64,000 nucleotides of DNA from Hyphomicrobiaceae bacterium (GCA_023384095.1 JAHDXT010000013.1:1-64000), one strand, 5' to 3'. Positions 1 through 64,000 are shown, numbered from the stretch's first letter. The notes: generated by a model from the sequence alone, not told the origin. Numbers and translations: made by a program.

Positions 1-31
1 CCAGCTGTTGCACTTCGGATGTGAATCCACC

Positions 32-49
32 TTCCCGCCTCCGCGGGAA
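32..49. repeat. Short GC hairpin, probable part of a dispersed repeat
   Basis: A 7-bp inverted repeat (ttcccgc at 32-38, gcgggaa at 43-49, 4-nt loop) is followed by gacggg. It resembles the outer arm of the larger palindromic element at 3917-4004 (cgggcatgacgg). Such short 'gggaatgac' palindromes are common as scattered intergenic repeats in proteobacteria. It lies upstream of the transporter gene that starts at 190; no coding sequence is apparent in positions 1-189. Confidence 0.4.
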
Positions 50-189
50 TGACGGGTGTGGGAATGCAGCGGGAATCGTTTCGTCATCGAGGGTCGGCAA
101 AGCCGGTGAGCGGCTGACCCCATCGCTCGCCGGCCATTTGCGGTTGGCGATTTCGGATTCCGTCCGCTCGTCGATCTCGGCTAGACTCG

Positions 190-1452
190 ATGGCCGACGC
201 CCACCTGATCGTACGCCCCCCACTGCCCATGCACCTCGAGCACCCTCATGATCCCCCCGCCGGCCTCGGCGCGTTGCTGAAGGATGTCTCGGGGACGAGC
301 GTCGGCAACGCGCTGGTCGGGTTCGTGTTCGCAGCCTCGGGACCGGTCGCCATCATCCTGGCCGTTGGCACCCGGGGCGGGCTGACGGAGATCGAGATCG
401 CCTCCTGGCTGTTCGGCGCCTTCTTTCTCAACAGTCTCATCACGATCGCTTTCAGCCTCGCCTACCGTCAGCCGCTGGTGTTCTTCTGGACCATTCCCGG
501 CACGGTGCTGGTCGGCCCGGCCCTCGCGCATCTCACTTTTCCCGAGGTGGTCGGCGCCTTCATCGTGACCGGCGCCCTCATGCTGGTGCTCGGACTGACG
601 GGCCTCGTCCGGCGCAGCATGCAGGCGGTGCCGATGCCGATCGTGATGGGCATGGTGGCCGGCGTGTTCCTGCAGTTCGGCCTCGACTGGGTGAGAGCCT
701 TCGAGCAGAAATTCTGGATCGCCGCGCCGATGACCCTCGTGTTCCTGGCGCTCACTCGCGCGCGCCGCGTGGCGCTCGCGGTGCCGCCGCTGATCGGGTC
801 GCTGGCGGTGGGCATCGCCGTGTCGGCCTGGACAGGCGACTTCGCGCCCGCCGTCGATTTCGGCAGCGCGCTCGCCGCGCCGCAGATCGTCGTACCCGAC
901 TTCTCGTGGCAGGCCATCGCCGAGCTCGTGGTGCCGCTCGCCATCACCGTGCTGGTGGTGCAGAACGGCCAGGGATTCGCCGTGCTGACGGCCGCAGGCC
1001 ACGAGCCGCCCATCAACTCCATCGCGGCGGCCTGCGGCGCCGGCTCCATCGTGGCAGCCTTCGTCGGCGCCGTGTCGACCTGCCTGACCGGACCGGTCAA
1101 CGCCATCCTGTCGGCCAGCGGCGAGCGCGAGCGCCAGTACACGGGCGCCGTAATGGTAGCGGTCTTCGCGCTCGCCTTCGGGCTGTTCTCGCCGCTGTTC
1201 ACGCGCCTGCTGCTGGCCGCACCCGCGGCCTTCATCGCCACGCTCGCCGGCCTCGCCATGCTGAAGGTGCTGCAGACCGCCTTCGCGACCGCCTTCCAGG
1301 GCCGCTTCGGGTTCGGCGCCCTGGTCACGTTCCTGATCACGGTCAGCGGCGTCTCGGTCATCAATATCGGCGCACCGTTCTGGGGCCTCGTCATCGGCTA
1401 TGCCGCCTCGCGGCTGCTCGAGCCGAAGGATTTCCGCGACGCCGCTCCATGA
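190..1452 (+). CDS. benE: BenE-family benzoate/H+ symporter
   Basis: A 420-residue, highly hydrophobic protein with about 12 predicted membrane segments, the size and character of BenE-type benzoate membrane transporters. It would import benzoate or a related aromatic acid with protons across the inner membrane. The hydrophobic blocks start near residue 40 and run almost to the C-terminus, which ends in a short charged tail. There is no clear ribosome-binding site at 190; an in-frame ATG at 229 is an alternative start. No benzoate-degradation enzyme lies nearby, so the substrate is assigned by family only. The downstream neighbour is convergent. Confidence 0.8.
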   Translation: MADAHLIVRPPLPMHLEHPHDPPAGLGALLKDVSGTSVGNALVGFVFAASGPVAIILAVGTRGGLTEIEIASWLFGAFFLNSLITIAFSLAYRQPLVFFWTIPGTVLVGPALAHLTFPEVVGAFIVTGALMLVLGLTGLVRRSMQAVPMPIVMGMVAGVFLQFGLDWVRAFEQKFWIAAPMTLVFLALTRARRVALAVPPLIGSLAVGIAVSAWTGDFAPAVDFGSALAAPQIVVPDFSWQAIAELVVPLAITVLVVQNGQGFAVLTAAGHEPPINSIAAACGAGSIVAAFVGAVSTCLTGPVNAILSASGERERQYTGAVMVAVFALAFGLFSPLFTRLLLAAPAAFIATLAGLAMLKVLQTAFATAFQGRFGFGALVTFLITVSGVSVINIGAPFWGLVIGYAASRLLEPKDFRDAAP

Positions 1453-1639
1453 GAGCCCCAGCGGCGTCACCGCCGCCGGCGTCAGAACCTGCGCTTGCCG
1501 AGCTCCAGGAGCTTGTCGGCGCGCCTGTAGCCGGGAGGCGCATCGAGGCCCGCCAGCTCGACGGTGCCGGCGAATCTGAGGCCCGCCTGCATGGGGGTGG
1601 CGAGGAACTTCCTCTCCGCCCACATCACCGTCGCGTCAG

Positions 1640-2347
1640 CTACTTGAGCGGGCCGTAGCCCCCCTCCGCACGATAGTCGTGGCCGATGATGAGCTTGACG
1701 CCGAAGCGAAAGAGGTGCTGATCGACATCGGCCTCGTTGTCGACGACGGTGACGGTCACGCCGTCGTCGAAGGCCTCGCGCGCGGAGAACGTATCGTAGC
1801 CGGCGTAGAGGTATTCCCCGAAAAACGCGATGCCATGCCATTCGAGCTCCGTCCCGACGCCCGCGGTCCAGCCGATCAGGGTGTCGTTCTCGCGAGCCCG
1901 GGAGGTCGTCAGCGGGTCCGGCGCGCCTGTAAATCCGACCCCGAGGAAGCTCGCCCCGGCCGTTGCATAGACGAGCATCGCGGGATGCACGTAGGCTCCG
2001 AGCCGGCCGCGCAAGGTCGCCTGATAATCAATCGTGTACTCCCGCTGGGTACGATCGGCCTGCCACGAATCCACGGCTATGTCCGATTCGATGCCGAGCA
2101 CCCAGCCGCCGTGGAGCAGCAGGTCGTAGCCGTAGCTGACGCCGCCGCCGAAGCTCGCCTCCGACAGCGAGCCGCTGGCCTCGGCCGGCCGTTGGATGTC
2201 GAAGCTGGCCGCATCCGCCTGGCCGAAGATGCCGAAGCGGAGCAGGCCGGCGCCGTCGTAGTTCTGTGCTCGAGCTTGGCTCGAGGCCACGGCCGCCAAG
2301 CAGAACAGGAGCGCAACCGGGGCACGAGCGATGACGGTTGCCGTCAT
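1640..2347 (-). CDS. Outer-membrane beta-barrel protein
   Basis: A 235-residue protein with a clear signal peptide (hydrophobic core near residues 8-20, cleavage likely after ARAQ) followed by alternating polar/aromatic strands typical of an 8-stranded OmpA/OmpW/Omp25-like barrel. Glycine- and tyrosine-rich segments and a C-terminal strand (HLFRFGVKLIIG) support outer-membrane insertion. The start at 2347 is set by an excellent Shine-Dalgarno sequence (AGGAGGG, 2354-2360); the longer upstream open frame has none. Rhizobial relatives are often annotated 'porin family protein' and contribute to envelope structure. No substrate can be inferred. It is convergent with the transporter gene at 190-1452; the 187 nt between them hold nothing recognisable. 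Confidence 0.75.
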   Translation of the reverse strand: MTATVIARAPVALLFCLAAVASSQARAQNYDGAGLLRFGIFGQADAASFDIQRPAEASGSLSEASFGGGVSYGYDLLLHGGWVLGIESDIAVDSWQADRTQREYTIDYQATLRGRLGAYVHPAMLVYATAGASFLGVGFTGAPDPLTTSRARENDTLIGWTAGVGTELEWHGIAFFGEYLYAGYDTFSAREAFDDGVTVTVVDNEADVDQHLFRFGVKLIIGHDYRAEGGYGPLK

Positions 2348-2478
2348 GGCCGTCCCTCCTGATGTGGGCTGATGAAGGAACGCGCACCGCGACTCGCGGG
2401 CGCAATGTAGCACAGGCTGGCCGCTTCCGCCGTCGCCGCTCCGTACCCGGAGTGAAAATCGCCGCCGCTGTGGCTTTC

Positions 2479-3861
2479 CTACTCTGCCGCCATCCCCTGC
2501 GGAGCCCACTTCTCGCGCATCGTGACGAGCTCCTCGGCAGCGCTCGGATGCAGGGCCATGGTCGAATCGAAATCGCCCTTGGTGGCGCCGAGGCTGAGCG
2601 CGATGGCCGCCATCTGCGCGATCTCGCCCGCATCGGGACCGAGCATGTGCACGCCGAGCACCTTCTGCGTCGCCTGGTCGACGACGATCTTCATGGTCGT
2701 GCGCTCGTCGCGGCCCGAGAGCGTGTGCTTCATGGGGCGGAAGCGCGATTTGTAGATGTCGAGCGCATATCCGGCGGCGATGGCGTCCTGCTCCGGCAGT
2801 CCGACGGTGCCGATCTCCGGCGTGGAGAACACCGCCGTCGGGATGTTGTCGTAGTCGACCCGCCACGGTTTGCTGCCGAAGACGGTGTCGGCGAAAGCGT
2901 GCCCCTCGCGGATGGCCACGGGCGTCAGGTTCACGCGGTCGGTCACGTCGCCGATGGCGTAGATGCCGGGCACATTGGTGCGGCCGTCGGCATCGACCTT
3001 GACCGCGCCCGTCTCCCCGAGCGCGACCCCGGCTTGCTTCAAGCCGAGCCGGGCGGAGTTCGGGTAGCGGCCGATGGCGAACATGATCTCGTCGGCCTCC
3101 ACCGCCGTGCCGTCGCTGAGCACGCCGACGATGCCGTTCACCTCGCGCCTGATCGCCAAAAAAGTGCAGCTCATGACGAGCTTGATGCCCCGCTTGGCAT
3201 ACTCGGCCATGAGCGCATCGCGAAGATCCTCATCGAAACCGCGCAATACCTTCTGGCCGCGATGCACCAGGGTCGTCTCGACGCCGAGGCCCGCAAAGAT
3301 CCCTGCGAACTCGACCGCGATGTAGCCACCCCCGGCGATCACCATGCGCCGCGGCAGCTTGCCGAGATGGAACGCGTCGTTGGAGGTGATGACGTGCTCG
3401 CAGCCGAGAACGCGCGTGTCGATGTAGGGGCTGGCTCCCGTCGCCACCAGAATGACCCGTGCACTGACGGAGCGGTTCTCCTTGACGAGCCGCACCGAAT
3501 GAGGACCGGCGACCTCGGCCCGCTCGTCGAAGATGGAGACTCCCGCCTTTTCGAGGTTGCCGCGGTAGATGGCCTCCAGCCGGGCGATCTCGCGATCCTT
3601 GTTGGCGACGAGCCGGCCCCAGTCGAATGTCGTCTCGCCGACGGACCAGCCGAAACCGGCCGCATCCTCGAACTCGTCCGCGAACCGGCTGGCATAGACC
3701 AGCAGCTTCTTAGGCACGCAGCCGCGGATGACGCAGGTGCCGCCGAACCGGAATTCCTCGGCAATGGCGACACTGGCGCCGTGCCCAGCGGCAACCCGCG
3801 CCGCCCGGACGCCGCCAGAGCCGCCGCCAATCACGAACAGGTCGAAGTCGTATTTCGTCAT
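2479..3861 (-). CDS. gor: Glutathione-disulfide reductase
   Basis: A 460-residue FAD-dependent pyridine nucleotide-disulfide oxidoreductase that reduces oxidised glutathione with NADPH in the cytosol. Visible features are the FAD-binding glycine motif GGGSGG (residues 12-17), the redox-active disulfide in GGTCVIRGCVPKK (Cys43, Cys48), a second Rossmann motif around VIAGGGYIAVEFAG, the ATG-type FAD motif before ASPYIDTR, the second FAD segment YAIGDVTDRVNLTP, and the C-terminal dimer motif HPSAAEELVTMREKW carrying the catalytic base His. Length matches bacterial glutathione reductases. It is separated by a palindromic element from rpiA, which lies upstream on the same strand. Confidence 0.93.
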   Translation of the reverse strand: MTKYDFDLFVIGGGSGGVRAARVAAGHGASVAIAEEFRFGGTCVIRGCVPKKLLVYASRFADEFEDAAGFGWSVGETTFDWGRLVANKDREIARLEAIYRGNLEKAGVSIFDERAEVAGPHSVRLVKENRSVSARVILVATGASPYIDTRVLGCEHVITSNDAFHLGKLPRRMVIAGGGYIAVEFAGIFAGLGVETTLVHRGQKVLRGFDEDLRDALMAEYAKRGIKLVMSCTFLAIRREVNGIVGVLSDGTAVEADEIMFAIGRYPNSARLGLKQAGVALGETGAVKVDADGRTNVPGIYAIGDVTDRVNLTPVAIREGHAFADTVFGSKPWRVDYDNIPTAVFSTPEIGTVGLPEQDAIAAGYALDIYKSRFRPMKHTLSGRDERTTMKIVVDQATQKVLGVHMLGPDAGEIAQMAAIALSLGATKGDFDSTMALHPSAAEELVTMREKWAPQGMAAE

Positions 3862-3916
3862 CGGCTCATCTCTGCTTTAGCTTCCAGTAATCACGCGTCC
3901 CATGCCACCCACTGAC

Positions 3917-4004
3917 GTCATGCCCGCGGCGGCGGGCATCCGTGCTCCCTTCGAGCGAGCACCCGGGGAGACGCATCGCAGGTGCCCGCCTGCACGGGCA
4001 TGAC
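3917..4004. repeat. 88-bp nested palindromic intergenic element
   Basis: The outer ends are a perfect 10-bp inverted repeat (gtcatgcccg at 3917-3926, cgggcatgac at 3995-4004). Inside lie further hairpins: tgcccgc/gcgggca (3921-3927 with 3932-3938), gtgctc/gagcac (3942-3947 with 3957-3962) and tgcccg/cgggca (3983-3988 with 3995-4000). It fills most of the rpiA-gor intergenic gap. The structure suggests a dispersed REP/MITE-like repeat; it could also act as an RNA processing or termination structure. The family identity is inferred, not shown. Confidence 0.6.
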
Positions 4005-4105
4005 GGTGAGTGTAGAAACGCCGGCCATCATATGCTGCGTGGTCCTGGCAGTCAGGATGAGACGGCTCAGGCACGTGAGTTGGATCGCGATGCCTGCCGA
4101 TCCCG

Positions 4106-4810
4106 TCACTCGCCGTACCGCGCCTCGAGCACTTCGACCCCTGCGGCTCCGGCGATGATCGCCGCGTCCGCGAGGCCGAGGAAGAGGCCGTTCTCCACCA
4201 CGCCCGGGACAAGCTTCAACGCCTCGTCGAGCGCGTCGGCGTCCTCGATGCGGCCGAAGGCGCAGTCGAAGATGTAGTTGCCGCCGTCGGTGACGAACGG
4301 CTGCCCGTCCTGCCCCATGCGCAAATGAACATGGCCTGTGCAGCCGGCATCGGCGGACAGCATCTCGATCATTTTGCGCGTGGCTGGAAAGCCGAACCGC
4401 ACGACCTCGACCGGCAGCGGATAGGCGCCGAGCACCGGCACACGCTTCGAGGCGTCCGCGATCACGATCATGCGCTCTGAAGCCGCCGCCACGATCTTCT
4501 CGCGCAGCAGCGCACCGCCGCCGCCCTTGATGAGCTGCAGCGCATCGTCGATCTCGTCGGCGCCGTCGATCGTCAGATCGAGCAGCGGGTCGTCCTCGAG
4601 CGTGGTCAACCGAATGCCGAGCGCCGACGCCTGGGCGCGCGTCGTCTCCGAGGTCGCGACGCCGATCACGTCGAGGCCCGCCTTCACCTTGGCGCCGAGC
4701 AGGTCGATGAATTTGGCGGCGGTCGAGCCGGTGCCGAGACCGAGCTTCATGCCCGGCTCGACGAGCGTGATGGCCCGCTCCGCCGCTTGCAGCTTCCAGG
4801 CGTCGGTCAT
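4106..4810 (-). CDS. rpiA: Ribose-5-phosphate isomerase A
   Basis: A 234-residue RpiA interconverting ribose-5-phosphate and ribulose-5-phosphate in the non-oxidative pentose phosphate pathway. Family signatures are the substrate loop [11 protein letters not shown] near residues 24-34, the catalytic acidic motif TIDGADEID, the lysine-rich loop [13 protein letters not shown], and the C-terminal [10 protein letters not shown] segment. The length is typical. The ATG at 4810 directly abuts the stop codon of the upstream dehydrogenase gene (TAG at 4811-4813), so the two are almost certainly co-transcribed and translationally coupled. Confidence 0.95.
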
Positions 4811-6247
4811 CTAGACGCCGCCCATCAGCATGTACTTGATCTCCAGGAACTCCTCGACGCCGTGGTGCGAGCCCTCACGGCCGAGACCGGATTCCTTGAC
4901 ACCGCCGAAGGGAGCGACCTCGGACGAGATGATCCCCTCGTTGATGCCGATGATGCCGTATTCGAGGCTTTCGCCGACGCGCCAGACCCGGCCGACGTCG
5001 CGGGAGTAGAAGTAGGCGGCCAGGCCGAACTCGGTGTCGTTGGCGAGCCTGATCGCCTCCTCCTCGGTCTTGAAGCGGAACAGCGGCGCCACCGGCCCGA
5101 ACGTCTCCTCGCGCGCCACCATCATGTCGCTCGTGACGCCCGTGAGGACCGTCGGCTCGAAGAAATTGCCGCCGAGCGCCTTGCCGCCGAGGATCACCTT
5201 GGCGCCCTTCGACGTCGCATCGGTGATGTGCTCCTCGACCTTCGCCACGCCCGCCTTGTTGATGAGCGGTCCCGTCGTCACGCCAGTCTCCGTGCCGCGG
5301 CCGACCTTGAGCTTTTTGACCTCGGCCGCGAGCTTCTCCGCGAAGGCGTCATAGACGCCGTCCTGCACGTAGATGCGGTTGGCGCAGACGCAGGTCTGGC
5401 CGGCGTTGCGGTACTTGGACGCCATCGCACCCTGCACGGCCTTGTCGAGGTCGGCGTCGTCGAACACGATGAATGGCGCGTTGCCGCCGAGCTCCATTCC
5501 GACCTTCTTGACGGTCCTGGCGCACTGCTCGATCAGCACCTTGCCGACGGCGGTCGAGCCGGTGAAAGTCAGCATCCGCACAGCCGGGTTGGAGGTCAGC
5601 TCGCCGCCGATCACCGCCGCCTTGCCGGTGATGACGTTGAGCACGCCCTTGGGCATGCCGGCACGCTCGGCGAGCTCCGCCAATGCGAGCGCCGTCAGCG
5701 GCGTCTCGGAGGCGGGCTTGCAGACGACCGTGCAGCCGACCGCCAGCGCCGGCGCCACCTTGCGGGTGATCATGGCCGCCGGGAAGTTCCAGGGCGTGAT
5801 CGCCGCCACAACACCTACCGGCTGCTTGACGCAGACGATGCGCGCGTCCTTCTTGAAGGTGGGGATCGTCTCGCCGTAGATGCGCTTGGCCTCCTCGGCA
5901 TAGAACTCCACGAACGAGGCGGCGTAAGTGACCTCGCCCTTGGCCTCGGCCAGCGGCTTGCCCTGCTCGCTGGTCATCAGCAGCGCCAGCTCATCGGCGT
6001 GCTCGATCTGCAGGTCGTACCAGCGGCGCAGGATCCTGGCGCGGTCCTTGGCCAGCATGGCGGCCCAGGCAGGCTGCGCACGCCCGGCAGCGGCGACGGC
6101 CGCGCGCGTGTCCTCGGCGCTCATCAGGGGGACCCTGGCGATCTCGTCGCCGCTCGCGGGATCGGTGACGGGCAGCGCCGGCTCGCCGACCCAGCGGCCG
6201 TCGACGTAGCACTGCGTCCTGAGGAGACTGATCACGGGCTTGTCCAT
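4811..6247 (-). CDS. gabD: NAD(P)-dependent succinate-semialdehyde dehydrogenase
   Basis: A 478-residue aldehyde dehydrogenase of the GabD type, oxidising succinate semialdehyde to succinate in 4-aminobutyrate degradation. Visible are the cofactor-site ITPWNFPAAMITRK, GSTAVGK, the general base region ELGGNAPFIVFDDAD, the catalytic cysteine in NAGQTCVCANR, and the C-terminal PFGGVKESGLGREGSHHG typical of succinate-semialdehyde dehydrogenases. The start at 6247 is chosen because GGAGG lies at 6255-6259, 7 nt upstream; the much longer open frame beyond it reads through non-homologous sequence. The stop abuts the rpiA start, forming a gabD-rpiA pair. No GABA transaminase is in view. Confidence 0.93.
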   Translation of the reverse strand: MDKPVISLLRTQCYVDGRWVGEPALPVTDPASGDEIARVPLMSAEDTRAAVAAAGRAQPAWAAMLAKDRARILRRWYDLQIEHADELALLMTSEQGKPLAEAKGEVTYAASFVEFYAEEAKRIYGETIPTFKKDARIVCVKQPVGVVAAITPWNFPAAMITRKVAPALAVGCTVVCKPASETPLTALALAELAERAGMPKGVLNVITGKAAVIGGELTSNPAVRMLTFTGSTAVGKVLIEQCARTVKKVGMELGGNAPFIVFDDADLDKAVQGAMASKYRNAGQTCVCANRIYVQDGVYDAFAEKLAAEVKKLKVGRGTETGVTTGPLINKAGVAKVEEHITDATSKGAKVILGGKALGGNFFEPTVLTGVTSDMMVAREETFGPVAPLFRFKTEEEAIRLANDTEFGLAAYFYSRDVGRVWRVGESLEYGIIGINEGIISSEVAPFGGVKESGLGREGSHHGVEEFLEIKYMLMGGV

Positions 6248-6412
6248 CGGGGGACCTCCATGCACGGGAACTCGGGGCCACACTACCGCATCAGCAGGCT
6301 GACCGGTTTGATCTAGGTCCGGTGATGGCCCCTGGCAAGCGCGGTGAGCCCCGTGACAGCACCGCGCGGATGGCCTAAGGGTCGCGGACCCGGAAGGAAG
6401 CCGCCCAGCCCC

Positions 6413-7090
6413 ATGCGTGATGCGACCCTCGTCTTCGATCTCGACGGCACCCTGATCGACACGGCGCCCGATCTCATCCATGCCGCCAACCACGTCCTCG
6501 CGAGCCGTGGCCTGGAGCCGGTCGCAGCCGAACGGCTGAAGCCCGAGATCAGCTTCGGCGCCCGCCACATCATCGCCGCCGGCCTCCGCATTCGCGGCGT
6601 CGCCTTCACCGAGCCCGAGCTCGACGCGATGCTCGACCGCTTCCTCGAATTCTACGCCGACAACATGGCCGTCGAGAGCCGGCCGTTCGACGGCCTCCTC
6701 GCGGCGCTCGAAGGCTGCCTCGGCGAGGGCGCCACGCTCGCGGTGTGCACCAACAAGCGCGAGGGCCTGTCGCGCCTGCTGCTCGAGCAACTGGGGCTGA
6801 TGCGCCTGTTCCGGGCGATCGCCGGCCGCGACACTTTCCCGGTCTGCAAGCCGCATCCCGGCCACTTGCTCGGCGCCATCAGGCTGGCGGGCGGCGACCC
6901 GGGCCGGGCCGTCATGGTGGGCGACAGCGAGGTCGATGTCAGCACGGCGAAGGCCGCTCGCATCCCCATCATCGGCGTCACCTTCGGCTACACGCACATT
7001 CCGGTGACGGAGCTCGGCACCGACGCCGTGATCGACGGCTACGGCGAGCTCCGGGCGGCGCTGGATGGAATACTGGCGCGGCCGGCTTGA
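6413..7090 (+). CDS. gph: Phosphoglycolate phosphatase, HAD family
   Basis: A 225-residue HAD-superfamily hydrolase. Motif I is at the N-terminus (VFDLDGTLIDTAPDL, nucleophile Asp near residue 8), motif II in VCTNK, motif III lysine in CKPHPGHLLGA, and motif IV in MVGDSEVDVSTAKAA. The pattern matches Gph, which clears 2-phosphoglycolate formed by oxygenation or DNA repair. The ATG at 6413 is preferred over the upstream 6344 because GGAAGGAAG lies just before it and family alignment begins there. It diverges from gabD-rpiA and is convergent with the dehydrogenase gene that follows. Confidence 0.88.
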   Translation: MRDATLVFDLDGTLIDTAPDLIHAANHVLASRGLEPVAAERLKPEISFGARHIIAAGLRIRGVAFTEPELDAMLDRFLEFYADNMAVESRPFDGLLAALEGCLGEGATLAVCTNKREGLSRLLLEQLGLMRLFRAIAGRDTFPVCKPHPGHLLGAIRLAGGDPGRAVMVGDSEVDVSTAKAARIPIIGVTFGYTHIPVTELGTDAVIDGYGELRAALDGILARPA

Positions 7091-7117
7091 AGAGGCATCC
7101 GGTCGCGCGAGCAACGG

Positions 7118-8449
7118 CTACTCGGATCCTTTGTATGCCACCCGAAATATCGTGCCGTTGGCATCATCGCTGACCAGGAGGGCGCCATCCTGAGCGACCG
7201 CTATGCCTGCCGGCCGGCCCCAGACCCTGTCATCGTCCAACACGAATCCGGTCATGAAATCCTCGTACACCCCCGTCGGCTTGCCCTCTTTCATAAGGAG
7301 GCGGATCACCTTGTATCCGGTCTTCTCCTCGCGGTTCCAGGACCCGTGCAGCGTGGCGAAGGCGTCGCCGCGGTATTCACGCGGGAGTGCGTCCTTGTCG
7401 TAGAAGACGACATCCAGGGTGGATGAATGCGCCTGGATCAGGGCCTCGGGGGTGGTCACCCTGCCTTTGAGATCGGGGCGCTCCCCGGCGTGGGCCGGAT
7501 CCTCGTTGCTGCCGATATAGTGCCAGGGCCAGCCGTAGAACCCGCCGTCCTGCACGCTGGTCAAGTAGTCGGGCGGCACATTGGCGCCGAGGTGGTCGCG
7601 TTCGTTCCCCGTGCACCACAAGGTGTCGGTGCCCGGCTGCATCGCCATGCCGGAGCAATTGCGCAGGCCGGTCGCATAATTGCGGACGGTCCTGCCTTCC
7701 GGATCGAACACGCGCACCACGGCCCGGTTCTCTTCCTCGTCCCACGACGCGCCGACCCCATGCGTCTCTTCGTATTGCCGGATTTCGTCTGGCGTCTTCT
7801 CCGGCATTTCGGCGGCGACGTTGGAGGCCGATCCGACCGCAACGAAGAGGCGGTTGCCGTCGCGCGAAATCTCGAGGTCACGTGTCCAGTGCCGGCTGGT
7901 GGGGATATCTGCGATGACGACTTCGGCCGGCCCGGTCGCCTTGCGGTCGCCGTTGCGGTACGGGAAGCGCACCACCTGGTTCGCCGCCCCAACATAGACG
8001 CGCTGCGGTTCGGTCGGGGGAGAGAATACGATCCCATAGGGTCGATCGAGGTCCTCGGCGAAGACTTCGGGCTTTACCGGAGCGCCCGCGGAAGGCCCGC
8101 CGGGGAAAACCAGCACACGACCAGTCCCGCTTTCGGCTACAAAGACGTCGCCATTCGGTGCGATCCGGATGACGCGGGGCTGCTTCAGTCCGCTGGCGAA
8201 CACCTGCACCGTAAAGCCCTGCGGCACATCCGGCATCACCCCTTGGGGCGCGTCGACAACCGTTGGCCTGTTCTCGAAATCAGGCTCTTCGGGGTCGTTG
8301 CCATTCGTAGGCGGCGGCAGATCCGACGGCCGGATATGACGCCGAACGCCGGGGGGGTCGCTCTCCCAGTCGGCAAAAGCATCGGCTCCGACACGCATCT
8401 CCGCAGACTGCGCGGGCGCCATTAGAATGAGCGACAGCAAGGAACTCAT
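7118..8449 (-). CDS. PQQ-type sugar (sorbosone) dehydrogenase, exported
   Basis: A 443-residue protein with a short hydrophobic leader ending AQSA, so probably periplasmic. The body is a six-bladed beta-propeller of the glucose/sorbosone dehydrogenase family: GFTVQVFASGLKQPRVIRIAPNGDVFVAE opens the first blade, and motifs such as DRPYGIVFSP, SRHWTRDLEISRDGNRLFVAVGS, GLRNCSGMAMQPGTDTLW, and GRPAGIAVAQDGALLVSDDANGTIFRV follow. Family members oxidise aldoses or sorbosone with PQQ, though many relatives are untested. No cytochrome c motif CXXCH is present. The ATG at 8449 gives a leader with almost no positive n-region; an in-frame stop lies only a few codons upstream, so the start is a little uncertain. 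Confidence 0.75.
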   Translation of the reverse strand: MSSLLSLILMAPAQSAEMRVGADAFADWESDPPGVRRHIRPSDLPPPTNGNDPEEPDFENRPTVVDAPQGVMPDVPQGFTVQVFASGLKQPRVIRIAPNGDVFVAESGTGRVLVFPGGPSAGAPVKPEVFAEDLDRPYGIVFSPPTEPQRVYVGAANQVVRFPYRNGDRKATGPAEVVIADIPTSRHWTRDLEISRDGNRLFVAVGSASNVAAEMPEKTPDEIRQYEETHGVGASWDEEENRAVVRVFDPEGRTVRNYATGLRNCSGMAMQPGTDTLWCTGNERDHLGANVPPDYLTSVQDGGFYGWPWHYIGSNEDPAHAGERPDLKGRVTTPEALIQAHSSTLDVVFYDKDALPREYRGDAFATLHGSWNREEKTGYKVIRLLMKEGKPTGVYEDFMTGFVLDDDRVWGRPAGIAVAQDGALLVSDDANGTIFRVAYKGSE

Positions 8450-8504
8450 CAGGAATATCGAGGAGCGCGTGTCTTAGTCCTCCCGGAACTTCTGTCCGCC
8501 CCCT

Positions 8505-9746
8505 CTAATCGCCGTCGGCCGTTGCGGTTCCGCCGGCGCGGCAGGCCGGCTTCTCCAACAGCGGGCAGCCGGCGGGCATGGCGGCCGCCTTGCGCTCCAT
8601 GACGGCGCGCGAGCTGCGCTGCAGGTAGTGCGCGATCGTCTCCACACGGATCTTCACCGAGCCGGCAGGCTTCGTCGAATCGAGCTCCTGGAATGAGAAG
8701 AACAGCGTGCCCGAGCGCTCGACGATCTGCTGCACGGGCGTGAACGTCGGCTGGTCCATGCCGCACTCGTAGCTCGTCAGCCGGATGGCGCAGGTCACCC
8801 AGGGCACGCGCGCGGCCGCCTTCGCGCCCCACAGGATCTCGTTCGTGTTGGCGCTGTAGGACGACGGCCAAACGTCCGAAATGTCGAAGACGGATTTGGC
8901 GTAACCCTCGCGGATGTCGGGGCCGAACATCCAATCGAGCAGGTCCGGGTCGGTCGGGAAGTACTGCATCCACAGGATCGGATAGCCGTGGGCCTGCAGG
9001 TCGGCCTCGATCTCGTGGCCGATGCCGGCGTCCATGTGGTAGGGGCGGGCCAGCACCATGACGCACGGGCGCTGCTCGCGCGCGCACCATTCGAGGATCC
9101 TGCGGCTGCGGGACCGCAGCTCCCGGTCGAAGGCCGCCAGCGTGCGGTAGCCTTGATCGACCGCCTCCCGAACCTCCTCGAAGCGCAGGCCCGGCAGCAC
9201 GCCTTCGAACGCGATGAAGAGCTGCTTGGGCACCTGCAGCGGATCGACGAGCGAGACCAGCGGCGCCACGTAGCGGATGCCCTGCTCGGCGAAGACGTCC
9301 TTCTCCTTGAGAAACCCCGACTTGATGTTCTCCGGCGCCGCCATGACGCGCGGGCAGGCGAGCGAATCGGCGACATGCCCGTGCAGGAAGGAAGGCATGG
9401 AATAGATCATCGGCGAGAACAGGATGTCGATCTTGCGCTTCTGGCCGAAGACGAGCTCGCCATAGTGCCCCGAGATGCACTTCACAGGATAGCAGCAGTC
9501 GACCGTGCCGCGGCCGCTGCCGAACTCGCGGCCTTGCTCCTCGGATGTGTCGGAGGAGAACACCACCCGGTTGCCCGGGATGCCGAGGCTGGCGAAGAAA
9601 CCGAGCCAGAGCTGGTGCGTGGTCCAGACGTTGAGGACCTTCGGGATGCCGATCCTGAGCTTCGCCCGCTCGGCGCGCTCAGGTCTCTGCCCATGCCCGC
9701 CGGAAGGCCTCCGATCGAACCATCTCGCCAATATTGGGAAGTTCAC
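8505..9746 (-). CDS. Acyl-CoA dehydratase activase-related protein (DUF2229-like)
   Basis: A 413-residue protein matching the portion of the large 'CoA-substrate-specific enzyme activase' proteins known as DUF2229. Characteristic blocks are RIGIPKVLNVW at residues 31-41, the cysteine-rich CCYPVKCISGHYGEL (Cys84, Cys85, Cys90), FSPMIYSMPSF, ACPRVMAAPENIKSGF, and RPYHMDAGIGHEIEADL. It is the third gene of a three-gene operon. Its start is a GTG at 9746 with a strong GGAGGAG eight bases upstream, inside the end of the preceding activase gene (68-nt overlap, different frame). The cysteines suggest an iron-sulfur cluster. In other bacteria this domain is fused to the activase; here it is separate. 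Substrate unknown. Confidence 0.75.
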   Translation of the reverse strand: MNFPILARWFDRRPSGGHGQRPERAERAKLRIGIPKVLNVWTTHQLWLGFFASLGIPGNRVVFSSDTSEEQGREFGSGRGTVDCCYPVKCISGHYGELVFGQKRKIDILFSPMIYSMPSFLHGHVADSLACPRVMAAPENIKSGFLKEKDVFAEQGIRYVAPLVSLVDPLQVPKQLFIAFEGVLPGLRFEEVREAVDQGYRTLAAFDRELRSRSRRILEWCAREQRPCVMVLARPYHMDAGIGHEIEADLQAHGYPILWMQYFPTDPDLLDWMFGPDIREGYAKSVFDISDVWPSSYSANTNEILWGAKAAARVPWVTCAIRLTSYECGMDQPTFTPVQQIVERSGTLFFSFQELDSTKPAGSVKIRVETIAHYLQRSSRAVMERKAAAMPAGCPLLEKPACRAGGTATADGD

Positions 9747-11838
9747 GGCGCTGCTCCTCCATCCGGGTCTTGACGGCCCGCATCTCGTTGGCGTCCTCCA
9801 TCAGCCCCTTGGGGCAGGAATTGCCGCTGATGACGCGCTCCCAGCCCTCCTCGAGGGGCACCTTGCTCCACGGCCGCCCCGAGGCGCCGTCGAGCTTCAC
9901 GTCGATGAAGGCCCGCTTGCAGTTCACCGGGCACCAGCGGCAGATGGTGTGCTCGCTGGTGGTGCTGCGGTAGTCCAGCACCTCGATGGCATCGAAGCCG
10001 CGGAAGCTGCTCGGCCGGCCCGCGTCGTGCGCCTCGATGGCGCACAGCGCCGCACCGATGGCGCCGGCCTCGCCCGAGTAGGGATGGATCAGGATTTCGG
10101 CATCGGGAACCTTGGCGGTGATGAAGTCGACCTGCGCCTTGACCACCGCCATGTTGCGATGCGTGCCGCCCTGCAGCACGAATCGCCGCCCGGCTGCCCG
10201 CAGGTTCTGGAGCTGGCCGGCGTAGATCCACACGTTGAGCGGCAGCACCGCGGCGAGCGAGGCCATGATCTCCTCGGCCGACCAGCCCTTGCGCTGCTGA
10301 TTGACGATGTCCGACTGCAGGAAGACCCCGCAGCCCATCGCGAGCCCCGGCATCGCCTTGGCCTGGAACGCCTTGTCGGCGTAGTCCTCGAGCGCGATGC
10401 CGTAGCGCTCTGCCACGCCCTGCAGGAAGGCGCCGTTGCCGGAGGAGCACTGCGAGTTGAGCCGGAAGTCGGAAACGGTGCCCTGCCGCAGGATCATGAT
10501 CTTCACGTCGGTGCCGCCGACGTCGCAGATGACGTCCGCATCCGGGAACACGTGCAGCGCCGAGGTGGCATGCGCCACCGTCTCGACCACGCCGATGTCG
10601 GCGCCGAGGATGTCCCTCAGCAGGTCCTTGCCGTAGCCGGTCAGCGCCAGGCCGGCGACTGGCCCGCGAGCCTTGGCGCGAATGTCTCGGAACAGCGCCT
10701 TCGCATCTTCGATCGGATTGCCCTTGGACGGAACATAGACGCTGGCCAAAATCTCCCTGTCGGCGCCGAGCACCACGGCCTTGGCAGTCGTGCTGCCGAA
10801 GTCGCAGCCTATGAAGACGGGACTGTCACACGAGGCTAATGCCGCCAACTCTCCCCGGCTGGCAGCGAACGCAGCCTTGAAGCCCGACAGATCGTCATTT
10901 TCGCGCACGAGCGCCTTGGCGCCGCTCTTGGCCTTCTCCTGATGCTGCCCTTCGTCGATCCACCAGCGCAGCCGCTCTGTCCCCTGATACAGCCCGACAC
11001 CATCCGCCTCGCCGCCGGCGACCTCGATGCAGCCGAGCGCCGCATAGTAGAGCGCGTCGTCGGGCACCTGGATCATGTCGGCGGGATCGGCGTCCGCCGG
11101 CAAGATGCACTTGCGGTCCTCCCACAGGCTCGTCAGGTGCTGCCGCCAGGCCTGCTGCAGGCCCTTGAAGAACAGGTTGGGCCCGCCGAGCAGCAGCACC
11201 TGCGGCAAGGGCGTGTTGCCTTTCGTCAGCGTCGCCAGGTTCTGGTAGACCACCGCCTCGAACAGGCTGGCGATGATCTCCTCGACGGGCACGCCGCCCT
11301 TCAGCAGCGTGTTGGCATCGGCCTCGGCGAAGATCCCGCACTTGGAGCTGACCTTGTGCAGGCTCATGCCGTCGTAGGGCATGGCCGCGAGCTGCTCGGC
11401 AGGAATCTGCAGCTTGCGGGCCGTCTTCTCGATGAACGTGCCCGTGCCGCCGCTGCAGGCGGACTGCATGTAGACCTGCTTGGTCTTGCCAGCCCCGCTC
11501 TCGTTGAAGAACAGCGTCTTCATGTCCTCGCCGCCGATCTCGGACACGAAGCGGACATGCGGGTGCAGCTTCTCGACAGCGGCAGCGACGGCCACCACCT
11601 CCTGCACCAGCTTGCCGCCGACCAGCGGCCCGATCAGGCCGGCGCCGGAGCCGGTGAAGAACACGAGGTCGCGACCGGCCGCGAGCGAAAGCTCCTGCTC
11701 CATTCGCGTCAGGAACTCGATCGCCTTCTCGGCCTGCCTGGTGTTGTGGCGCTGGTAATCGCGCCACGACACGCGGCCGTCCTCGACGACCACGGCCTTG
11801 ATGGTGGTCGAGCCGACATCCATGCCGACGATCCTCAT
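9679..11838 (-). CDS. Tandem BadF/HgdC-type ATPase (acyl-CoA dehydratase activase)
   Basis: A 719-residue protein made of two activase (ASKHA-fold ATPase) domains in tandem, the kind that inject a low-potential electron into a dehydratase or benzoyl-CoA reductase at the cost of ATP. Domain 1 has phosphate loop DVGSTT (7-12) and cluster cysteines Cys128 (SACSGGTGTF) and Cys167 (SSKCGIFAEAD). Domain 2 has DFGSTT (346-351) with Cys464 (NSQCSSGNGAF) and Cys503 (MGCGVFLQSD). A C-terminal region adds Cys633, Cys636, Cys640 and Cys675 in ICRWCPVNCKR and GNSCPKG. The ATG at 11838 overlaps the upstream stop (ATGA), giving translational coupling. Because both domains keep their cysteine pair, one chain could bridge a 4Fe-4S cluster as a pseudo-dimer. 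The client enzyme is presumably the upstream gene product. Confidence 0.85.
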   Translation of the reverse strand: MRIVGMDVGSTTIKAVVVEDGRVSWRDYQRHNTRQAEKAIEFLTRMEQELSLAAGRDLVFFTGSGAGLIGPLVGGKLVQEVVAVAAAVEKLHPHVRFVSEIGGEDMKTLFFNESGAGKTKQVYMQSACSGGTGTFIEKTARKLQIPAEQLAAMPYDGMSLHKVSSKCGIFAEADANTLLKGGVPVEEIIASLFEAVVYQNLATLTKGNTPLPQVLLLGGPNLFFKGLQQAWRQHLTSLWEDRKCILPADADPADMIQVPDDALYYAALGCIEVAGGEADGVGLYQGTERLRWWIDEGQHQEKAKSGAKALVRENDDLSGFKAAFAASRGELAALASCDSPVFIGCDFGSTTAKAVVLGADREILASVYVPSKGNPIEDAKALFRDIRAKARGPVAGLALTGYGKDLLRDILGADIGVVETVAHATSALHVFPDADVICDVGGTDVKIMILRQGTVSDFRLNSQCSSGNGAFLQGVAERYGIALEDYADKAFQAKAMPGLAMGCGVFLQSDIVNQQRKGWSAEEIMASLAAVLPLNVWIYAGQLQNLRAAGRRFVLQGGTHRNMAVVKAQVDFITAKVPDAEILIHPYSGEAGAIGAALCAIEAHDAGRPSSFRGFDAIEVLDYRSTTSEHTICRWCPVNCKRAFIDVKLDGASGRPWSKVPLEEGWERVISGNSCPKGLMEDANEMRAVKTRMEEQRRELPNIGEMVRSEAFRRAWAET

Positions 11839-13361
11839 GCCGCCATCCTCAGCCGTCGGCCGGCCACGTGCAGCATGGTGTTGGCCGCCGTCCCGGCCAC
11901 GCCCAGGTGCGGCACTCGATACGTCGCCCTGCGCATCGCGGGATTCCTGTCGAGCACGCGGCGGACGGAATCGGGATCGAGGCCCGTCTTCTCCATCACG
12001 CTCACGTACTCGCGGATGGCGCGCCGCTTGGCTTCCGTGAGGACCATCTGGCAGCGCGACAGCGCATGCACCTCCGCGTCGCCCTTGACCTCGATCGGGG
12101 CGTAGAGCAGGTCGGGGTGCTGGCCGACGACGCCCGCCATGGCGCCGATGCTCATGGTGTTCGGCATGCAGGAGTAGGGCGACAGCTCGCAGACCATGTG
12201 CGCCTTGTTGTGAACATGGGCCCACAGCGCCTTGCCGATCAGCATGTCGCCTTCCCCGCCGGACAGGCGGTGATGGAAGTAGGGCGCCGCGAGCCGCCGC
12301 AGCTCATACTGGTCGGGAATCTCGTGGGGGATGCCGCCGAGCGCCTTGCGCATGCGCTCGTAGACGCCGCGGAAGACGGCCTGCAGACCCTTGAGTGCCC
12401 AGATCTTCGCCCTCGCCGCACGATCGGTGCCGACGCGGTCCTCCAGCTCCTGGACATAGAAGCGGATCCAGTAGTCGAGCCAGACGACGATGGGCGCCGG
12501 ATAGACCTCGGCGCCCTCGGACTCGAGCCAGCTGTGAATGTTGTAGTTGGGATCGCCTTCGACCGTCTGGAGATAGAATTCACCGGTGATCTTCACCACC
12601 GGCTTGACCTGCAGCCGGTCGACCTCGATGGCCTCGAACCTGCGATGGACCTCGCGCAGAGCCTTCGTGAAATAGGTCGTGGTCAGATGCCAGGCGAGCG
12701 GCCCCCACTTCTCCCCCTTGGGGGGCCGATTGCGGAAGACCTCGCACAGGTGTTCGACGCTCTCCCTGACGGCCTTGTCCGTCTGTCCGGCGACGACCTC
12801 GTATGGCCGAGTGCGGTATTCCAGGCTCTGCACCGCATCCGTGCACAGAATGGCCCACACCATGCCGAGCGTGAGCGGGATATTGACCTCGAGGCCGCCG
12901 CCTTTCAGGGCGCCTTGGTCCATCCGGTTCTGATCGACCAGGAATACACGGAAGGACTCCAGCCCGATGTTGCGCAGCGCGAGCTCATAGCTCTGATGAT
13001 ACTGCCCGAAGCGGCAGGCGCCGCAGGCGCCGGCGGTCACGTAGACGTATCTGTCAGCGACGGCCTCGGGGCCGATGCGCTTTCCCTCCTCGCGAAGGAA
13101 GCTCGCCAGGTTGCCGGTCGTAAAGCTCGTCGGGCAGCATTGTCCGATGTCGGCGAGCTCGCGGCCGAGCAGGAGATCGTCCCTGGTGGCGACCGGTAGC
13201 GGGCGCGCCTTGTAGCCCAGGTTCTCGAACACGGCCTGCATGACGTTCTCGGCGCGCCAGTGCAGCCCTCCGTAGAGGATCTCGACGTTCCCGATTTCGG
13301 ATCTGGTGAGGGGTCGCGGCGTGTAGGCGCGGTAATGTTGCTGCTGCGGCGAGGTGGCCAT
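11835..13361 (-). CDS. 2-hydroxyacyl-CoA dehydratase-like (HgdB/FldB-like) protein
   Basis: A 508-residue protein resembling the dehydratase-like C-terminal portion of large activase fusions and the HgdB/FldB/BcrB dehydratase-reductase superfamily. Cysteine motifs likely to hold a 4Fe-4S or larger cluster are DIGQCCPTSFTTG (Cys75, Cys76), GACGACRFGQYHQ (Cys113, Cys116) and CELSPYSCMPN near residue 410. It is the first gene of the operon; its stop overlaps the activase start by 4 nt. The start at 13361 is preferred to 13460 because GGAGC lies upstream and the longer N-terminus is not like the family. The reaction is unknown: dehydration of a 2-hydroxyacyl-CoA is the family default, but related double-cubane proteins reduce other small molecules. 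Confidence 0.75.
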   Translation of the reverse strand: MATSPQQQHYRAYTPRPLTRSEIGNVEILYGGLHWRAENVMQAVFENLGYKARPLPVATRDDLLLGRELADIGQCCPTSFTTGNLASFLREEGKRIGPEAVADRYVYVTAGACGACRFGQYHQSYELALRNIGLESFRVFLVDQNRMDQGALKGGGLEVNIPLTLGMVWAILCTDAVQSLEYRTRPYEVVAGQTDKAVRESVEHLCEVFRNRPPKGEKWGPLAWHLTTTYFTKALREVHRRFEAIEVDRLQVKPVVKITGEFYLQTVEGDPNYNIHSWLESEGAEVYPAPIVVWLDYWIRFYVQELEDRVGTDRAARAKIWALKGLQAVFRGVYERMRKALGGIPHEIPDQYELRRLAAPYFHHRLSGGEGDMLIGKALWAHVHNKAHMVCELSPYSCMPNTMSIGAMAGVVGQHPDLLYAPIEVKGDAEVHALSRCQMVLTEAKRRAIREYVSVMEKTGLDPDSVRRVLDRNPAMRRATYRVPHLGVAGTAANTMLHVAGRRLRMAA

Positions 13362-13592
13362 GAGCTGCGCTCCATCCCGGAGATGCCGACGTGACCACGA
13401 ACAATTCAGACAGCAAATAGTTCCCAAGGAGCTGCGGTCGACCTCGGGTTGCGCGAGCAACGATGCTGTGTCCGGGCTGCCTGAGCCATGGCCCGAGCCG
13501 GGCCAAATCAGGCACTCCGCTGTCGCACAAACTCCCAGGCGTGATCGAGGTTCCGCACGGACGCCGACCGATCCGCATCCGGCGGCCCGGCG

Positions 13593-14765
13593 CTACTCTC
13601 CTGCCTGGCCGCAGCTCAGTGTGGGTACGGCGGCAACCCCGCCCCCCGAGACGGTCAGCGCAAGCTCGCCCCGCTTCAGCTTCAGCGCGTCCACCCCGAA
13701 CAGCTCCCGACGCCATCCGCGCAGTGCCGGCACGTCCGGATCGTCCTCGGCCGCGATCCGCTCCAGGTCCGTCGTGTCGGCGATCAGCTTCGGCGCCACC
13801 CGGTTGCGGGCCGCCGCCGCCTTGAGCAGGACGCGGAGCAGATCGACCAGCGCGCTCGCCTCCGCCGACAGCCCCTGGCCGGCGGGAAGCTGCGGCAGGG
13901 TCTTGAGGTCGCGCGCCAGCCCGAGCTTCACCGCCTCGACGATGTCGCGCGCCCGGGCGGAACGGGCGAAACCCTCGCTCAAGGTCCGCAGCTCGCCGAG
14001 CTTGGCCGTATCGGTCGGCGCCTGGTTGGCGATGTCATAGAGCGCCTCGTCCCGGAGAATGCGCGAGCGCGGCACGTCCTGTCTCTGCGCGAGGCGCTCC
14101 CGCCACGCCGCCAGCTCCATGAGCACGGCAAGCGACCGGCGGTTCCTGGTGCGCAACTTGAGCCGCGACCAGGCGTGCTCCGGCTTCATCTCATAGGTCC
14201 GTGGGTCGGTGAGCGTCGCCATCTCCTCGTCGAGCCAGTCGGCGCGGCCAGTGCTCTCGAGCTCGGTTTTCAGGAACCTGTAGATGTCGCGCAGGTGGGT
14301 GACGTCGGCCATCGCATAGACGAGCTGCCTTTCGGTCAGCGGGCGCCGGCTCCAGTCGGTGAACCGCGAGGACTTGTCGATATCCTTGTTGGTGACCTTC
14401 TTGACGAGGTTCACGTAGCTCACGGATTCGCCGAATCCGCAGACCATGGCCGCGATCTGCGTGTCGAATATCGGATGCGGGATGAGGTTGGCCTTGGCGT
14501 AGACGATCTCGACGTCCTGGCGGCCGGCGTGGAAGACCTTCGTCACCCGCTCGTTTGCCATGAGGTCGTAGAACGGCTTCAGGTCGAGCCCGGCGGCAAG
14601 CGGATCGACGATGAGCTCGTCCTCCGGGCCGGCCATCTGGATCAGGCACAACACCGGCCAGAATGTCTGCTCGCGCAGGAACTCGGTATCGATCGCGACG
14701 AAGCAATGCCGCGCCAGGCGGGCACAGGCTTCGGCAAGGTCTGGATTTGCAGATATGACGCGCAT
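13593..14765 (-). CDS. rnd: Ribonuclease D
   Basis: A 390-residue DEDD-type 3'-to-5' exoribonuclease acting on tRNA precursors. Exo motif I (FVAIDTEFLRE, catalytic Asp and Glu), motif II (KVFHAGRQDVEIVY) and motif III (QLVYAMADVTHLRDIY) are all intact in the first 180 residues; one or two HRDC-like helical domains follow (ELAAWRERLAQRQDVPRSRILRDEAL is diagnostic). The start at 14765 gives the normal length; the longer frame to 15014 adds a non-homologous N-terminus. The gene diverges from aspS, with about 250 nt between them. The 231 nt after its stop, before the dehydratase-like gene, contain nothing I recognise. Confidence 0.92.
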   Translation of the reverse strand: MRVISANPDLAEACARLARHCFVAIDTEFLREQTFWPVLCLIQMAGPEDELIVDPLAAGLDLKPFYDLMANERVTKVFHAGRQDVEIVYAKANLIPHPIFDTQIAAMVCGFGESVSYVNLVKKVTNKDIDKSSRFTDWSRRPLTERQLVYAMADVTHLRDIYRFLKTELESTGRADWLDEEMATLTDPRTYEMKPEHAWSRLKLRTRNRRSLAVLMELAAWRERLAQRQDVPRSRILRDEALYDIANQAPTDTAKLGELRTLSEGFARSARARDIVEAVKLGLARDLKTLPQLPAGQGLSAEASALVDLLRVLLKAAAARNRVAPKLIADTTDLERIAAEDDPDVPALRGWRRELFGVDALKLKRGELALTVSGGGVAAVPTLSCGQAGE

Positions 14766-15012
14766 CGATCGCGCGATATAGCCCAGCGTGCGGGCCTTGT
14801 CGCCTCTCATCTTCGTGCGATGCACTGGCGCGATTCCGGGCGTTCGGAGAGGTGGTGCGACGGCCCTCCACTTGCGGTCGCCAAGGCGAAGCGCGCCGCC
14901 TCCCGAAGCACCCGAGCGGGAGCACCGGCCGGCCGGACCTCGGCTTGACAACCCCTGAGGCACGTGCGCTTTTCCGGCACTCCCGGAAATGGCAGGCGCG
15001 GGCAAGGAATTC

Positions 15013-16881
15013 ATGGCTCAGGACAAGGCGACAAGCCCTTCGGGCGCCGCAGCATCGGTCGCAGGCGGCGGGCCTGGCGCCACGGCCCACCGCTATCGCA
15101 GCCACACCTGCGGCGCGCTCCGCAAGAGGGACGTCGGCCGGTCGGCGCGGCTGTCGGGCTGGGTGCACCGCGTGCGCGACCACGGCGGGCTGCTGTTCAT
15201 CGACCTGCGCGACCACTACGGTCTGACGCAGGTCGTCGCCGACCCCGACAGCAGGGCCTTCAAGGCTGCCGAATCGGTCCGATCCGAATGGGTGATCCGC
15301 ATCGACGGCCTGGTGCGCGACCGGCCGGCGGGGACCGTCAACCCCGACCTGCCGACCGGCGCGGTCGAGGTCTATGCCAGCGAGATCGAGGTCTTGTCGG
15401 AAGCCAAGGAGCTGCCCGTCCCGGTGTTCGGTGAGCCCGACTACCCGGAGGACCTGCGCCTCACCTATCGCTTCCTCGACCTCAGGCGCGAGACGCTGCA
15501 CGGCATCATCATGAAGCGGCTCGCAATCACACGCTCGATCCGGCGGCGCATGCACGAGGCCGGGTTCAACGAGTTCCCGACGCCGATCCTGACGGCCTCC
15601 AGCCCCGAGGGCGCGCGCGACTTCCTGGTGCCGAGCCGCATCCATCCCGGCAACTTCTACGCGCTGCCGCAGGCGCCGCAGCAGTACAAGCAGCTCCTGA
15701 TGATCTCGGGCTTCGACCGCTACTTCCAGATCGCGCCCTGCTTCCGCGACGAGGATCCGCGCGCCGACCGCCTGCCCGGCGAGTTCTACCAGCTCGACGT
15801 GGAAATGAGCTTCATCGAGCAGGAGGACGTGTTCCAGACCATGGAGCCGGTCATCCGCGGCGTCTTCGAGGAGTTTGCCGATGGTAAGACGGTGACGCCC
15901 GTGTTCCCGCGCATCCCCTTCGACGAGGCTATCGCCAAATACGGTACCGACAAGCCCGACCTGCGCAACCCCATCGAGATGCAGGACGTGACCGAGCACT
16001 TCCGCGGCTCGGGGTTCAAGGTGTTCGCCGGCATGATCGAGAAGGACCCGAAGGTCCGCATCTGGGCGCTGCCTGCGTCCGGCGGCGGCAGCCGCGCGTT
16101 CTGCGACCGCATGAACGCCTGGGCGCAGGGCGAGGGCCAGCCGGGCCTCGGCTACATCCTCTGGCGCGAGAGCGAGGAAGGCGGCGCCGGACCGATCGCC
16201 AAGAACATCGGCCCCGATCGCACGGGCGGCATCCGCTCGCAACTGGGTCTCAACGTCGGCGATGCCTGCTTCTTCGTCGCGGGCGACCCGGCGAGGTTCC
16301 ACAAGTTCGCCGGCCTGGCGCGCGACCGCGTCGGCCAGGAGCTGAAGCTCGTCGACGAGGACCGCTTCGCCTTCGCCTGGATCGTCGACTTCCCGTTCTA
16401 CGAGTGGAACGAGGAGGAGAAGCGGGTCGAGTTCTCGCACAACCCGTTCTCGATGCCCCAGGGCGGCAGCGCCGCGCTCGATGCGGCCACGACCGTGGAG
16501 GACCAGCTCGACATCAAGGCCTTCCAGTACGATCTCGTCTGCAACGGCTACGAGATCGCCTCCGGCGGCATCCGCAATCACCGTCCGGATACGATGGTGA
16601 AGGCGTTCGGCATCGCCGGTCTCGGCGCGGAGGACGTCGAGCAGCGCTTCGGCGCGCTCTACCGCGCCTTCCAGTATGGCGCACCGCCGCACGGCGGCAT
16701 GGCCGCCGGCATCGAGCGCATGGTCATGCTGCTTGCCGGCGTGAAGACCGTCCGCGACGTCGCGCTGTTCCCCATGAACCAGCAGGCCAGCGACTTGCTG
16801 ATGGGCGCGCCCTCGGAAGCCACGCCGAAGCAGTTGCGCGAGCTGCATATCCGGCTGGCGGCGGCGGAGCGGAAGGGATGA
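15013..16881 (+). CDS. aspS: Aspartate-tRNA ligase
   Basis: A 622-residue class II aminoacyl-tRNA synthetase of the bacterial type. An OB-fold anticodon domain opens the protein ([36 protein letters not shown]), motif 2 is [19 protein letters not shown], a GAD insertion domain lies in the middle, and motif 3 is [15 protein letters not shown]. Many alphaproteobacteria lack an asparaginyl-tRNA synthetase and use a non-discriminating enzyme with GatCAB; that is plausible here but not shown. The start at 15013 follows AAGGAA; the ATG at 14989 is an alternative. Even 15013 gives a tail of about 25 residues before the conserved start of the family. Confidence 0.95.
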
Positions 16882-16884
16882 AAA

Positions 16885-16971
16885 GGCGTGAAATCGTGAA
16901 ATAGTGAAGTCGTGAAATCGTGCGGCTGAGAGCTGGCAGAACACGATTTCACGATTTGGCGACTTCACGCC
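16885..16971. repeat. Tandem 8-bp repeats forming a long inverted repeat
   Basis: Four consecutive 8-mers (gtgaaatc, gtgaaata, gtgaagtc, gtgaaatc at 16888-16919, then gtg) face a mirror-image arm at 16942-16971. Perfect pairing is seen between 16912-16922 (gtgaaatcgtg) and 16942-16952, with a 19-nt loop, and between 16885-16892 (ggcgtgaa) and 16964-16971. It lies just after the aspS stop. There is no T tract, so it is not a classic intrinsic terminator. It may stabilise the 3' end of aspS mRNA or be a dispersed repeat. Confidence 0.6.
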
Positions 16972-17031
16972 CTGGAGCACAACGGCTGCGATCACGTTAC
17001 CCCGTTAGCCAAACCGTGCTAACCTGCAGCC

Positions 17032-17589
17032 ATGAACGTGCACGCACCGCCACGCATGACCGTCGAGCAGTTCATCGACTGGGCCATGGCTCAGCCGCGG
17101 GGGAGGTATGAGCTGTACGGGGGCCGCGTCGTCCAGATGTCGCCGGAGCGGACGGAGCATAATGAGACTAAGCTTGAGATTGCGATTGCCTTACGGGAAG
17201 CCATCAAGCTTTCAGGCAAACGGTGCCACGTTCTGACCGACGGTGCCACTGTCCAGACCGGCGAGCGCACCGCTTACGAGCCGGACGCCCTGGTCTACTG
17301 CGGCGAGAAGCTGGCACGCGGCACGATCATCATCCCCGAGCCGGTCATCGTGGTCGAGGTCTCATCCCCCTCCTCCGAGGCGAGGGACGCAGGTGTCAAG
17401 CTGGCCGGCTATTTTAAGCTGCCGAGCCTCGTTCATTATCTGATCGCCGACCCGGACAACCGGCTCATCGTACATCACCGGCGGTGCGAGAACGGCAACA
17501 TCGCCACGCGCGTGGTGGAGAGCGGCGAGCCCGTCCTCGAGCCGCCGGGCCTCACCGTGCAGCTTTCCGACCTGTTCCCGGCCGACTGA
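17032..17589 (+). CDS. Uma2-family (DUF820) PD-(D/E)XK endonuclease-like protein
   Basis: A 185-residue protein of the Uma2 / DUF820 family, which has a restriction-endonuclease fold. Conserved elements are the N-terminal MTVEQFIDW helix, YELYGGRVVQMSPERTEHN, the catalytic-type YEPDALVY (Pro84-Asp85), the core strand VIVVEVSSPSSE (Glu109), a lysine near residue 123 and the KLAGYF motif. The family is abundant in cyanobacteria and scattered in other phyla, often in many copies, and its biological role is not established. It may be a mobile-element-associated nuclease. It stands alone between the aspS repeat and a membrane protein gene that begins 14 nt after its stop. Confidence 0.82.
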   Translation: MNVHAPPRMTVEQFIDWAMAQPRGRYELYGGRVVQMSPERTEHNETKLEIAIALREAIKLSGKRCHVLTDGATVQTGERTAYEPDALVYCGEKLARGTIIIPEPVIVVEVSSPSSEARDAGVKLAGYFKLPSLVHYLIADPDNRLIVHHRRCENGNIATRVVESGEPVLEPPGLTVQLSDLFPAD

Positions 17590-17603
17590 GCGGGCGAGGG
17601 CTG

Positions 17604-18317
17604 GTGTCCTGGAGCGCTCAGGTCTTCCGCTACTGCGAGCGCGGCGCTGACCCGTCGTTCTGGGCCGAGCCGATCAACGCCGCGACTAACGGCGCATTCC
17701 TGATCGCGGCCGTGGTGGCCGGAATTTCGTTCGCGCGTCAGCCGCGGCCCGCACCCGCGCCCGGCGTCGCGGTGCTGATCGACCTCGTGTTCATCATCGG
17801 CGTGGGCAGCTTCCTTTTCCACACCTTTGCGACGCGCTGGTCGGCCCAGGCGGATGTGATCCCCATCGGCCTCTTCATGCTGGCCTACATGGGCTACGCG
17901 CTCCGGGTGTACCTCGACGCCGATTGGCTTTGGACCTTGGCGGGGCTCGCGCTGTTCATCGGCACGCTTCAACTCGCGGGAGACATCGACTGCCGGCCCG
18001 GCCTCTTCGGCACCGCGGCCGCGCGCGGACCCTGTCTCAACGGTACCGCCGGCTACGTGCCGGCGTTCCTGGCCATGCTGGGCATCGGCGCGGTGCTGCG
18101 GGTGAAGAAGCATCGCGCATCCGGCTATCTGCTGCTGGCGGCCGGCGTATTCCTCGCCTCGATGCTGTTCCGCACCGTCGATCTCGAGCTGTGCAGTGAG
18201 ACCCGCCTTGCAGGCAGCCTGCTCGGCACCCACTTCCTGTGGCATCTGCTCAACGCCGCGACGCTCTACCTGCTGCTCATGGCCGCCGTACGCCATGGCT
18301 ACCGCGTCCGCGCGTGA
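17604..18317 (+). CDS. Ceramidase-like seven-helix membrane protein
   Basis: A 237-residue protein with about seven hydrophobic segments, matching the alkaline ceramidase / CREST superfamily of membrane hydrolases. Diagnostic parts are the N-terminal YCERGADPSFWAEPINAATN, GSFLFHTFATRWSAQADVIPI (metal-binding His and Asp), and the C-terminal GTHFLWHLLNAATLYLL with paired histidines. Family members use zinc to cleave amide bonds in lipids; bacterial substrates are mostly unknown. Coding starts at a GTG (17604) behind GAGGG with tight spacing; the ATG at 17484 lies inside the preceding gene and is not credible. Confidence 0.8.
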   Translation: MSWSAQVFRYCERGADPSFWAEPINAATNGAFLIAAVVAGISFARQPRPAPAPGVAVLIDLVFIIGVGSFLFHTFATRWSAQADVIPIGLFMLAYMGYALRVYLDADWLWTLAGLALFIGTLQLAGDIDCRPGLFGTAAARGPCLNGTAGYVPAFLAMLGIGAVLRVKKHRASGYLLLAAGVFLASMLFRTVDLELCSETRLAGSLLGTHFLWHLLNAATLYLLLMAAVRHGYRVRA

Positions 18318-18356
18318 TTGCTTCCCCAGCGCCTGAAGCCCATAAAGGGCCGGCCC

Positions 18357-18443
18357 GCGGACGTGGTGGAACTGGTAGACACACAGGACTTAAAATCCTG
18401 AGGCGGCAACGCCGTGAGGGTTCGACTCCCTCCGTCCGCACCA
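18357..18443 (+). tRNA. tRNA-Leu (anticodon TAA)
   Basis: An 87-nt class II tRNA. The acceptor stem pairs gcggacg (18357-18363) with cgtccgc near the 3' end; the anticodon stem is cagga/tcctg around loop cttaaaa, giving anticodon TAA (reads UUA). A variable arm (ggcggcaacgccg) and a T arm with ggttcgactcc follow, and CCA is encoded at 18441-18443. A short T run (ttttt) follows immediately. It borders the lower-GC remnant/Fic patch. Confidence 0.95.
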
Positions 18444-18558
18444 TTTTTCAGTAATACGTAAGACATTGAAATCATTGATGATCTTTTGTCAAACCTGTAC
18501 GCTTGAGGTTGGCTGGTCCCAAAATTTTACCTTAACCATATGAAATAAATAAGGAATT

Positions 18559-18915
18559 ATGGCTCGCGTCCGGTTTTGGCCGAACGATGACGCTGAGAAC
18601 ACGAAATTTATGCCCCCGCAATACTGAAAAATATCCGCCGTATTTTTATGAGTACGACATCAGCCAGAAGGAGAAGGTTGAGATCGTAGAGTTTCTATAT
18701 TCGGTTGCAGAAAATTTCGCGGATCTGGCATTCGGCGTTCACCCACCCAGCTCTTGAATGCAGGTGAAGACAGGCAAAGCATCATCGATTTTTTTGAAGA
18801 AATGTCCAACGATCCGGTGGTGGATGAATTGCTGGCTGAATGTAAGAAATCGGGCAAATTCAATAGCGATCCTGCTGAAGGTCAGCTTGCCTGCCCGCCA
18901 AAAGCAAGCCAGTAG
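18559..18915 (+). pseudogene. Frameshifted hypothetical gene remnant
   Basis: From an ATG at 18559 (aagga 4 nt upstream) the frame reads 22 codons (MARVRFWPNDDAENTKFMPP...) and stops at 18625-18627. Coding-like sequence then continues in the +1 frame (EKYPPYFYEYDISQKEKVE, 18626-18757), and returns to the original frame near 18745 (QLLNAGEDRQSIIDFFEEMS...) to a TAG at 18913-18915. Together this is about 118 codons interrupted by two compensating frame shifts. Base composition is clearly lower in GC than the surroundings. I do not recognise the protein. It overlaps the 3' end of the convergent fic gene by about 34 nt. Sequencing error is a formal alternative. The stretch 18444-18558 holds nothing else I can identify. 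Confidence 0.55.
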
Positions 18916-19997
18916 CGGGTTGCCTTCCGGTCGCCCGTCCTGACCAGAGCGCCAAGAGCCACAAGCTCTCCTAGATCACGCCGCGCTGTGGCTGGCGACG
19001 CTCCGGTGATGGAGCCGTAGTTTCCGGCGGAAAGCCCTCCTTCAAATCCATCCGGTCCTTCTCGCAGCATGCGTAGCAGCGCTTTCTCCTGACGTAAGTT
19101 GATCTTGCCCCGCAAGCCATCCAGCAGCCTGGCCTTGGCGATCAGGAAGTCGATCCAGTGTTGCGTATGGCTCTGAGCCTCCAGCACCGTTTCCCCGAAC
19201 CATATCAGCCAGGGGGTGATCTCGTTGTCCTTGCTCGCGTTCTCCAGCGCGGCGTAATAGGCCTTGCGTTTTCGCTCTATCATGACGGAAAGGGCCGTCA
19301 TGCTCGGCTGCCCAAGCCCTTGCGCCAGAGCTTTTTCTGCAATCGCCCTCCCGATCCGACCATTGCCGTCTTCAAAGGGGTGGATGGACTCAAAATAGAG
19401 ATGGGCTATCCCTGTACGGGCAAGCGCAGGCAGAGGCTTTCTGCCGTCAGGCGCTGTCTCGTTGAACCAAAGGCAAAACGTCTCCATCTCGGCTTCAACG
19501 CGATTGGAGGGTGGCGCTTCGTAGTGAACCTTGGGTGCGTGGATCGCCCCGGAGACGATTTGCATCGGCTCCGTGTGCGTGCGGTACCCACCGATATCCC
19601 TGATATCGCGGCGAGCGTTCATCAGGAGCCTGTGCCAGTCGAACAGAACCTGGTGTGTGAGCGGGATGTCGAAGTGCCGGTAAAGATCGACCATCATCTC
19701 GGCAATACCCTGTTCGGCGGCCCCGATGCGCCTGTGGTCGGTACTCAGGCCGAACTGACGCCGGATGGACGATTGCAGGCTGTCCCGATCCAGGATCTCG
19801 CCCTCGATCTCCGACGTTTTGAACGCCTCACTGCTGATGATCTCGACTGTAAGCTGCGCAGATTCGTCTTCGGCAAGGTGCCGTGCAGCGCCGATAACGA
19901 TCCCGCCCTGCTGCAAGAATCTTGCTTCCAGAGGGGCGAGAGCCTCCGCGTCAAAACGGAAGCGAGGCCAGTCGGGTTGTTGCCAGCTCCACATCAT
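18882..19997 (-). CDS. Fic-domain protein (DUF4172 N-terminus, winged-helix C-terminus)
   Basis: A 371-residue Fic protein, probably an AMP-transferase acting on a host-cell protein of its own cytosol. The N-terminal WSWQQPDWPRFRFD is typical of the DUF4172 subgroup. The Fic core motif HPFEDGNGRIGRA (residues 206-218) has the catalytic His206, Asp210 and Arg214 intact. An N-terminal inhibitory motif of the form (S/T)xxxE(G/N) is present at residues 61-66 (TSEIEG), so activity is likely self-restrained (class II). The last 70 residues look like a winged helix-turn-helix (SPATARRDLGELVALGALV), suggesting DNA binding. Two palindromes lie at and just upstream of the start codon, so autoregulation is likely. 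The gene has moderately lower GC than its neighbours. Confidence 0.9.
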   Translation of the reverse strand: MMWSWQQPDWPRFRFDAEALAPLEARFLQQGGIVIGAARHLAEDESAQLTVEIISSEAFKTSEIEGEILDRDSLQSSIRRQFGLSTDHRRIGAAEQGIAEMMVDLYRHFDIPLTHQVLFDWHRLLMNARRDIRDIGGYRTHTEPMQIVSGAIHAPKVHYEAPPSNRVEAEMETFCLWFNETAPDGRKPLPALARTGIAHLYFESIHPFEDGNGRIGRAIAEKALAQGLGQPSMTALSVMIERKRKAYYAALENASKDNEITPWLIWFGETVLEAQSHTQHWIDFLIAKARLLDGLRGKINLRQEKALLRMLREGPDGFEGGLSAGNYGSITGASPATARRDLGELVALGALVRTGDRKATRYWLAFGGQAS

Positions 19998-20025
19998 GAG
20001 CGATAGTCTACACTATTATCGCTCA
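19997..20025. promoter_or_regulatory. Putative operator 1 overlapping the fic start
   Basis: Inverted repeat tgagcgata (19997-20005) / tatcgctca (20017-20025) with an 11-nt spacer. The left arm touches the first base of the fic start codon (ATG at 19997 on the minus strand). The half-site is the same as in the neighbouring palindrome, so a single DNA-binding protein probably recognises both. A protein bound here would block transcription or translation start of fic. Confidence 0.6.
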
Positions 20026-20039
20026 GAACACAGTAATAT

Positions 20040-20070
20040 GTGAGCGATAAAGATGATATTTATCGCTCAC
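20040..20070. promoter_or_regulatory. Putative operator 2 upstream of fic
   Basis: A perfect 12-bp inverted repeat gtgagcgataaa (20040-20051) / tttatcgctcac (20059-20070) around a 7-nt spacer, sharing the core gagcgata with operator 1. Its centre is about 58 bp upstream of the fic start and about 34 bp from operator 1 (centre to centre roughly 44 bp). The Fic protein's own winged-helix domain is the natural candidate for the binder. Confidence 0.65.
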
Positions 20071-20177
20071 AGAGCAGGATCTGGCGCAAAGGCTTGCGCC
20101 ACCTCACCTAACTGGGCCTCAAGATCCTCAAGAGAAGCTATGAGCTGGCGCCTGCGCCGCCGCAAGCCGGAAAGCAT
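20067..20177 (-). other. Possible small ORF in the gap between fic and the enolase-superfamily gene
   Basis: The 361-nt gap from fic (19997) to the next gene (20359) holds the two operators and little else. A 36-codon frame (ATG at 20177, stop at 20067-20069 inside operator 2) encodes MLSGLRRRRRQLIASLEDLE..., ending in an amphipathic, coiled-coil-like segment and FAPDPAL. It may be a degraded C-terminus of a larger protein, since the reading frame stays open upstream to about 20321. It has no convincing ribosome-binding site. The rest (20178-20358) shows no gene I can support. Confidence 0.25.
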
Positions 20178-20358
20178 ATTTGGGACTACAACCCCCGATT
20201 GCTTGCTGTTCCGGCCAGCATGACCGAACCTCCATTGTCCGTAGGCTCCGTTTGCGCTCAGCAGATGGCCGCGGCGGCGGTGGCGGCCGGGGGGGCAGCA
20301 TGATGCCCAAGGGGCCGCCATCGCTCATTTCGATCGGCGCGACGCCACGCCCTTCCGA

Positions 20359-21489
20359 TCACCTGGCTGCAAACCGCTCGAGCGCCGCGCGATCGACATC
20401 GATCCCGAGCCCCGGACCGTCCGGAACCTGGACGACGCCCGAGACATGCTCGATCGGCTTTTTCAGCACCGCCTGCCGGAACGGATGCTCGGAGCGGTCG
20501 AGCTCGAGCAGCGGCTCGCGCGGCTTGTGCCGCGGCGGGTGGTGCGGGAGGACGGCCAGCAGGTGGAGCGCGGCGGCAAGTCCGATCCCCGTCCCCCAGA
20601 CGTGCGGCAGGTAGCGTACGCCGAACGCGTTGGCCATGTCGGCGATCTTCTTGCATTCCGATAAGCCACCCGCCGCGCAGGTATCCGGCTGGATGATGTC
20701 CATGGCGCGCCGCGCCAGCACCTCGCGAAACCCCCAGCGGGTGAACTCGCACTCGCCGCCGGCGACGGGGATCGGCTGGCCGCGGCGCACCTCCTCGTAA
20801 GAGCCGAGATCCTCCGGCGCCACCGGCTCCTCGAGCCAGCCGATGTCGAGCGGCGCCACGGCGCGGCCGAGCGCGACGGCATCGACGGCGTCATAGCCGT
20901 GATTGGCGTCGAGCATGAGCCCGACCTGCGGGCCGATGGTCTCGCGCACCGCGCGAATGAGAGCGATGTCCTCCTGCAGCCCGAAGCCGATCTTGAGCTT
21001 GACCGCGCCGAAACCCTCGCGTGCGTAACCCGCCACTTCCGCGGTGATGTAATCGAGCGGGTCGCCCGCATCGCGCCGGTAGGTGCCGGTCGCATAGGCG
21101 GCCACACCGGTCCGCAGCGGCCCGCCCATGAGGCGATGGACCGGCGCGCCGAAGCGCTTGCCCCTGATGTCCCAGAGCGCGACGTCGACGCCGCTCAATG
21201 CTGTGACGACGAGCCCCTTCTGACCCTGATCGCGAAACTGACTGTAGAGCGTCTGCCAGATGCGCTCGGTCGCGAGCGCGTCCGCCCCGAGGAGCAGCGG
21301 ACGGAAAGCGTGCACCACGGCCGCATTGAGCCGCGGCGGCCCGAAGCACTCGCCCCATCCCACCGTGCCGTCCTCGCACACGATCTCGACGATGCAAGCC
21401 CCACGCACTTCCGTCCGGTCGAAGGACCACGAAAACGGCATCGCCAGTCTGGCTTCGAGCACGTGTGTCCTGACGTCGGCTATCCGCAT
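20359..21489 (-). CDS. Mandelate racemase/muconate lactonizing enzyme family protein
   Basis: A 376-residue enolase-superfamily enzyme. The N-terminal capping domain is followed by the barrel with general-base lysines KLKIG (Lys164, Lys166), metal ligands Asp194 (LMLDANHG), Glu220/221 (WLEEPV) and Glu246 (AGGECEF), and catalytic His296 (LPHVWGT). The Lys-X-Lys plus His pattern places it in the mandelate racemase subgroup, which abstracts a proton alpha to a carboxylate in racemisation or acid-sugar dehydration; the exact substrate cannot be read. Start 21489 is preferred to 21501 because GGAG sits 6 nt before it. It is divergent from a TRAP transporter across 268 nt that must hold both promoters, suggesting an uptake-plus-catabolism module. 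Confidence 0.85.
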   Translation of the reverse strand: MRIADVRTHVLEARLAMPFSWSFDRTEVRGACIVEIVCEDGTVGWGECFGPPRLNAAVVHAFRPLLLGADALATERIWQTLYSQFRDQGQKGLVVTALSGVDVALWDIRGKRFGAPVHRLMGGPLRTGVAAYATGTYRRDAGDPLDYITAEVAGYAREGFGAVKLKIGFGLQEDIALIRAVRETIGPQVGLMLDANHGYDAVDAVALGRAVAPLDIGWLEEPVAPEDLGSYEEVRRGQPIPVAGGECEFTRWGFREVLARRAMDIIQPDTCAAGGLSECKKIADMANAFGVRYLPHVWGTGIGLAAALHLLAVLPHHPPRHKPREPLLELDRSEHPFRQAVLKKPIEHVSGVVQVPDGPGLGIDVDRAALERFAAR

Positions 21490-21757
21490 AGGCTGCTCCA
21501 TAGGCTACTCGGCGGCAGATGCGCCGAGTATTGCTGCGACGGCGAATCTTGGATAGCTGCAACCTCGTCAGGCATGCGCCGCCCGGGTGCCTTCACCCCG
21601 ACGGCGCGCGGCAATGTTCCCAGATGTTCTGAACGCGAACTAGGGCTAGTGCCGTCACCGGACGTAAGCTATCGTGCCGCCGCTGCGGCCGCGAACGGCC
21701 GGGCCGGGAGACCTGCATCTCACGGAAGAGCAAGGCGGCCATAACGGAGGAAACACC

Positions 21758-22756
21758 ATGATTCGACGCAGAACAGTGCTCGCCGGTATCGGAGCGACGG
21801 CCGCCGGCTCGATCGCCATGCCGGGGATCGCGAAGGCGCAGACGATCACGCTCAACGGAGCCTCGCAGTTCAACGACGACCATGCGTTCACGAAGGCGAT
21901 GGTCAGGTTCGAGGAGCTGGTCAAGAAGTACTACGGCAAGCCGATCGAGTTCGTGCTGCACAAGAACTCCTCGCTCGGCCTCGAGAAGCAGTATTTCGAG
22001 TACATGGCCCAGGGCAAGGCGGTCGATTATGCCGTCGTCTCGCCCGCGCACATGTCGACCTTCTCCAAGGCGGCGCCTTTCATCGATGCGCCTTTCCTGT
22101 TCCGCGACCTCGACCACTGGAACAAGGTGCTCGACGCCGACCTGCTGAAGCCGATCGCCGACGAGATCGCCGCGAAGGCGGACGTCATGCTGATCGGCTA
22201 CGCAGGCGGCGGCGTGCGCAACATCTTCATCAACAAACCGATGGGCTCGCTGGAGGAGATCAAGGGCCTCAAGGTGCGCGTGCAAGGCGCGCCGATCTGG
22301 TCGCGCACGTTCCAGGCCGCCGGCATGGCGCCGACCGTGATCGCCTATAACGAGGTCTACAACGCCATCCAGAACAACGTCATCCAGGCCGGCGAGAACG
22401 AGGCTGCCGGCGTCGAGCAGATGAAGTTCTTCGAGGTGGCGCCGAATCTGGCGCTCACCCAGCACGCGATCACCATCCGGCCGCTCTGCTTCTCAGGCAA
22501 GATCTTCAAAGCGCTGCCGGCCGACCTTCAGGCCGCCGTGGTCAAGGCAGGCAAGGAAGCCGGCGCCTTCGGCCGCCAGATCGAGTCCTCGGAGGACGAG
22601 AAGAAGCTCGACGCGCTCGAGAAGGCCGGCAAGCTGAAGCGCATCCCGTTCAAGGGCCGCGACGAGATGAAGAAGCTGGTCGACCCGGTCTTGGCCGCCT
22701 ATGCCAAGGAGATCGGGGCCGAGGACATCTATCAGAAGATCAACGCGATCAAATGA
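21758..22756 (+). CDS. dctP: TRAP transporter solute-binding protein (DctP type)
   Basis: A 332-residue periplasmic binding protein. The N-terminus MIRRRTVLAGIG followed by a hydrophobic stretch and AKAQ resembles a Tat-type signal peptide. The body shows DctP-family features: GSLEEIKGLKVRVQGAPIWSRTFQAAG, the conserved arginine of that strand that contacts the ligand carboxylate, and NEVYNAIQNNVIQAGEN. It delivers an organic acid to the membrane subunits encoded directly downstream. The start is fixed by ACGGAGG upstream of 21758. Ligand unknown; the divergent enolase-superfamily enzyme hints at an acid sugar or hydroxy acid. Confidence 0.92.
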   Translation: MIRRRTVLAGIGATAAGSIAMPGIAKAQTITLNGASQFNDDHAFTKAMVRFEELVKKYYGKPIEFVLHKNSSLGLEKQYFEYMAQGKAVDYAVVSPAHMSTFSKAAPFIDAPFLFRDLDHWNKVLDADLLKPIADEIAAKADVMLIGYAGGGVRNIFINKPMGSLEEIKGLKVRVQGAPIWSRTFQAAGMAPTVIAYNEVYNAIQNNVIQAGENEAAGVEQMKFFEVAPNLALTQHAITIRPLCFSGKIFKALPADLQAAVVKAGKEAGAFGRQIESSEDEKKLDALEKAGKLKRIPFKGRDEMKKLVDPVLAAYAKEIGAEDIYQKINAIK

Positions 22757-22856
22757 ACGGGCGGATGGCGCCGTCCGCTGCGCCATTCACTCCGATCGCC
22801 TGCCGGCCGGGGCCATCCCCCGGCCGTCCTTGTCCTCTGTTCGCCCGGTGTCATTC

Positions 22857-23375
22857 ATGATGTTCTCGACGATACCGCCGGACCGCCGGTCCGTCTGGCG
22901 GCGTTTCACGAGCTGGTATGCCGCGCTCCTCTCATGGCTCATGGCGGTCTCCGTCGCGATCCTCGTCATCCCGGTCAGTCTGCAGATTTTCTCGCGCTAT
23001 ACCGCTCTCATCCCGTCCTACATCTGGACCGAGGAGATGGCGCGCTTCCTCTTCATCTGGACGATCATGATCGGCGCCATGATCGGCGTCCGGGAAACGA
23101 CGCACTTCGAGGTCGACGTCTGGCCGCAAATGGGCGAGCGTGGCGAAGCGGCGGCGCGCCTCCTTGGCCGGCTCGGCGTGCTGGTCACCGCGCTGGTGTT
23201 CGTGACCGCGGGCATCCAGTTCACCGAGTTCGCGATGAACAGGATCTCCGAGCTCGCCGAGCTGCCGCTGTGGCTCATCCACGTGGCCTGGCCGCTGACC
23301 GGCATCACCTGGATCGTGTTCCTCGGCGAGCAGATGCTGGACGACCTGCGGATCATCCTCGGGAGGGCGGCATGA
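22857..23375 (+). CDS. dctQ: TRAP transporter small permease (DctQ type)
   Basis: A 172-residue protein with four hydrophobic segments, the size and topology of DctQ subunits. The conserved TEEMARFLFIWTIMIGA and the REttHFEVDVW region (here VRETTHFEVDVW) are family hallmarks. It forms the membrane complex with the large permease and docks the binding protein. It begins 100 nt after dctP; ATG at 22857 or 22860 are both possible and no strong Shine-Dalgarno sequence is visible. The stop overlaps the dctM start as ATGA (23372-23375). Confidence 0.9.
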   Translation: MMFSTIPPDRRSVWRRFTSWYAALLSWLMAVSVAILVIPVSLQIFSRYTALIPSYIWTEEMARFLFIWTIMIGAMIGVRETTHFEVDVWPQMGERGEAAARLLGRLGVLVTALVFVTAGIQFTEFAMNRISELAELPLWLIHVAWPLTGITWIVFLGEQMLDDLRIILGRAA

Positions 23376-24691
23376 CGGGCGCCGTGCTGTCACCCGGCGA
23401 AGCGGCGGCGATCCTGTTCGGGCTGTTCTTCTTCCTGATGTCCATCCGCGTGCCGGTCGCCTTCGCGCTCGGGCTCGCCTGCCTGCCGATCCTGGCCATC
23501 GAGCCGCGGCTCGATACCATGACGCTCATGCAGGAGACGTTCAACGCCTACAATTCCTTCATCCTGCTGGCGGTGCCCTTCTACCTGCTCACCGCCAACA
23601 TCATGAACATCGGCGGCACCACCGACCGCCTGATGCGGCTGTCGCGCGCGATGGTGGGGCATTTCCCCGGCAGCCTGGCACAGATCAACGTCGTGCTGTC
23701 GATATTCTTCTCCGGCATTTCCGGCTCGGCCACGGCCGATGCCGCCAGCCAGTCGAAGCTCTTCATCGAGGCGCAGACCAGGGAAGGCTATGACCTGTCC
23801 TTCTCGGTGGCGATCACCGCGGTTTCGGCCGTGCTCGCGGTCATCATCCCGCCGTCGATCGTGATGATCGTCTGGGGCGGCATTCTCACCGTGTCCATCG
23901 GCGGGCTGTTCCTGGCCGGCATCCTGCCCGGGCTGCTCGTCGGCCTGGCGCAGATGGCCACCGTGCACCTCTATGCCAAGTCGCGCGGCTACAAGACTTA
24001 TCCGCGCGCGACCTGGCGCGAGCTCATGTGCGGGCTATGGGTGTCGATCCCGGCGCTGATGACCCCGGCCATCATCATCGGGGGCAAGATCTTCGGCTTG
24101 TTCACGGCCACGGAGGCCGCCTGCATCGCGGTGCTGTACGCCAGCGTGCTGTCGCTGATCGTCTATCGCGAGTTGGACGCCAAGGGCCTCTACGCTGCGC
24201 TGACCGATACCGGCAAGCTCGCCGGAATCACCCTTTTCTGCGTCGGCACTGCCAGCACTTTCGGCTGGCTGCTCGCCTACTACAAGATCCCCGAGGCGAT
24301 CCTGTCCGGCGTGACGACCTGGAACATGGGGTTCTTCGCAACCGGCTTCTTCATCGCCGCTGTGTTCCTGGTCGTCGGGTGCTTCCTCGACGCCATCCCT
24401 GCCATCATCATCTGCGCACCGATCCTGGAGCCGCTGACCAGGACCGTGTCGATGGAGCCGATCCACTTCGCGATGATCGGCATCGTTTCCCTGGCCTTCG
24501 GCCTCGTGACGCCGCCCTACGGGTTGTGCTTGCTGATCGCATGCGCAATAGCGGGCATCCGGATGCGCGAGGCGCTCAGGGACGTCGGCATCATGCTGAT
24601 ACCCATGCTCATGGTGCTGGCCCTGGTGATCGTCTGGCCCGAGCTGGTGCTGGCGGTTCCGCGCCTGCTTGCGCCGGAATTCTTGCGGTGA
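23372..24691 (+). CDS. dctM: TRAP transporter large permease (DctM type)
   Basis: A 439-residue, about 12-helix sodium-coupled permease, the transporting subunit of the TRAP system. Family motifs include VPVAFALGLA, LLAVPFYLLTANIMNIGG, FFSGISGSATADAASQSK (ion/substrate region), and IPPSIVMIVWG; a second copy of the fold is marked by FLDAIPAIIICAPILEPL and GLVTPPYGLCLLI. Start at 23372 with GGGAGGG upstream and 4-nt overlap with dctQ. With dctP and dctQ it makes a complete three-gene transporter. Confidence 0.93.
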   Translation: MTGAVLSPGEAAAILFGLFFFLMSIRVPVAFALGLACLPILAIEPRLDTMTLMQETFNAYNSFILLAVPFYLLTANIMNIGGTTDRLMRLSRAMVGHFPGSLAQINVVLSIFFSGISGSATADAASQSKLFIEAQTREGYDLSFSVAITAVSAVLAVIIPPSIVMIVWGGILTVSIGGLFLAGILPGLLVGLAQMATVHLYAKSRGYKTYPRATWRELMCGLWVSIPALMTPAIIIGGKIFGLFTATEAACIAVLYASVLSLIVYRELDAKGLYAALTDTGKLAGITLFCVGTASTFGWLLAYYKIPEAILSGVTTWNMGFFATGFFIAAVFLVVGCFLDAIPAIIICAPILEPLTRTVSMEPIHFAMIGIVSLAFGLVTPPYGLCLLIACAIAGIRMREALRDVGIMLIPMLMVLALVIVWPELVLAVPRLLAPEFLR

Positions 24692-24921
24692 GGCGGCAAT
24701 AGCTATCCCTCGCCGGGAGCTGCGGGGCGCCGAGGATGCCCGCCTCTCCCTTGGGCGTTACGGGAGCGCAGTGGACTTGCATATCCGGGCCGGCCCGTCC
24801 CAGCCGGCAGCGGTCCGGGGTCCCACTTTGGCCCCAATCCTCGGCAAGACGGATTCGCGCGCCTGGCCGCACATGCCGGGCAGCAGCCGCGCCGATGGCG
24901 CAGATCATGGGAGGGGCGCGG

Positions 24922-25467
24922 GTGAGGACGGCAGTGGCCATCTGCAAGCGGCGCCGGGCCGGCGCAGTCGCTGCTGCCTCGGCCATGCTGGCTTGGCTCG
25001 TTGCCGCGCTCGGCTCGACCGCATTCGCTCAGGCGCCGGACGGAACCGTCAAGGCCCAGCACGGCGACTGGCAGGTGGTGTGCAAGGCGCCGCCCCCGGG
25101 CGCCAAGTCGGAGACCTGCGCGCTCGTGCAGAGCGTGACGGCCGAGGACCGCAACAACGTCGGCCTGACGGTCTACTTCCAGAAGTTCTCCAACGGCACC
25201 CGCGTGCTGCGCGTGTTCGCGCCGGTCGGCGTGCTGCTGCCGCCCGGACTCGGGCTGAAGATCGACGACAGGGATGTCGGCCACGCGCCTTTCCTGCGCT
25301 GCCACGCCTTCGCGTGCTACGCGCAGGTGGTCGCCGAGGACAAGCTGGTCGAGCAGCTCAAGACGGGCAAGACGGCGATCTTCATCATCTTCCAGACCGA
25401 GGAAGCGGGAATCGGCATTCCCATCTCGCTGGCCGGCTTCGCCCAGGCGCTCGCGGCGCTGCAATAG
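24922..25467 (+). CDS. Invasion-associated locus B (IalB)-family secreted protein
   Basis: A 181-residue protein with an N-terminal signal peptide (basic KRRR then a hydrophobic stretch ending STAFAQ) and an IalB-family domain: HGDWQVVCK near the start, a TCALVQSV segment, VLRVFAPVGVLLPPGLGLKID, and the cysteine pair in FLRCHAFACYAQV. IalB was named in Bartonella for erythrocyte invasion, but homologues are widespread in free-living alphaproteobacteria and their function is unsettled. A GTG at 24922 after GGGAGGGG is preferred; ATG at 24895 is possible. It is monocistronic in appearance. The 230 nt before it contain no gene I can support. Confidence 0.82.
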   Translation: MRTAVAICKRRRAGAVAAASAMLAWLVAALGSTAFAQAPDGTVKAQHGDWQVVCKAPPPGAKSETCALVQSVTAEDRNNVGLTVYFQKFSNGTRVLRVFAPVGVLLPPGLGLKIDDRDVGHAPFLRCHAFACYAQVVAEDKLVEQLKTGKTAIFIIFQTEEAGIGIPISLAGFAQALAALQ

Positions 25468-25616
25468 CCCCGCGGGCCGCAGCCCCGATGGCGTCCCGCT
25501 GCTGCGGCCTGTAGGTTGCCGATCCTGCCTTGCAATCGCCGCAACAAACCGTTTAAGGGACGCAATGCCGCCAGCAGCAGCACGGTTTCTCCTGCCTTCC
25601 GCCATGTTGCACGGCT

Positions 25617-26891
25617 ATGAAGGCCGTGCGGGAGGTCGAGTCCATGCATCGCAAGCGTCCAACAGCAAGCCGGCAGTCACTGAAGCGCGCGGCCGTGGTC
25701 GTGGCTGACCCGGATGCCCGCCGCTCGCAACTGGTGCAGTCGTTCCACACTTCATTCCGCCGGCAGGTCGGCGAGATCGCCAGTCGCGCCGCCTGCCTCG
25801 AGGACCTTGCCGAGACGTTTCCCGGCCTGCTGTTCGCGCTCGCCACCGGGTATGGGACCGTCGAATCGCGCCGGGCCGCGGTCGCGCATCTGGCAGCGGG
25901 CTCGCGGCTTCGGGAGGCGGCGCAGGCCCTTGGACTGCCGTGGTGGATGCGAAGGCTGCCGCCACAAGCCTTCAACAGGCGGCTTGCCAGGGTCCCCGAC
26001 GACCCCGTCTTCTCGGAGCGCATAATCAATCTGATGCCGAGCGCGCAGGCCCTGTCGGGGAACTGGCTCGAGCGCGTCCTCCAGGCCCACCGGTCCTGCA
26101 ATGCCGATTTCGCGCTATGGGTGGCGAAACACGACCGCTTCCGAGCGCCCCTGGCCACGGACCCGGCGCTGCCGTATGTCGCGGCATGGGCGTGGTTCGC
26201 CCGTCACCCGGACACCCTCGGCGGCAGACTGCTGCGACGGCCGTGGTCGCCGGGAATGAGCCCGCGCCGCGCCTTCGACGAGCTGACCGCCTGGCGCAAG
26301 CGGGTGCGACTGTCGCTGACGCTCGCCTCGCTCAACCGCGAGCCCTGGCTCCACGATGGCTCGGCGCTCGGCTACCAAATCGTCGAGCTCAGGGAGATCG
26401 GCGACTTCATCGCGGAAAGCGAGGCGATGGACAACTGCCTCGACGCCTTCGCGGAGAAGCTCGAAGCGGGGATCAGCCATGTGTTCAGCATCCGTCAGAA
26501 CGGCGTGCCGGTCGCGGACCTCGAGATCGGCGCCCACCTGATCGACCCGAGCCTGCCGACGATCGTGCAGCTCCGGGGACCGCGAAACAAACGTGCCAGC
26601 CCGCAGATCTGGCGCGCCGCATATGCCTGGCTCGGGGGGCAACCGCTGCGCCCGACGCCGGCGCTGGTCGTCAACTCGGCCGCGCGACGCCGCGCCTGGC
26701 GGGCGCTATGGAAGCCCTATCTATCCATTCTGGAAGCTGCCGACCGGGAGTGCTTCGAGCGGCTGGCGAAGGAGCTGGACAAGCTGCGCGGCAGACGCTC
26801 CAGGTCGCCGCGTGCGCGCAGCGCCGCCGCAGCGATGCTGCTGCCACAGCAGGCCGAGGGGACCGAAACCGGTGCCGACGCCATCCGCTGA
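25617..26891 (+). CDS. PcfJ-like protein of unknown function
   Basis: A 424-residue basic protein without signal peptide or membrane segments. The segment around residues 258-300 (FIAESEAMDNCLDAFAEKLEAGISHVFSIRQNGVPVADLEI) has the pattern Met-x-x-Cys-(hydrophobic)...Gly...Ser-hydrophobic-Arg that characterises PcfJ-like proteins of conjugative plasmids and phages, which are also found on rhizobial chromosomes. The N-terminal half is alpha-helical and tryptophan-rich. The C-terminus is low-complexity basic (LRGRRSRSPRARSAAAA). Start either at 25617 or ATG 25644. I can assign no function; the PcfJ relation is by motif impression and would need a profile search. Confidence 0.6.
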   Translation: MKAVREVESMHRKRPTASRQSLKRAAVVVADPDARRSQLVQSFHTSFRRQVGEIASRAACLEDLAETFPGLLFALATGYGTVESRRAAVAHLAAGSRLREAAQALGLPWWMRRLPPQAFNRRLARVPDDPVFSERIINLMPSAQALSGNWLERVLQAHRSCNADFALWVAKHDRFRAPLATDPALPYVAAWAWFARHPDTLGGRLLRRPWSPGMSPRRAFDELTAWRKRVRLSLTLASLNREPWLHDGSALGYQIVELREIGDFIAESEAMDNCLDAFAEKLEAGISHVFSIRQNGVPVADLEIGAHLIDPSLPTIVQLRGPRNKRASPQIWRAAYAWLGGQPLRPTPALVVNSAARRRAWRALWKPYLSILEAADRECFERLAKELDKLRGRRSRSPRARSAAAAMLLPQQAEGTETGADAIR

Positions 26892-26917
26892 ATGGCGCCG
26901 GGCCTGAAGGAGCGCCG

Positions 26918-28504
26918 CTATTCCGCGGCTTCGCGCAGGACCGGGGCAGCCGCTTTTACGTCGGCATCGACGTGCCCCTCGAACTTGCTGAAGTTCTTGT
27001 TGAACATGCCGACGAGGGCTCTGGCCTGCACGTCGTAAGCGGCTGGATCCGGCCATGTCTGCCGCGGGTTGAGGATCGATCCGTCGATACCCGGCAGCGA
27101 TGTCGGCACCTGGAAGCCGAAGGTCGGGTCGGTTCTCAGCGACTGTCTCTTGAGCGCACCTGAAAGGGCCGCGTCGATGAGCGCCCGGGTGACCTGGATC
27201 GGCATCCTGCGGCCGACACCGTACCTGCCTCCTGTCCATCCCGTGTTGACGAGCCAGCAATCGACGTCGTGCCTGGCGATCAGCTCGCGCAGCATGTTGC
27301 CGTAGACGCTGGGGTGCCGGGGCATGAACGGCGCGCCGAAGCAGGTCGAGAAAGTAGCCTGCGGCTCGGCGCCCATGCCCTTCTCGGTCCCGGCCACCTT
27401 GGCCGTGTAGCCGGACAGGAAATGGTACATGGCCTGGCTCGCCGTGAGCCTGGCGATCGGCGGCAGGACGCCGAACGCATCCGCCGCCAGCATGATGATG
27501 TTCTTCGGGTGGCCGGCACAGCCGGTGGCGCTGGCATTGCGGATGAACTCGAGCGGATATGCCGAGCGTGTGTTCTCGGTCAGGCTCGAGTCATTGAAGT
27601 CCGGCTCTGCCGTGCCGGGCTTCAGGACCACGTTCTCGAGCACGGCGCCGAAGCGGTTCGAGGCGGCCCAGATCTCCGGCTCGGCCTCGGCGGAAAGCCG
27701 TATCGTCTTGGCGTAGCAACCGCCTTCGAAGTTGAAGATGCCCCGGTCGGACCAGCCATGCTCGTCGTCGCCGAGCAGGATGCGTTTGGGATCGGCCGAC
27801 AGTGTCGTCTTGCCGGTGCCGGACAGCCCGAAGAAGACGGCGGCATCCCTGTCCGGCCCCTCGTTCGCCGAGCAATGCATCGGCATGACGTCCTGCCCGG
27901 GCATCAGGAAGTTCAGGAACGAGAAAACCGATTTCTTGATCTCGCCGGCATAGGAGGTGCCGCCGATCAGCACGAGCCTGCGGCTGAAATCACAGGCGAT
28001 CACGGTCTCCGACCGGCAGCCGTGCCGGTCGGGATCGGCGCGGAAGCTCGGCAGGTCCACCACGGTGAAGCCGGGCAGGAAGCCGGCGAGAGCGCCGGGT
28101 TCGGGCCGGCGCAGCAGGTGCCTGATGAACAGGGCGTGCCAGGCATACTCGCAGACGACCCGTACGTTCAGCCTGCTGGCCGGGTCGGCGCCCGCGAAAA
28201 GGTCCTGCACAAAGAGCGCGCGGCCGCGGCAGTGCTCCTGGAAGTCGCGATGGAGCAGATCGAGCTGCTCACCAGTGATCGCCTTGTTGTTGTCCCACCA
28301 GACGGTGCCGTCGGTCAGGGCGTCGCGGACCGTGAACTTGTCCTTGGCGGAGCGTCCGGTATACGCCCCGGTCTCGACGACCAGCGCGCCCGTCGAAGCC
28401 AACCTTCCTTCGCTGCGCCTGATCGCCCGCTCGATCAGCTCCACGTCCGAGTTGTTTGAGTGGACGGCGCTCGCGTTCGCCAGGGAAAACAGGTCTGCCT
28501 TCAT
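26918..28504 (-). CDS. pckA: Phosphoenolpyruvate carboxykinase (ATP)
   Basis: A 528-residue ATP-dependent PEP carboxykinase that converts oxaloacetate to PEP, the first step of gluconeogenesis from organic acids. The active-site kinase loop [16 protein letters not shown], the metal-binding GDDEHGW and [11 protein letters not shown], and the C-terminal [16 protein letters not shown] are all intact. Length matches the family. AAGGA lies 6 nt before ATG 28504. Location next to chvI-chvG is a conserved Hyphomicrobiales arrangement; in rhizobia pckA is on the opposite strand, as here. The 283-nt upstream gap contains its promoter region but no motif I can name. Confidence 0.97.
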
Positions 28505-28787
28505 GATCGTCCTTCAACCGTCCGCCGGGAGGGCTCCGAGCCTCCTCGGCACCTCGACCTTACGACAACGCCGTCAGGTGCAAAACCGCGACCCGGTCAT
28601 TCGCACCCGAAGCCCCGGGAGCTAGGCGCGCCGCAGCCCGGCCTCAAGCCTCGAAGCCGCACGCACCACAAATTAGGGCCCTTGTGATAGGGCACAAACC
28701 GGCTGGCCAGAAAAGGGTCGCCGTATACATTGAACTTTGAACCCCCAGCCTCGGCGGCTCCCGGCTCGCATGGCACACGGGCTCGCA

Positions 28788-29525
28788 TCAGCTCGCGTCG
28801 AGCCAGCGCCTCAGCGCGCACCACGCCTCGCCGGCATCGCTGACCGGCTCGGCGAAGTCGCAGCGGCGGCGCTCGTCGACCAGGGCCAGATCGCAACCGG
28901 CCGGATCGATCCCGGTGACGCGCCAGGGGCCCTGCCTGCCGCCGGACAGGCGCGCCCCCAGCCTTGCGACCTTCTCCGCCTGACCGCGATCGAGGGCCGC
29001 AAGCAGGTCGGGCTCCGCCGCGATCAGCGCTCCAGCCCCGCTCACGTCGAGCAGCAGGTCGACTGCCGTGAGAGGCGAGATGCGCCCGAAGCCGCCGACG
29101 TAGTGCGCGCGTTCGAGATGCATGACGAAGAAGCCGAAGTCGGCGAACCCGGCGTAGCCGGCGGCGGACGGGTGCGCCGCGAGGAACCGCCGCGCCGCCG
29201 TGCCGCCTGCCGCCGGCCGAAGCCGCCCGGCGAGGCTGACCCGGCCGGCCGCCAGGGGGTCGCCGCCGCGGCCCGCGGCCTCGATCAAGAGGCTCGCCCG
29301 CGGATCGGCGGCGATGTTCTGCGTGTGCAGCGCCAGCCGCGAGAGCAGGAGGACAGGTGCGCCATCAGGCTCCGTTGCTACCAGGGCCAGCGAGGCGTAA
29401 GGGTGGCCTGTCTCGCGGTCGAGCGTCGCCAGGGCCGCTTTTCCGGCGCGGCGCAGCATCCGGCGCGCTTCGGCTCCCGGCGCGCCGCTGGCATGGTGAG
29501 GGGTCTTCGAGGCTTCATCGGGCAT
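28788..29525 (-). CDS. HugZ / pyridoxamine 5'-phosphate oxidase-fold protein
   Basis: A 245-residue protein with a split-barrel flavin/heme-binding domain in the first 160 residues (ALATLDRETGHPYASLALVAT, SRLALHTQNIAADPRASLLIE) and a C-terminal DUF2470-like domain (GPWRVTGIDPAGCDLAL). This two-domain layout is that of HugZ-type proteins, some of which degrade heme; others are general flavoproteins. No heme-uptake genes are nearby, so heme degradation is only a possibility. It is divergent from chvI, with 159 nt between the starts. Confidence 0.8.
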   Translation of the reverse strand: MPDEASKTPHHASGAPGAEARRMLRRAGKAALATLDRETGHPYASLALVATEPDGAPVLLLSRLALHTQNIAADPRASLLIEAAGRGGDPLAAGRVSLAGRLRPAAGGTAARRFLAAHPSAAGYAGFADFGFFVMHLERAHYVGGFGRISPLTAVDLLLDVSGAGALIAAEPDLLAALDRGQAEKVARLGARLSGGRQGPWRVTGIDPAGCDLALVDERRRCDFAEPVSDAGEAWCALRRWLDAS

Positions 29526-29684
29526 TCACAAGAGCCACTGTAGTTGTTGGCGACAACCTTGCCTCGATGCCCCTGCTGGCCTATTCAGCTAGTATCCGAC
29601 AGGCTGGCAACGTCCAGCGCGCCACATTTCGCACAAGAACGGGCCATAGAGCCCGCATCACGACGACCGTCCAGGGCAAGAGAC

Positions 29685-30392
29685 ATGAAAGAAAAGAGTA
29701 CGATTGCTCTCGTCGACGACGAGCGGAACATTCTGACCTCGCTCAGAATGGCCCTCGAGGCTGAGGGTTATAAGGTCCGGACGTACAACGACGGCGCCTC
29801 CGCGCTGGAGGCCCTGACCGAGGAGCCGGCCGACCTCGGCATTTTCGACATCAAGATGCCGCGCATGGACGGCATGGAGTTGCTGCGGCGCGTGCGCCAG
29901 CAGTCCGACATGCCTGTCATCTTTCTCACCTCCAAGGACGAGGAGATCGACGAGCTGTTCGGCCTCAAGATGGGGGCTGACGACTACATCGCCAAGCCGT
30001 TCTCGCAACGTCTTGTCGTCGAGCGCGTCAAGGCCGTCCTGCGGCGCTTCCAGCCCAAGGACGGCACCAATCCGCAGGCCGAGACGGCGCGCGTGCTCGA
30101 GCGCGGCAAGCTCAAACTCGACCCCGAGCGCCATACGTGCCACTGGGACAGCAAGCCCGTGACGCTGACCGTGACCGAGTTCCTCATTCTGCAGGCGCTG
30201 GCCACCCGCCCCGGCGTCGTCAAGACGCGTGATGCGCTGATGGATGCCGCCTACGACGACCAGGTCTACGTCGACGACCGGACAATCGACAGTCACATCA
30301 AGAGATTACGCAAGAAATTCAAACAGGTTGACGACGATTTCGACGTGATCGAGACGCTCTATGGTGTAGGCTACCGCTTCAAGGAGGCTTAA
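29685..30392 (+). CDS. chvI: Response regulator ChvI
   Basis: A 235-residue OmpR/PhoB-type regulator. The receiver has the acidic pair Asp11-Asp12, phospho-acceptor Asp55 ([13 protein letters not shown]) and the conserved Lys in YIAKPF; the C-terminal winged helix includes [16 protein letters not shown] and [17 protein letters not shown]. Sequence and context (pckA, chvG, hprK, PTS genes) identify ChvI, the acid/envelope-stress regulator essential for host association in rhizobia and Brucella (BvrR). ATG 29685 is the family start; the upstream ATG at 29544 adds an unrelated leader. chvG follows after 15 nt. Confidence 0.94.
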
Positions 30393-30407
30393 ACCCCGGG
30401 GGGGTGC

Positions 30408-32267
30408 ATGGCAGTTGAATTCGAGCGGCCCGTGCCGGGTATCGGTTCCTGGCGGGCTGCCAGCGAGTGGATCCAGCGCCTCCATGGCGCTGCGTTGCCC
30501 GCCCGGCTACTTCTCGCAGCGGCCGGCGAGCGCTTGGTGCGCAGCGGTGCCGTGCGGCTGGTCACCGGCAGCCTGCTGCGCCGCATCATCGTCTCCAATC
30601 TTCTCGGCCTGCTCATCCTCGTCGGCGGCATCCTCTATCTCAGCAAGCACAACGTCTGGCTGATCGACGCCAAGCGCGAAAGCCTGCGGAGCCAGGGCGA
30701 GATCATCGCCGCGGCGATCGCCGCCAACGCCAGCGTCGAGACGGAGAGGATCGTCCTCGACCCCGACAAGCTGCCGGAGATCGAGGGCGCGCTGATCCCG
30801 TTCCGGGACGACGGCTTTGCTGCGTTGCAGCTCTCGATCCGGCCAGAGCGCGTCACGCCCATTCTCCGCCGCCTCGTGCAGCCGACCGCAAACCGGGCTC
30901 GGATCTACAGCCGAGACGGCACGCTCATCACAGACTCCGCCCAGCTCCTGTCGCGCGGCCTGATCATGAAGCCGCCCTCGCCGCAACCCCGGCCGAGGAC
31001 CAAGAACCTCTGGACGCGCCTGACCCAGTGGTTCCTCAATGCCGAGCTGCCGGTCTACAAGGAGATCGGCAACGCCAACGGCAACTTCTATCCGGAAGTC
31101 CGGATGGCCATGACCGGCACCACGACGCCGATGCTGCTGCTCAATCAGAACGGCGAGCAGATCGTCTCCATCGCAGTTCCGATCCAGCGCGCGCGCTCCG
31201 TGCAGGGCGTTCTCCTGCTGTCGAGCAAGCCCGGCGAGATCGACGACGCGCTCAGCCAGGAGCGCTGGACCATCCTCAAGATCGCCCTGCTCGCGCTGGC
31301 GGCGATGATCGCGGCATCCCTGCTGCTGGCGCGGACCGTGGCCGGTCCCATGCGGCGGTTGTCCGACGCGGCAGAGCATGTCAGCCACAACATCTCCGCG
31401 CGTCACGACCTGCCGGGCTTCGGCCATCGCAGCGACGAGGTGGGGCTGATGGCGACGGCGTTCCGCAATATGACGACGGCCCTGTTCCGGCGCATCGAAG
31501 CCAGCGAGAAGTTCGCCGCCGACGTCGCGCACGAGCTCAAGAACCCGCTCACTGCCGCGCGATCGACGGCCGAGGCGCTGGCTTACGCCCGAAACGAGGA
31601 GGAGCGCCAGCAGCTCATCGCGCAGGTTCAGGGTGAGCTGAAGCGCCTCAACAGGCTCATCACCGACGTCTCGAACGCTTCACGGCTCGACGCCGAGCTC
31701 GCGTTGCAGCAATCGGAGCCGGTGGCGCTCTGTCACGTGCTCGATGGCATCGTGACCACCTTCTCGGATCTGCTCGGCGGCTCCGGCAAGAGCATCGCGC
31801 TCGAGCTCGAGCCATCGAGCCCCGACGACGCGCTCTTGGTCAGCGGTCACGAAGGACGCCTGTCGCAGGTGATCACCAACATCATCGACAACGCCATCTC
31901 GTTCTCGCCCGAAGGCGGCACCGTGCTGGTGCACGCGCGGCGCTCGGGCCGGTTCATCGAGGTGCGCGTGGAGGACGAGGGGCCAGGCATCGCACCCGAG
32001 CACCTCGAGCAGGTCTTCAAACGTTTCTATACGTATCGCCCCACGTCCGAGAGCAGTCGCGGCAACAACTCGGGTCTCGGGCTGTCGATCTCGCGCGAGA
32101 TCGTCCTGGCCCACGGTGGACAGATCTGGGCCGAGAACCGACTTGCGCCGGGGGCCGGCCCGGCCGAGCCGCCACTGGGCGCCCGCCTGGTCGTGCGGCT
32201 GCCGGACGGCGCACAATGCGCGCCCCAGACCAGGAGCTACGGTCATCGTGGTTTCCGCCGGGCCTAG
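30408..32267 (+). CDS. chvG: Sensor histidine kinase ChvG
   Basis: A 619-residue membrane kinase partner of ChvI. TM1 is near residues 60-79, a roughly 200-residue periplasmic sensor follows, TM2 near 285-305, then HAMP (AGPMRRLSDAAEHVSHNI), a dimerisation domain with phospho-accepting His375 (ADVAHELKNPLTAARSTAEAL) and an ATPase domain (NIIDNAISFSPEGG, VEDEGPGIAPEHL, NNSGLGLSISREIV). In related bacteria the periplasmic repressor ExoR binds ChvG; exoR is not in view. The gene ends inside the start region of hprK (20-nt overlap), so kinase and PTS genes are coupled. Confidence 0.93.
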   Translation: MAVEFERPVPGIGSWRAASEWIQRLHGAALPARLLLAAAGERLVRSGAVRLVTGSLLRRIIVSNLLGLLILVGGILYLSKHNVWLIDAKRESLRSQGEIIAAAIAANASVETERIVLDPDKLPEIEGALIPFRDDGFAALQLSIRPERVTPILRRLVQPTANRARIYSRDGTLITDSAQLLSRGLIMKPPSPQPRPRTKNLWTRLTQWFLNAELPVYKEIGNANGNFYPEVRMAMTGTTTPMLLLNQNGEQIVSIAVPIQRARSVQGVLLLSSKPGEIDDALSQERWTILKIALLALAAMIAASLLLARTVAGPMRRLSDAAEHVSHNISARHDLPGFGHRSDEVGLMATAFRNMTTALFRRIEASEKFAADVAHELKNPLTAARSTAEALAYARNEEERQQLIAQVQGELKRLNRLITDVSNASRLDAELALQQSEPVALCHVLDGIVTTFSDLLGGSGKSIALELEPSSPDDALLVSGHEGRLSQVITNIIDNAISFSPEGGTVLVHARRSGRFIEVRVEDEGPGIAPEHLEQVFKRFYTYRPTSESSRGNNSGLGLSISREIVLAHGGQIWAENRLAPGAGPAEPPLGARLVVRLPDGAQCAPQTRSYGHRGFRRA

Positions 32268-32724
32268 CCTCGTGCATGGCACCGCCATCGCGCTGGCGGG
32301 GCGCGCCGCGCTGATCCGCGGCGCCTCGGGCTCCGGAAAATCCGACCTGGCGCTGCGCTGCCTTGCGCAACCGGCCACCGGCCTCATTTCCGCGCAGCCG
32401 CTCCTGATCGCCGACGACCAGGTCCTCGTCGAATCCCGCGGCGGCAGTCTTCTCCTCAGTTGCCCCGCGGCCATCAGGGGTTTGATGGAGGTCCGCGGCC
32501 TCGGCGTCGTGGCGGTGCCGATGCAGGAGCGGGCGGAGCTCGCGCTCCTCGTCGATCTGGTCATCGCCAGCGAGGTCGAACGGTTGCCAGATGCCAATGC
32601 AACTGCCGATCTCCTGGGCGTGCCTATTCGACGGCTGGCGCTCTCCGCATTCGAGGCATCCGCGCCGCTCAAGCTGCTGCTGGCGCTGCAAGGGGCTGCC
32701 GTCGACGGCCAGACCGACCGCTAG
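32248..32724 (+). CDS. hprK: HPr kinase/phosphorylase, short alphaproteobacterial form
   Basis: A 158-residue protein corresponding only to the C-terminal catalytic half of Gram-positive HprK, the normal form in alphaproteobacteria. The P-loop GASGSGKS is at residues 25-32, followed by LIADDQVLVE (catalytic Asp) and the HprK signature region MEVRGLGVVAVP. It phosphorylates and dephosphorylates a serine in HPr. A GTG start at 32248, with AGGAG at 32232-32236, overlaps the chvG end by 20 nt. The EIIA and HPr genes follow after 142 nt. Confidence 0.9.
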   Translation: MVSAGPSLVHGTAIALAGRAALIRGASGSGKSDLALRCLAQPATGLISAQPLLIADDQVLVESRGGSLLLSCPAAIRGLMEVRGLGVVAVPMQERAELALLVDLVIASEVERLPDANATADLLGVPIRRLALSAFEASAPLKLLLALQGAAVDGQTDR

Positions 32725-32866
32725 CCAAACCGGGCGAAAGCGCTTGCGGAGACTCGGAACAGTTGCCAAACATGTCGCGGCTCGAGGCCGCGATATGCCT
32801 GCTAGTTGATGCCGGCCGGTCGGCCGATGGGTGGCCGCTACGCCGGCTCGGGACTGCGCGAGAGCA

Positions 32867-33271
32867 ATGATCGGACTACTGATCGTCAGCCATGGCGGAT
32901 TGGCCGGGGAATTCCGGGCCGCGCTGGAGCACGTCGTGGGCCCTCAGCAGCAGCTCGAGACCGTATCGATCGGCCCGGACGACGACATGGAAGCCCGCCG
33001 GCAGGAGATCCTGGCCGCCGTGCGCCGCGTCGACACGGGCGACGGCGTGATCCTGCTGACCGACATGTTCGGCGGCACCCCCTCGAACCTCTCGATTTCG
33101 ATCCTGGACGAGGCCAACGTCGAGGTCATCGCCGGGGTCAACCTTCCGATGCTGGTCAGGCTCAGCAGCGTCCGCGGCGACACTCCGCTCGCCAAGGCCG
33201 TCGATCTGGCCAAGGAGGCGGGCCGCAAGTACATTAGCGTCGCCAGACAGGTGCTTTCCGGTGAACCCTGA
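32867..33271 (+). CDS. manX: PTS mannose-type EIIA component
   Basis: A 134-residue EIIA domain of the mannose/sorbose family. His9 in IVSHGGLAGEF is the phosphorylation site; LLTDMFGGTPSN is the other hallmark. There is no IIB, IIC or IID domain, consistent with the incomplete regulatory PTS of alphaproteobacteria, which signals rather than transports sugar. It lies 12 nt before the HPr gene. EI-Ntr (ptsP) is not in this window. Confidence 0.93.
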   Translation: MIGLLIVSHGGLAGEFRAALEHVVGPQQQLETVSIGPDDDMEARRQEILAAVRRVDTGDGVILLTDMFGGTPSNLSISILDEANVEVIAGVNLPMLVRLSSVRGDTPLAKAVDLAKEAGRKYISVARQVLSGEP

Positions 33272-33283
33272 GGCAGGGGGGAA

Positions 33284-33586
33284 ATGACCGTGCTGGACTC
33301 CCGCAAGCCGTCCGCAATCGTGACCATCCGCAACCGCAAGGGCCTGCACGCGCGCGCCTCCGCGAAGTTCGTCAAGTGCGCCGAGTCCTTCAACGCGACC
33401 GTGTCCGTGACGCGCGATGGCAATACCGTCGGCGGCACCTCGATCATGGGACTGATGATGCTCGCCGCTGGGCCGGGTGCCCTGCTCAAACTGAAGGCCG
33501 AGGGACCCGAGGGGCCCGAGGCGATCGAGGCACTGGTCGCTCTCGTCGCCGGCGGCTTCGGCGAGGAGTGCGTGGACAGGCCCTGA
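33284..33586 (+). CDS. ptsH: HPr phosphocarrier protein
   Basis: A 100-residue HPr. His22 in RKGLHARASAKFV takes phosphate from enzyme I; Ser53 in GTSIMGLMML is in the position regulated by HPr kinase, whose gene is two places upstream. It passes phosphate to the EIIA proteins of the nitrogen PTS, which adjust potassium uptake, metabolism and stress responses in alphaproteobacteria. Strongly spaced ggggga lies just before the ATG (33284). Confidence 0.95.
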   Translation: MTVLDSRKPSAIVTIRNRKGLHARASAKFVKCAESFNATVSVTRDGNTVGGTSIMGLMMLAAGPGALLKLKAEGPEGPEAIEALVALVAGGFGEECVDRP

Positions 33587-33717
33587 GCGCCGGAGCAAGT
33601 CCGGGCCCCGATCCACTCCCGCCCGACCAGATATAACAATGTCTTTATGTCCCGTTGCATGCCGCTCGGCAGACCGCTATAGACGGCCGCTGCAATGCCC
33701 GAGATCGAGGATCTGAG

Positions 33718-35121
33718 ATGCCCACTGCTGCCGATCACGCCATCAAGGACATCGGTCTCGCCCAATGGGGTCGCAAAGAGATCTCCATCGCCGAGACCGA
33801 AATGCCGGGCCTGATGGCGACCCGGGCGGAGTTCGGCCCCACACAGCCTCTCAAGGGCGCCCGCATCGCCGGCTCGCTGCACATGACGATCCAGACGGCG
33901 GTGCTGATCGAGACGCTGGCCGCGCTCGGGGCCGAGGTGCGCTGGGCGTCCTGCAATATCTACTCGACGCAGGACCACGCCGCCGCCGCCGTCGCGGCCG
34001 CGGGCGTGCCGGTCTTCGCCATCAAGGGCGAGTCGCTCGAGGACTACTGGAACTATACGCGCCGGATCATGGAGTGGGGCGACGGCGGCACGCCCAACAT
34101 GATCCTCGACGACGGCGGCGACGCCACGCTGCTCGTCCACCTGGGGGTCAGGGCAGAGAATGGCGACACCGCATTTCTCGACAAGGCCGGCTCCGAGGAG
34201 GAGGAGATCCTCTTCGCCCTCATCAAGCGGACCCTCAAGGATAAGAAGGGCTGGTTCAACGAGCTCGCCCGCAGCATCCGCGGTGTCTCGGAGGAGACCA
34301 CGACCGGCGTGCACCGCCTCTACGAGATGCAGAAAAAGGGCACGCTGCTGTTCCCGGCCATCAACGTCAACGACTCCGTGACCAAGTCGAAGTTCGACAA
34401 TCTCTACGGCTGCCGTGAGAGCCTCGTCGACGGCATTCGCCGCGGAACGGACGTGATGATGGCCGGCAAGGTGGCCATGGTCGCCGGCTTCGGCGACGTC
34501 GGCAAAGGCTCCGCTGCGAGCCTCAGGAATGCCGGCTGCCGGGTCATGGTGGCGGAGATCGATCCGATCTGCGCCCTGCAGGCCGCCATGGAGGGTTACG
34601 AGGTCGTCACCATGGATGATGCGGCCTCGCGCGCGGACATCTTCGTCACCGCCACCGGCAACAAGGACGTCATCACCATCGATCACATGCGGGCCATGAA
34701 GGACCGGGCGATCGTCTGCAACATCGGCCACTTCGACAACGAGATCCAGGTGTCCGCGCTGCGCAACTTCAAGTGGAGCAACGTCAAGCCGCAGGTCGAC
34801 GAGATCGAGTTCCCCAGCGGCAGGCGCATCATCCTGCTGTCGGAGGGCAGGCTCGTGAATCTCGGCAATGCCACGGGCCACCCGTCGTTCGTGATGTCCG
34901 CCTCCTTCACCAACCAGACGCTGGCACAGATCGAGCTCTACTCGAATCCCGGCAAATACGAGCGCAAAGTCTATACGCTGCCCAAGCGTCTCGACGAGAA
35001 GGTCGCGATGCTGCACCTGGCCAAAGTGGGCGCCGCACTGACCAAGCTCACGCCGGCGCAGTCCGAGTATATCGGCGTCTCGCCCGAAGGCCCGTTCAAA
35101 TCCGAGCACTACCGCTACTGA
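33718..35121 (+). CDS. ahcY: Adenosylhomocysteinase
   Basis: A 467-residue S-adenosyl-L-homocysteine hydrolase, which removes the product inhibitor of methyltransferases and regenerates homocysteine. Hallmarks are the substrate domain [16 protein letters not shown], the NAD-binding [23 protein letters not shown], and the C-terminal KSEHYRY that completes the neighbouring active site. Length fits the bacterial class. ATG 33718 is the family start. The 131-nt upstream gap contains an AT-rich tract (33631-33652, atataacaatgtctttatgt) that may be promoter or operator; I do not recognise a known SAM or SAH riboswitch there. Confidence 0.96.
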
Positions 35122-35233
35122 CCGGGAGGCCGCAAAGCCTTGTCGTGAGGTCATCGCGTGATAGTCTGATTGCTGGAGGGGGCTACGAATGCCCCGCTCG
35201 TGCACAGCATCGACGGCAACGGGAGGTCATGAC

Positions 35234-36187
35234 ATGGCGCCACGGCGGCGGTTCACATTGGGATTGGCGGGCATCGTCACCGCGGCAATGGCGGCGGCGG
35301 CCGTCGCTTATCCCACGAAATCCGTGGACTACATCATCCCCTTCGGGCCGGGCGGCGAGTCCGACATCACGGCGCGGCTGCAGCAGCCCTTCTTCAAGAC
35401 GATGTTCGGCCAGGACCTCGTCGTATCCTACAAGCCCGGCGGCGGCGGCGCGGTGGGCTGGGCGGAGCTGAACAATCTGCCGGGCGACGGCCATACCATC
35501 ATGGGTGTGAACCTGCCGCACATCGTGCTGCAGCCGGCCCAGAAGAAGGTCGGCTACACCACCGAGGACCTGACGACGGTCTACTGGTTCCACTTCACGC
35601 CCGATGCGATCGTGGTCAAGGACGACAGCCCTTACAAGACGCTCAAGGACCTGATCGAGTACGCCAAGGCGAACCCCGGCAAGGTTACCCTCTCGGGCAG
35701 CGGCAAAGGGACGGCGAACCACCTTGCACAGGTTCGCTTCGACAAGATGGCCGGCATCAAGACCACCTACGTATCATTTGCCGGAACCGGCCCATCGAAC
35801 ACGGCCCTGCTCGGCGGTCAGACGACGGCCGCCTGGGGCTATACGACCAGCGCTGCTGCGCTCGGCGAGAAGGCTCGCATACTTGCCGTTGCGATGGACA
35901 AGCGGCATCCGAAGTACCCCGACGTCCCCACCTTCAAGGAGCTGGGCTTCGATCTGGTCTCGGGCGCCTACCGCGGCATCGCGGTGCCGAAGTCCACGCC
36001 TGAGGATACTCGCAAGAAGCTGTCGGAGATGATCGGCAAGATCAATGCCGACCCCCAGTTCCAGAAGAGGATGCTGGATGGTGGATTTGCCATGCTCGAC
36101 ATTCCTTACGAGAAGAACGCCGAGTTCATGAAGGCACGCTCCGCGGAGTTCATCGAGGCGGCAAAGGAAGGCGGCATCCTGAATTAG
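35234..36187 (+). CDS. tctC: Tripartite tricarboxylate transporter substrate-binding protein
   Basis: A 317-residue Bug/TctC-family periplasmic protein with an N-terminal signal (APRRRF then a hydrophobic stretch). Conserved sections are YPTKSVDYIIPFGPGGESDITAR (carboxylate-binding loop), PGGGGAVGW, SGSGKGTANHLAQ, and PTFKELGFDLVSGAYRGIAVPK. It captures an organic acid for the TctA/TctB permease encoded next. Start 35234 follows GGGAGG. The ligand cannot be read; citrate-like acids are the historical example, but the family is very broad. Confidence 0.9.
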   Translation: MAPRRRFTLGLAGIVTAAMAAAAVAYPTKSVDYIIPFGPGGESDITARLQQPFFKTMFGQDLVVSYKPGGGGAVGWAELNNLPGDGHTIMGVNLPHIVLQPAQKKVGYTTEDLTTVYWFHFTPDAIVVKDDSPYKTLKDLIEYAKANPGKVTLSGSGKGTANHLAQVRFDKMAGIKTTYVSFAGTGPSNTALLGGQTTAAWGYTTSAAALGEKARILAVAMDKRHPKYPDVPTFKELGFDLVSGAYRGIAVPKSTPEDTRKKLSEMIGKINADPQFQKRMLDGGFAMLDIPYEKNAEFMKARSAEFIEAAKEGGILN

Positions 36188-36205
36188 CGTGCAACGCAAG
36201 GCAAA

Positions 36206-36236
36206 ACGCGCGCCAGTTCGATGGGCAGGCGCGCGT
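36206..36236 (+). promoter_or_regulatory. Stem-loop between tctC and tctA
   Basis: A perfect 9-bp inverted repeat, acgcgcgcc (36206-36214) and ggcgcgcgt (36228-36236), with a 13-nt loop lies in the 84-nt gap after tctC. No T tract follows, so it is not a classic terminator. Such intercistronic stems often protect the upstream binding-protein message and set a higher level of binding protein than permease; that role is inferred. Confidence 0.55.
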
Positions 36237-36271
36237 GCCGGCAGCTGGCGAATGAGCATCGAGACCTCTGA

Positions 36272-37780
36272 ATGTCGGGACTAGAGGCATTTCTTGCCGC
36301 ACTGACCCCCCTCAATCTGTTGCTGGCAGTCATCGGCGTCATCGCCGGGACCGTGATCGGGGCGATCCCGGGCCTGACGGCGACGATGGCGGTCGCAGTT
36401 CTGGTGCCCTTCACCTTCGGAATGCCGCCGGCGCCGGCGCTGATCCTGATGGGCGCCATATACACGGGGGCCATCTACGGCGGCGCCTACTCCGCCATCC
36501 TGCTCAACACTCCGGGCACCCCCTCGGCAATCGCCACGACGCTCGACGGCTACCCAATGGCCCGGCGCGGGGACGGCGACCTCGCCATGACGCTGGCATG
36601 CCTGGCCAGCGTCGCCGGCGGCCTCGTCGGTGCGCTGGCGCTGCTGACGCTCGCGCCGCCGCTCTCGCAGGTGGCGCTGGCTTTCGGGCCAGTCGAGTAC
36701 TTCTGGCTCGCCATCTTCGGGCTGTCGCTGATTTCGGCCCTGTCGGAAGGCAGCCTTCTCAAGGGGCTGGCGGGCGGCGCCTTCGGACTCCTCATATCGT
36801 GCATCGGCGTCGCAGAGGTTTCGGCAGACGTGCGCCTCACCTTCGGCTCTCAGACGCTGATCGGCGGCATCAACGTCGTGGCGGCGCTGATCGGGCTGTT
36901 CTGCATCCCCGTGCTGATCGACCTCGTCGCCACCCCCGGCCGTCACCTCCACGTCGCCGCCGAGCCGCGCGGCTTCCGGCTGGCCGAGGCGGTCAGCGTT
37001 CTCATGCGCAAGAAGGTCAACCTTCTGCGCTCGTCGGTCATCGGCACGATCGTCGGCATCCTGCCGGGCGCCGGCGGCTCGGTGGCGGGCATCGTCGCCT
37101 ATTCCGAGGCGCGGCGCTCGGCCAGACCGGGAGAGCACTACGGCAAGGGCGACCCGGGAGGGGTCATTGCCAGCGAGTCATCGAACAACGCCACCGTCGG
37201 CGGCGGCTTCATTCCGACGCTGGTGCTGGGCATCCCGGGCACGCCGCCCGACGCGGTGATCCTCGGCGCGCTGCTGGTGCAGGGGCTGCGCACCGGTCCC
37301 AGCCTGTTCACCGAGAAGGCAACGATCGTCTACACCTTCATCTGGGGTTTGATCATTGCAACGGTTCTGATGCTGCCGATCGGGCTCCTGCTCGGCCGCT
37401 ATGCCTACAAGAGCATCATCACGCTGCCCAAGGCGCTGCTCGTACCGTCGGTAGCGTTCATGACCATCATCGGCACCTTCGCGATCCGGAACAGCACCTC
37501 CGACGTGGTCATCATGATAATCCTCGGCGTGATCGGCTGGATCCTCGGGCGCTTCGGCTTCGCCGCGGCGCCCATCGTGCTCGGCATCATCCTGGGTCCG
37601 ATCGCCGAGCAAGGCTTCGTGCAGGCGTGGACGATCGGCAGCGCTCAGCAAGACCTGGTCGGCATGTTCTTCGGCCGCCCGATCTCGATGGCGATCATCG
37701 CCTTCACCGTGTTCTCGCTGGCGAGCCCTTTGCTGATGCGCCGGTGGCGCCTCAAGCCGGAGATCGCCCATGTCGAATGA
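36272..37780 (+). CDS. tctA: Tripartite tricarboxylate transporter, large permease TctA
   Basis: A 502-residue membrane protein with about 12 helices. Two characteristic TctA motifs are visible: GTVIGAIPGLTATMAVAVLVPFTFG near residue 26, with AYSAILLNTPGTPSAIATTLDGYPMA following, and in the second half GILPGAGGSVAGIVAYSEARR and NNATVGGGFIPTLVLGIPGTP. It is the transporting subunit driven by an ion gradient. Gene order is C-A-B rather than the more common C-B-A. The stop overlaps the tctB start by 11 nt. Confidence 0.93.
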   Translation: MSGLEAFLAALTPLNLLLAVIGVIAGTVIGAIPGLTATMAVAVLVPFTFGMPPAPALILMGAIYTGAIYGGAYSAILLNTPGTPSAIATTLDGYPMARRGDGDLAMTLACLASVAGGLVGALALLTLAPPLSQVALAFGPVEYFWLAIFGLSLISALSEGSLLKGLAGGAFGLLISCIGVAEVSADVRLTFGSQTLIGGINVVAALIGLFCIPVLIDLVATPGRHLHVAAEPRGFRLAEAVSVLMRKKVNLLRSSVIGTIVGILPGAGGSVAGIVAYSEARRSARPGEHYGKGDPGGVIASESSNNATVGGGFIPTLVLGIPGTPPDAVILGALLVQGLRTGPSLFTEKATIVYTFIWGLIIATVLMLPIGLLLGRYAYKSIITLPKALLVPSVAFMTIIGTFAIRNSTSDVVIMIILGVIGWILGRFGFAAAPIVLGIILGPIAEQGFVQAWTIGSAQQDLVGMFFGRPISMAIIAFTVFSLASPLLMRRWRLKPEIAHVE

Positions 37781-38270
37781 GCACCAGCCGACGCCCGCCG
37801 GCGATGCGGGGACTGCGATCGTTGCAGCTTCGATGGTGATATTCGGCACTCTCGCGATAACTGACACCTACGAGTATTTCGATTTCGACTCGGCCGTCTT
37901 CCCGCGCACGATCGCGGCAGCGCTGGTTCTGCTGGCGCTCGTGATCCTGCTGCAATGGGTGGCCCAGCGGACCGGCGTGTCGACGGGAGCGGAAACGGGG
38001 GAGCCGGTCGAGAGCGGCGGTTCATGGCCGCGCCGCATCGCGCTCGTAGCTGCCATGCTGGGCGCCGCACTGGCCATGCCCTGGATCGGCTTCCAGGTCA
38101 CAGCGCTTATCGCCTTCGCCGTGCTGCTGGTGGTCGCCATGCACGATCCGTGGACACCGGCCCGACTCATCGTCTACCCCGCAGTCGGGCTGGCGATCGT
38201 GATGGGGTTCTATTTCCTGTTCGCCAAGCTCCTCATGGTGCCGCTGCCCGTCGGGCGCTGGTTCGCCTGA
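37770..38270 (+). CDS. tctB: Tripartite tricarboxylate transporter, small permease TctB
   Basis: A 166-residue protein with four hydrophobic segments, as in the TctB family. The N-terminal helix is followed by YEYFDFDSAVFPRTIAAALVLLA, with conserved 'FP' positions, then a glycine-rich cytoplasmic linker and two close helices near the C-terminus. It accompanies TctA as the small membrane subunit. It starts inside the end of tctA (ATG 37770), so translation is coupled. Confidence 0.85.
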   Translation: MSNEHQPTPAGDAGTAIVAASMVIFGTLAITDTYEYFDFDSAVFPRTIAAALVLLALVILLQWVAQRTGVSTGAETGEPVESGGSWPRRIALVAAMLGAALAMPWIGFQVTALIAFAVLLVVAMHDPWTPARLIVYPAVGLAIVMGFYFLFAKLLMVPLPVGRWFA

Positions 38271-38343
38271 TCCGCTTCGGCCATCCATGCGCAAGCAAGC
38301 AAGTTGCATGTGGCAGCTTGTGCCCACCCGCGCGCCTGTCGCA

Positions 38344-38414
38344 GAATCTCGCCGGCGCATGGCCGGCCAACTCTGGCCAGCGCCGCCGAAACTCCTCATA
38401 ATTCAATGTGATTC
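38344..38414. promoter_or_regulatory. Two GANTC (CcrM-type) sites upstream of divL
   Basis: GAATC at 38344-38348 and GATTC at 38410-38414 fall in the 219-nt gap before divL. GANTC is the target of the alphaproteobacterial cell-cycle methyltransferase CcrM and is relatively rare in GC-rich DNA. In Caulobacter such sites in promoters tie transcription to replication. Whether these two matter is inference only; no full promoter elements or CtrA site are recognised. Confidence 0.3.
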
Positions 38415-38489
38415 GGCCTTCGGGAACACTCGTCGACGCGCCATGTCTCGCGTTCCGATTGGCGCATCGCTCTTCACGCACGGAACGCA

Positions 38490-40985
38490 ATGCACGTGGC
38501 AGGACGCCAGGGCAGGACCGATCCCACACGCCGGGAGCTGCTGGCGCTTCTGCTCGCGAGCCTCGCCTGCGTCGTCGTGCTGACGCTGGCGCTGGTCGAA
38601 AGCCGAGACTCGAGCGCCGGCTGGCTCGGACTTCGCCACCTCTTGGGCGCAGCGCTCGCGGCCGGGGCCTTCGGGCTCGCGCTCGCCCTCGTCTGGTACG
38701 CATTGCGGCGCGCAGGCCGGGCGACCCGGCGGGCAGAGGCGGAAGCGGCCGCCCTGCGCCGCAACCTCGTGACCGCAGAGGCGATCGTCAAGGCGGAACC
38801 GCAGGTCCTGGTGTTCTGGGAGCAGGCGCAGCCGCTCAAGGTCGTCGCCCACACGCTGTCCTCCGTTCCGGGAGTTCCCGAGGACCGGCGGGACCTCATT
38901 CGCTTCGGCGCATGGCTCGATGCCGAATCGGCCGAAGCGCTGAAATCGGGTCTCGATGTGCTGTTCGCCGACGGGCGACCGTTCAACCTGCTGCTCAAGA
39001 CGAGCGCCGGCGGCCATCTCGAGGCGGACGGGCGCGGGGCGGGAACACGCGCGGTGCTGCGGCTGCGCGACGTTGCAGGCTACAAGCGCGATGTGCTCAA
39101 GATTCTCGATCAGCACCGGCTGCTCGCCCGCGACATCCGTGCGAGCCGCGCCCTGCTCAATGCGTTGCCGATGCCGGTCTGGCTGAAGGGGGCAGGCGGC
39201 AGGATCGAATGGGTCAACAAGGCCTATGTCGCTGCCGTCGAGGCCGCAGATGAGACCGAGGTCCGCGAGCGCCAGATCGAGCTGCTGGAGTCCCGCCAGC
39301 GGGCCGCAATCGAGCCCAGACTCGTCAAGCACGAGACCTGTACGAAACGCATGCCGCTGATCGTGGGCGGCGAGCGCAAGCCGCACGACGTCGTCATCGT
39401 GCCGCTCGAGGAATCGACTGCCGCCGCGGCCATCGACGTCACGGCCCTGGAGACGGCGCAGGGCGAGCTCGACCGCCAGGTCGCCGCCTACGACCGTACG
39501 CTCGACCGCGTGGCGACGGCCGTCGCGATCTTCGGCCGCGACCAGCGGCTCGGCTTCTTCAATGCCGCCTATCAGCGGCTCTGGGACCTCGACCCCGATT
39601 GGCTCGCCACCCGTCCCTCGGACAGCGAAATCCTGGATCGGCTACGCGAAGGCTCGCGCCTTCCGGCCATGGTCGACTACCGGGCGTGGAAAGCGAAGCT
39701 GCTGGCCTGCTATCGCACGGCGGTCGAGATGGAGGACCGCTGGCACCTGCCCGACGGGCGGATGCTGCACATGGTTGCCGAGCAACGCCCGGACGGGGGC
39801 GTGACCTATCTCTACGACGACGTGACGGAGCGTTACGCGCTCGAGAGCAGCTATAACGCCCTGATCGGGGTGCAGCGGGAAACGCTCGACAGCCTCAAGG
39901 AGGGCGTCGCCGTGTTCGCCACGGACGGGCGCCTCAAGCTCTTCAACAGCTCGTTCGCATCCATCTGGAAGCTGCCGCGCCAGGCCCTCGCCGGCGAGCC
40001 GCACGTCGACCAGATCATCCGCCTGGCCCGCGACCTGTTCGATGACCCGCGCACGTGGGCGCGCATCAGCCGGACGGTCACCGCCATCTCCGACCAGCGT
40101 CATCAGGTCGAGGGCCAGATGGTACGCCCCGACGGCAGCGTGATCGAGTTCATGGCGGCGCCGCTGCCGGACGGCGCCACGGTCCTGACCTTCGCCGACG
40201 TCACCGCCTCGAAGCGCATCGAGCGCGCGCTGGCGGACCGCAATGAGGCACTCGTCGCCGCCGACCGGCTCAAGAGCCAGTTCATCAGCCACGTGTCCTA
40301 TGAGCTGCGCACGCCGCTGACCAACATCATCGGCTTCAGCGAGCTGCTCGCGAGCCCGCGCGCGGGCCGGCTCAACGACAAGCAGCGCGAGTACCTGGGC
40401 GATATCTCCGTGTCGTCGAGGACGCTGCTCGCCATCATCGACGACATTCTCGATCTCGCCACCATCGACGCCGGCACGCTGGAGCTGAAGCTCACCCGCG
40501 TCGAGGTTCGCGCCGTTCTCGACTCCGCCATCCTCGGTGTCCGTGAGCGGGCGAGCCGCGCCCGGCTGACCCTCGACATCGCCGTCACGGACGACGCCGT
40601 GGCCTTCATGGCGGACGAGAGCCGGGTGCGCCAGGTGATCTACAATCTGCTTTCGAACGCGGTCGGATTCTCCAACCCCGGAGATACGATCAATGTGTCC
40701 TGCTGGCAGGAGGGCGGCATGGTGGCGTTCTCGGTCGAGGACCAGGGGGTCGGCATTCCCAAGGACCAGCAGCGCCGCATATTCGAGCGTTTCGAGAGCC
40801 GCAGCTACGGATCGAAGCACCGCGGCGCCGGCCTCGGACTGTCGATCGTCAAGAGCCTCGTCGAGCTGCACGGCGGCGACATGAGGCTCGACTCGGAGCC
40901 CGGCCGTGGCACGCGCGTCACTGTCCGGTTCCCGGAAGCCACGGCACGGCCGGCGGATGCCGAGCCCGCGGCAGCGCAGGCTTGA
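38490..40985 (+). CDS. divL: DivL-like cell-cycle histidine-kinase homologue (Tyr in place of His)
   Basis: An 831-residue membrane protein: two N-terminal hydrophobic segments (about 17-36 and 50-70), several PAS-like domains (around 220-320, 330-445, 460-575), then a kinase core. The H-box reads FISHVSYELRTPLTNIIGF with Tyr604 where histidine kinases have the phospho-accepting His; codon tat at 40299-40301. The ATPase domain is intact (VIYNLLSNAVGFSNPG, VEDQGVGIPKDQ, GAGLGLSIVKSL). A tyrosine at this position with PAS repeats is the hallmark of Caulobacter DivL, which acts as an allosteric partner of CckA and reader of DivK rather than a normal kinase. Position before tsaE also fits Hyphomicrobiales DivL. 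Confidence 0.85.
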   Translation: MHVAGRQGRTDPTRRELLALLLASLACVVVLTLALVESRDSSAGWLGLRHLLGAALAAGAFGLALALVWYALRRAGRATRRAEAEAAALRRNLVTAEAIVKAEPQVLVFWEQAQPLKVVAHTLSSVPGVPEDRRDLIRFGAWLDAESAEALKSGLDVLFADGRPFNLLLKTSAGGHLEADGRGAGTRAVLRLRDVAGYKRDVLKILDQHRLLARDIRASRALLNALPMPVWLKGAGGRIEWVNKAYVAAVEAADETEVRERQIELLESRQRAAIEPRLVKHETCTKRMPLIVGGERKPHDVVIVPLEESTAAAAIDVTALETAQGELDRQVAAYDRTLDRVATAVAIFGRDQRLGFFNAAYQRLWDLDPDWLATRPSDSEILDRLREGSRLPAMVDYRAWKAKLLACYRTAVEMEDRWHLPDGRMLHMVAEQRPDGGVTYLYDDVTERYALESSYNALIGVQRETLDSLKEGVAVFATDGRLKLFNSSFASIWKLPRQALAGEPHVDQIIRLARDLFDDPRTWARISRTVTAISDQRHQVEGQMVRPDGSVIEFMAAPLPDGATVLTFADVTASKRIERALADRNEALVAADRLKSQFISHVSYELRTPLTNIIGFSELLASPRAGRLNDKQREYLGDISVSSRTLLAIIDDILDLATIDAGTLELKLTRVEVRAVLDSAILGVRERASRARLTLDIAVTDDAVAFMADESRVRQVIYNLLSNAVGFSNPGDTINVSCWQEGGMVAFSVEDQGVGIPKDQQRRIFERFESRSYGSKHRGAGLGLSIVKSLVELHGGDMRLDSEPGRGTRVTVRFPEATARPADAEPAAAQA

Positions 40986-41019
40986 CGTTCAGCCCGCCCG
41001 CAGCTTCTCCTCTCGCCGC

Positions 41020-42561
41020 ATGACGCCGCCCTGGACACATGCTCGCGTGCGCGAGTCCGAAATCCGCCACCTGGCCGAGCTTCTCGCCTTCGGGCTCAAG
41101 CAGGGCGACGTCGTTGCGCTGCGCGGCGATCTGGGGGCCGGCAAGACGACGCTGGCGCGAGCGATCATCCGCGCGATGCTGGGAGACGAGACCGCCGAGG
41201 TGCCGAGCCCGACGTTCAGCCTCGTCCAGACCTACGCCGCGCCCCGCTTTCCGGTCTCCCACTTCGATCTCTACCGGCTGGGCAGCGCCGAGGAGGCGCG
41301 CGAGCTCGGCCTCGACGAGCAGGCGGAGAGCGGCGCAGCACTGATCGAATGGCCGGAGCGGGCGGAGGAGCTGCTACCGGCGGACCGGATCGAGGTCCGA
41401 TTGGAGGAGATCCCGAAGGGCGACCCCTCCGAGCGCCGGATCGTCATCGAGGGGCTCGGCTCCGCCCGGCCGCGCATCGAGCGGCTGCAGGCGATCGAAG
41501 CCTTCCTGCGCAGTTCGGGCTGGGCCGACGCCCGCCTCCTCTACCTCCAGGGCGATGCTTCGCCCCGTCGCTTCGGCCGCCTCGTGCGGAACGGCGCCAG
41601 CGCCGTGCTGATGGATGCTCCGCGCCAGACCGACGGCCCCCCTATCCGCAATGGCAAGCCGTACAGCCGGATCGCGAATCTGGCCGAGGACGTGCGCCCA
41701 TACGTGGCCGTGGCGGGCGTGCTGAGGGCCGCTCGCCTGTCAGCGCCCGAGATCCTGGCTCAGGACCTCGATGCCGGCCTGCTGCTGGTCGAGGACCTGG
41801 GCGACGACGTTTTCGGGGCGGCAGTCGGCGGCGGCGCCGATCAGGCCGAGCTCTGGCGGGCTGCCGTCGACGTGCTCGTGGAGATGCGTGGGGTGCCGGT
41901 GCCTTCGGCCATCGCACTCGCCGACGGCTCCAGGTACCGGCTGCCGCCCTATGACCGGGCCGCGATGCAGATCGAGGTGGAGCTGCTGCTGGACTGGTAT
42001 TGGCCGGCTTTGCGCGGCTCCCCAGTGGCCGACACGGAGCGCGCGGAGTACCTGGCCCTGTGGAACGCCGTCTTCGACGAGCTGCTGCGGCTGCCGACAG
42101 GCTGGATCCTGCGCGACTTCCATTCCCCGAACCTGATGTGGCTGCCGCAGCGGACTGGGCTGAGGCGCGTCGGCATTCTCGACTTCCAGGACACGCTCGA
42201 GGGTCATCCGGCTTACGACCTGGTCTCGCTGCTGCAGGACGCCCGCATCGACGTCCCCGAAGCTCTCGAGCGGGAGCTGCTCGAGCACTACTGCGCCATG
42301 GCGGCTGCACGTGAGCCGGCCTTCGACCGCGATGCCTTCACGTTCGCCTACGCCGTGCTCGGCGCGCAGCGCAACACCAAGATCCTCGGCATCTTCACCC
42401 GCCTCGCCCGGCGCGACGGCAAGACCGCCTACCTGCGCAACGTGCCGCGAATCTGGCGCTATCTGGAGCGCGACCTCACCCACGCCACACTTCGACCGCT
42501 GAAGGTGTGGTACGACTCGCGGCTCCCCGAAGAGCAACGTGTACCGCCCGACGCCGGGTAG
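41020..42561 (+). CDS. tsaE: TsaE-AmgK fusion: tRNA t6A ATPase and anomeric sugar kinase
   Basis: A 513-residue two-domain protein. Residues 1-160 are TsaE, the ATPase of the t6A37 tRNA modification complex: Walker A GDLGAGKTT (36-44), PSPTFSLVQTY, and SHFDLYRL. From about 165 a phosphotransferase of the APH fold follows, with catalytic WILRDFHSPNLMWL and metal motif GILDFQDTLEGHPAYDLVSLLQDAR. That second domain resembles AmgK, which phosphorylates recovered N-acetylmuramate. The next gene encodes the partner uridylyltransferase MurU, supporting the assignment. The fusion is common in alphaproteobacteria. Start at 41020 gives a full TsaE domain; the frame is open further upstream inside divL. 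Confidence 0.9.
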   Translation: MTPPWTHARVRESEIRHLAELLAFGLKQGDVVALRGDLGAGKTTLARAIIRAMLGDETAEVPSPTFSLVQTYAAPRFPVSHFDLYRLGSAEEARELGLDEQAESGAALIEWPERAEELLPADRIEVRLEEIPKGDPSERRIVIEGLGSARPRIERLQAIEAFLRSSGWADARLLYLQGDASPRRFGRLVRNGASAVLMDAPRQTDGPPIRNGKPYSRIANLAEDVRPYVAVAGVLRAARLSAPEILAQDLDAGLLLVEDLGDDVFGAAVGGGADQAELWRAAVDVLVEMRGVPVPSAIALADGSRYRLPPYDRAAMQIEVELLLDWYWPALRGSPVADTERAEYLALWNAVFDELLRLPTGWILRDFHSPNLMWLPQRTGLRRVGILDFQDTLEGHPAYDLVSLLQDARIDVPEALERELLEHYCAMAAAREPAFDRDAFTFAYAVLGAQRNTKILGIFTRLARRDGKTAYLRNVPRIWRYLERDLTHATLRPLKVWYDSRLPEEQRVPPDAG

Positions 42562-42583
42562 GCCGCAAGCGGCTTGTGCGACG

Positions 42584-43324
42584 ATGAACGAGACTGCGAT
42601 GACGTGGCTTCCGAAGACGGCGATGGTGCTGGCGGCGGGCAAAGGTGTGCGCATGCGCCCGATCACCGGGCTGGTCCCCAAGCCGATGGTGCGCTTGGGC
42701 CAGAAGCCATTGATCGACCACGTCCTCGACCGCATCGACGAGGCCGGCATCGATGCGGCCGTCGTCAACGTCCATCATCTCGCCGATCAGATCGTGGCGC
42801 ACTTGGCGAGCCGCGAACGTCCGCGGATCTCGATCTCCGACGAGCGCGCGCTGCTGTTGGACACCGGCGGCGGAGTGAGGAAGGCGCTGGGGAAGCTCGG
42901 TCCGGAGCCGTTCCTGATCCACAACTCCGACAGCCTCTGGATCGACGGCGTGCAGCCGAACCTCGCCAGGCTCGCCCGCGGCTTCGATCCCCGGCGCATG
43001 GATTGCCTGCTGCTTCTCGCCCTCGGCTCGGCCAGCCTCGGCTACGACGGGCGCGGCGACTTCCTGATGTCCGCCGACGGCCTGCTGCAGCGGCGGCCCG
43101 AGCGGGAGGTCGCGCCATTCGTGTTCACGGGCGTCTCGATCGCGCATCCGCGCCTGTTCGACGATGCGCCCGACGGCCCCTTCTCGCTCAATCTGGTGTG
43201 GGACCGGGCGATCCGGCAGCGCAGGGCATTCGGCGTCCGCCTCGACGGCACCTGGATGCACGTCGGCACACCGGCGGCGCTGAACGCGGCCGAGCAGATC
43301 TTGAATGGTAGCCATGCCGGCTGA
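42584..43324 (+). CDS. murU: N-acetylmuramate-1-phosphate uridylyltransferase
   Basis: A 246-residue nucleotidyltransferase with the N-terminal signature MVLAAGKGVRMRPITGLVPKPMVRLGQKPLIDHVLD, a catalytic metal-binding region LIHNSDSLWIDG, and C-terminal GTWMHVGTPAALNAAE. With AmgK it forms the bypass that recycles cell-wall MurNAc to UDP-MurNAc and so lowers dependence on de novo synthesis (and sensitivity to fosfomycin). The gene starts 22 nt after the TsaE-AmgK gene; ATG 42584 or 42599 are both possible. It overlaps addB by 20 nt. Confidence 0.88.
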   Translation: MNETAMTWLPKTAMVLAAGKGVRMRPITGLVPKPMVRLGQKPLIDHVLDRIDEAGIDAAVVNVHHLADQIVAHLASRERPRISISDERALLLDTGGGVRKALGKLGPEPFLIHNSDSLWIDGVQPNLARLARGFDPRRMDCLLLLALGSASLGYDGRGDFLMSADGLLQRRPEREVAPFVFTGVSIAHPRLFDDAPDGPFSLNLVWDRAIRQRRAFGVRLDGTWMHVGTPAALNAAEQILNGSHAG

Positions 43325-46300
43325 GGGCGACCCAGAGTCGGCCCATGCAGGCCTGGGGGGCGCGGAGCCGCGCCTCTATACCATTCCGCCTGGACAGGCA
43401 TTTCTGCCGGCGCTGGCAGCCGCGATCCTCGCCGGCGATCTGCCGCGGCCCGGCGGCGGGCCTCCGCAGCCGCTGGATCTGCCCGACACGACGATCCTGC
43501 TGCCGACGCGGCGCGCTGCTCGCGCGCTCCAGACGGCATTCCGCAAGGCTTCCGGCCAGCGCGCGCTGCTGCTGCCGAAAATTAGGCCGATCGCCGAGAC
43601 CGAGGAGGATCTGACGCTGCTGTCGGGCCTCGCCGATGTCACGGATGCCACCCCGGAAGCCAGCGGCATCCCGCCCGCGATCAGCGAGCTGGAACGGCGT
43701 CTGGTGCTGACCGAGCTGGTGCTCGAGTGGTCGGACGTCATGCGCAAGGCGAGCCCTGCGGCGGGGGACGGTCTGGCGCCCTATGGCGCCGCGGGGGCCA
43801 GCACGCCGGCCCAGGCCGCGCGCCTCGCCAGAGAGCTCGCGCGCCTCATCGACATGGTCGAGACGGAGGGGGCCAGCCTCGACGGTCTCGCCAGACTGGT
43901 GCCGGAAGCGTTCTCCGAGCACTGGCAGCTGACCCTGCAGTTCCTCGCCATCGTGCTCGACTGGTGGCCGAAGCACCTCGCGGAACGGGGACTCGTCTCG
44001 CCCATGGACCGGCGCAACCGGCTGATCCTCGCCGAGGCGGAGCGGCTGGCCTCGCACCCGCCGGCAGCGCCCGTCATCGTCGCAGGGATCACCGGCAGCA
44101 TCCCGGCGACCGCCGAGCTGATGCGTGTGGTCCTGGGACTGGAGAACGGCGCCATCGTGCTGCCCGGCCTCGATCAACGGCTCGACGCAGAGAGCTGGCA
44201 TCGCCTCGGCGAGCACCCCGAGCATCCGCAGCACGGGCTGGCGAGGCTGCTCGACCGGCTCGAGGTGCCGCGATCGGCTGTGCGCCCGCTGCCCGGTGCG
44301 GATTCGGACCTGCCTGGCCAGTTGCGCGCGACCGTGCTCAGCGAGGCGTTGCGGCCCGCCACGACGACACACCTTTGGGGCAGCTTCATTGCGGGGGCAG
44401 ATCGCGATCGCGTGCGCGAGGCATTGCGCGGCGTCGCGCTGATCGAGGCGCCGAGCGCGCACGACGAGGCAGAGGCGATCGCGCTCATCCTCCGTGAGGC
44501 GCTGGAGGCCCCCGGCCGCACAGCCGCGCTCGTCTCGCCTGACCGGACCCTGGCGCGCCGGGTCGCCAGCCGGCTCGAGAGCTGGGGCGTCCGCGTCGAC
44601 GATTCCGCCGGCCGGCCGTTCCGCAAGACGGTGCCCGGCGCCTTCCTGGACCTGGTGATCGATGCCGCCAGCCGCGATTTCGAGCCGGCCGCCCTGATGG
44701 CGCTGCTGAAGCACCCGTTGACGCGGCTGGCGCTGCCCGCCGGCGAGGTGCGCCGCGCCGCGCGTGCGCTGGAGCTGATCGCGTTTCGAACCGATTACCT
44801 TGGCCGCGGCCTCGAGGGGATCGAGGCTGCCATCGAACCACGTGCGCGCCGGCAGCAGAATGTGCAGCGGCTGTGGCCTTGCGACTGGGATTCCGCGCGC
44901 GACCTGCTCGCCCGGGTGCGCGGCGCGTTTCAGCCGCTCGACACGCTCTGCATGCGACCGGGCCGGCAGCCGCTCGCCGATCTCGTGCGGGCGCATGTGA
45001 CGACGGCGGAGGCGCTGTCACGACTGCCGGAGGATGCCGCGGCCGGCTCGCCGCTGTGGCGCGGAGAGGCCGGCGAAGCCGCCGCTGTCTACCTGTCGGG
45101 CCTCCTGGACCCTGCGCTTCGCGCACCTGCCATAAGCGCCGCGGACTATCCCGATTTCTACCGCAGCCTCGTCGCCGACGAGAGCGTCCGCGCATTGCTG
45201 CCGGCCCACCCGCGGCTATCGATCTGGGGTCCCTTCGAGGCGCGGCTGCAGCGCCCGGACGTGGTCGTTATCGGCGCGCTCAACGAGGGCACATGGCCCG
45301 AGACGGCCGACAGCGGGCCCTGGCTCAATCGGCCGATGCGCGAGGAGCTGGGCCTGCCCCAGCCGGAGCAGCGCCTCGGCTACTCCGCCCACGACTTCAC
45401 GCAGCTCGCGAGTGCTCGGACGGTCTATCTGACACGCTCGCAGAAGGTCGACGGCGCGCCGACGGTGCCGTCGCGCTGGCTGCTGAGGCTCCAGGCGCTG
45501 CTCGACGGCATGCAGCTCCGCGATGCCCTCGAAGCCGACCGCCCGTGGCTCGGCTGGGCGCGGGCCAGGGACATGGCCGCGAGCACGCCGGGCGCTCGAC
45601 CGCCGTCTCCCTGCCCGGCCGTGGCGCTGCGGCCGCGTCGCCTTTCGGTGAGCGACGTCGAGCGCTGGATCGCCAATCCCTACGCCCTGTTCGCCCGCCG
45701 CATCCTCGAGCTCGAGCCGCTGCCGCTGCTCGGCAGCGAGCCGGGGCCGGCGCTGCGAGGCGCCATTGTCCACGAAGCCCTCGGCCGGTTTGTGGCGCTC
45801 CACCCGGAGCGGCTCCCTGACGACCCCTGCCGCGAGCTGATCTCCATCGCCAGCGCGATCCTCCTCGAGTACACGGGCAATCCACGCGTCGCCGCCTTCT
45901 GGGTGCCGCGGCTGGAGCGGTTCGCCTGCTGGTTCGGCGACACGGAGCCCGCCCGGCGCGAAGGCGCAAGCCGCGTCCTCGCCGAGTTGGCGGGCGCGCA
46001 CGTGCTCGACGGACCTGCCGGCCCCTTCACGCTGACAGCGCGCGCCGACCGCGTCGATGTCCATGGCGACGGTCTCGTCATCACGGACTACAAGACCGGA
46101 GGCCAGTCCCAGGTGAGCCGGCTCGCTGTGCGCGCGGCGGAAGGATCGGCCCCGCAGCTTCCGTTGGAGGCGATGATTGCGCTCGAAGGCGGCTTCGAGA
46201 AGCTCGAGGCCGCCGCCGTCAAGGGGCTGCGCTACATTTCCGCTGCGGGAGGCGAGCCGCCCGGCATCGAGGCCGCCGTCAGGTGCGGCGACCCCGCGGC

Positions 46301-46478
46301 GTTGGCCGGCGAGACCCGCAAAGGCCTGGAGCGCCTGATCGCGGCGTTCGACCGTCCCGACACGCCCTACCGAGCCGTGCGCCGCCCCGCTTACGACTAC
46401 CGTTTCGACGAGTATGCCCACCTCGCCCGCGTCGCGGAATGGCTTGCCGGCGAGACGGAGGGGGGCGGCGATGACTGA
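43305..46478 (+). CDS. addB: AddB subunit of the AddAB helicase-nuclease
   Basis: A 1057-residue alphaproteobacterial AddB. The N-terminal TTILLPTRRAARALQTAF and IWGPFEARLQRPDVVVIGALNEGTWPE match the family's inactivated-helicase fold; the C-terminus is a RecB-type nuclease domain with SVSDVERWIANPYALFARRIL, ALRGAIVHEALGRF, RADRVDVHGDGLVITDYKTGG (catalytic Asp-Tyr-Lys) . AddAB processes double-strand breaks for RecA loading. ATG 43305 or 43314 may be used; the start lies inside murU. The stop overlaps the addA start by 8 nt. Confidence 0.93.
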   Translation: MVAMPAEGDPESAHAGLGGAEPRLYTIPPGQAFLPALAAAILAGDLPRPGGGPPQPLDLPDTTILLPTRRAARALQTAFRKASGQRALLLPKIRPIAETEEDLTLLSGLADVTDATPEASGIPPAISELERRLVLTELVLEWSDVMRKASPAAGDGLAPYGAAGASTPAQAARLARELARLIDMVETEGASLDGLARLVPEAFSEHWQLTLQFLAIVLDWWPKHLAERGLVSPMDRRNRLILAEAERLASHPPAAPVIVAGITGSIPATAELMRVVLGLENGAIVLPGLDQRLDAESWHRLGEHPEHPQHGLARLLDRLEVPRSAVRPLPGADSDLPGQLRATVLSEALRPATTTHLWGSFIAGADRDRVREALRGVALIEAPSAHDEAEAIALILREALEAPGRTAALVSPDRTLARRVASRLESWGVRVDDSAGRPFRKTVPGAFLDLVIDAASRDFEPAALMALLKHPLTRLALPAGEVRRAARALELIAFRTDYLGRGLEGIEAAIEPRARRQQNVQRLWPCDWDSARDLLARVRGAFQPLDTLCMRPGRQPLADLVRAHVTTAEALSRLPEDAAAGSPLWRGEAGEAAAVYLSGLLDPALRAPAISAADYPDFYRSLVADESVRALLPAHPRLSIWGPFEARLQRPDVVVIGALNEGTWPETADSGPWLNRPMREELGLPQPEQRLGYSAHDFTQLASARTVYLTRSQKVDGAPTVPSRWLLRLQALLDGMQLRDALEADRPWLGWARARDMAASTPGARPPSPCPAVALRPRRLSVSDVERWIANPYALFARRILELEPLPLLGSEPGPALRGAIVHEALGRFVALHPERLPDDPCRELISIASAILLEYTGNPRVAAFWVPRLERFACWFGDTEPARREGASRVLAELAGAHVLDGPAGPFTLTARADRVDVHGDGLVITDYKTGGQSQVSRLAVRAAEGSAPQLPLEAMIALEGGFEKLEAAAVKGLRYISAAGGEPPGIEAAVRCGDPAALAGETRKGLERLIAAFDRPDTPYRAVRRPAYDYRFDEYAHLARVAEWLAGETEGGGDD

Positions 46479-49400
46479 GGCGGCCTCTCCGGCAGTCGAA
46501 GCGACCGCGCGGGACCAGCGGCTCGCGTCCGATCCCGCCGCCTCCGCCTGGGTCAGCGCCAACGCGGGCGCCGGCAAGACGCACGTGCTCAAGATGCGCG
46601 TGCTGCGGCTGCTGCTGGCGGGCGCCGAGCCAGACAGGATCCTGTGCCTGACCTTCACGAAGACGGCTGCCGCCGAGATGGCGCAGCGGGTCTTCGCCGA
46701 GCTGTCGCAGTGGGCCACAGGCCCCGAGCCGAAACTCGCCCTCAGCCTCGCGGAGCTCCTCGGCCGCGATCCGTCGAAGGAGGAGCTGCTGCTCGCCCGC
46801 CAGCTCTTCGCCCGCGCCGTCGAGACCCCCGGCGGGCTCAAGGTGCAAACCATCCATGCCTTCTGTGAGCGGCTGCTGCAGCGCTTTCCGCTCGAGGCCG
46901 GCATACCGCCCGGGTTCACCATCCTCGACGACGAGACCGCCGCAACGCTGCGGCGCGAGGCCATCGACGCGGTGCTGCGGGCGGCGACGCGCCCGGACGC
47001 CGGCGCGCTCGGGGAAGCCCTGCGGGAGATGATCGCCTGGGCCGCCGAGGACGGTTTCGACCAGGTGCTCCGCGATGCGCTCGCCCGGCGCGACTGGGTC
47101 GAGGCTGTCTCGCGGCTAGGGCTGCGCGGCGGCGACGCAATTCGCGCCGCCGAGCCGGTCTACCGGGCGGCACTGGGCGTCACGACCGAGAGCAGTGCAG
47201 CCGTCGAGCAGGAGCTGGCATCGGTTCTATCGAATGCCGAGCTCGCCCGCGCGGCCGCCGTCCTCGCGACGGGCTCGAAGACCGACTCGGACCATGCCGC
47301 CGTGCTTCGCACGGCGCTGTCGGAAGCCGTGCCGACGCGGCGGATCGAGGCCCTCGCCGCCTACTTCCTGACCGGACGGGGCGATTGCCGCAAGAGCCTG
47401 ATGACAGCGGCCCTGGCGAGAGCGCATCCGGACCTCGACGGGCTCCTCGCCGCCGCACAGGGCCGCTTCGTCGAGCTGTGCGACGAGCAGGCGGCGCATA
47501 CGCTGATCGAGGCTACGCTGGCCTTGCTGCGGCTCACCGACGCCGTCCAGCAGCGCTATGCCGAAGCCAAGGCGCGCAGCGCGGCTCTCGATTTCGACGA
47601 TCTCATCCTGCGCACGGCCAGCCTGCTGGAGAATGCGGACTCCGCCCAGTGGGTGCTCTACAAGCTCGACCGCGGTCTGGAGCACGTGCTGGTCGACGAG
47701 GCGCAGGATACGAGCCCCCGGCAGTGGTCGATCGTGTCGGGATTGGCGAACGAGTTCTTCTCGGGGGCCGGCCCCCACGACGGGCCGCGCACCGTGTTCG
47801 CCGTCGGCGACGAGAAACAGTCGATCTACAGCTTCCAGGGCGCCGCGCCGAAGCTGTTCGCGGGCACCGGCGAGCGCTTGTCGAGGATGGCCGCCGCTGC
47901 CGAACTCAGGTGGCGCGCCGTGCCGCTGACGCTCTCCTTCCGCTCGACGCCGGCAGTGCTCGACTGCGTCGACCGCGTCTTTGCCGACCCGTCGCGCACG
48001 CCGGGGCTCACGGCCGCCGCCGGCCCCGTCCGCCACCAGGCCAAGCGCATCGGACAGGCGGGCCTGGTCGAGATCTGGCCCACCGAGGTCTGGCAGGACA
48101 GTCCCGCCGCCGAGGCGTGGTCGCCGCTCTCCGAGGCGCCGGCCCAGACGCCGGTCGCTCGGCTGACGAACCGTATCGCGGACACGATCCAAGGCTGGCT
48201 CGAAGGCGCCGAGCGGCTGCTGTCCGAGGACCGGCCGGTGCGCGCGGGCGACATCCTCATGCTGGTCCGCAAGCGCCAGCCGTTCGCCGCGCCGATGGTC
48301 GCCGCCTTGAAAGCCCGCGGCATCCCCGTCGCGGGCAGCGACAGGATGCAGCTCACCGAGCAGATCGCGGTCGAGGACATGATCGCGCTCGGCGAGTTCC
48401 TGATCCTGCCCGAGGACGACCTGGCGCTGGCGGCGGTGCTCAAGTCACCCCTGTTCGGCCTCGATGACGACGACCTGCTGGCGTTCGCGCCGGGCCGCAA
48501 GGGAGCGCTGTGGAGCGCACTGCTCGAGGCGGCTAAGTCCAACCCGCGGCTGACATCCGCTGCCGCGACGCTGCGGCGCTGGCGGGCGGAGGCCGACTTC
48601 CGGCCGCCTTACGAGTTCTTCGCGACACTGCTCGACAACGAAGGCATGCGCACCCGCATGCTCGCCCGGCTGGGTCCCGAGGCCGCCGAGCCGCTGGACG
48701 AGCTGCTCGATCTGGCGCTCGATTACGACGACCGCCATCCGCCCTCGCTGCAGGGCTTCCTGGTCTGGCTGCGGCGGCTGAGGCTCGAGATCAAGCGCGA
48801 CCAGGAGCACGGCCGCGACGAGGTCCGGGTGATGACCGTGCACGGCGCGAAGGGACTCGAGGCGCCGATCGTATTCCTGCCGGATACCTGCTCTTCGAGG
48901 TCGGGACGCGGGCCGGCATCCCTCCTGCAGCTGCAAGGTGCGGAGCTGCCGGCAGGCTTCTCCGAGCCATATGTCTGGCCGGTTAAAGGTACGAGCCGTC
49001 ACCGCACCGTCCAGGCGGCCAGGGCCGCCGTCGAAGCCGCCGAAACGGAGGAGCGCAATCGGCTGCTCTACGTCGCCATGACCAGGGCGCGCGACCGCCT
49101 CTACGTCGCCGGGTTCGAGACGAGGAGGGGCCGCTCCGCCGGCTGCTGGTATGACCTGATCGCGGATGCGCTGCGCGACGCCTCGGAGGAGGCCACGGCG
49201 CCGGACGGGCGCGCGGTTCTGCGCATCTCCGGTCCGCAATCGAGCACGGCAGATGACGCGCGCAGACCGGCGGCAGGACTGGTCAGCCCCGTTTCGTTTC
49301 CGGACTGGGCGCGGGAGCCTGCGCCACGTGAGCCGGCCGCCACCATCCCGCTGTCGCCGTCGCGGCTCGAGCCCCGGGACACCGACGAGGCCGGTGATCC

Positions 49401-50028
49401 CATCGAGCCGCCTGACCGCCGAGCCGCCACCGGTGAGTCCGCCAGCCCGTCGCCGCTGGCCCTGTCCTCCGAGTATCGTTTCCTGCGCGGCACCCTCACG
49501 CACGCGCTCCTGCAGCACCTGCCGGGGTTCGCCCCGGATGGTCGGCAGCAGGCGGCCGCCCGGTTCGTCTCCCTGCGGGGGCAAAGCCTTCCGGCGCGGG
49601 TTCGCTCAGGGATCGTCGAGGAGGTCCTGGCCATTCTGGGCGATCCGCAGTTCGGGGCCGTATTCGGGCCGCGCAGCCGGGCCGAGGTTCCCATCGCCGC
49701 GGACATCCCCGACCCGTCAGGCCGACGGCCCAACTTGCGAATCACCGGGCAGATCGACAGGCTGGTGCGGCTGGAACGCGAGGTGCTGCTGCTCGACTAC
49801 AAGACGAACCGTCCGCCGCCGCAGGCTGTGGCTGGCATCCCCTCCGCATATCTTTCGCAGCTTGCGGCCTACCGGCTCGTCATCAGCGAGATCTTCCCAG
49901 ACTTGCCGATCCGCGCCGCGATTCTGTGGACAGACGGCGCGCGGCTTATGCCCATTCCGCCTGAATTGCTGGATGCGCAGGCAGAGCTGCTATGGCGTAA
50001 TGGCGGTGCTCGCCTTGACGGCTCATGA
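46471..50028 (+). CDS. addA: AddA helicase-nuclease subunit
   Basis: A 1185-residue UvrD/Rep-type helicase with a C-terminal nuclease. Walker A is NAGAGKT (31-37); motif Ic region CLTFTKTAAAEM, Walker B VLVDEAQDTSPRQW, motif III DEKQSIYSFQGA, motif V VMTVHGAKGLEAPIVFLPD and motif VI RLLYVAMTRARDRLYV are all in order. Nuclease residues appear in LRGTLTHALLQHL and LLLDYKTNRPPP near the end. ATG 46471 follows GGAGGGGGGC; the longer frame from 46414 is within addB. Together with AddB it is the RecBCD-equivalent of this order. Confidence 0.95.
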   Translation: MTEAASPAVEATARDQRLASDPAASAWVSANAGAGKTHVLKMRVLRLLLAGAEPDRILCLTFTKTAAAEMAQRVFAELSQWATGPEPKLALSLAELLGRDPSKEELLLARQLFARAVETPGGLKVQTIHAFCERLLQRFPLEAGIPPGFTILDDETAATLRREAIDAVLRAATRPDAGALGEALREMIAWAAEDGFDQVLRDALARRDWVEAVSRLGLRGGDAIRAAEPVYRAALGVTTESSAAVEQELASVLSNAELARAAAVLATGSKTDSDHAAVLRTALSEAVPTRRIEALAAYFLTGRGDCRKSLMTAALARAHPDLDGLLAAAQGRFVELCDEQAAHTLIEATLALLRLTDAVQQRYAEAKARSAALDFDDLILRTASLLENADSAQWVLYKLDRGLEHVLVDEAQDTSPRQWSIVSGLANEFFSGAGPHDGPRTVFAVGDEKQSIYSFQGAAPKLFAGTGERLSRMAAAAELRWRAVPLTLSFRSTPAVLDCVDRVFADPSRTPGLTAAAGPVRHQAKRIGQAGLVEIWPTEVWQDSPAAEAWSPLSEAPAQTPVARLTNRIADTIQGWLEGAERLLSEDRPVRAGDILMLVRKRQPFAAPMVAALKARGIPVAGSDRMQLTEQIAVEDMIALGEFLILPEDDLALAAVLKSPLFGLDDDDLLAFAPGRKGALWSALLEAAKSNPRLTSAAATLRRWRAEADFRPPYEFFATLLDNEGMRTRMLARLGPEAAEPLDELLDLALDYDDRHPPSLQGFLVWLRRLRLEIKRDQEHGRDEVRVMTVHGAKGLEAPIVFLPDTCSSRSGRGPASLLQLQGAELPAGFSEPYVWPVKGTSRHRTVQAARAAVEAAETEERNRLLYVAMTRARDRLYVAGFETRRGRSAGCWYDLIADALRDASEEATAPDGRAVLRISGPQSSTADDARRPAAGLVSPVSFPDWAREPAPREPAATIPLSPSRLEPRDTDEAGDPIEPPDRRAATGESASPSPLALSSEYRFLRGTLTHALLQHLPGFAPDGRQQAAARFVSLRGQSLPARVRSGIVEEVLAILGDPQFGAVFGPRSRAEVPIAADIPDPSGRRPNLRITGQIDRLVRLEREVLLLDYKTNRPPPQAVAGIPSAYLSQLAAYRLVISEIFPDLPIRAAILWTDGARLMPIPPELLDAQAELLWRNGGARLDGS

Positions 50029-50098
50029 CCCCCTCCTTACGTTCCGACGGCAACGAGAGAGCCTAGTCCCGAAACGGGGCGCTGCATGGAGATGGATC

Positions 50099-50425
50099 GT
50101 GACGCAGATGGTGTCCGACAAGGACTTCGCCACTGAGGTGCTGAAGTCTTCCGAGCCTGTCGTCGTGGATTTCTTTGCCGAATGGTGCGGACCCTGCAAG
50201 GCCATGGCGCCGGCCCTGGAGCAGGTCGCCCAGGAGATGAAGGGCAAGGTCAAGGTCGTGAAGATCGACGTCGACCAGAACCCGATGGTGACCCAGCAGT
50301 ACGGGATCCAGGCGATGCCGACGCTGATGCTGTTCAAGGGTGGCAAGGTCGCCAACCAGCACGTCGGCGCCCTCGTCCAGAAGAAGCGCCTCGAGGACTG
50401 GATCAAGCAGTCGATTACCGCCTGA
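50099..50425 (+). CDS. trxA: Thioredoxin
   Basis: A 108-residue thioredoxin with active site WCGPC (residues 29-33), the buried VVDFFAEWCGPCK strand, the cis-proline in AMPTLMLFKGG and the C-terminal helix RLEDWIKQSI. It is the general cytosolic dithiol donor. The start is taken as GTG 50099 because GGAG lies at 50088-50091, 7 nt upstream; ATG 50108 would shorten the N-terminus by three residues. The gene follows addA by 70 nt, a conserved Hyphomicrobiales neighbour pair. Confidence 0.95.
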   Translation: MTQMVSDKDFATEVLKSSEPVVVDFFAEWCGPCKAMAPALEQVAQEMKGKVKVVKIDVDQNPMVTQQYGIQAMPTLMLFKGGKVANQHVGALVQKKRLEDWIKQSITA

Positions 50426-50544
50426 CCACTCGGTCTTCGACCGAGCGCAACGCGAAGCCGTCCGCCCTGCGGAGGCCCCTTTCCTTGTGAGGGTCGTCCC
50501 GGGGCAGCTACTCTGCGCGCCAGAAGCGGAGCGGAAGGAAAGCC

Positions 50545-51477
50545 ATGCACATCCTGTGTCTCGGAGCCGGCGGTATCGGCGGGTATTTCGGCGGCCGGCT
50601 CGTCGAGGCCAAAGCGGCCGACGTGACCTTCCTCGTCCGCCCCGGCCGCAAGGCGCAGCTCGATGCGGAGGGGCTGCGCGTCGAAAGCGTGCACGGCGAC
50701 TTCGCGGTGCAGGTCGATGCGCGGCTGGCGGAAGAAATCCGCGCACCCGTCGATTACGTGCTGCTCACCTGCAAGGCCTACGATTTCGAAAGTGCGATCG
50801 AAGCCATCAAGCCCGCCGTCGGTCCGGACACCGCCATTCTGCCGCAGCTCAACGGCATGTCCCACATGGACACGCTCAACCAGGCGTTCGGCAAGGCGCG
50901 GGTGCTCGGCGGCATTGCCGCGATCGGGATCACGATGCTGCCCGACGGCCGCATCAGGCATTTGAACGACTGGCACACGATCACATTCGGCGAGCAGGAC
51001 GGGTCCATCAGTCCACGGATCATGACGCTGAAGGCGGCGTTCGACTTGACGAAGGCCAGGGCCGACGCCGTCCCCGACATCATGCAGCGCATGTGGGAGA
51101 AGGTGGTGATGCTGTCCACGCTCGCCAGCATGACATCGCTGATGCGGGCCACCGTGGGCGAGATCGCGCGCGTGCGCGACGGCTCGGGGCTGATGCTGGC
51201 GCTGCTCGAGCGCAACGCGAGGATCGCGGCTGCCGAGGGCTATCCCATGCCCGACGCCGTCATGCAGCAGTACCAGAGGATGCTGACCGATCCGGCCTCG
51301 CAGATGGCGGCGTCGATGCTGCGCGACGTCGAGCGCAAGGGCCCCGTCGAGGCCGACCACATCGTCGGCTTCATGCTGGAGAAGGCACGCGCGCACGGCC
51401 TCGACGACATGCTGCACCGCATCTGCCTCGTCCACCTTAAAGCCTACGAGCAGCGGCGCACGGCCGGACGGCTGTGA
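50545..51477 (+). CDS. panE: 2-dehydropantoate 2-reductase family protein
   Basis: A 310-residue ketopantoate-reductase-family NADPH enzyme. N-terminal Rossmann motif is GAGGIGG (residues 7-13); other family segments are YVLLTCKAYDFESAIEAI, LPQLNGMSHMDTL, and the catalytic lysine/asparagine region MWEKVVMLSTLASMTSLMR with late AEGYPMPDAV. PanE makes pantoate for coenzyme A, but many genomes hold several paralogues of uncertain function, and no pan genes lie near. AAGGAA precedes the ATG. Confidence 0.8.
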   Translation: MHILCLGAGGIGGYFGGRLVEAKAADVTFLVRPGRKAQLDAEGLRVESVHGDFAVQVDARLAEEIRAPVDYVLLTCKAYDFESAIEAIKPAVGPDTAILPQLNGMSHMDTLNQAFGKARVLGGIAAIGITMLPDGRIRHLNDWHTITFGEQDGSISPRIMTLKAAFDLTKARADAVPDIMQRMWEKVVMLSTLASMTSLMRATVGEIARVRDGSGLMLALLERNARIAAAEGYPMPDAVMQQYQRMLTDPASQMAASMLRDVERKGPVEADHIVGFMLEKARAHGLDDMLHRICLVHLKAYEQRRTAGRL

Positions 51478-51521
51478 GCCCGGTCGCGGCTGAAGTGAAC
51501 GGCTGCGCCCGGAAGCTTGGA

Positions 51522-52049
51522 TCAGCGCTCCCGGGGCCGGTCCCTGCCGGCGTCTGCGGATTCGCGCCCCGCACGCCAGCGGCGGCCCCACCATTTGAGG
51601 AGCGCCTGCCGTTCGTCGGCAGTCAGCTCTTCGGCCAGCTCCGTGATGAGCCGCAGGTGCGCCTTGCGCGCCTTCATCTCGGTATCGAGAACGCGGGCGT
51701 GTGCCGCTGCGAAGGCCTCCCTGTCGAAGGGCTCGGCTGCAAACAGGCGTGCCGCCTCGCGCCGCTCCTGCCAGGCCTCCCTCCAGAGCGGCCGGATTTC
51801 CGGTTGCGCCCGGTTCAGAACAGCTCGCAGCTCATCCGATCTCGCGGGTGGCAGTGACTTCAAGAAGCCGGTAAGCCGCCCCCGAAATCCGAATCCGTCG
51901 ACTCCCCCAGCGTGGCGCAGATGCCATGCCGCCGAAACTACGACACCGGCGACCAGCAGATTGAGTGCCAGCGATACGACGAGCGCGATCCACATCCATC
52001 GCGGAGCCCTGCGCTCCGGGGTGGTCTCAGATCGCACAGTTACGCTCAT
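51522..52049 (-). CDS. Periplasmic heavy-metal-sensor-like (CnrX/Spy-type) membrane-anchored protein
   Basis: A 175-residue protein with one N-terminal transmembrane anchor (about residues 18-41), followed by a helical periplasmic domain rich in Arg, Glu and Leu (RAQPEIRPLWREAWQERREAARLFAAEPFDREAFAAAHARV) typical of the 'periplasmic heavy metal sensor' / Spy-CpxP fold. A His-x-x-His pair (WHLRHAG) lies right after the membrane segment, where CnrX-type proteins bind metal. It is the last gene of a sigma/anti-sigma/sensor operon and overlaps the preceding gene by 4 nt (ATGA). Metal specificity is not evident. Confidence 0.65.
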   Translation of the reverse strand: MSVTVRSETTPERRAPRWMWIALVVSLALNLLVAGVVVSAAWHLRHAGGVDGFGFRGRLTGFLKSLPPARSDELRAVLNRAQPEIRPLWREAWQERREAARLFAAEPFDREAFAAAHARVLDTEMKARKAHLRLITELAEELTADERQALLKWWGRRWRAGRESADAGRDRPRER

Positions 52050-52558
52050 AGCAGGTCCTCTTCGTCAGCCGCCGCCCCGTCGTAGAACAGCACCACGTCC
52101 GGAGTGTCGCCATGTGCTGGCAGGCCCACCGCACCCGCGATCGCCTCCACTGCGGAGACGACCGGCGTCGAGGTGCCGATATAGATGCCGACGAGCAGCG
52201 AGGCGGCGAGCGCCGATGCCACCTTCCACCGGAAAGTCTGGGCCATCGGCCGCGGCCTCCTGCGCGATGCCAGATCGATCACGGGCGCGGAGCTCCGGTC
52301 GTTTGTCTCACCGGCTGCCAGCGCGACGATGCGGTCGCTCAGCGCCTGCATGCGCACCGCGTCCGGCAGCGGCGCCCGGTCGAGCAGACGCTCGAGGTCG
52401 CGCGCCTCGGCCAGCAGCTCGCCGGCGCGCGGTTCCCCGTCCAGCAACGGCTCGAACCGCCGTCGCGCCTCCTGCGGCCATCTATCGAAGCGGGAGCCGT
52501 ACACCTCGAGATGATGCTCGAAGGCCGCCAGGTCACCGGTATGTCTGTCCACCGTCAT
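52046..52558 (-). CDS. Membrane protein, candidate anti-sigma factor
   Basis: A 170-residue protein with a hydrophilic, helical N-terminal half (LAAFEHHLEVYGSRFDRWP...) and a single membrane segment near residues 111-128 (VASALAASLLVGIYIG), then a short periplasmic tail. It contains no cysteine, so it is not a zinc-binding ZAS-type anti-sigma factor. Its position directly after an ECF sigma gene (25 nt) and overlapping the sensor gene argues that it holds the sigma factor at the membrane. That role is inferred from context. Confidence 0.55.
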   Translation of the reverse strand: MTVDRHTGDLAAFEHHLEVYGSRFDRWPQEARRRFEPLLDGEPRAGELLAEARDLERLLDRAPLPDAVRMQALSDRIVALAAGETNDRSSAPVIDLASRRRPRPMAQTFRWKVASALAASLLVGIYIGTSTPVVSAVEAIAGAVGLPAHGDTPDVVLFYDGAAADEEDLL

Positions 52559-52583
52559 GCTGATGCCTTTCCTCTGCGGCCGT

Positions 52584-53213
52584 TCACGCCGGATCCCAGA
52601 GAAGCTGCCGCCAGTTCTCCTTGAGCGCTGACTTGAGCGCCCGGCGCGCCCGTCCGAGAAGCGATTCTACCGCCTCGTTCGAGACGCCCATGATCTCCCC
52701 GATCTCGATCTGGCTCAGACCCTCGTAGTGAAAAAGGGTCAGGGCCAGGCGCTGCCGCTCCGGCAACTGCTTCAGGGCCGCGTCCACGTGAGCCGACAGG
52801 TCCTGCTCGGCCAGCCCGCGCAACTGGTCCGCCTCGGTCTCGGCGTCCGGCACTTCGTCCGTCACCTCCGTGCGCTGCACGGCACGGATTCGATCGATGC
52901 AGAGGTTGGAGACCACCCGGCGCAGCCAGGGCCGCGCGCCTGCCGGGCCGATGTCCAAATCCGCCGCAACGCGCCATAACCGCATCAGAGCCTCTTGCGC
53001 GACGTCCTCGGCTTCCGCATCGTCTCTCAACATGCGGCGCGCGACTGCGAGGACTGCGGGCAGGTGTCGCTCGACGAGTCCCCGGAACGCGGCGGCATCG
53101 CCGAGTCCCGCAAGCTTCAGGAGCGAGGCGTCGGCAGCAGCGGCAGCAGCGTCGGCCTGCCCGTAACCGGACTCGGTCGGATGGCCCCGCTGCTCGCCTG
53201 CCCTCGCCGGCAC
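52584..53213 (-). CDS. ECF-type RNA polymerase sigma factor
   Basis: A 209-residue sigma-70 family protein with only regions 2 and 4. Region 2 includes FRGLVERHLPAVLAVARRML and the DAEDVAQEALMRLW-like motif (AEDVAQEALMRLWR), then WLRRVVSNLCIDRIR; region 4 includes LPERQRLALTLFHYEGLSQIEIGEIMGVSNEAVESLLGRARRALK. It would direct transcription of its own operon and a small regulon. It opens the three-gene unit with a membrane protein and a periplasmic sensor. An alternative later start would remove the Ala-rich N-terminus. Confidence 0.9.
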   Translation of the reverse strand: MPARAGEQRGHPTESGYGQADAAAAAADASLLKLAGLGDAAAFRGLVERHLPAVLAVARRMLRDDAEAEDVAQEALMRLWRVAADLDIGPAGARPWLRRVVSNLCIDRIRAVQRTEVTDEVPDAETEADQLRGLAEQDLSAHVDAALKQLPERQRLALTLFHYEGLSQIEIGEIMGVSNEAVESLLGRARRALKSALKENWRQLLWDPA

Positions 53214-53247
53214 CGTCCCTCCCCGTACACGCCACGCCTATGCGTCT

Positions 53248-53321
53248 AGTGTCCCGATTCCGAAGCTCGCCGATGCTCGATGCTGGCGCTCGGACCGAGC
53301 TTCGGAACCAAAAGGGACACT
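53248..53321. repeat. 74-bp imperfect palindrome upstream of the ECF operon
   Basis: Arms agtgtccc (53248-53255) and ttccgaagctc (53258-53268) are mirrored by gagcttcggaa (53297-53307) and gggacact (53314-53321). The 181-nt gap between the divergent-looking ends (sigma gene start 53213, EF-hand gene stop 53395) also carries a direct repeat ctagtgt at 53246-53252 and 53337-53343 and a smaller inverted repeat gatcgaga/tctcgatc (53350-53357, 53381-53388), near the EF-hand stop. The main palindrome looks like a dispersed element; a regulatory or terminator function is possible. Confidence 0.55.
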
Positions 53322-53394
53322 GGATTCATAGACTTGCTAGTGTGATTCAGATCGAGAAATTCGCTCGCAACCAAGCAATCTCTCGATCATCACC

Positions 53395-54198
53395 CTAGCG
53401 CAGAATGCCCCGGCCGCGCATCATCGGCGGCAGGTCCTCTTCCGTTATGCTGCCGTCGTTGTCGATGTCGCGCCTCGCGAAGCGCTCCTTGGCCGGCCTG
53501 TCGAACTCCTCGCGCGTGACCCGGCCGTCGCCGTCCTTGTCGAGCCGGCCCACGAGCCGATTGATTCTGCTCGTCACGCGCTCCTTGACCGCGGCCTCGA
53601 TCTCGCTGCCTTCGAGCAGCCCGCTCGAATTGAGATCCAGGCGATCGAACGCCCAGCCCATTCCGCGCTCGTGCATCCAGCCATGCCGCCGTCCTTCGCC
53701 GCGCATGCCATGGTCGCGCCCGCCGCGGCGGCCACGCCAGCCCCGCTCGCCGTCGTCCGGCCGCTCGGCACTTGCCATCCGATGGCGGCCAGACCGAGCG
53801 AACTCTTCCTTGCTGATCTTGCCATCGGAATCGGCGTCGAGCTGCCGCAGCATGACCTTGACCCAGTAATCGACGTTCAGGCGGTTTTCCGCCTCGAGCT
53901 CCTGGGCGTCGACAATGCCGTCCCCGTTCGAGTCGATACGCGTGAAGCCCGAACCGTGCACCGTCAATGCCTCGTCCAGGTTGATCGCGCCATCTCCGTT
54001 CGCATCGAGGCCCTTCAACCAGCCGGCGGCACGGCCGTGCCAGCCGAACCCATGGCCGCCGCCCATCTCGCCGAACATGGGGCCCATCCCCGGCCCGTGG
54101 CCGAAACCGCCGCGTTTCTCGCCAACGGCAGCTATAGCGGCGGCTCCGCCGGCGGCAACGAGCAGACCGGCGATTATGACCATCGTTCTCTTTCTCAT
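53395..54198 (-). CDS. Secreted protein with six EF-hand motifs
   Basis: A 267-residue protein with an N-terminal signal sequence (RKRTMVIIAGLLVAAGGAAAIA). Six EF-hand-like loops are visible: DANGDGAINLDE, DSNGDGIVDAQE, DADSDGKISKEE, DLNSSGLLEGSE (weak), DKDGDGRVTREE and DIDNDGSITEED. A Gly/His/Arg-rich linker (GERGWRGRRGGRDHGMRGEG...) separates hands 3 and 4. Likely a periplasmic or surface calcium-binding protein. ATG 54198 is chosen because GGAGAGAGAG precedes it; the frame opens 15 codons earlier. It is on the same strand as the sigma operon just downstream. Confidence 0.82.
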   Translation of the reverse strand: MRKRTMVIIAGLLVAAGGAAAIAAVGEKRGGFGHGPGMGPMFGEMGGGHGFGWHGRAAGWLKGLDANGDGAINLDEALTVHGSGFTRIDSNGDGIVDAQELEAENRLNVDYWVKVMLRQLDADSDGKISKEEFARSGRHRMASAERPDDGERGWRGRRGGRDHGMRGEGRRHGWMHERGMGWAFDRLDLNSSGLLEGSEIEAAVKERVTSRINRLVGRLDKDGDGRVTREEFDRPAKERFARRDIDNDGSITEEDLPPMMRGRGILR

Positions 54199-54280
54199 AC
54201 TCTCTCTCCAGAGGTCGCGTGCTGGTGCTCCCCAGCCATTCAAGAACGAAGCGCCCTTACCGAATCCGTCGCGGCGGCGC

Positions 54281-57220
54281 TCACACGACGACGCGGTCGA
54301 ACAGGCTCGCCGTCTCGGCGAGCGTCATGCGCAGGTCGGCCTCGAGCCGCTCGAAGCCGGGCGCATCCGCCGCCCGCGCCAGGAGGTCCTTCAGCCCCTG
54401 CGAGGCCTGCTCGGGCCGGAACGGGCCGTCCACGCACAACCTGACGATCTGGGTGAGGTCGTTGAGCAAGCGCGCGGCAGGGATCAGGATTGCGCCGCCG
54501 CCCGCGGGGATGAGGCCTTCGCTGTCGAGCTTCTGCAATGCGCGAACGGTGTTCTGGTCGAGGACGCCTGGGTGCTCCGCTGCATGCACGAGTTGCAGGT
54601 GCTGGGCCATGAACTCCATGTCGACGATCCCGCCGCGCACCTGCTTCAGGTCCCAAGGCTCTTGCGTCCCCTTTTCAGCGGCGATCCTGCCGCGCATCTC
54701 GCGGACGTCGGCCGCGGTCCTGGCCCGGTCCCGCGCCCCGACCAGCACCTCGCGGATCGCCTCCTCGACCTTCGCCCGCATATCGGGAGCACCCGTTATC
54801 ACCCGCGCCCGCGTCAGAGCCATGTGCTCCCACGTCCAGGCGGACCTGGCCTGGTACTCGATGAAGCTGGAGAGCTGGGTCGCCACCGGCCCCTTCTGGC
54901 CGGAGGGCCTGAGCCGCATGTCGACCTCGTAGAGCTGCCCCTCAGCCGTCGGCGACGACAGGGTGCTGATGAGGCGCTGAGTCAGACGGGCGTAGTACTG
55001 GCTCGGCGGCAGCGGACGGGGACCGTCGGACTGCACCGCGCCGGAGTCGAAGTCATAGACGACGATGAGGTCCAGATCGGATGCCGCCGTCATCTCGCGC
55101 CCGCCGAGCTTGCCCATGGCGACGACCGCAGCCGCCCCGCCCGGGACGCGGCCGTGCACGCGCGCGAAATCGCGCTCGACAGCGTCCTGCAGCACATGGA
55201 TCAAATGATCCGCCAGCAGGGCATAGGCGCCGCCCGCCTGCGAGGCGACGATGATGCCCGACAGGATGCGCACGCCGATCAGGAAAGCCTGCTCGTTGCC
55301 GATGACGCGCGCGCGGTCGAGCACCTCCTGAAAGTCGGCGGCGGTTTCGATCTCCTCCCGGATCAGCGCGTCGAGCTCCTCTCCAGTCGGAAGCGTGCCG
55401 ATGACCCGCGGGTCGAGCACGGCGTCGAGCACCCGTCGACGCCGGCTCAGGATGCGCGCGAGCCGGGGGGCGGAGCCCATGATGTCGGCGACGAGCCGCA
55501 GCAGGCCCGGGTTGGCTCTGAGCAGGGAGAAGAGCTGAACCCCCGCCGGCAATTGCGCCAGGAAGCGGTCGAAGCCCGCGAACGCGGAGTCGGGATTGGC
55601 CGTCTGCGCCAGCGCCTCGATGAGCACCGCCTGCACCTCGGTCAGCCGCTCGCGCGCCTTGGCGCTGCGCACGGCCGGGTAGCGGCCGTGGTGCCATCCC
55701 CGCATGGTGGCGATCACCTGATGCGGCTGCGAATAGCCCATCCTGGCGAGCGCCTCGAGCGTCTGCGGGTCGTCCGACTCGCCTGCGAACACCATGTTGG
55801 CGCCGCCGCGGGTCAGCTCGGGCATGTCCTCGAAAAGGGCCGCATAATGCCGCTGCACCAGCTCGAGGTGCTCGACCAGTGCAGTGGAGAACTCGGCCGT
55901 CGAGGGGTAGCCGGCGAAGCGGGCGAAGGCCGCCAGTGCCTCGTGCGAGTCCGGCAGCTCATGCGTCTGCTCGTCGGCGACCATCTGCAAGCGGTGCTCT
56001 ATGCCGCGCAGGTAGACGTAGCTTCGGGCCAGGTCGTCGCGGACGTGCGGCTTGATCCAGCCCCGCGCAGCAAGCCGGTCGAGCGCGACGAGCGTTTCCG
56101 GTGCCCGCAGATCGGACTGACGCCCCCCCGCGATGAGCTGCTGAGTCTGGGCGAAGAACTCGATCTCGCGGATGCCGCCGCGCCCGAGCTTGATGTTGTG
56201 GCCGGCGACTCCGATCTCGCCGAAGCCGCGATGCGCATGTATCTGGCGCTTCATGGCGTGGATGTCGGCGATCGCAGCGAAATCGAGGTATTTGCGCCAG
56301 ATGAAGGGGGCGAGCCCGCCGAGCAGCGCCTCGCCGGTTTCGATATCGCCGGCCACGGGGCGCGCCTTGATCATGGCGGCGCGCTCCCAGTTCTGACCGA
56401 AGCTCTCATAGTAGGTGAGCGCCGCATCGGAGGACAGCGCGATCTGGGTGGCGCCGGGATCTGGGCGCAGCCTGAGATCCGTGCGGAACACGTAGCCGTC
56501 GCCCGTCCGCTCCTGCAGGATGCGCACGAGCTCGCGTGTCATGCGCACCAGGAACAGCTGCGGCTCCAGACCGTCGCGAAGCCTCAGCCGCTCCCGGTCA
56601 TAGAAGACGATGAGGTCGATGTCGCTCGAGTAGTTGAGCTCGCGGGCGCCGTACTTGCCCATGCCGAGCACGACGTACCCCGAGCTGCGCTCGGGGGCGG
56701 GGTCGCCGGGCGCGAGCCAGCTCCCGTTGGCGACCGCCTGCCGGAACAGAAAGCGCACGGCGTGCTGCACAGCCGAATCGGCGGCCTCGGTCAGCGTGCC
56801 GGTCACGTCCGCCAACTCCCAGACGCCGCCGAGGTCGGCAAGCGCCGTCAGCAGCGCAATCTCGTTCTTGAACCCGCGCAGGGCCGCCATCAGCGCGGCG
56901 GCGGTCGCGGCCTCGTCGGCCTGCGGCGCGACATCGGCGAGCAGCGTGGCCCGGGTCGCCTCTGGGGCGCGGGAGAGCACGCGCACGAGGCGGTCCGTAT
57001 CGCGCCGGGCAAGCGCTGCGACGTACGGCGAGCCGGCAAAAACGCCACCAAGCAGACGCCGGACCGGCTCCGTCATGATGAAGCCGGCGGACGCGGCGGC
57101 CTCGGCCATTTGCGCCTCGAGCTCGCCGACCGCGCCCGCGATGCGCGCGTCCTCGATGCCGAGCGGGGCTCGCCGTATGCGGCTGTGAAGCGGGCCTGGC
57201 GCGCCCGGCAGTGCGGTCAT
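54281..57220 (-). CDS. glnE: Bifunctional glutamine-synthetase adenylyltransferase/deadenylase
   Basis: A 979-residue GlnE with two nucleotidyltransferase domains. The N-terminal one has GMGKYGARELNYSSDIDLIVFYD (residues 186-208), the C-terminal one AMGKLGGREMTAASDLDLIVVYD near residue 700-720; both keep the paired Asp metal ligands. Each domain is followed by the GlnD-PII-like helical domain. It switches glutamine synthetase off and on in response to PII proteins, setting nitrogen assimilation. The start overlaps the kinase gene stop by 4 nt (ATGA), an operon layout known in rhizobia. Confidence 0.95.
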   Translation of the reverse strand: MTALPGAPGPLHSRIRRAPLGIEDARIAGAVGELEAQMAEAAASAGFIMTEPVRRLLGGVFAGSPYVAALARRDTDRLVRVLSRAPEATRATLLADVAPQADEAATAAALMAALRGFKNEIALLTALADLGGVWELADVTGTLTEAADSAVQHAVRFLFRQAVANGSWLAPGDPAPERSSGYVVLGMGKYGARELNYSSDIDLIVFYDRERLRLRDGLEPQLFLVRMTRELVRILQERTGDGYVFRTDLRLRPDPGATQIALSSDAALTYYESFGQNWERAAMIKARPVAGDIETGEALLGGLAPFIWRKYLDFAAIADIHAMKRQIHAHRGFGEIGVAGHNIKLGRGGIREIEFFAQTQQLIAGGRQSDLRAPETLVALDRLAARGWIKPHVRDDLARSYVYLRGIEHRLQMVADEQTHELPDSHEALAAFARFAGYPSTAEFSTALVEHLELVQRHYAALFEDMPELTRGGANMVFAGESDDPQTLEALARMGYSQPHQVIATMRGWHHGRYPAVRSAKARERLTEVQAVLIEALAQTANPDSAFAGFDRFLAQLPAGVQLFSLLRANPGLLRLVADIMGSAPRLARILSRRRRVLDAVLDPRVIGTLPTGEELDALIREEIETAADFQEVLDRARVIGNEQAFLIGVRILSGIIVASQAGGAYALLADHLIHVLQDAVERDFARVHGRVPGGAAAVVAMGKLGGREMTAASDLDLIVVYDFDSGAVQSDGPRPLPPSQYYARLTQRLISTLSSPTAEGQLYEVDMRLRPSGQKGPVATQLSSFIEYQARSAWTWEHMALTRARVITGAPDMRAKVEEAIREVLVGARDRARTAADVREMRGRIAAEKGTQEPWDLKQVRGGIVDMEFMAQHLQLVHAAEHPGVLDQNTVRALQKLDSEGLIPAGGGAILIPAARLLNDLTQIVRLCVDGPFRPEQASQGLKDLLARAADAPGFERLEADLRMTLAETASLFDRVVV

Positions 57221-58668
57221 GAGTCAACCATCGCTCTGGTCCCGGGCGGCTGGCCCTCGCGCGCGTGTAGCACGGCCGGAACCGGCCAGGAGAGCACAAC
57301 GCGCAGGCCCGGGCGGTTATCCTCCAGCCGGACCGATCCTTTGTGCAACCGGAGGACAGCCGCCACCAGGCTGAGGCCGAGACCGGTCCCCGGCTCGGTG
57401 CGGCTGGCCTCCAGCCGGACGAACCGCTTCAGAGCGCGCTCGCGATCGAGCGACGGGATTCCCGGCCCGTTGTCGGCGACCGCCAGCTCGACGCGATCGG
57501 CCTTCTGCGCCAGCACCACCTCGATCTCACTGGCCCCGCCGCCCGACGGCCGACCGCCGTATTTGATGGCGTTGTCGAGGACGTTCGCGACGGCCTGCCC
57601 GATGAGCTGCCGATTGGCCCGCACCAGGATCTCGCCGTCCGCGTGAAACCTCAGCCGCCGATGGCTTTCCTCGGCATGCGGCTCGTAGAGCTCGACCACG
57701 TCGCGCACCAGAGCCGTCAGGTCGAAGGTCTCCATGGTCTCGTCCACCGCGCCGGCCTCGAGCCGCGCGATCAGCAGCAGGGCGTTGAACGTCTTTATGA
57801 TCTCGTCGGCCTCATCGATCGTGCGCCCGAGGCCTTCCCGGTAGTCCTCGGCGGTGTGCGCTTCGCGAAGCGCCGCCTCGGCCCGGTTGCGTAGTCGGTT
57901 GAGCGGCGTCTTGAGGTCGTGGGCGATGTTGTCGGAGACTTCGCGCAGCCCCGCCATCAGCTGCTCGATCCTGTCCAGCATCTGATTGAGATTGCGCGCC
58001 AGCTCGTCGAGCTCGTCGCCGGAGCCGCTGGAGGCGATGCGCCGCGACAGATCGCCGGTCATGATCGACTCGCTGGTCGCGGTGATCGCTGCAATCCGTT
58101 TCAGGATCTGGCGGCTCGCCGCGATCCCGCCTGCGAGCCCGATGAGCACCAGCAGCCCGAACCCGGCGATGAACAGCGTCCGCACCCGCCCGATGAACTC
58201 TCGCTGCTCCTCGACATCGCGCGCGACGAGGAGCTGCCGACCTCCATCCAGTGTCACAGGCACGCCGATGGCAAAACGCTCATGGGTCTCCAGACCGGGC
58301 TCGGGGGTGTAGCGGAACAGCCCGCCGGCGCCGTCCCGCAGCTCGGGGGGCCAGCGGTTGAGATTGCCCGCGATCCTGCCTGCCCCGACGTCAGCCAGGA
58401 AATACAGGTGTGTCCGGCCCGCCCAGCTGCGCTCGGCGACAGCATCGGCGACCGACGCAGGACCTTGCATCCGGGCAAGAGTCTCGAGCTGCTCCGCCTC
58501 GGCCGAGATGGTCGTGAGAACCTGCCGTGTCAGCAGCTCGTTCGTCTGCCAGACGATCGCCCCGGCGATGACCGCCGCCACCGTCACGAACAACGCGACA
58601 TAAGCCGCCATCATCCGGAACGCCGTCGTCCGGCCGAGTCGCGGCTGCGGCTTAGCTCTTGCCTGCAC
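57217..58668 (-). CDS. Sensor histidine kinase
   Basis: A 483-residue membrane kinase. Two hydrophobic segments flank a periplasmic domain of about 120 residues (TM1 near 20-40, TM2 near 165-185); a HAMP domain follows, then the phospho-accepting His250 (DNIAHDLKTPLNRLRNRAE) and an ATPase domain with VANVLDNAIKYGG, VADNGPGIPSLD and GTGLGLSLVAAVL. Its regulator is encoded directly upstream (17-nt overlap) and glnE directly downstream. The signal is unknown; proximity to degP suggests envelope stress. Confidence 0.9.
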   Translation of the reverse strand: MQARAKPQPRLGRTTAFRMMAAYVALFVTVAAVIAGAIVWQTNELLTRQVLTTISAEAEQLETLARMQGPASVADAVAERSWAGRTHLYFLADVGAGRIAGNLNRWPPELRDGAGGLFRYTPEPGLETHERFAIGVPVTLDGGRQLLVARDVEEQREFIGRVRTLFIAGFGLLVLIGLAGGIAASRQILKRIAAITATSESIMTGDLSRRIASSGSGDELDELARNLNQMLDRIEQLMAGLREVSDNIAHDLKTPLNRLRNRAEAALREAHTAEDYREGLGRTIDEADEIIKTFNALLLIARLEAGAVDETMETFDLTALVRDVVELYEPHAEESHRRLRFHADGEILVRANRQLIGQAVANVLDNAIKYGGRPSGGGASEIEVVLAQKADRVELAVADNGPGIPSLDRERALKRFVRLEASRTEPGTGLGLSLVAAVLRLHKGSVRLEDNRPGLRVVLSWPVPAVLHAREGQPPGTRAMVDS

Positions 58669-59332
58669 TGATCATGTACCCCGCTCCACGAATGGTGTGC
58701 AGCAGGGATTCCTCGAAGTTCTTGTCGATCTTGGATCTGAGCCGGGAGATGTGCACGTCGATGACGTTGGTCTGTGGATCGAAGTGGTAGTCCCAGACGT
58801 GCTCGAGCAGCATGGTGCGCGTTACCACCTGGCCGGCATGCCGCATCAGGTACTCGAGCAGCCGGAACTCGCGCGGCTGCAGCGCGACCGGCTCGCCGGC
58901 CCGCGTGACGCGGTGCGACAGCCGATCGAGAACGAGATCCCCCACCACGTACCTGGTCTGCTGCTCCTGCGGATCGCCGCGCCGGGAAAGAGCCTCGATG
59001 CGCGCGAGCAACTCCGAGAATGCGTAGGGCTTGGTCAGGTAGTCGTCACCGCCGGCGCGAAGTCCTTTCACCTTGTCGTCGACCTCGCCGAGAGCGGACA
59101 GGATCAGGACCGGCGTGCGGACGCCGTCGGCGCGCAGCTTGCGAACCACCGACAGGCCGTCGAGCCTGGGCAGCATGCGGTCGACGATCAGCACGTCGAA
59201 TCCCCCCTCCAGCGCCGCCGCGAGCCCATCCTCGCCGTCGTGCGCCAGCTCGGCGGAGTGGCCGCTCTCCTTCAACGCCTTCTGCAGGAAGTGGGCCGTC
59301 TCGCGTTCATCTTCGATCACGAGCACTCGCAT
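58652..59332 (-). CDS. OmpR-family response regulator
   Basis: A 226-residue regulator with phospho-accepting Asp51 (VLIVDRMLPRLDG), conserved Thr/Ser and Lys (LTKPYAFSELLARIEAL), and a winged-helix C-terminus (LQPREFRLLEYLMRHAGQVVTRTMLLEHVWDYHFDPQTNVIDVHISRLR). The sequence is close to CusR/PhoB-type regulators that pair with kinases carrying short periplasmic sensors. It is the first gene of the pair, 110 nt after degP. Targets are unknown. Confidence 0.9.
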   Translation of the reverse strand: MRVLVIEDERETAHFLQKALKESGHSAELAHDGEDGLAAALEGGFDVLIVDRMLPRLDGLSVVRKLRADGVRTPVLILSALGEVDDKVKGLRAGGDDYLTKPYAFSELLARIEALSRRGDPQEQQTRYVVGDLVLDRLSHRVTRAGEPVALQPREFRLLEYLMRHAGQVVTRTMLLEHVWDYHFDPQTNVIDVHISRLRSKIDKNFEESLLHTIRGAGYMISAGKS

Positions 59333-59442
59333 GTATTGCCCGAATATTCGAGGAATCGATCGCCCAGGAAAGACGAAACGGGGCGGCCTTGTCCAGATGC
59401 CTGGATCGGGCCCGCCCCGCTCGTGACTGGTTGTGTCGGTCG

Positions 59443-61008
59443 TCAGCCCTTCATCTGCACGGCCACCACCCGTTTCTGATCGCCCGAGCGGACGCTCAGC
59501 AGGACGGCCTTCCGGCCCAATCCTCTGGCGGCCTTGACGGCGCTATCCACATCCGCAGGGGTGGAGACGGTCTGGCTGTTGACCTGCAGGATCACGTCGC
59601 CGGACTTCAAGCCTTTGGTCGCGGCATCCGAGCTCGGATCGACCTCGGTGACCTGCACGCCCTCCGGCTTCGCGCCCTGCTGCGCCTGTGCGGGTGCCAG
59701 CGTCAGACCGAGCGCGTTCATCTCGGGGGTCGCGCCGCCCTGCTCGAGCCGCGCGATCTCCTCGCGGCTGCCGGGGAAGGTGCCGAGCGTGACCTTCACG
59801 TTCATCTGCTGGTTGTTGCGCAGGAGCTTCACGTCGACCGTCGACTTGGGGTCGAGCTCGGCGATCTTGCGAGCCAGCTCACGGCTGTCGCTGATGGGAT
59901 CGCCGTTGATCGCCAGGATCGCGTCCTGGCTCCTCAGGCCGGCGGCAGCGGCAGGGCCATTCGGCGTGACGTCGTTGACGAGCGCCCCTTTAGGCTCCGC
60001 AAGCCCAAGGCTCGCAGCGGTGTCCTCGTCGATGGTCTGGATCCGAACGCCGAGCCAGCCGCGGCTGACGCTGCCGTTCTTCTGGAGCTGAGCCACGACT
60101 TCGGTGGCCGTGCTGGCCGGCACCGCGAAGGCAATACCGACATTGCCGCCGGACGGGCTGTAGATCGCCGTGTTGACGCCGACCACCTCGCCATCGAGGT
60201 TGAAGGTCGGGCCGCCAGAGTTGCCGCGGTTCACCGCTGCGTCGATCTGCATGAAGTCGTACGGTCCGGAGCCGATGTCGCGTGCAAGCGCCGAGACGAT
60301 GCCCGCCGTCACCGTGCCGCCGAGGCCGAACGGATTGCCGACCGCGAGCACCCAGTCGCCGACCCGCGGCGGCCCGGAGGCGAACTTGACGTAGGGGAAC
60401 GTCTTGTCAGGCGCGTTGATCTTGAGCAGCGCCAGGTCCGTGCGCGGGTCCGTGCCGACGACGTCCGCCTCGTACTTGTGCTGCTCGTCGAAGGTGACCG
60501 TCACCTTGCTGGCGTCGTCGATCACGTGGTTGTTGGTGACGACGAATCCGTCAGCCGTGATCACGAAGCCGGACCCAGTCGCCTGCCGCGGCCGCGGCAT
60601 GGGCCTCATGCCCTGGCCCGGGTTGGGCGTTCCGCGGAATTCCCTCGGCAGGTTCTTGAAGAAATCGTGCAGAGGATGATCCTCCGGCAGGTCCGGGAAC
60701 CCTTCGGGCAGACCGCGTGGACCCTGGCGGCGCTCGCCGCTCGCAACCCGGGCATTGCCGTTGACCACATTGATGCTGACGACGGCCGGCTTCACCCGCT
60801 CGACGACGTCGGCGAACGTCAGCGGCGCCCTGCCCGGCATCTGGATGCCCGTGCCTTCGGCCTTGAGCTGCGCGTGAACCGGAACGGATGGCGAAATGGC
60901 GGCGAGCGCCAGTGCGCTGGCGCCAGCAAACGCCGCGATCAGCGGCACCCGCACCCGGCGCGGCAGCCGGATCATCAGGGCGCTAGTCCTGTCGTTCTTG
61001 TTCGGCAT
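59443..61008 (-). CDS. degP: Periplasmic serine protease DegP/HtrA
   Basis: A 521-residue Do-family protease-chaperone with an export signal at residues 20-47 (VPLIAAFAGASALALAAI...HAQ). The catalytic triad is His161 (TNNHVID), Asp191 (RTDLALLKI) and Ser264 (GNSGGPTF); two PDZ domains follow (GLRSQDAILAINGDPI and GLKSGDVILQVNSQTV). It degrades or refolds misfolded envelope proteins. Start ATG 61008 has GGAG 7 nt upstream; 61035 is an earlier in-frame ATG. It sits between the ccm genes and a two-component system, a conserved order in Hyphomicrobiales. Confidence 0.95.
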   Translation of the reverse strand: MPNKNDRTSALMIRLPRRVRVPLIAAFAGASALALAAISPSVPVHAQLKAEGTGIQMPGRAPLTFADVVERVKPAVVSINVVNGNARVASGERRQGPRGLPEGFPDLPEDHPLHDFFKNLPREFRGTPNPGQGMRPMPRPRQATGSGFVITADGFVVTNNHVIDDASKVTVTFDEQHKYEADVVGTDPRTDLALLKINAPDKTFPYVKFASGPPRVGDWVLAVGNPFGLGGTVTAGIVSALARDIGSGPYDFMQIDAAVNRGNSGGPTFNLDGEVVGVNTAIYSPSGGNVGIAFAVPASTATEVVAQLQKNGSVSRGWLGVRIQTIDEDTAASLGLAEPKGALVNDVTPNGPAAAAGLRSQDAILAINGDPISDSRELARKIAELDPKSTVDVKLLRNNQQMNVKVTLGTFPGSREEIARLEQGGATPEMNALGLTLAPAQAQQGAKPEGVQVTEVDPSSDAATKGLKSGDVILQVNSQTVSTPADVDSAVKAARGLGRKAVLLSVRSGDQKRVVAVQMKG

Positions 61009-61135
61009 CAAGATGCTCCTCTCTTTCCAAGTCACGGAACGAACTTGGATCGAAATGTAGGTCGCGCTGCCTTACGGCGGTGTTTCGGGAAGGTTAAATT
61101 CCTGTAAGGTCCGCAAGATCGGGCGGCCGGCGATT

Positions 61136-61663
61136 TCATGGGTCGGTCGAGCTTTCGCGGGCGGGCGAGGGCTGGCCGTCGTCCTGTGCCAGCAGCCTGC
61201 GGAGCCTCTCTTCCTCGTCGCGTGTAAGCTCGCGGCTGGCATCCCGAGGCAGCGCCCGGGCCCGCCCGAGCTGCCGGATGACCAGGACAGCGGCCCCGCC
61301 GAGGACGAGGAGCGGCGTCAGCCACAACAGGACCGTGCGACCGTCGAACGGCGGCTTGAGCAGGACGAACGTGCCGTAGCGCTCGACCAGGAAACGCTTC
61401 ACCGCCTCGTCGCTGTCGCCCGCCACCAGGCGCTCGCGCAGAAGCAGGCGGAGATCGCGCGCCAGCGGGGCGTTGGAATCGTCGATCGACTGGTTCTGGC
61501 AAACGACGCAGCGCAGCTCGGCCGAAAGCTCGCGCGCGCGCGCCTCGAGGACTGGATCGCTCAGCACCTCGTCGGGCTGGACGGCCAAGACCGTTGCAGA
61601 CACCAGCAGCATGAAGGGAAGCACCAGCAGCCGCACCGCCGCCCGGCAGGAATGAAGCGTCAT
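61136..61663 (-). CDS. ccmH: Cytochrome c-type biogenesis protein CcmH (CycL)
   Basis: A 175-residue membrane-anchored thiol reductase that presents apocytochrome c with its heme-binding cysteines reduced. After an N-terminal signal (LLVLPFMLLVSATVLA), the motif LRCVVCQNQSIDDSNAPLARDLR contains the redox pair; a C-terminal membrane segment (LWLTPLLVLGGAAVLVI) anchors it. It follows ccmF by 4 nt and precedes degP by about 127 nt. Confidence 0.93.
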   Translation of the reverse strand: MTLHSCRAAVRLLVLPFMLLVSATVLAVQPDEVLSDPVLEARARELSAELRCVVCQNQSIDDSNAPLARDLRLLLRERLVAGDSDEAVKRFLVERYGTFVLLKPPFDGRTVLLWLTPLLVLGGAAVLVIRQLGRARALPRDASRELTRDEEERLRRLLAQDDGQPSPARESSTDP

Positions 61664-61667
61664 CGCA

Positions 61668-63656
61668 TCACTCCGCAGGCACAGGGCTGGGTCGAACGCG
61701 GGTGCGCCGAGGTGCACCGATGCGCAGGCGGCGATCCGTCACGGACAGCAGGCCGCCCAGGAACATCACCAAGGCGCCGATCCATATCATCCGGACGAGC
61801 GGGTTGAAATAGAGGCGCACCGCGTAGCCGCCGGCCGCGTTCACCTGCTCGTCACCGAGGACCGCATAGAGGTCGCCGCGCCAGGATGCGTGGATCCCGG
61901 CCTCCGTCGTCGTCTGACGCGGAGCATCGTAGAGCCGCTTGGAGGGCACGAGACTGGTGACCGCGCGGCCGCCACGCTCCACCTCGAACAGGCCGACCTC
62001 CTCGCGATAGTTGGGCCCGCGCTGCGGCGCGGCGCCCTTGAAGGTCAGGGTGAACCCCGCGATCCCGGCCCGATCTCCCGGATTCATGACCAGGATGCGC
62101 TCGCTCTGGTAGGCGCTGGTCGCGACGATGCCGACCACCATCATGCCGACGCCGAAATGGGCCATCGTGGTGCCATGGCCGGCGCGCGGCATCCCCTTGA
62201 GGCGGCGCCAGGCATCCGGCAGCGAGGCCTGCCCGAGCTTGATGCGCGAGGCGAGCTCGACGAGCGATCCTGCCATCACCCAGACACCGAGGGCGATACC
62301 GAGCGGCGCCAGCCATGGCCCGCGATAGGCAATCGCGTAGACGGCGACCGTTGCAACCAGCGCCACCGCTGCCGCGAGCCATAGCCGCTGCGCAGCGGCT
62401 GCCAGGTCTCCTCGCTTCCAGGCCAGAAGCGGTCCGAACGGCAGCGCCACGAGCAGCGGCAGCATCAGCGGCCCGAAGGTCATGTTGAAGTACGGCGGCC
62501 CGACCGAGATCTTGTCGCCGGTCAGCGCTTCGAGGCCGAGCGGGTACAACGTTCCGACCAGCACGGTCGCACAGGCGGTGGTCAGCAGCAGGTTGTTGAC
62601 CACCAGGCTGCCCTCGCGGCTGATGGGCGCGAACAGGCCTCCCTGTCGCAACTCGCCCATCCGCGCGGCAAAGAGCGCCAGCGCGCCGCCGATGAAGACG
62701 ACCAGAATGCCGAGAATGAAAACCCCGCGGGCGGGATCGACTGCGAACGCGTGCACCGAGGAGAGCACGCCCGAGCGCACCAGGAACGCGCCCATCAGGC
62801 TCAGCGAGAAGGTCAGGATGGCGAGCAGGACGGTCCACACCTTGAGTGCGTCGCGCTTCTCCATCACCACCGCCGAGTGCAGCAGCGCGGTGCCGGCCAG
62901 CCAGGGCATGAACGACGCGTTCTCGACGGGGTCCCAGAACCACCAGCCGCCCCAGCCGAGCTCATAATAGGCCCACCAGGATCCCATGGCGATCCCGAGC
63001 GTCAGCATCATCCAGGCCGCCAGCGTCCACGGCCGCACCCAGCGCGCCCAGGCGGCATCCACGCGCCCCTCGATGAGGGCGGCGACGGCGAACGCGAACG
63101 CGATGGAGAACCCGACGTAACCTGCATAGAGGAACGGCGGGTGGAACGCGAGCGCGGGGTCCTGCAGGATGGGATTGAGGCCGAGCCCTTCCGCCGGAGC
63201 CGGTGCAAGCCGCTGGAACGGATTAGACGTCAGCACGATGAACAGCAGGAACGCGACCGCGATCGCGCCCTGCACCGCCAGCACGTTCGCCTTCAGCGCG
63301 CGCGGCAGGTTGGTCCCGAACACGGCGACGGCGGCCCCGAACAGGGCGAGGATCAGGACCCAGAGCAGCATCGAGCCCTCGTGGTTCCCCCAGACGCCCG
63401 AGATCCGGTAGAGCAGCGGCTTGGCGGAGTGCGAATTGAGGTAGACGTTCTCGACCGAGAAATCGGAAACCACGTAGGCATGCGCCAATGCCAGGAATGC
63501 ACCGGCGACGAGCGCGAGCTGGGCCACGGCCGCTGGCTGTCCCACGTCCATCAGCCGCTCGTCTCGCGCTCGCGCGCCCCAGAACGGCAACGCTGACTGG
63601 ATCAGCGCTACGGTCAGAGCCAGCACCAGCGCGAAATGCCCGATTTCTACGATCAA
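61668..63656 (-). CDS. ccmF: Heme lyase CcmF (CycK)
   Basis: A 662-residue integral membrane protein with about 15 helices. The WWD signature GWGGWWFWDPVENASFMPW and conserved histidines handle heme delivered by CcmE and join it to apocytochrome c at the outer face of the inner membrane. Other CcmF hallmarks are WGNHEGSMLLW, LNPILQDPALAFHPPFLYAGYVG and RSGVLSSVHAFAVDPARG. It lies between ccmE (16 nt upstream) and ccmH, forming an operon. Confidence 0.96.
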   Translation of the reverse strand: MIVEIGHFALVLALTVALIQSALPFWGARARDERLMDVGQPAAVAQLALVAGAFLALAHAYVVSDFSVENVYLNSHSAKPLLYRISGVWGNHEGSMLLWVLILALFGAAVAVFGTNLPRALKANVLAVQGAIAVAFLLFIVLTSNPFQRLAPAPAEGLGLNPILQDPALAFHPPFLYAGYVGFSIAFAFAVAALIEGRVDAAWARWVRPWTLAAWMMLTLGIAMGSWWAYYELGWGGWWFWDPVENASFMPWLAGTALLHSAVVMEKRDALKVWTVLLAILTFSLSLMGAFLVRSGVLSSVHAFAVDPARGVFILGILVVFIGGALALFAARMGELRQGGLFAPISREGSLVVNNLLLTTACATVLVGTLYPLGLEALTGDKISVGPPYFNMTFGPLMLPLLVALPFGPLLAWKRGDLAAAAQRLWLAAAVALVATVAVYAIAYRGPWLAPLGIALGVWVMAGSLVELASRIKLGQASLPDAWRRLKGMPRAGHGTTMAHFGVGMMVVGIVATSAYQSERILVMNPGDRAGIAGFTLTFKGAAPQRGPNYREEVGLFEVERGGRAVTSLVPSKRLYDAPRQTTTEAGIHASWRGDLYAVLGDEQVNAAGGYAVRLYFNPLVRMIWIGALVMFLGGLLSVTDRRLRIGAPRRTRVRPSPVPAE

Positions 63657-63672
63657 CGGTCCGGCCTGCCCT

Positions 63673-64000
63673 TCAGTTCGTGTTCGGCTTGGACTCCGAG
63701 CCCTGCCAGACGCCCCTTTCCTTCAGGGCCTTGGCGACCTCGGGCGGCATATAGGTCTCGTCGTGCTTGGCGAGAACTGTATCGGCGAGGAACTTGCCGG
63801 CGCTGTCGAGCCGGCCTTCCGTGACCACGCCCTGACCCTCGCGGAAGAGGTCGGGCAGAACGCCATTGTAGGTTACTCGGATGGTTTTCAGGCTGTCCGT
63901 GACACCGAACTCGACAGCGGCGCCCTCGCCGCGGCGCACCGAGCCCTCGGCGACGAGGCCGCCCAGGCGGAAGCGCTGGCCGGCCGCGATCCCCTTTTCC
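63673..64000 (-). CDS. ccmE: Heme chaperone CcmE (CycJ), partial at window edge
   Basis: The C-terminal part of CcmE, open to the window end. The visible sequence includes [47 protein letters not shown] and the heme-binding [14 protein letters not shown], where the His forms the covalent heme bond. The N-terminal membrane anchor is outside the window. It is the first visible gene of the ccmE-ccmF-ccmH operon; ccmI, which often precedes it, would lie beyond 64000. Confidence 0.93.

Follow-up and report, generated by a model that had tools for sequence, protein, structure and literature searches.

What kind of enzyme is encoded by three tightly coupled genes in an alphaproteobacterial contig, one for a tandem activase, one for a DUF2229 protein and one for a protein without a Pfam family, and what does it act on? 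The genes lie within a 64,000-nucleotide stretch of DNA from a Hyphomicrobiaceae bacterium (the window) and run in the order P0003, P0002, P0001, 5' to 3' on the minus strand, spanning 13361-8505. The three-gene system is confirmed as real and as conserved across phyla. We infer with good confidence that it is an ATP-driven machine, and we consider it likely to be a self-contained redox enzyme of the archerase kind, built around a P0001/P0003 heterodimer; the heterodimer, its cluster types, the electron path and the oxygen sensitivity are what we infer on top of the observed gene set. A first-pass annotation had described three coupled genes joined by an ATGA overlap and a 68-nt overlap, with a GTG start behind GGAGGAG, and the coordinates and frames were all found to be correct:

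13361-11835, minus strand: P0003 gene, 508 aa, ATG start; predicted HAD/DCCP-fold subunit A, matching the C-terminal module of fused proteins of ~1400 aa
11838-9679, minus strand: P0002 gene, 719 aa, ATG start; tandem BcrAD/HgdC-type activase
9746-8505, minus strand: P0001 gene, 413 aa, GTG start; DUF2229, predicted HAD/BCR/DCCP-fold subunit B
11835-11838, minus strand: ATGA stop/start overlap of P0003 and P0002, 4 nt
9679-9746, minus strand: overlap of P0002 and P0001, 68 nt, kept across phyla
9760-9754, minus strand: GGAGGAG ribosome-binding motif ahead of the P0001 GTG start

In the first 15 comparison loci holding both genes, P0002 and P0001 mostly overlap by exactly 68 nt, several other loci have 62-80 nt, and a GAGGA-type Shine-Dalgarno-like motif is kept in most; in 11 of 12 Rokubacteria loci the overlap measures 71-89 nt. 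Programmed frameshifting at this overlap was considered and rejected. The Shine-Dalgarno-like motif and a GTG or ATG start are kept in most loci and no slippery heptamer was seen on inspection by eye, which favours re-initiation over a frameshift. Recent foreign origin finds no signal in composition (GC 66.6% for the operon, 67.5% for the window), and a scan for promoters and terminators gave no match exceeding chance.

P0002 consists of two ASKHA ATPase halves (BcrAD_BadFG domains) followed by a C-terminal Cys4 module. Profile searches matched PF01869/TIGR00241 twice (TIGR00241 with 228 bits, in two stretches) and HgdC (1HUX) with an E of 2.4e-29. Each half combines the ASKHA ATPase profile with two cluster cysteines, as in activases of the BcrAD/HgdC type; in an alignment with 1HUX, Cys464 and Cys503 of the second half fall at both cysteine motifs of HgdC, Cys128 and Cys167 are the corresponding pair of the first half, and all four residues are invariant in homologues. 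The benzoyl-CoA reductase equivalogs scored far below their thresholds, TIGR02261 giving 106 bits against a cut-off of 313 and TIGR02259 giving 104 against 578.

P0001 matches PF09989 (DUF2229) with an E of 8.9e-42 and 143.6 bits, the curated cut-off being 29.4; the PF06050 HGD-D profile was unmatched at E 0.001. The predicted model of P0001 (mean pLDDT 76, with poorly predicted cluster loops) found its best PDB matches in HadC, BzdO, BzdN and DCCP (Foldseek E 1.8e-4). In VIA comparisons the match to HadC extended over 274 residues at 4.9 Å with a Z of 10.6, about 2 Z units over unrelated folds, and DCCP, BzdO and the Mbd subunits also matched. On the strength of this model, DUF2229 is probably a second dehydratase-fold subunit forming one half of the catalytic core, rather than an accessory domain.

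Relaxing the Pfam threshold to E <= 10 gave only chance hits for P0003, and none of 14 P0003 homologues matches PF06050 at E 10. DCCP heads the Foldseek list for its model (mean pLDDT 75, cluster loops again poorly predicted), with an E of only 0.011, and HadC is matched as well; in VIA the HadC/BzdO/DCCP family occupies ranks 1-9 (Z 7.4-4.5). The dehydratase-like nature of P0003 is thus deduced from the fold comparison together with its homology to the fused proteins' C-terminal module. Direct profile-profile comparison of P0003 with P0001 found no match, and comparisons with YjiM and with the R. ruber and Azoarcus dehydratases gave weak matches; a strong 'hgd-duf' profile-profile match was discarded as an artefact of overlapping slices of fused proteins. 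No HAD model and no benzoyl-CoA reductase equivalog profile matched P0001 or P0003, and the NCBIfam double_cubane model NF040772 matched neither at E 0.001. In keeping with the first-pass description of a separate system, profile searches placed none of the three proteins in a characterised enzyme system, and equivalog matches lay far below their cut-offs. Because both models match the HadC/BzdO/DCCP fold best, P0001 and P0003 probably form a heterodimeric 'component D'.

The conserved cysteines bear on this prediction. Fourteen are common to three-gene, two-gene and fused homologues, three in P0003, three in P0001 and four plus four in P0002:

13137-13139, minus strand: P0003 Cys75, present in every homologue and proposed as cluster ligand 1
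13014-13016, minus strand: P0003 Cys116, present in every homologue and proposed as ligand 2
12168-12170, minus strand: P0003 Cys398, present in every homologue and proposed as ligand 3
11457-11455 and 11340-11338, minus strand: P0002 Cys128 and Cys167, predicted cluster ligands of the first half
10449-10447 and 10332-10330, minus strand: P0002 Cys464 and Cys503, predicted cluster ligands of the second half
9942-9814, minus strand: P0002 Cys633, Cys636, Cys640 and Cys675, C-terminal Cys4 module, conserved in all homologues
9492-9494, minus strand: P0001 Cys85, present in every homologue and proposed as ligand 1
9354-9356, minus strand: P0001 Cys131, present in every homologue and proposed as ligand 2
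8763-8765, minus strand: P0001 Cys328, present in every homologue and proposed as ligand 3

Loss of these ligands was not found in close homologues, where they are invariant. Component D of HadBC is a heterodimer of homologous subunits with a three-cysteine [4Fe-4S] cluster in each, and the activase that serves it carries a pair of cysteines in every subunit (PMC11574389); the ligands of BzdO are Cys95, Cys128 and Cys380 (PMC11971306). The parts list of the operon is that of HadBC component D and its activase, with two predicted HAD-fold subunits carrying three cluster cysteines each, the ligands being taken as equivalent from their number, order and spacing only. The shared fold and three-cysteine sets, with an activase of the HgdC kind, are what would be expected of a true 2-hydroxyacyl-CoA dehydratase, in which ATP-driven single-electron priming would support many turnovers on a CoA thioester made elsewhere; the unmatched PF06050 profile speaks against it, as does the gene neighbourhood described below.

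The three-gene clade has further invariant cysteines, at positions 76, 113, 391 and 437 of P0003 (in all of the 28 or 29 sequences) and 84 of P0001, so that the conserved set reads 75, 76, 113, 116, 391, 398 and 437 in P0003 and 84, 85, 131 and 328 in P0001. Those of P0003 adjoin the three universal cysteines, with one more 39 residues past the last; Cys76, next to Cys75, is specific to the three-gene clade, Cys113 is common to the three-gene and two-gene forms, and the fused homologues are without most of them. A seven-cysteine P0003 might hold a larger cluster, in which case the enzyme could be a small-molecule reductase of the double-cubane-cluster type (acetylene-, azide- or hydrazine-like). 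The invariance of the four additional cysteines fits such an enzyme, as does the position of DCCP in the Foldseek search, but the six-cysteine spacing of double-cubane proteins is absent in P0003 and P0001 (compared by spacing, not structure) and the double_cubane model is unmatched. The spacing of the extra cysteines also differs from that in BzdN, whose ligands include Cys263, Cys293 and Cys327, two of them lying 34 and 64 residues before the last (PMC11971306). With most of the extra cysteines missing from the fused homologues as well, we hold a double-cubane-type enzyme to be quite unlikely.

The operon had been regarded as an alphaproteobacterial version of the superfamily, and in this the annotation was wrong. 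Contigs were scanned with P0002 and its nearest relative (from genome G036), and the P0002 scan found 17 loci with 61-79% identity, in Alpha-, Beta- and Gammaproteobacteria, Rokubacteria, Methylomirabilota, Acidobacteria, Binatia and Spirochaetes; a scan with P0003 alone gave no matches, the P0003 patterns being too specific. P0003 occurs in 26 of 95 Methylomirabilota/Rokubacteria genomes (E <= 1e-60; a few copies are of lower similarity or fragmented) and in 2 of 148 genomes of the Binatota phylum, and DUF2229 in 2 of 149 relatives of the window's genome, with Lactococcus lactis, which has DUF2229, as the control. The clade is common in Methylomirabilota/Rokubacteria and rare among the host's relatives. 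Since the relatives from the P0002 scan are all metagenome-assembled, odd single placements may be binning errors; a Pseudomonadales member within the alphaproteobacterial group is one such placement. At least 15 loci have three separate genes, not one polypeptide, and the order is constant wherever the contig extends, the exception being G036/L039.

In the G036 copy (L004 9618-13020) an internal deletion leaves the first and last 20-25 codons of P0003, in different frames, and the DUF2229 gene is broken near its 3' end by ~1.8 kb; with P0003 lost and the other two genes retained, the three may not always be needed together, or this copy may be decaying. Such decay, with the sporadic occurrence among relatives of the host, might suggest that the operon of the window is itself a functionless remnant. 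This is highly improbable, as it has three open frames and a full set of ligands, the overlaps and the Shine-Dalgarno-like motif are kept, and its proteins are 57-80% identical to those of relatives over their full length.

In a tree of P0002, with long branches to the fused outgroup, the three-gene set forms one clade (support 100/99) and the two-gene intermediates are its sister group. The giant fused proteins have the order activase-activase-DUF2229-C-terminal module and occur in Bacillota, Fusobacteriota, Coriobacteriia and a few Alphaproteobacteria; in Fusobacterium the modules of the fused family are split over two genes. The intermediates, with 33-45% identity to the window proteins, have an activase-DUF2229 fusion followed by a P0003-like gene:

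5951-10706 of locus L091: two-gene intermediate, Methylomirabilota phylum
2740-7876 of locus L092: two-gene intermediate, Binatota phylum

Judged from these arrangements, the three-gene form looks derived: P0003 would have moved ahead of the other modules, and a frame change in the activase-DUF2229 linker, of which the overlap is the remnant, may have separated the two. The earlier description of a giant polypeptide in split form holds for the modules, which are homologous, but the gene order is permuted and not merely split.

Upstream of the operon in the window lie rnd and aspS, and downstream a glucose/sorbosone-dehydrogenase-like gene and an SSADH-like gene. The former (7118-8449, same strand) starts 55 nt past the operon and could be co-transcribed with it; it was not found beside other copies. 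The SSADH-like frame (4811-7114) is without a family match in its first 300 codons, and its true start is probably further in. Elsewhere in the window, 18882-19997 encodes a Fic/DOC protein with a DUF4172 N-terminal domain. Neighbourhood comparison found no neighbour gene common to loci across phyla; a kinase/Sel1 pair and one other neighbour pair were each common to two loci only. No CoA-transferase, acyl-CoA dehydrogenase or 2-hydroxyacid gene adjoins any examined locus, and the first-pass observation that no acyl-CoA metabolic gene lies beside the operon holds in the window and in the examined relatives. The HAD-type sets of Azoarcus and Rhodococcus, by contrast, adjoin CoA-transferase and acyl-CoA dehydrogenase genes, and we judge a true 2-hydroxyacyl-CoA dehydratase to be unlikely.

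The lack of a neighbouring metabolic gene would also suit a system for maturation or repair, one whose reduction target is a protein-bound cofactor and not a free metabolite, comparable to the corrinoid activation systems RACo/RamA. In organisms as different as Listeria, Fusobacterium and Collinsella the fused gene stands alone, which suggests a general function, and methanogenesis marker 15 is among the activase families nearest to P0002, with a match far below the cut-off. The operon, however, has its own predicted component-D-like heterodimer and no client protein consistently co-occurs, and we assign this explanation a low probability.

One candidate partner was found in Rokubacteria, where most loci with enough upstream sequence carry an intact-looking gene of ~270-310 residues directly upstream of P0003, usually overlapping it by 20 nt (L076-L090; for example L077 8202-9026). 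Three loci hold its 3' end only (in L085 at a contig end), it is frame-broken in L063, and in L054 and L055 it is absent despite 1500 bases of upstream sequence. Its invariant motifs, of the types QDIESHT, EETFHG, INELT and DESRHFFFYY, make up the E/ExxH/E/ExxH signature of ferritin-like diiron proteins, and it weakly matches acyl-ACP desaturases (PF03405, E 1e-5; DesA2 1ZA0, E 0.002). Apart from the two Rokubacteria genomes, none of the examined carriers, the window genome and G036 included, was found to have a relative of this gene. We can only guess that the diiron protein shields the complex from oxygen or acts in the same pathway.

Returning to the ATP-driven redox enzyme that we prefer, the two halves of P0002 would form an internal pseudo-dimer with one [4Fe-4S] cluster held between Cys128/Cys167 and Cys464/Cys503. 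ATP hydrolysis would change the shape of P0002 around this shared cluster, and electrons would be injected singly into the P0001/P0003 heterodimer. With three invariant cysteines apiece, P0001 and P0003 could each hold a [4Fe-4S] cluster that leaves one site open; of the two clusters, one might act as a relay while the other, through its open iron site, would bind substrate as the active site, giving a reduced or reductively dehydrated small molecule as product. The enzyme is probably oxygen-sensitive. For the substrate reaction we lean towards a reductase acting on a soluble metabolite whose pathway is not encoded beside the operon, with a reductive dehydratase as second choice; reduction is preferred because no copy is surrounded by a CoA pathway of the kind seen with the Azoarcus and Rhodococcus sets. 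The earlier label 'radical dehydratase' should be read as one possibility, a reductase being at least as likely. More tentatively, the operon may represent a further archerase class, distinct from dehydratases, benzoyl-CoA reductases and DCCP, in which the DUF2229/P0003 heterodimer has a doubled-ligand P0003 of seven invariant cysteines, with a possible undescribed larger or second cluster and a diiron operon partner in Rokubacteria; that partner would then be an oxygen shield or an oxidising partner in the same pathway.

Term searches of the open literature found no functional study of DUF2229 or of the giant fused activase proteins, which are widespread in bacteria including Listeria and Fusobacterium. 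SMU_0438c of S. mutans, annotated as activator-related, is 2.2-fold up on manganese depletion, which is not decisive (PMC6952196). Few ATP-driven low-potential reductases are known, and they carry out chemistry that is difficult by other routes. The operon divides the machine into three separately expressible parts and offers a testable picture of DUF2229 as a catalytic-core subunit, and the Rokubacteria diiron protein is a genomic lead to a partner. New here are the proposal that DUF2229 belongs to the catalytic core, the plan of 14 cysteines, the recognition of a clade spanning several phyla and the candidate diiron partner in Rokubacteria.

Finally, the operon was compared with known systems. 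It resembles the class I benzoyl-CoA reductases (BcrCBAD/BzdNOPQ/MbdONPQ) in having two ATPase halves and two predicted HAD-fold subunits, and BzdO and MbdN/O are among its fold matches, but the benzoyl-CoA reductase equivalog models score far below cut-off. The host carries separate bcrC, bcrB and bcrA genes on contig C10 (G000:C10, L053 ~7565-13534), together with genes for 6-oxocyclohex-1-ene-1-carbonyl-CoA hydratase and cyclohexa-1,5-dienecarbonyl-CoA hydratase, all over their equivalog cut-offs. The host thus probably degrades aromatics anaerobically, and with this dearomatisation set in place the operon is not its benzoyl-CoA reductase. With HadBC/HgdAB and HadI/HgdC it shares the activase cysteine motifs and a pair of predicted HAD-fold subunits, each having three invariant cysteines; it differs in its activase, which is tandem rather than homodimeric and has the extra Cys4 module, in having neither a PF06050 match nor CoA pathway genes, and in sequence, the fold alignments showing only ~10% identity. 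Likeness to DCCP/YjiM and its reductase lies in the fold and the ATP-driven activase, whereas the two different subunits contrast with a homodimer, and the six-cysteine spacing and NF040772 match are absent. Also compared were the giant fused proteins (for example Listeria WP_014600632, Haliovirga WP_307905574), in which tandem BcrAD, DUF2229 and the C-terminal module are joined. All modules are homologous (identity 28-32% for the activase, 22-25% for DUF2229 and 21-26% for the C-terminal module), the same 14 cysteines are present and no client gene lies nearby, but the operon consists of three genes, has the C-terminal module at the front, and adds the invariant cysteines 76, 391 and 437 of P0003 and 84 of P0001.
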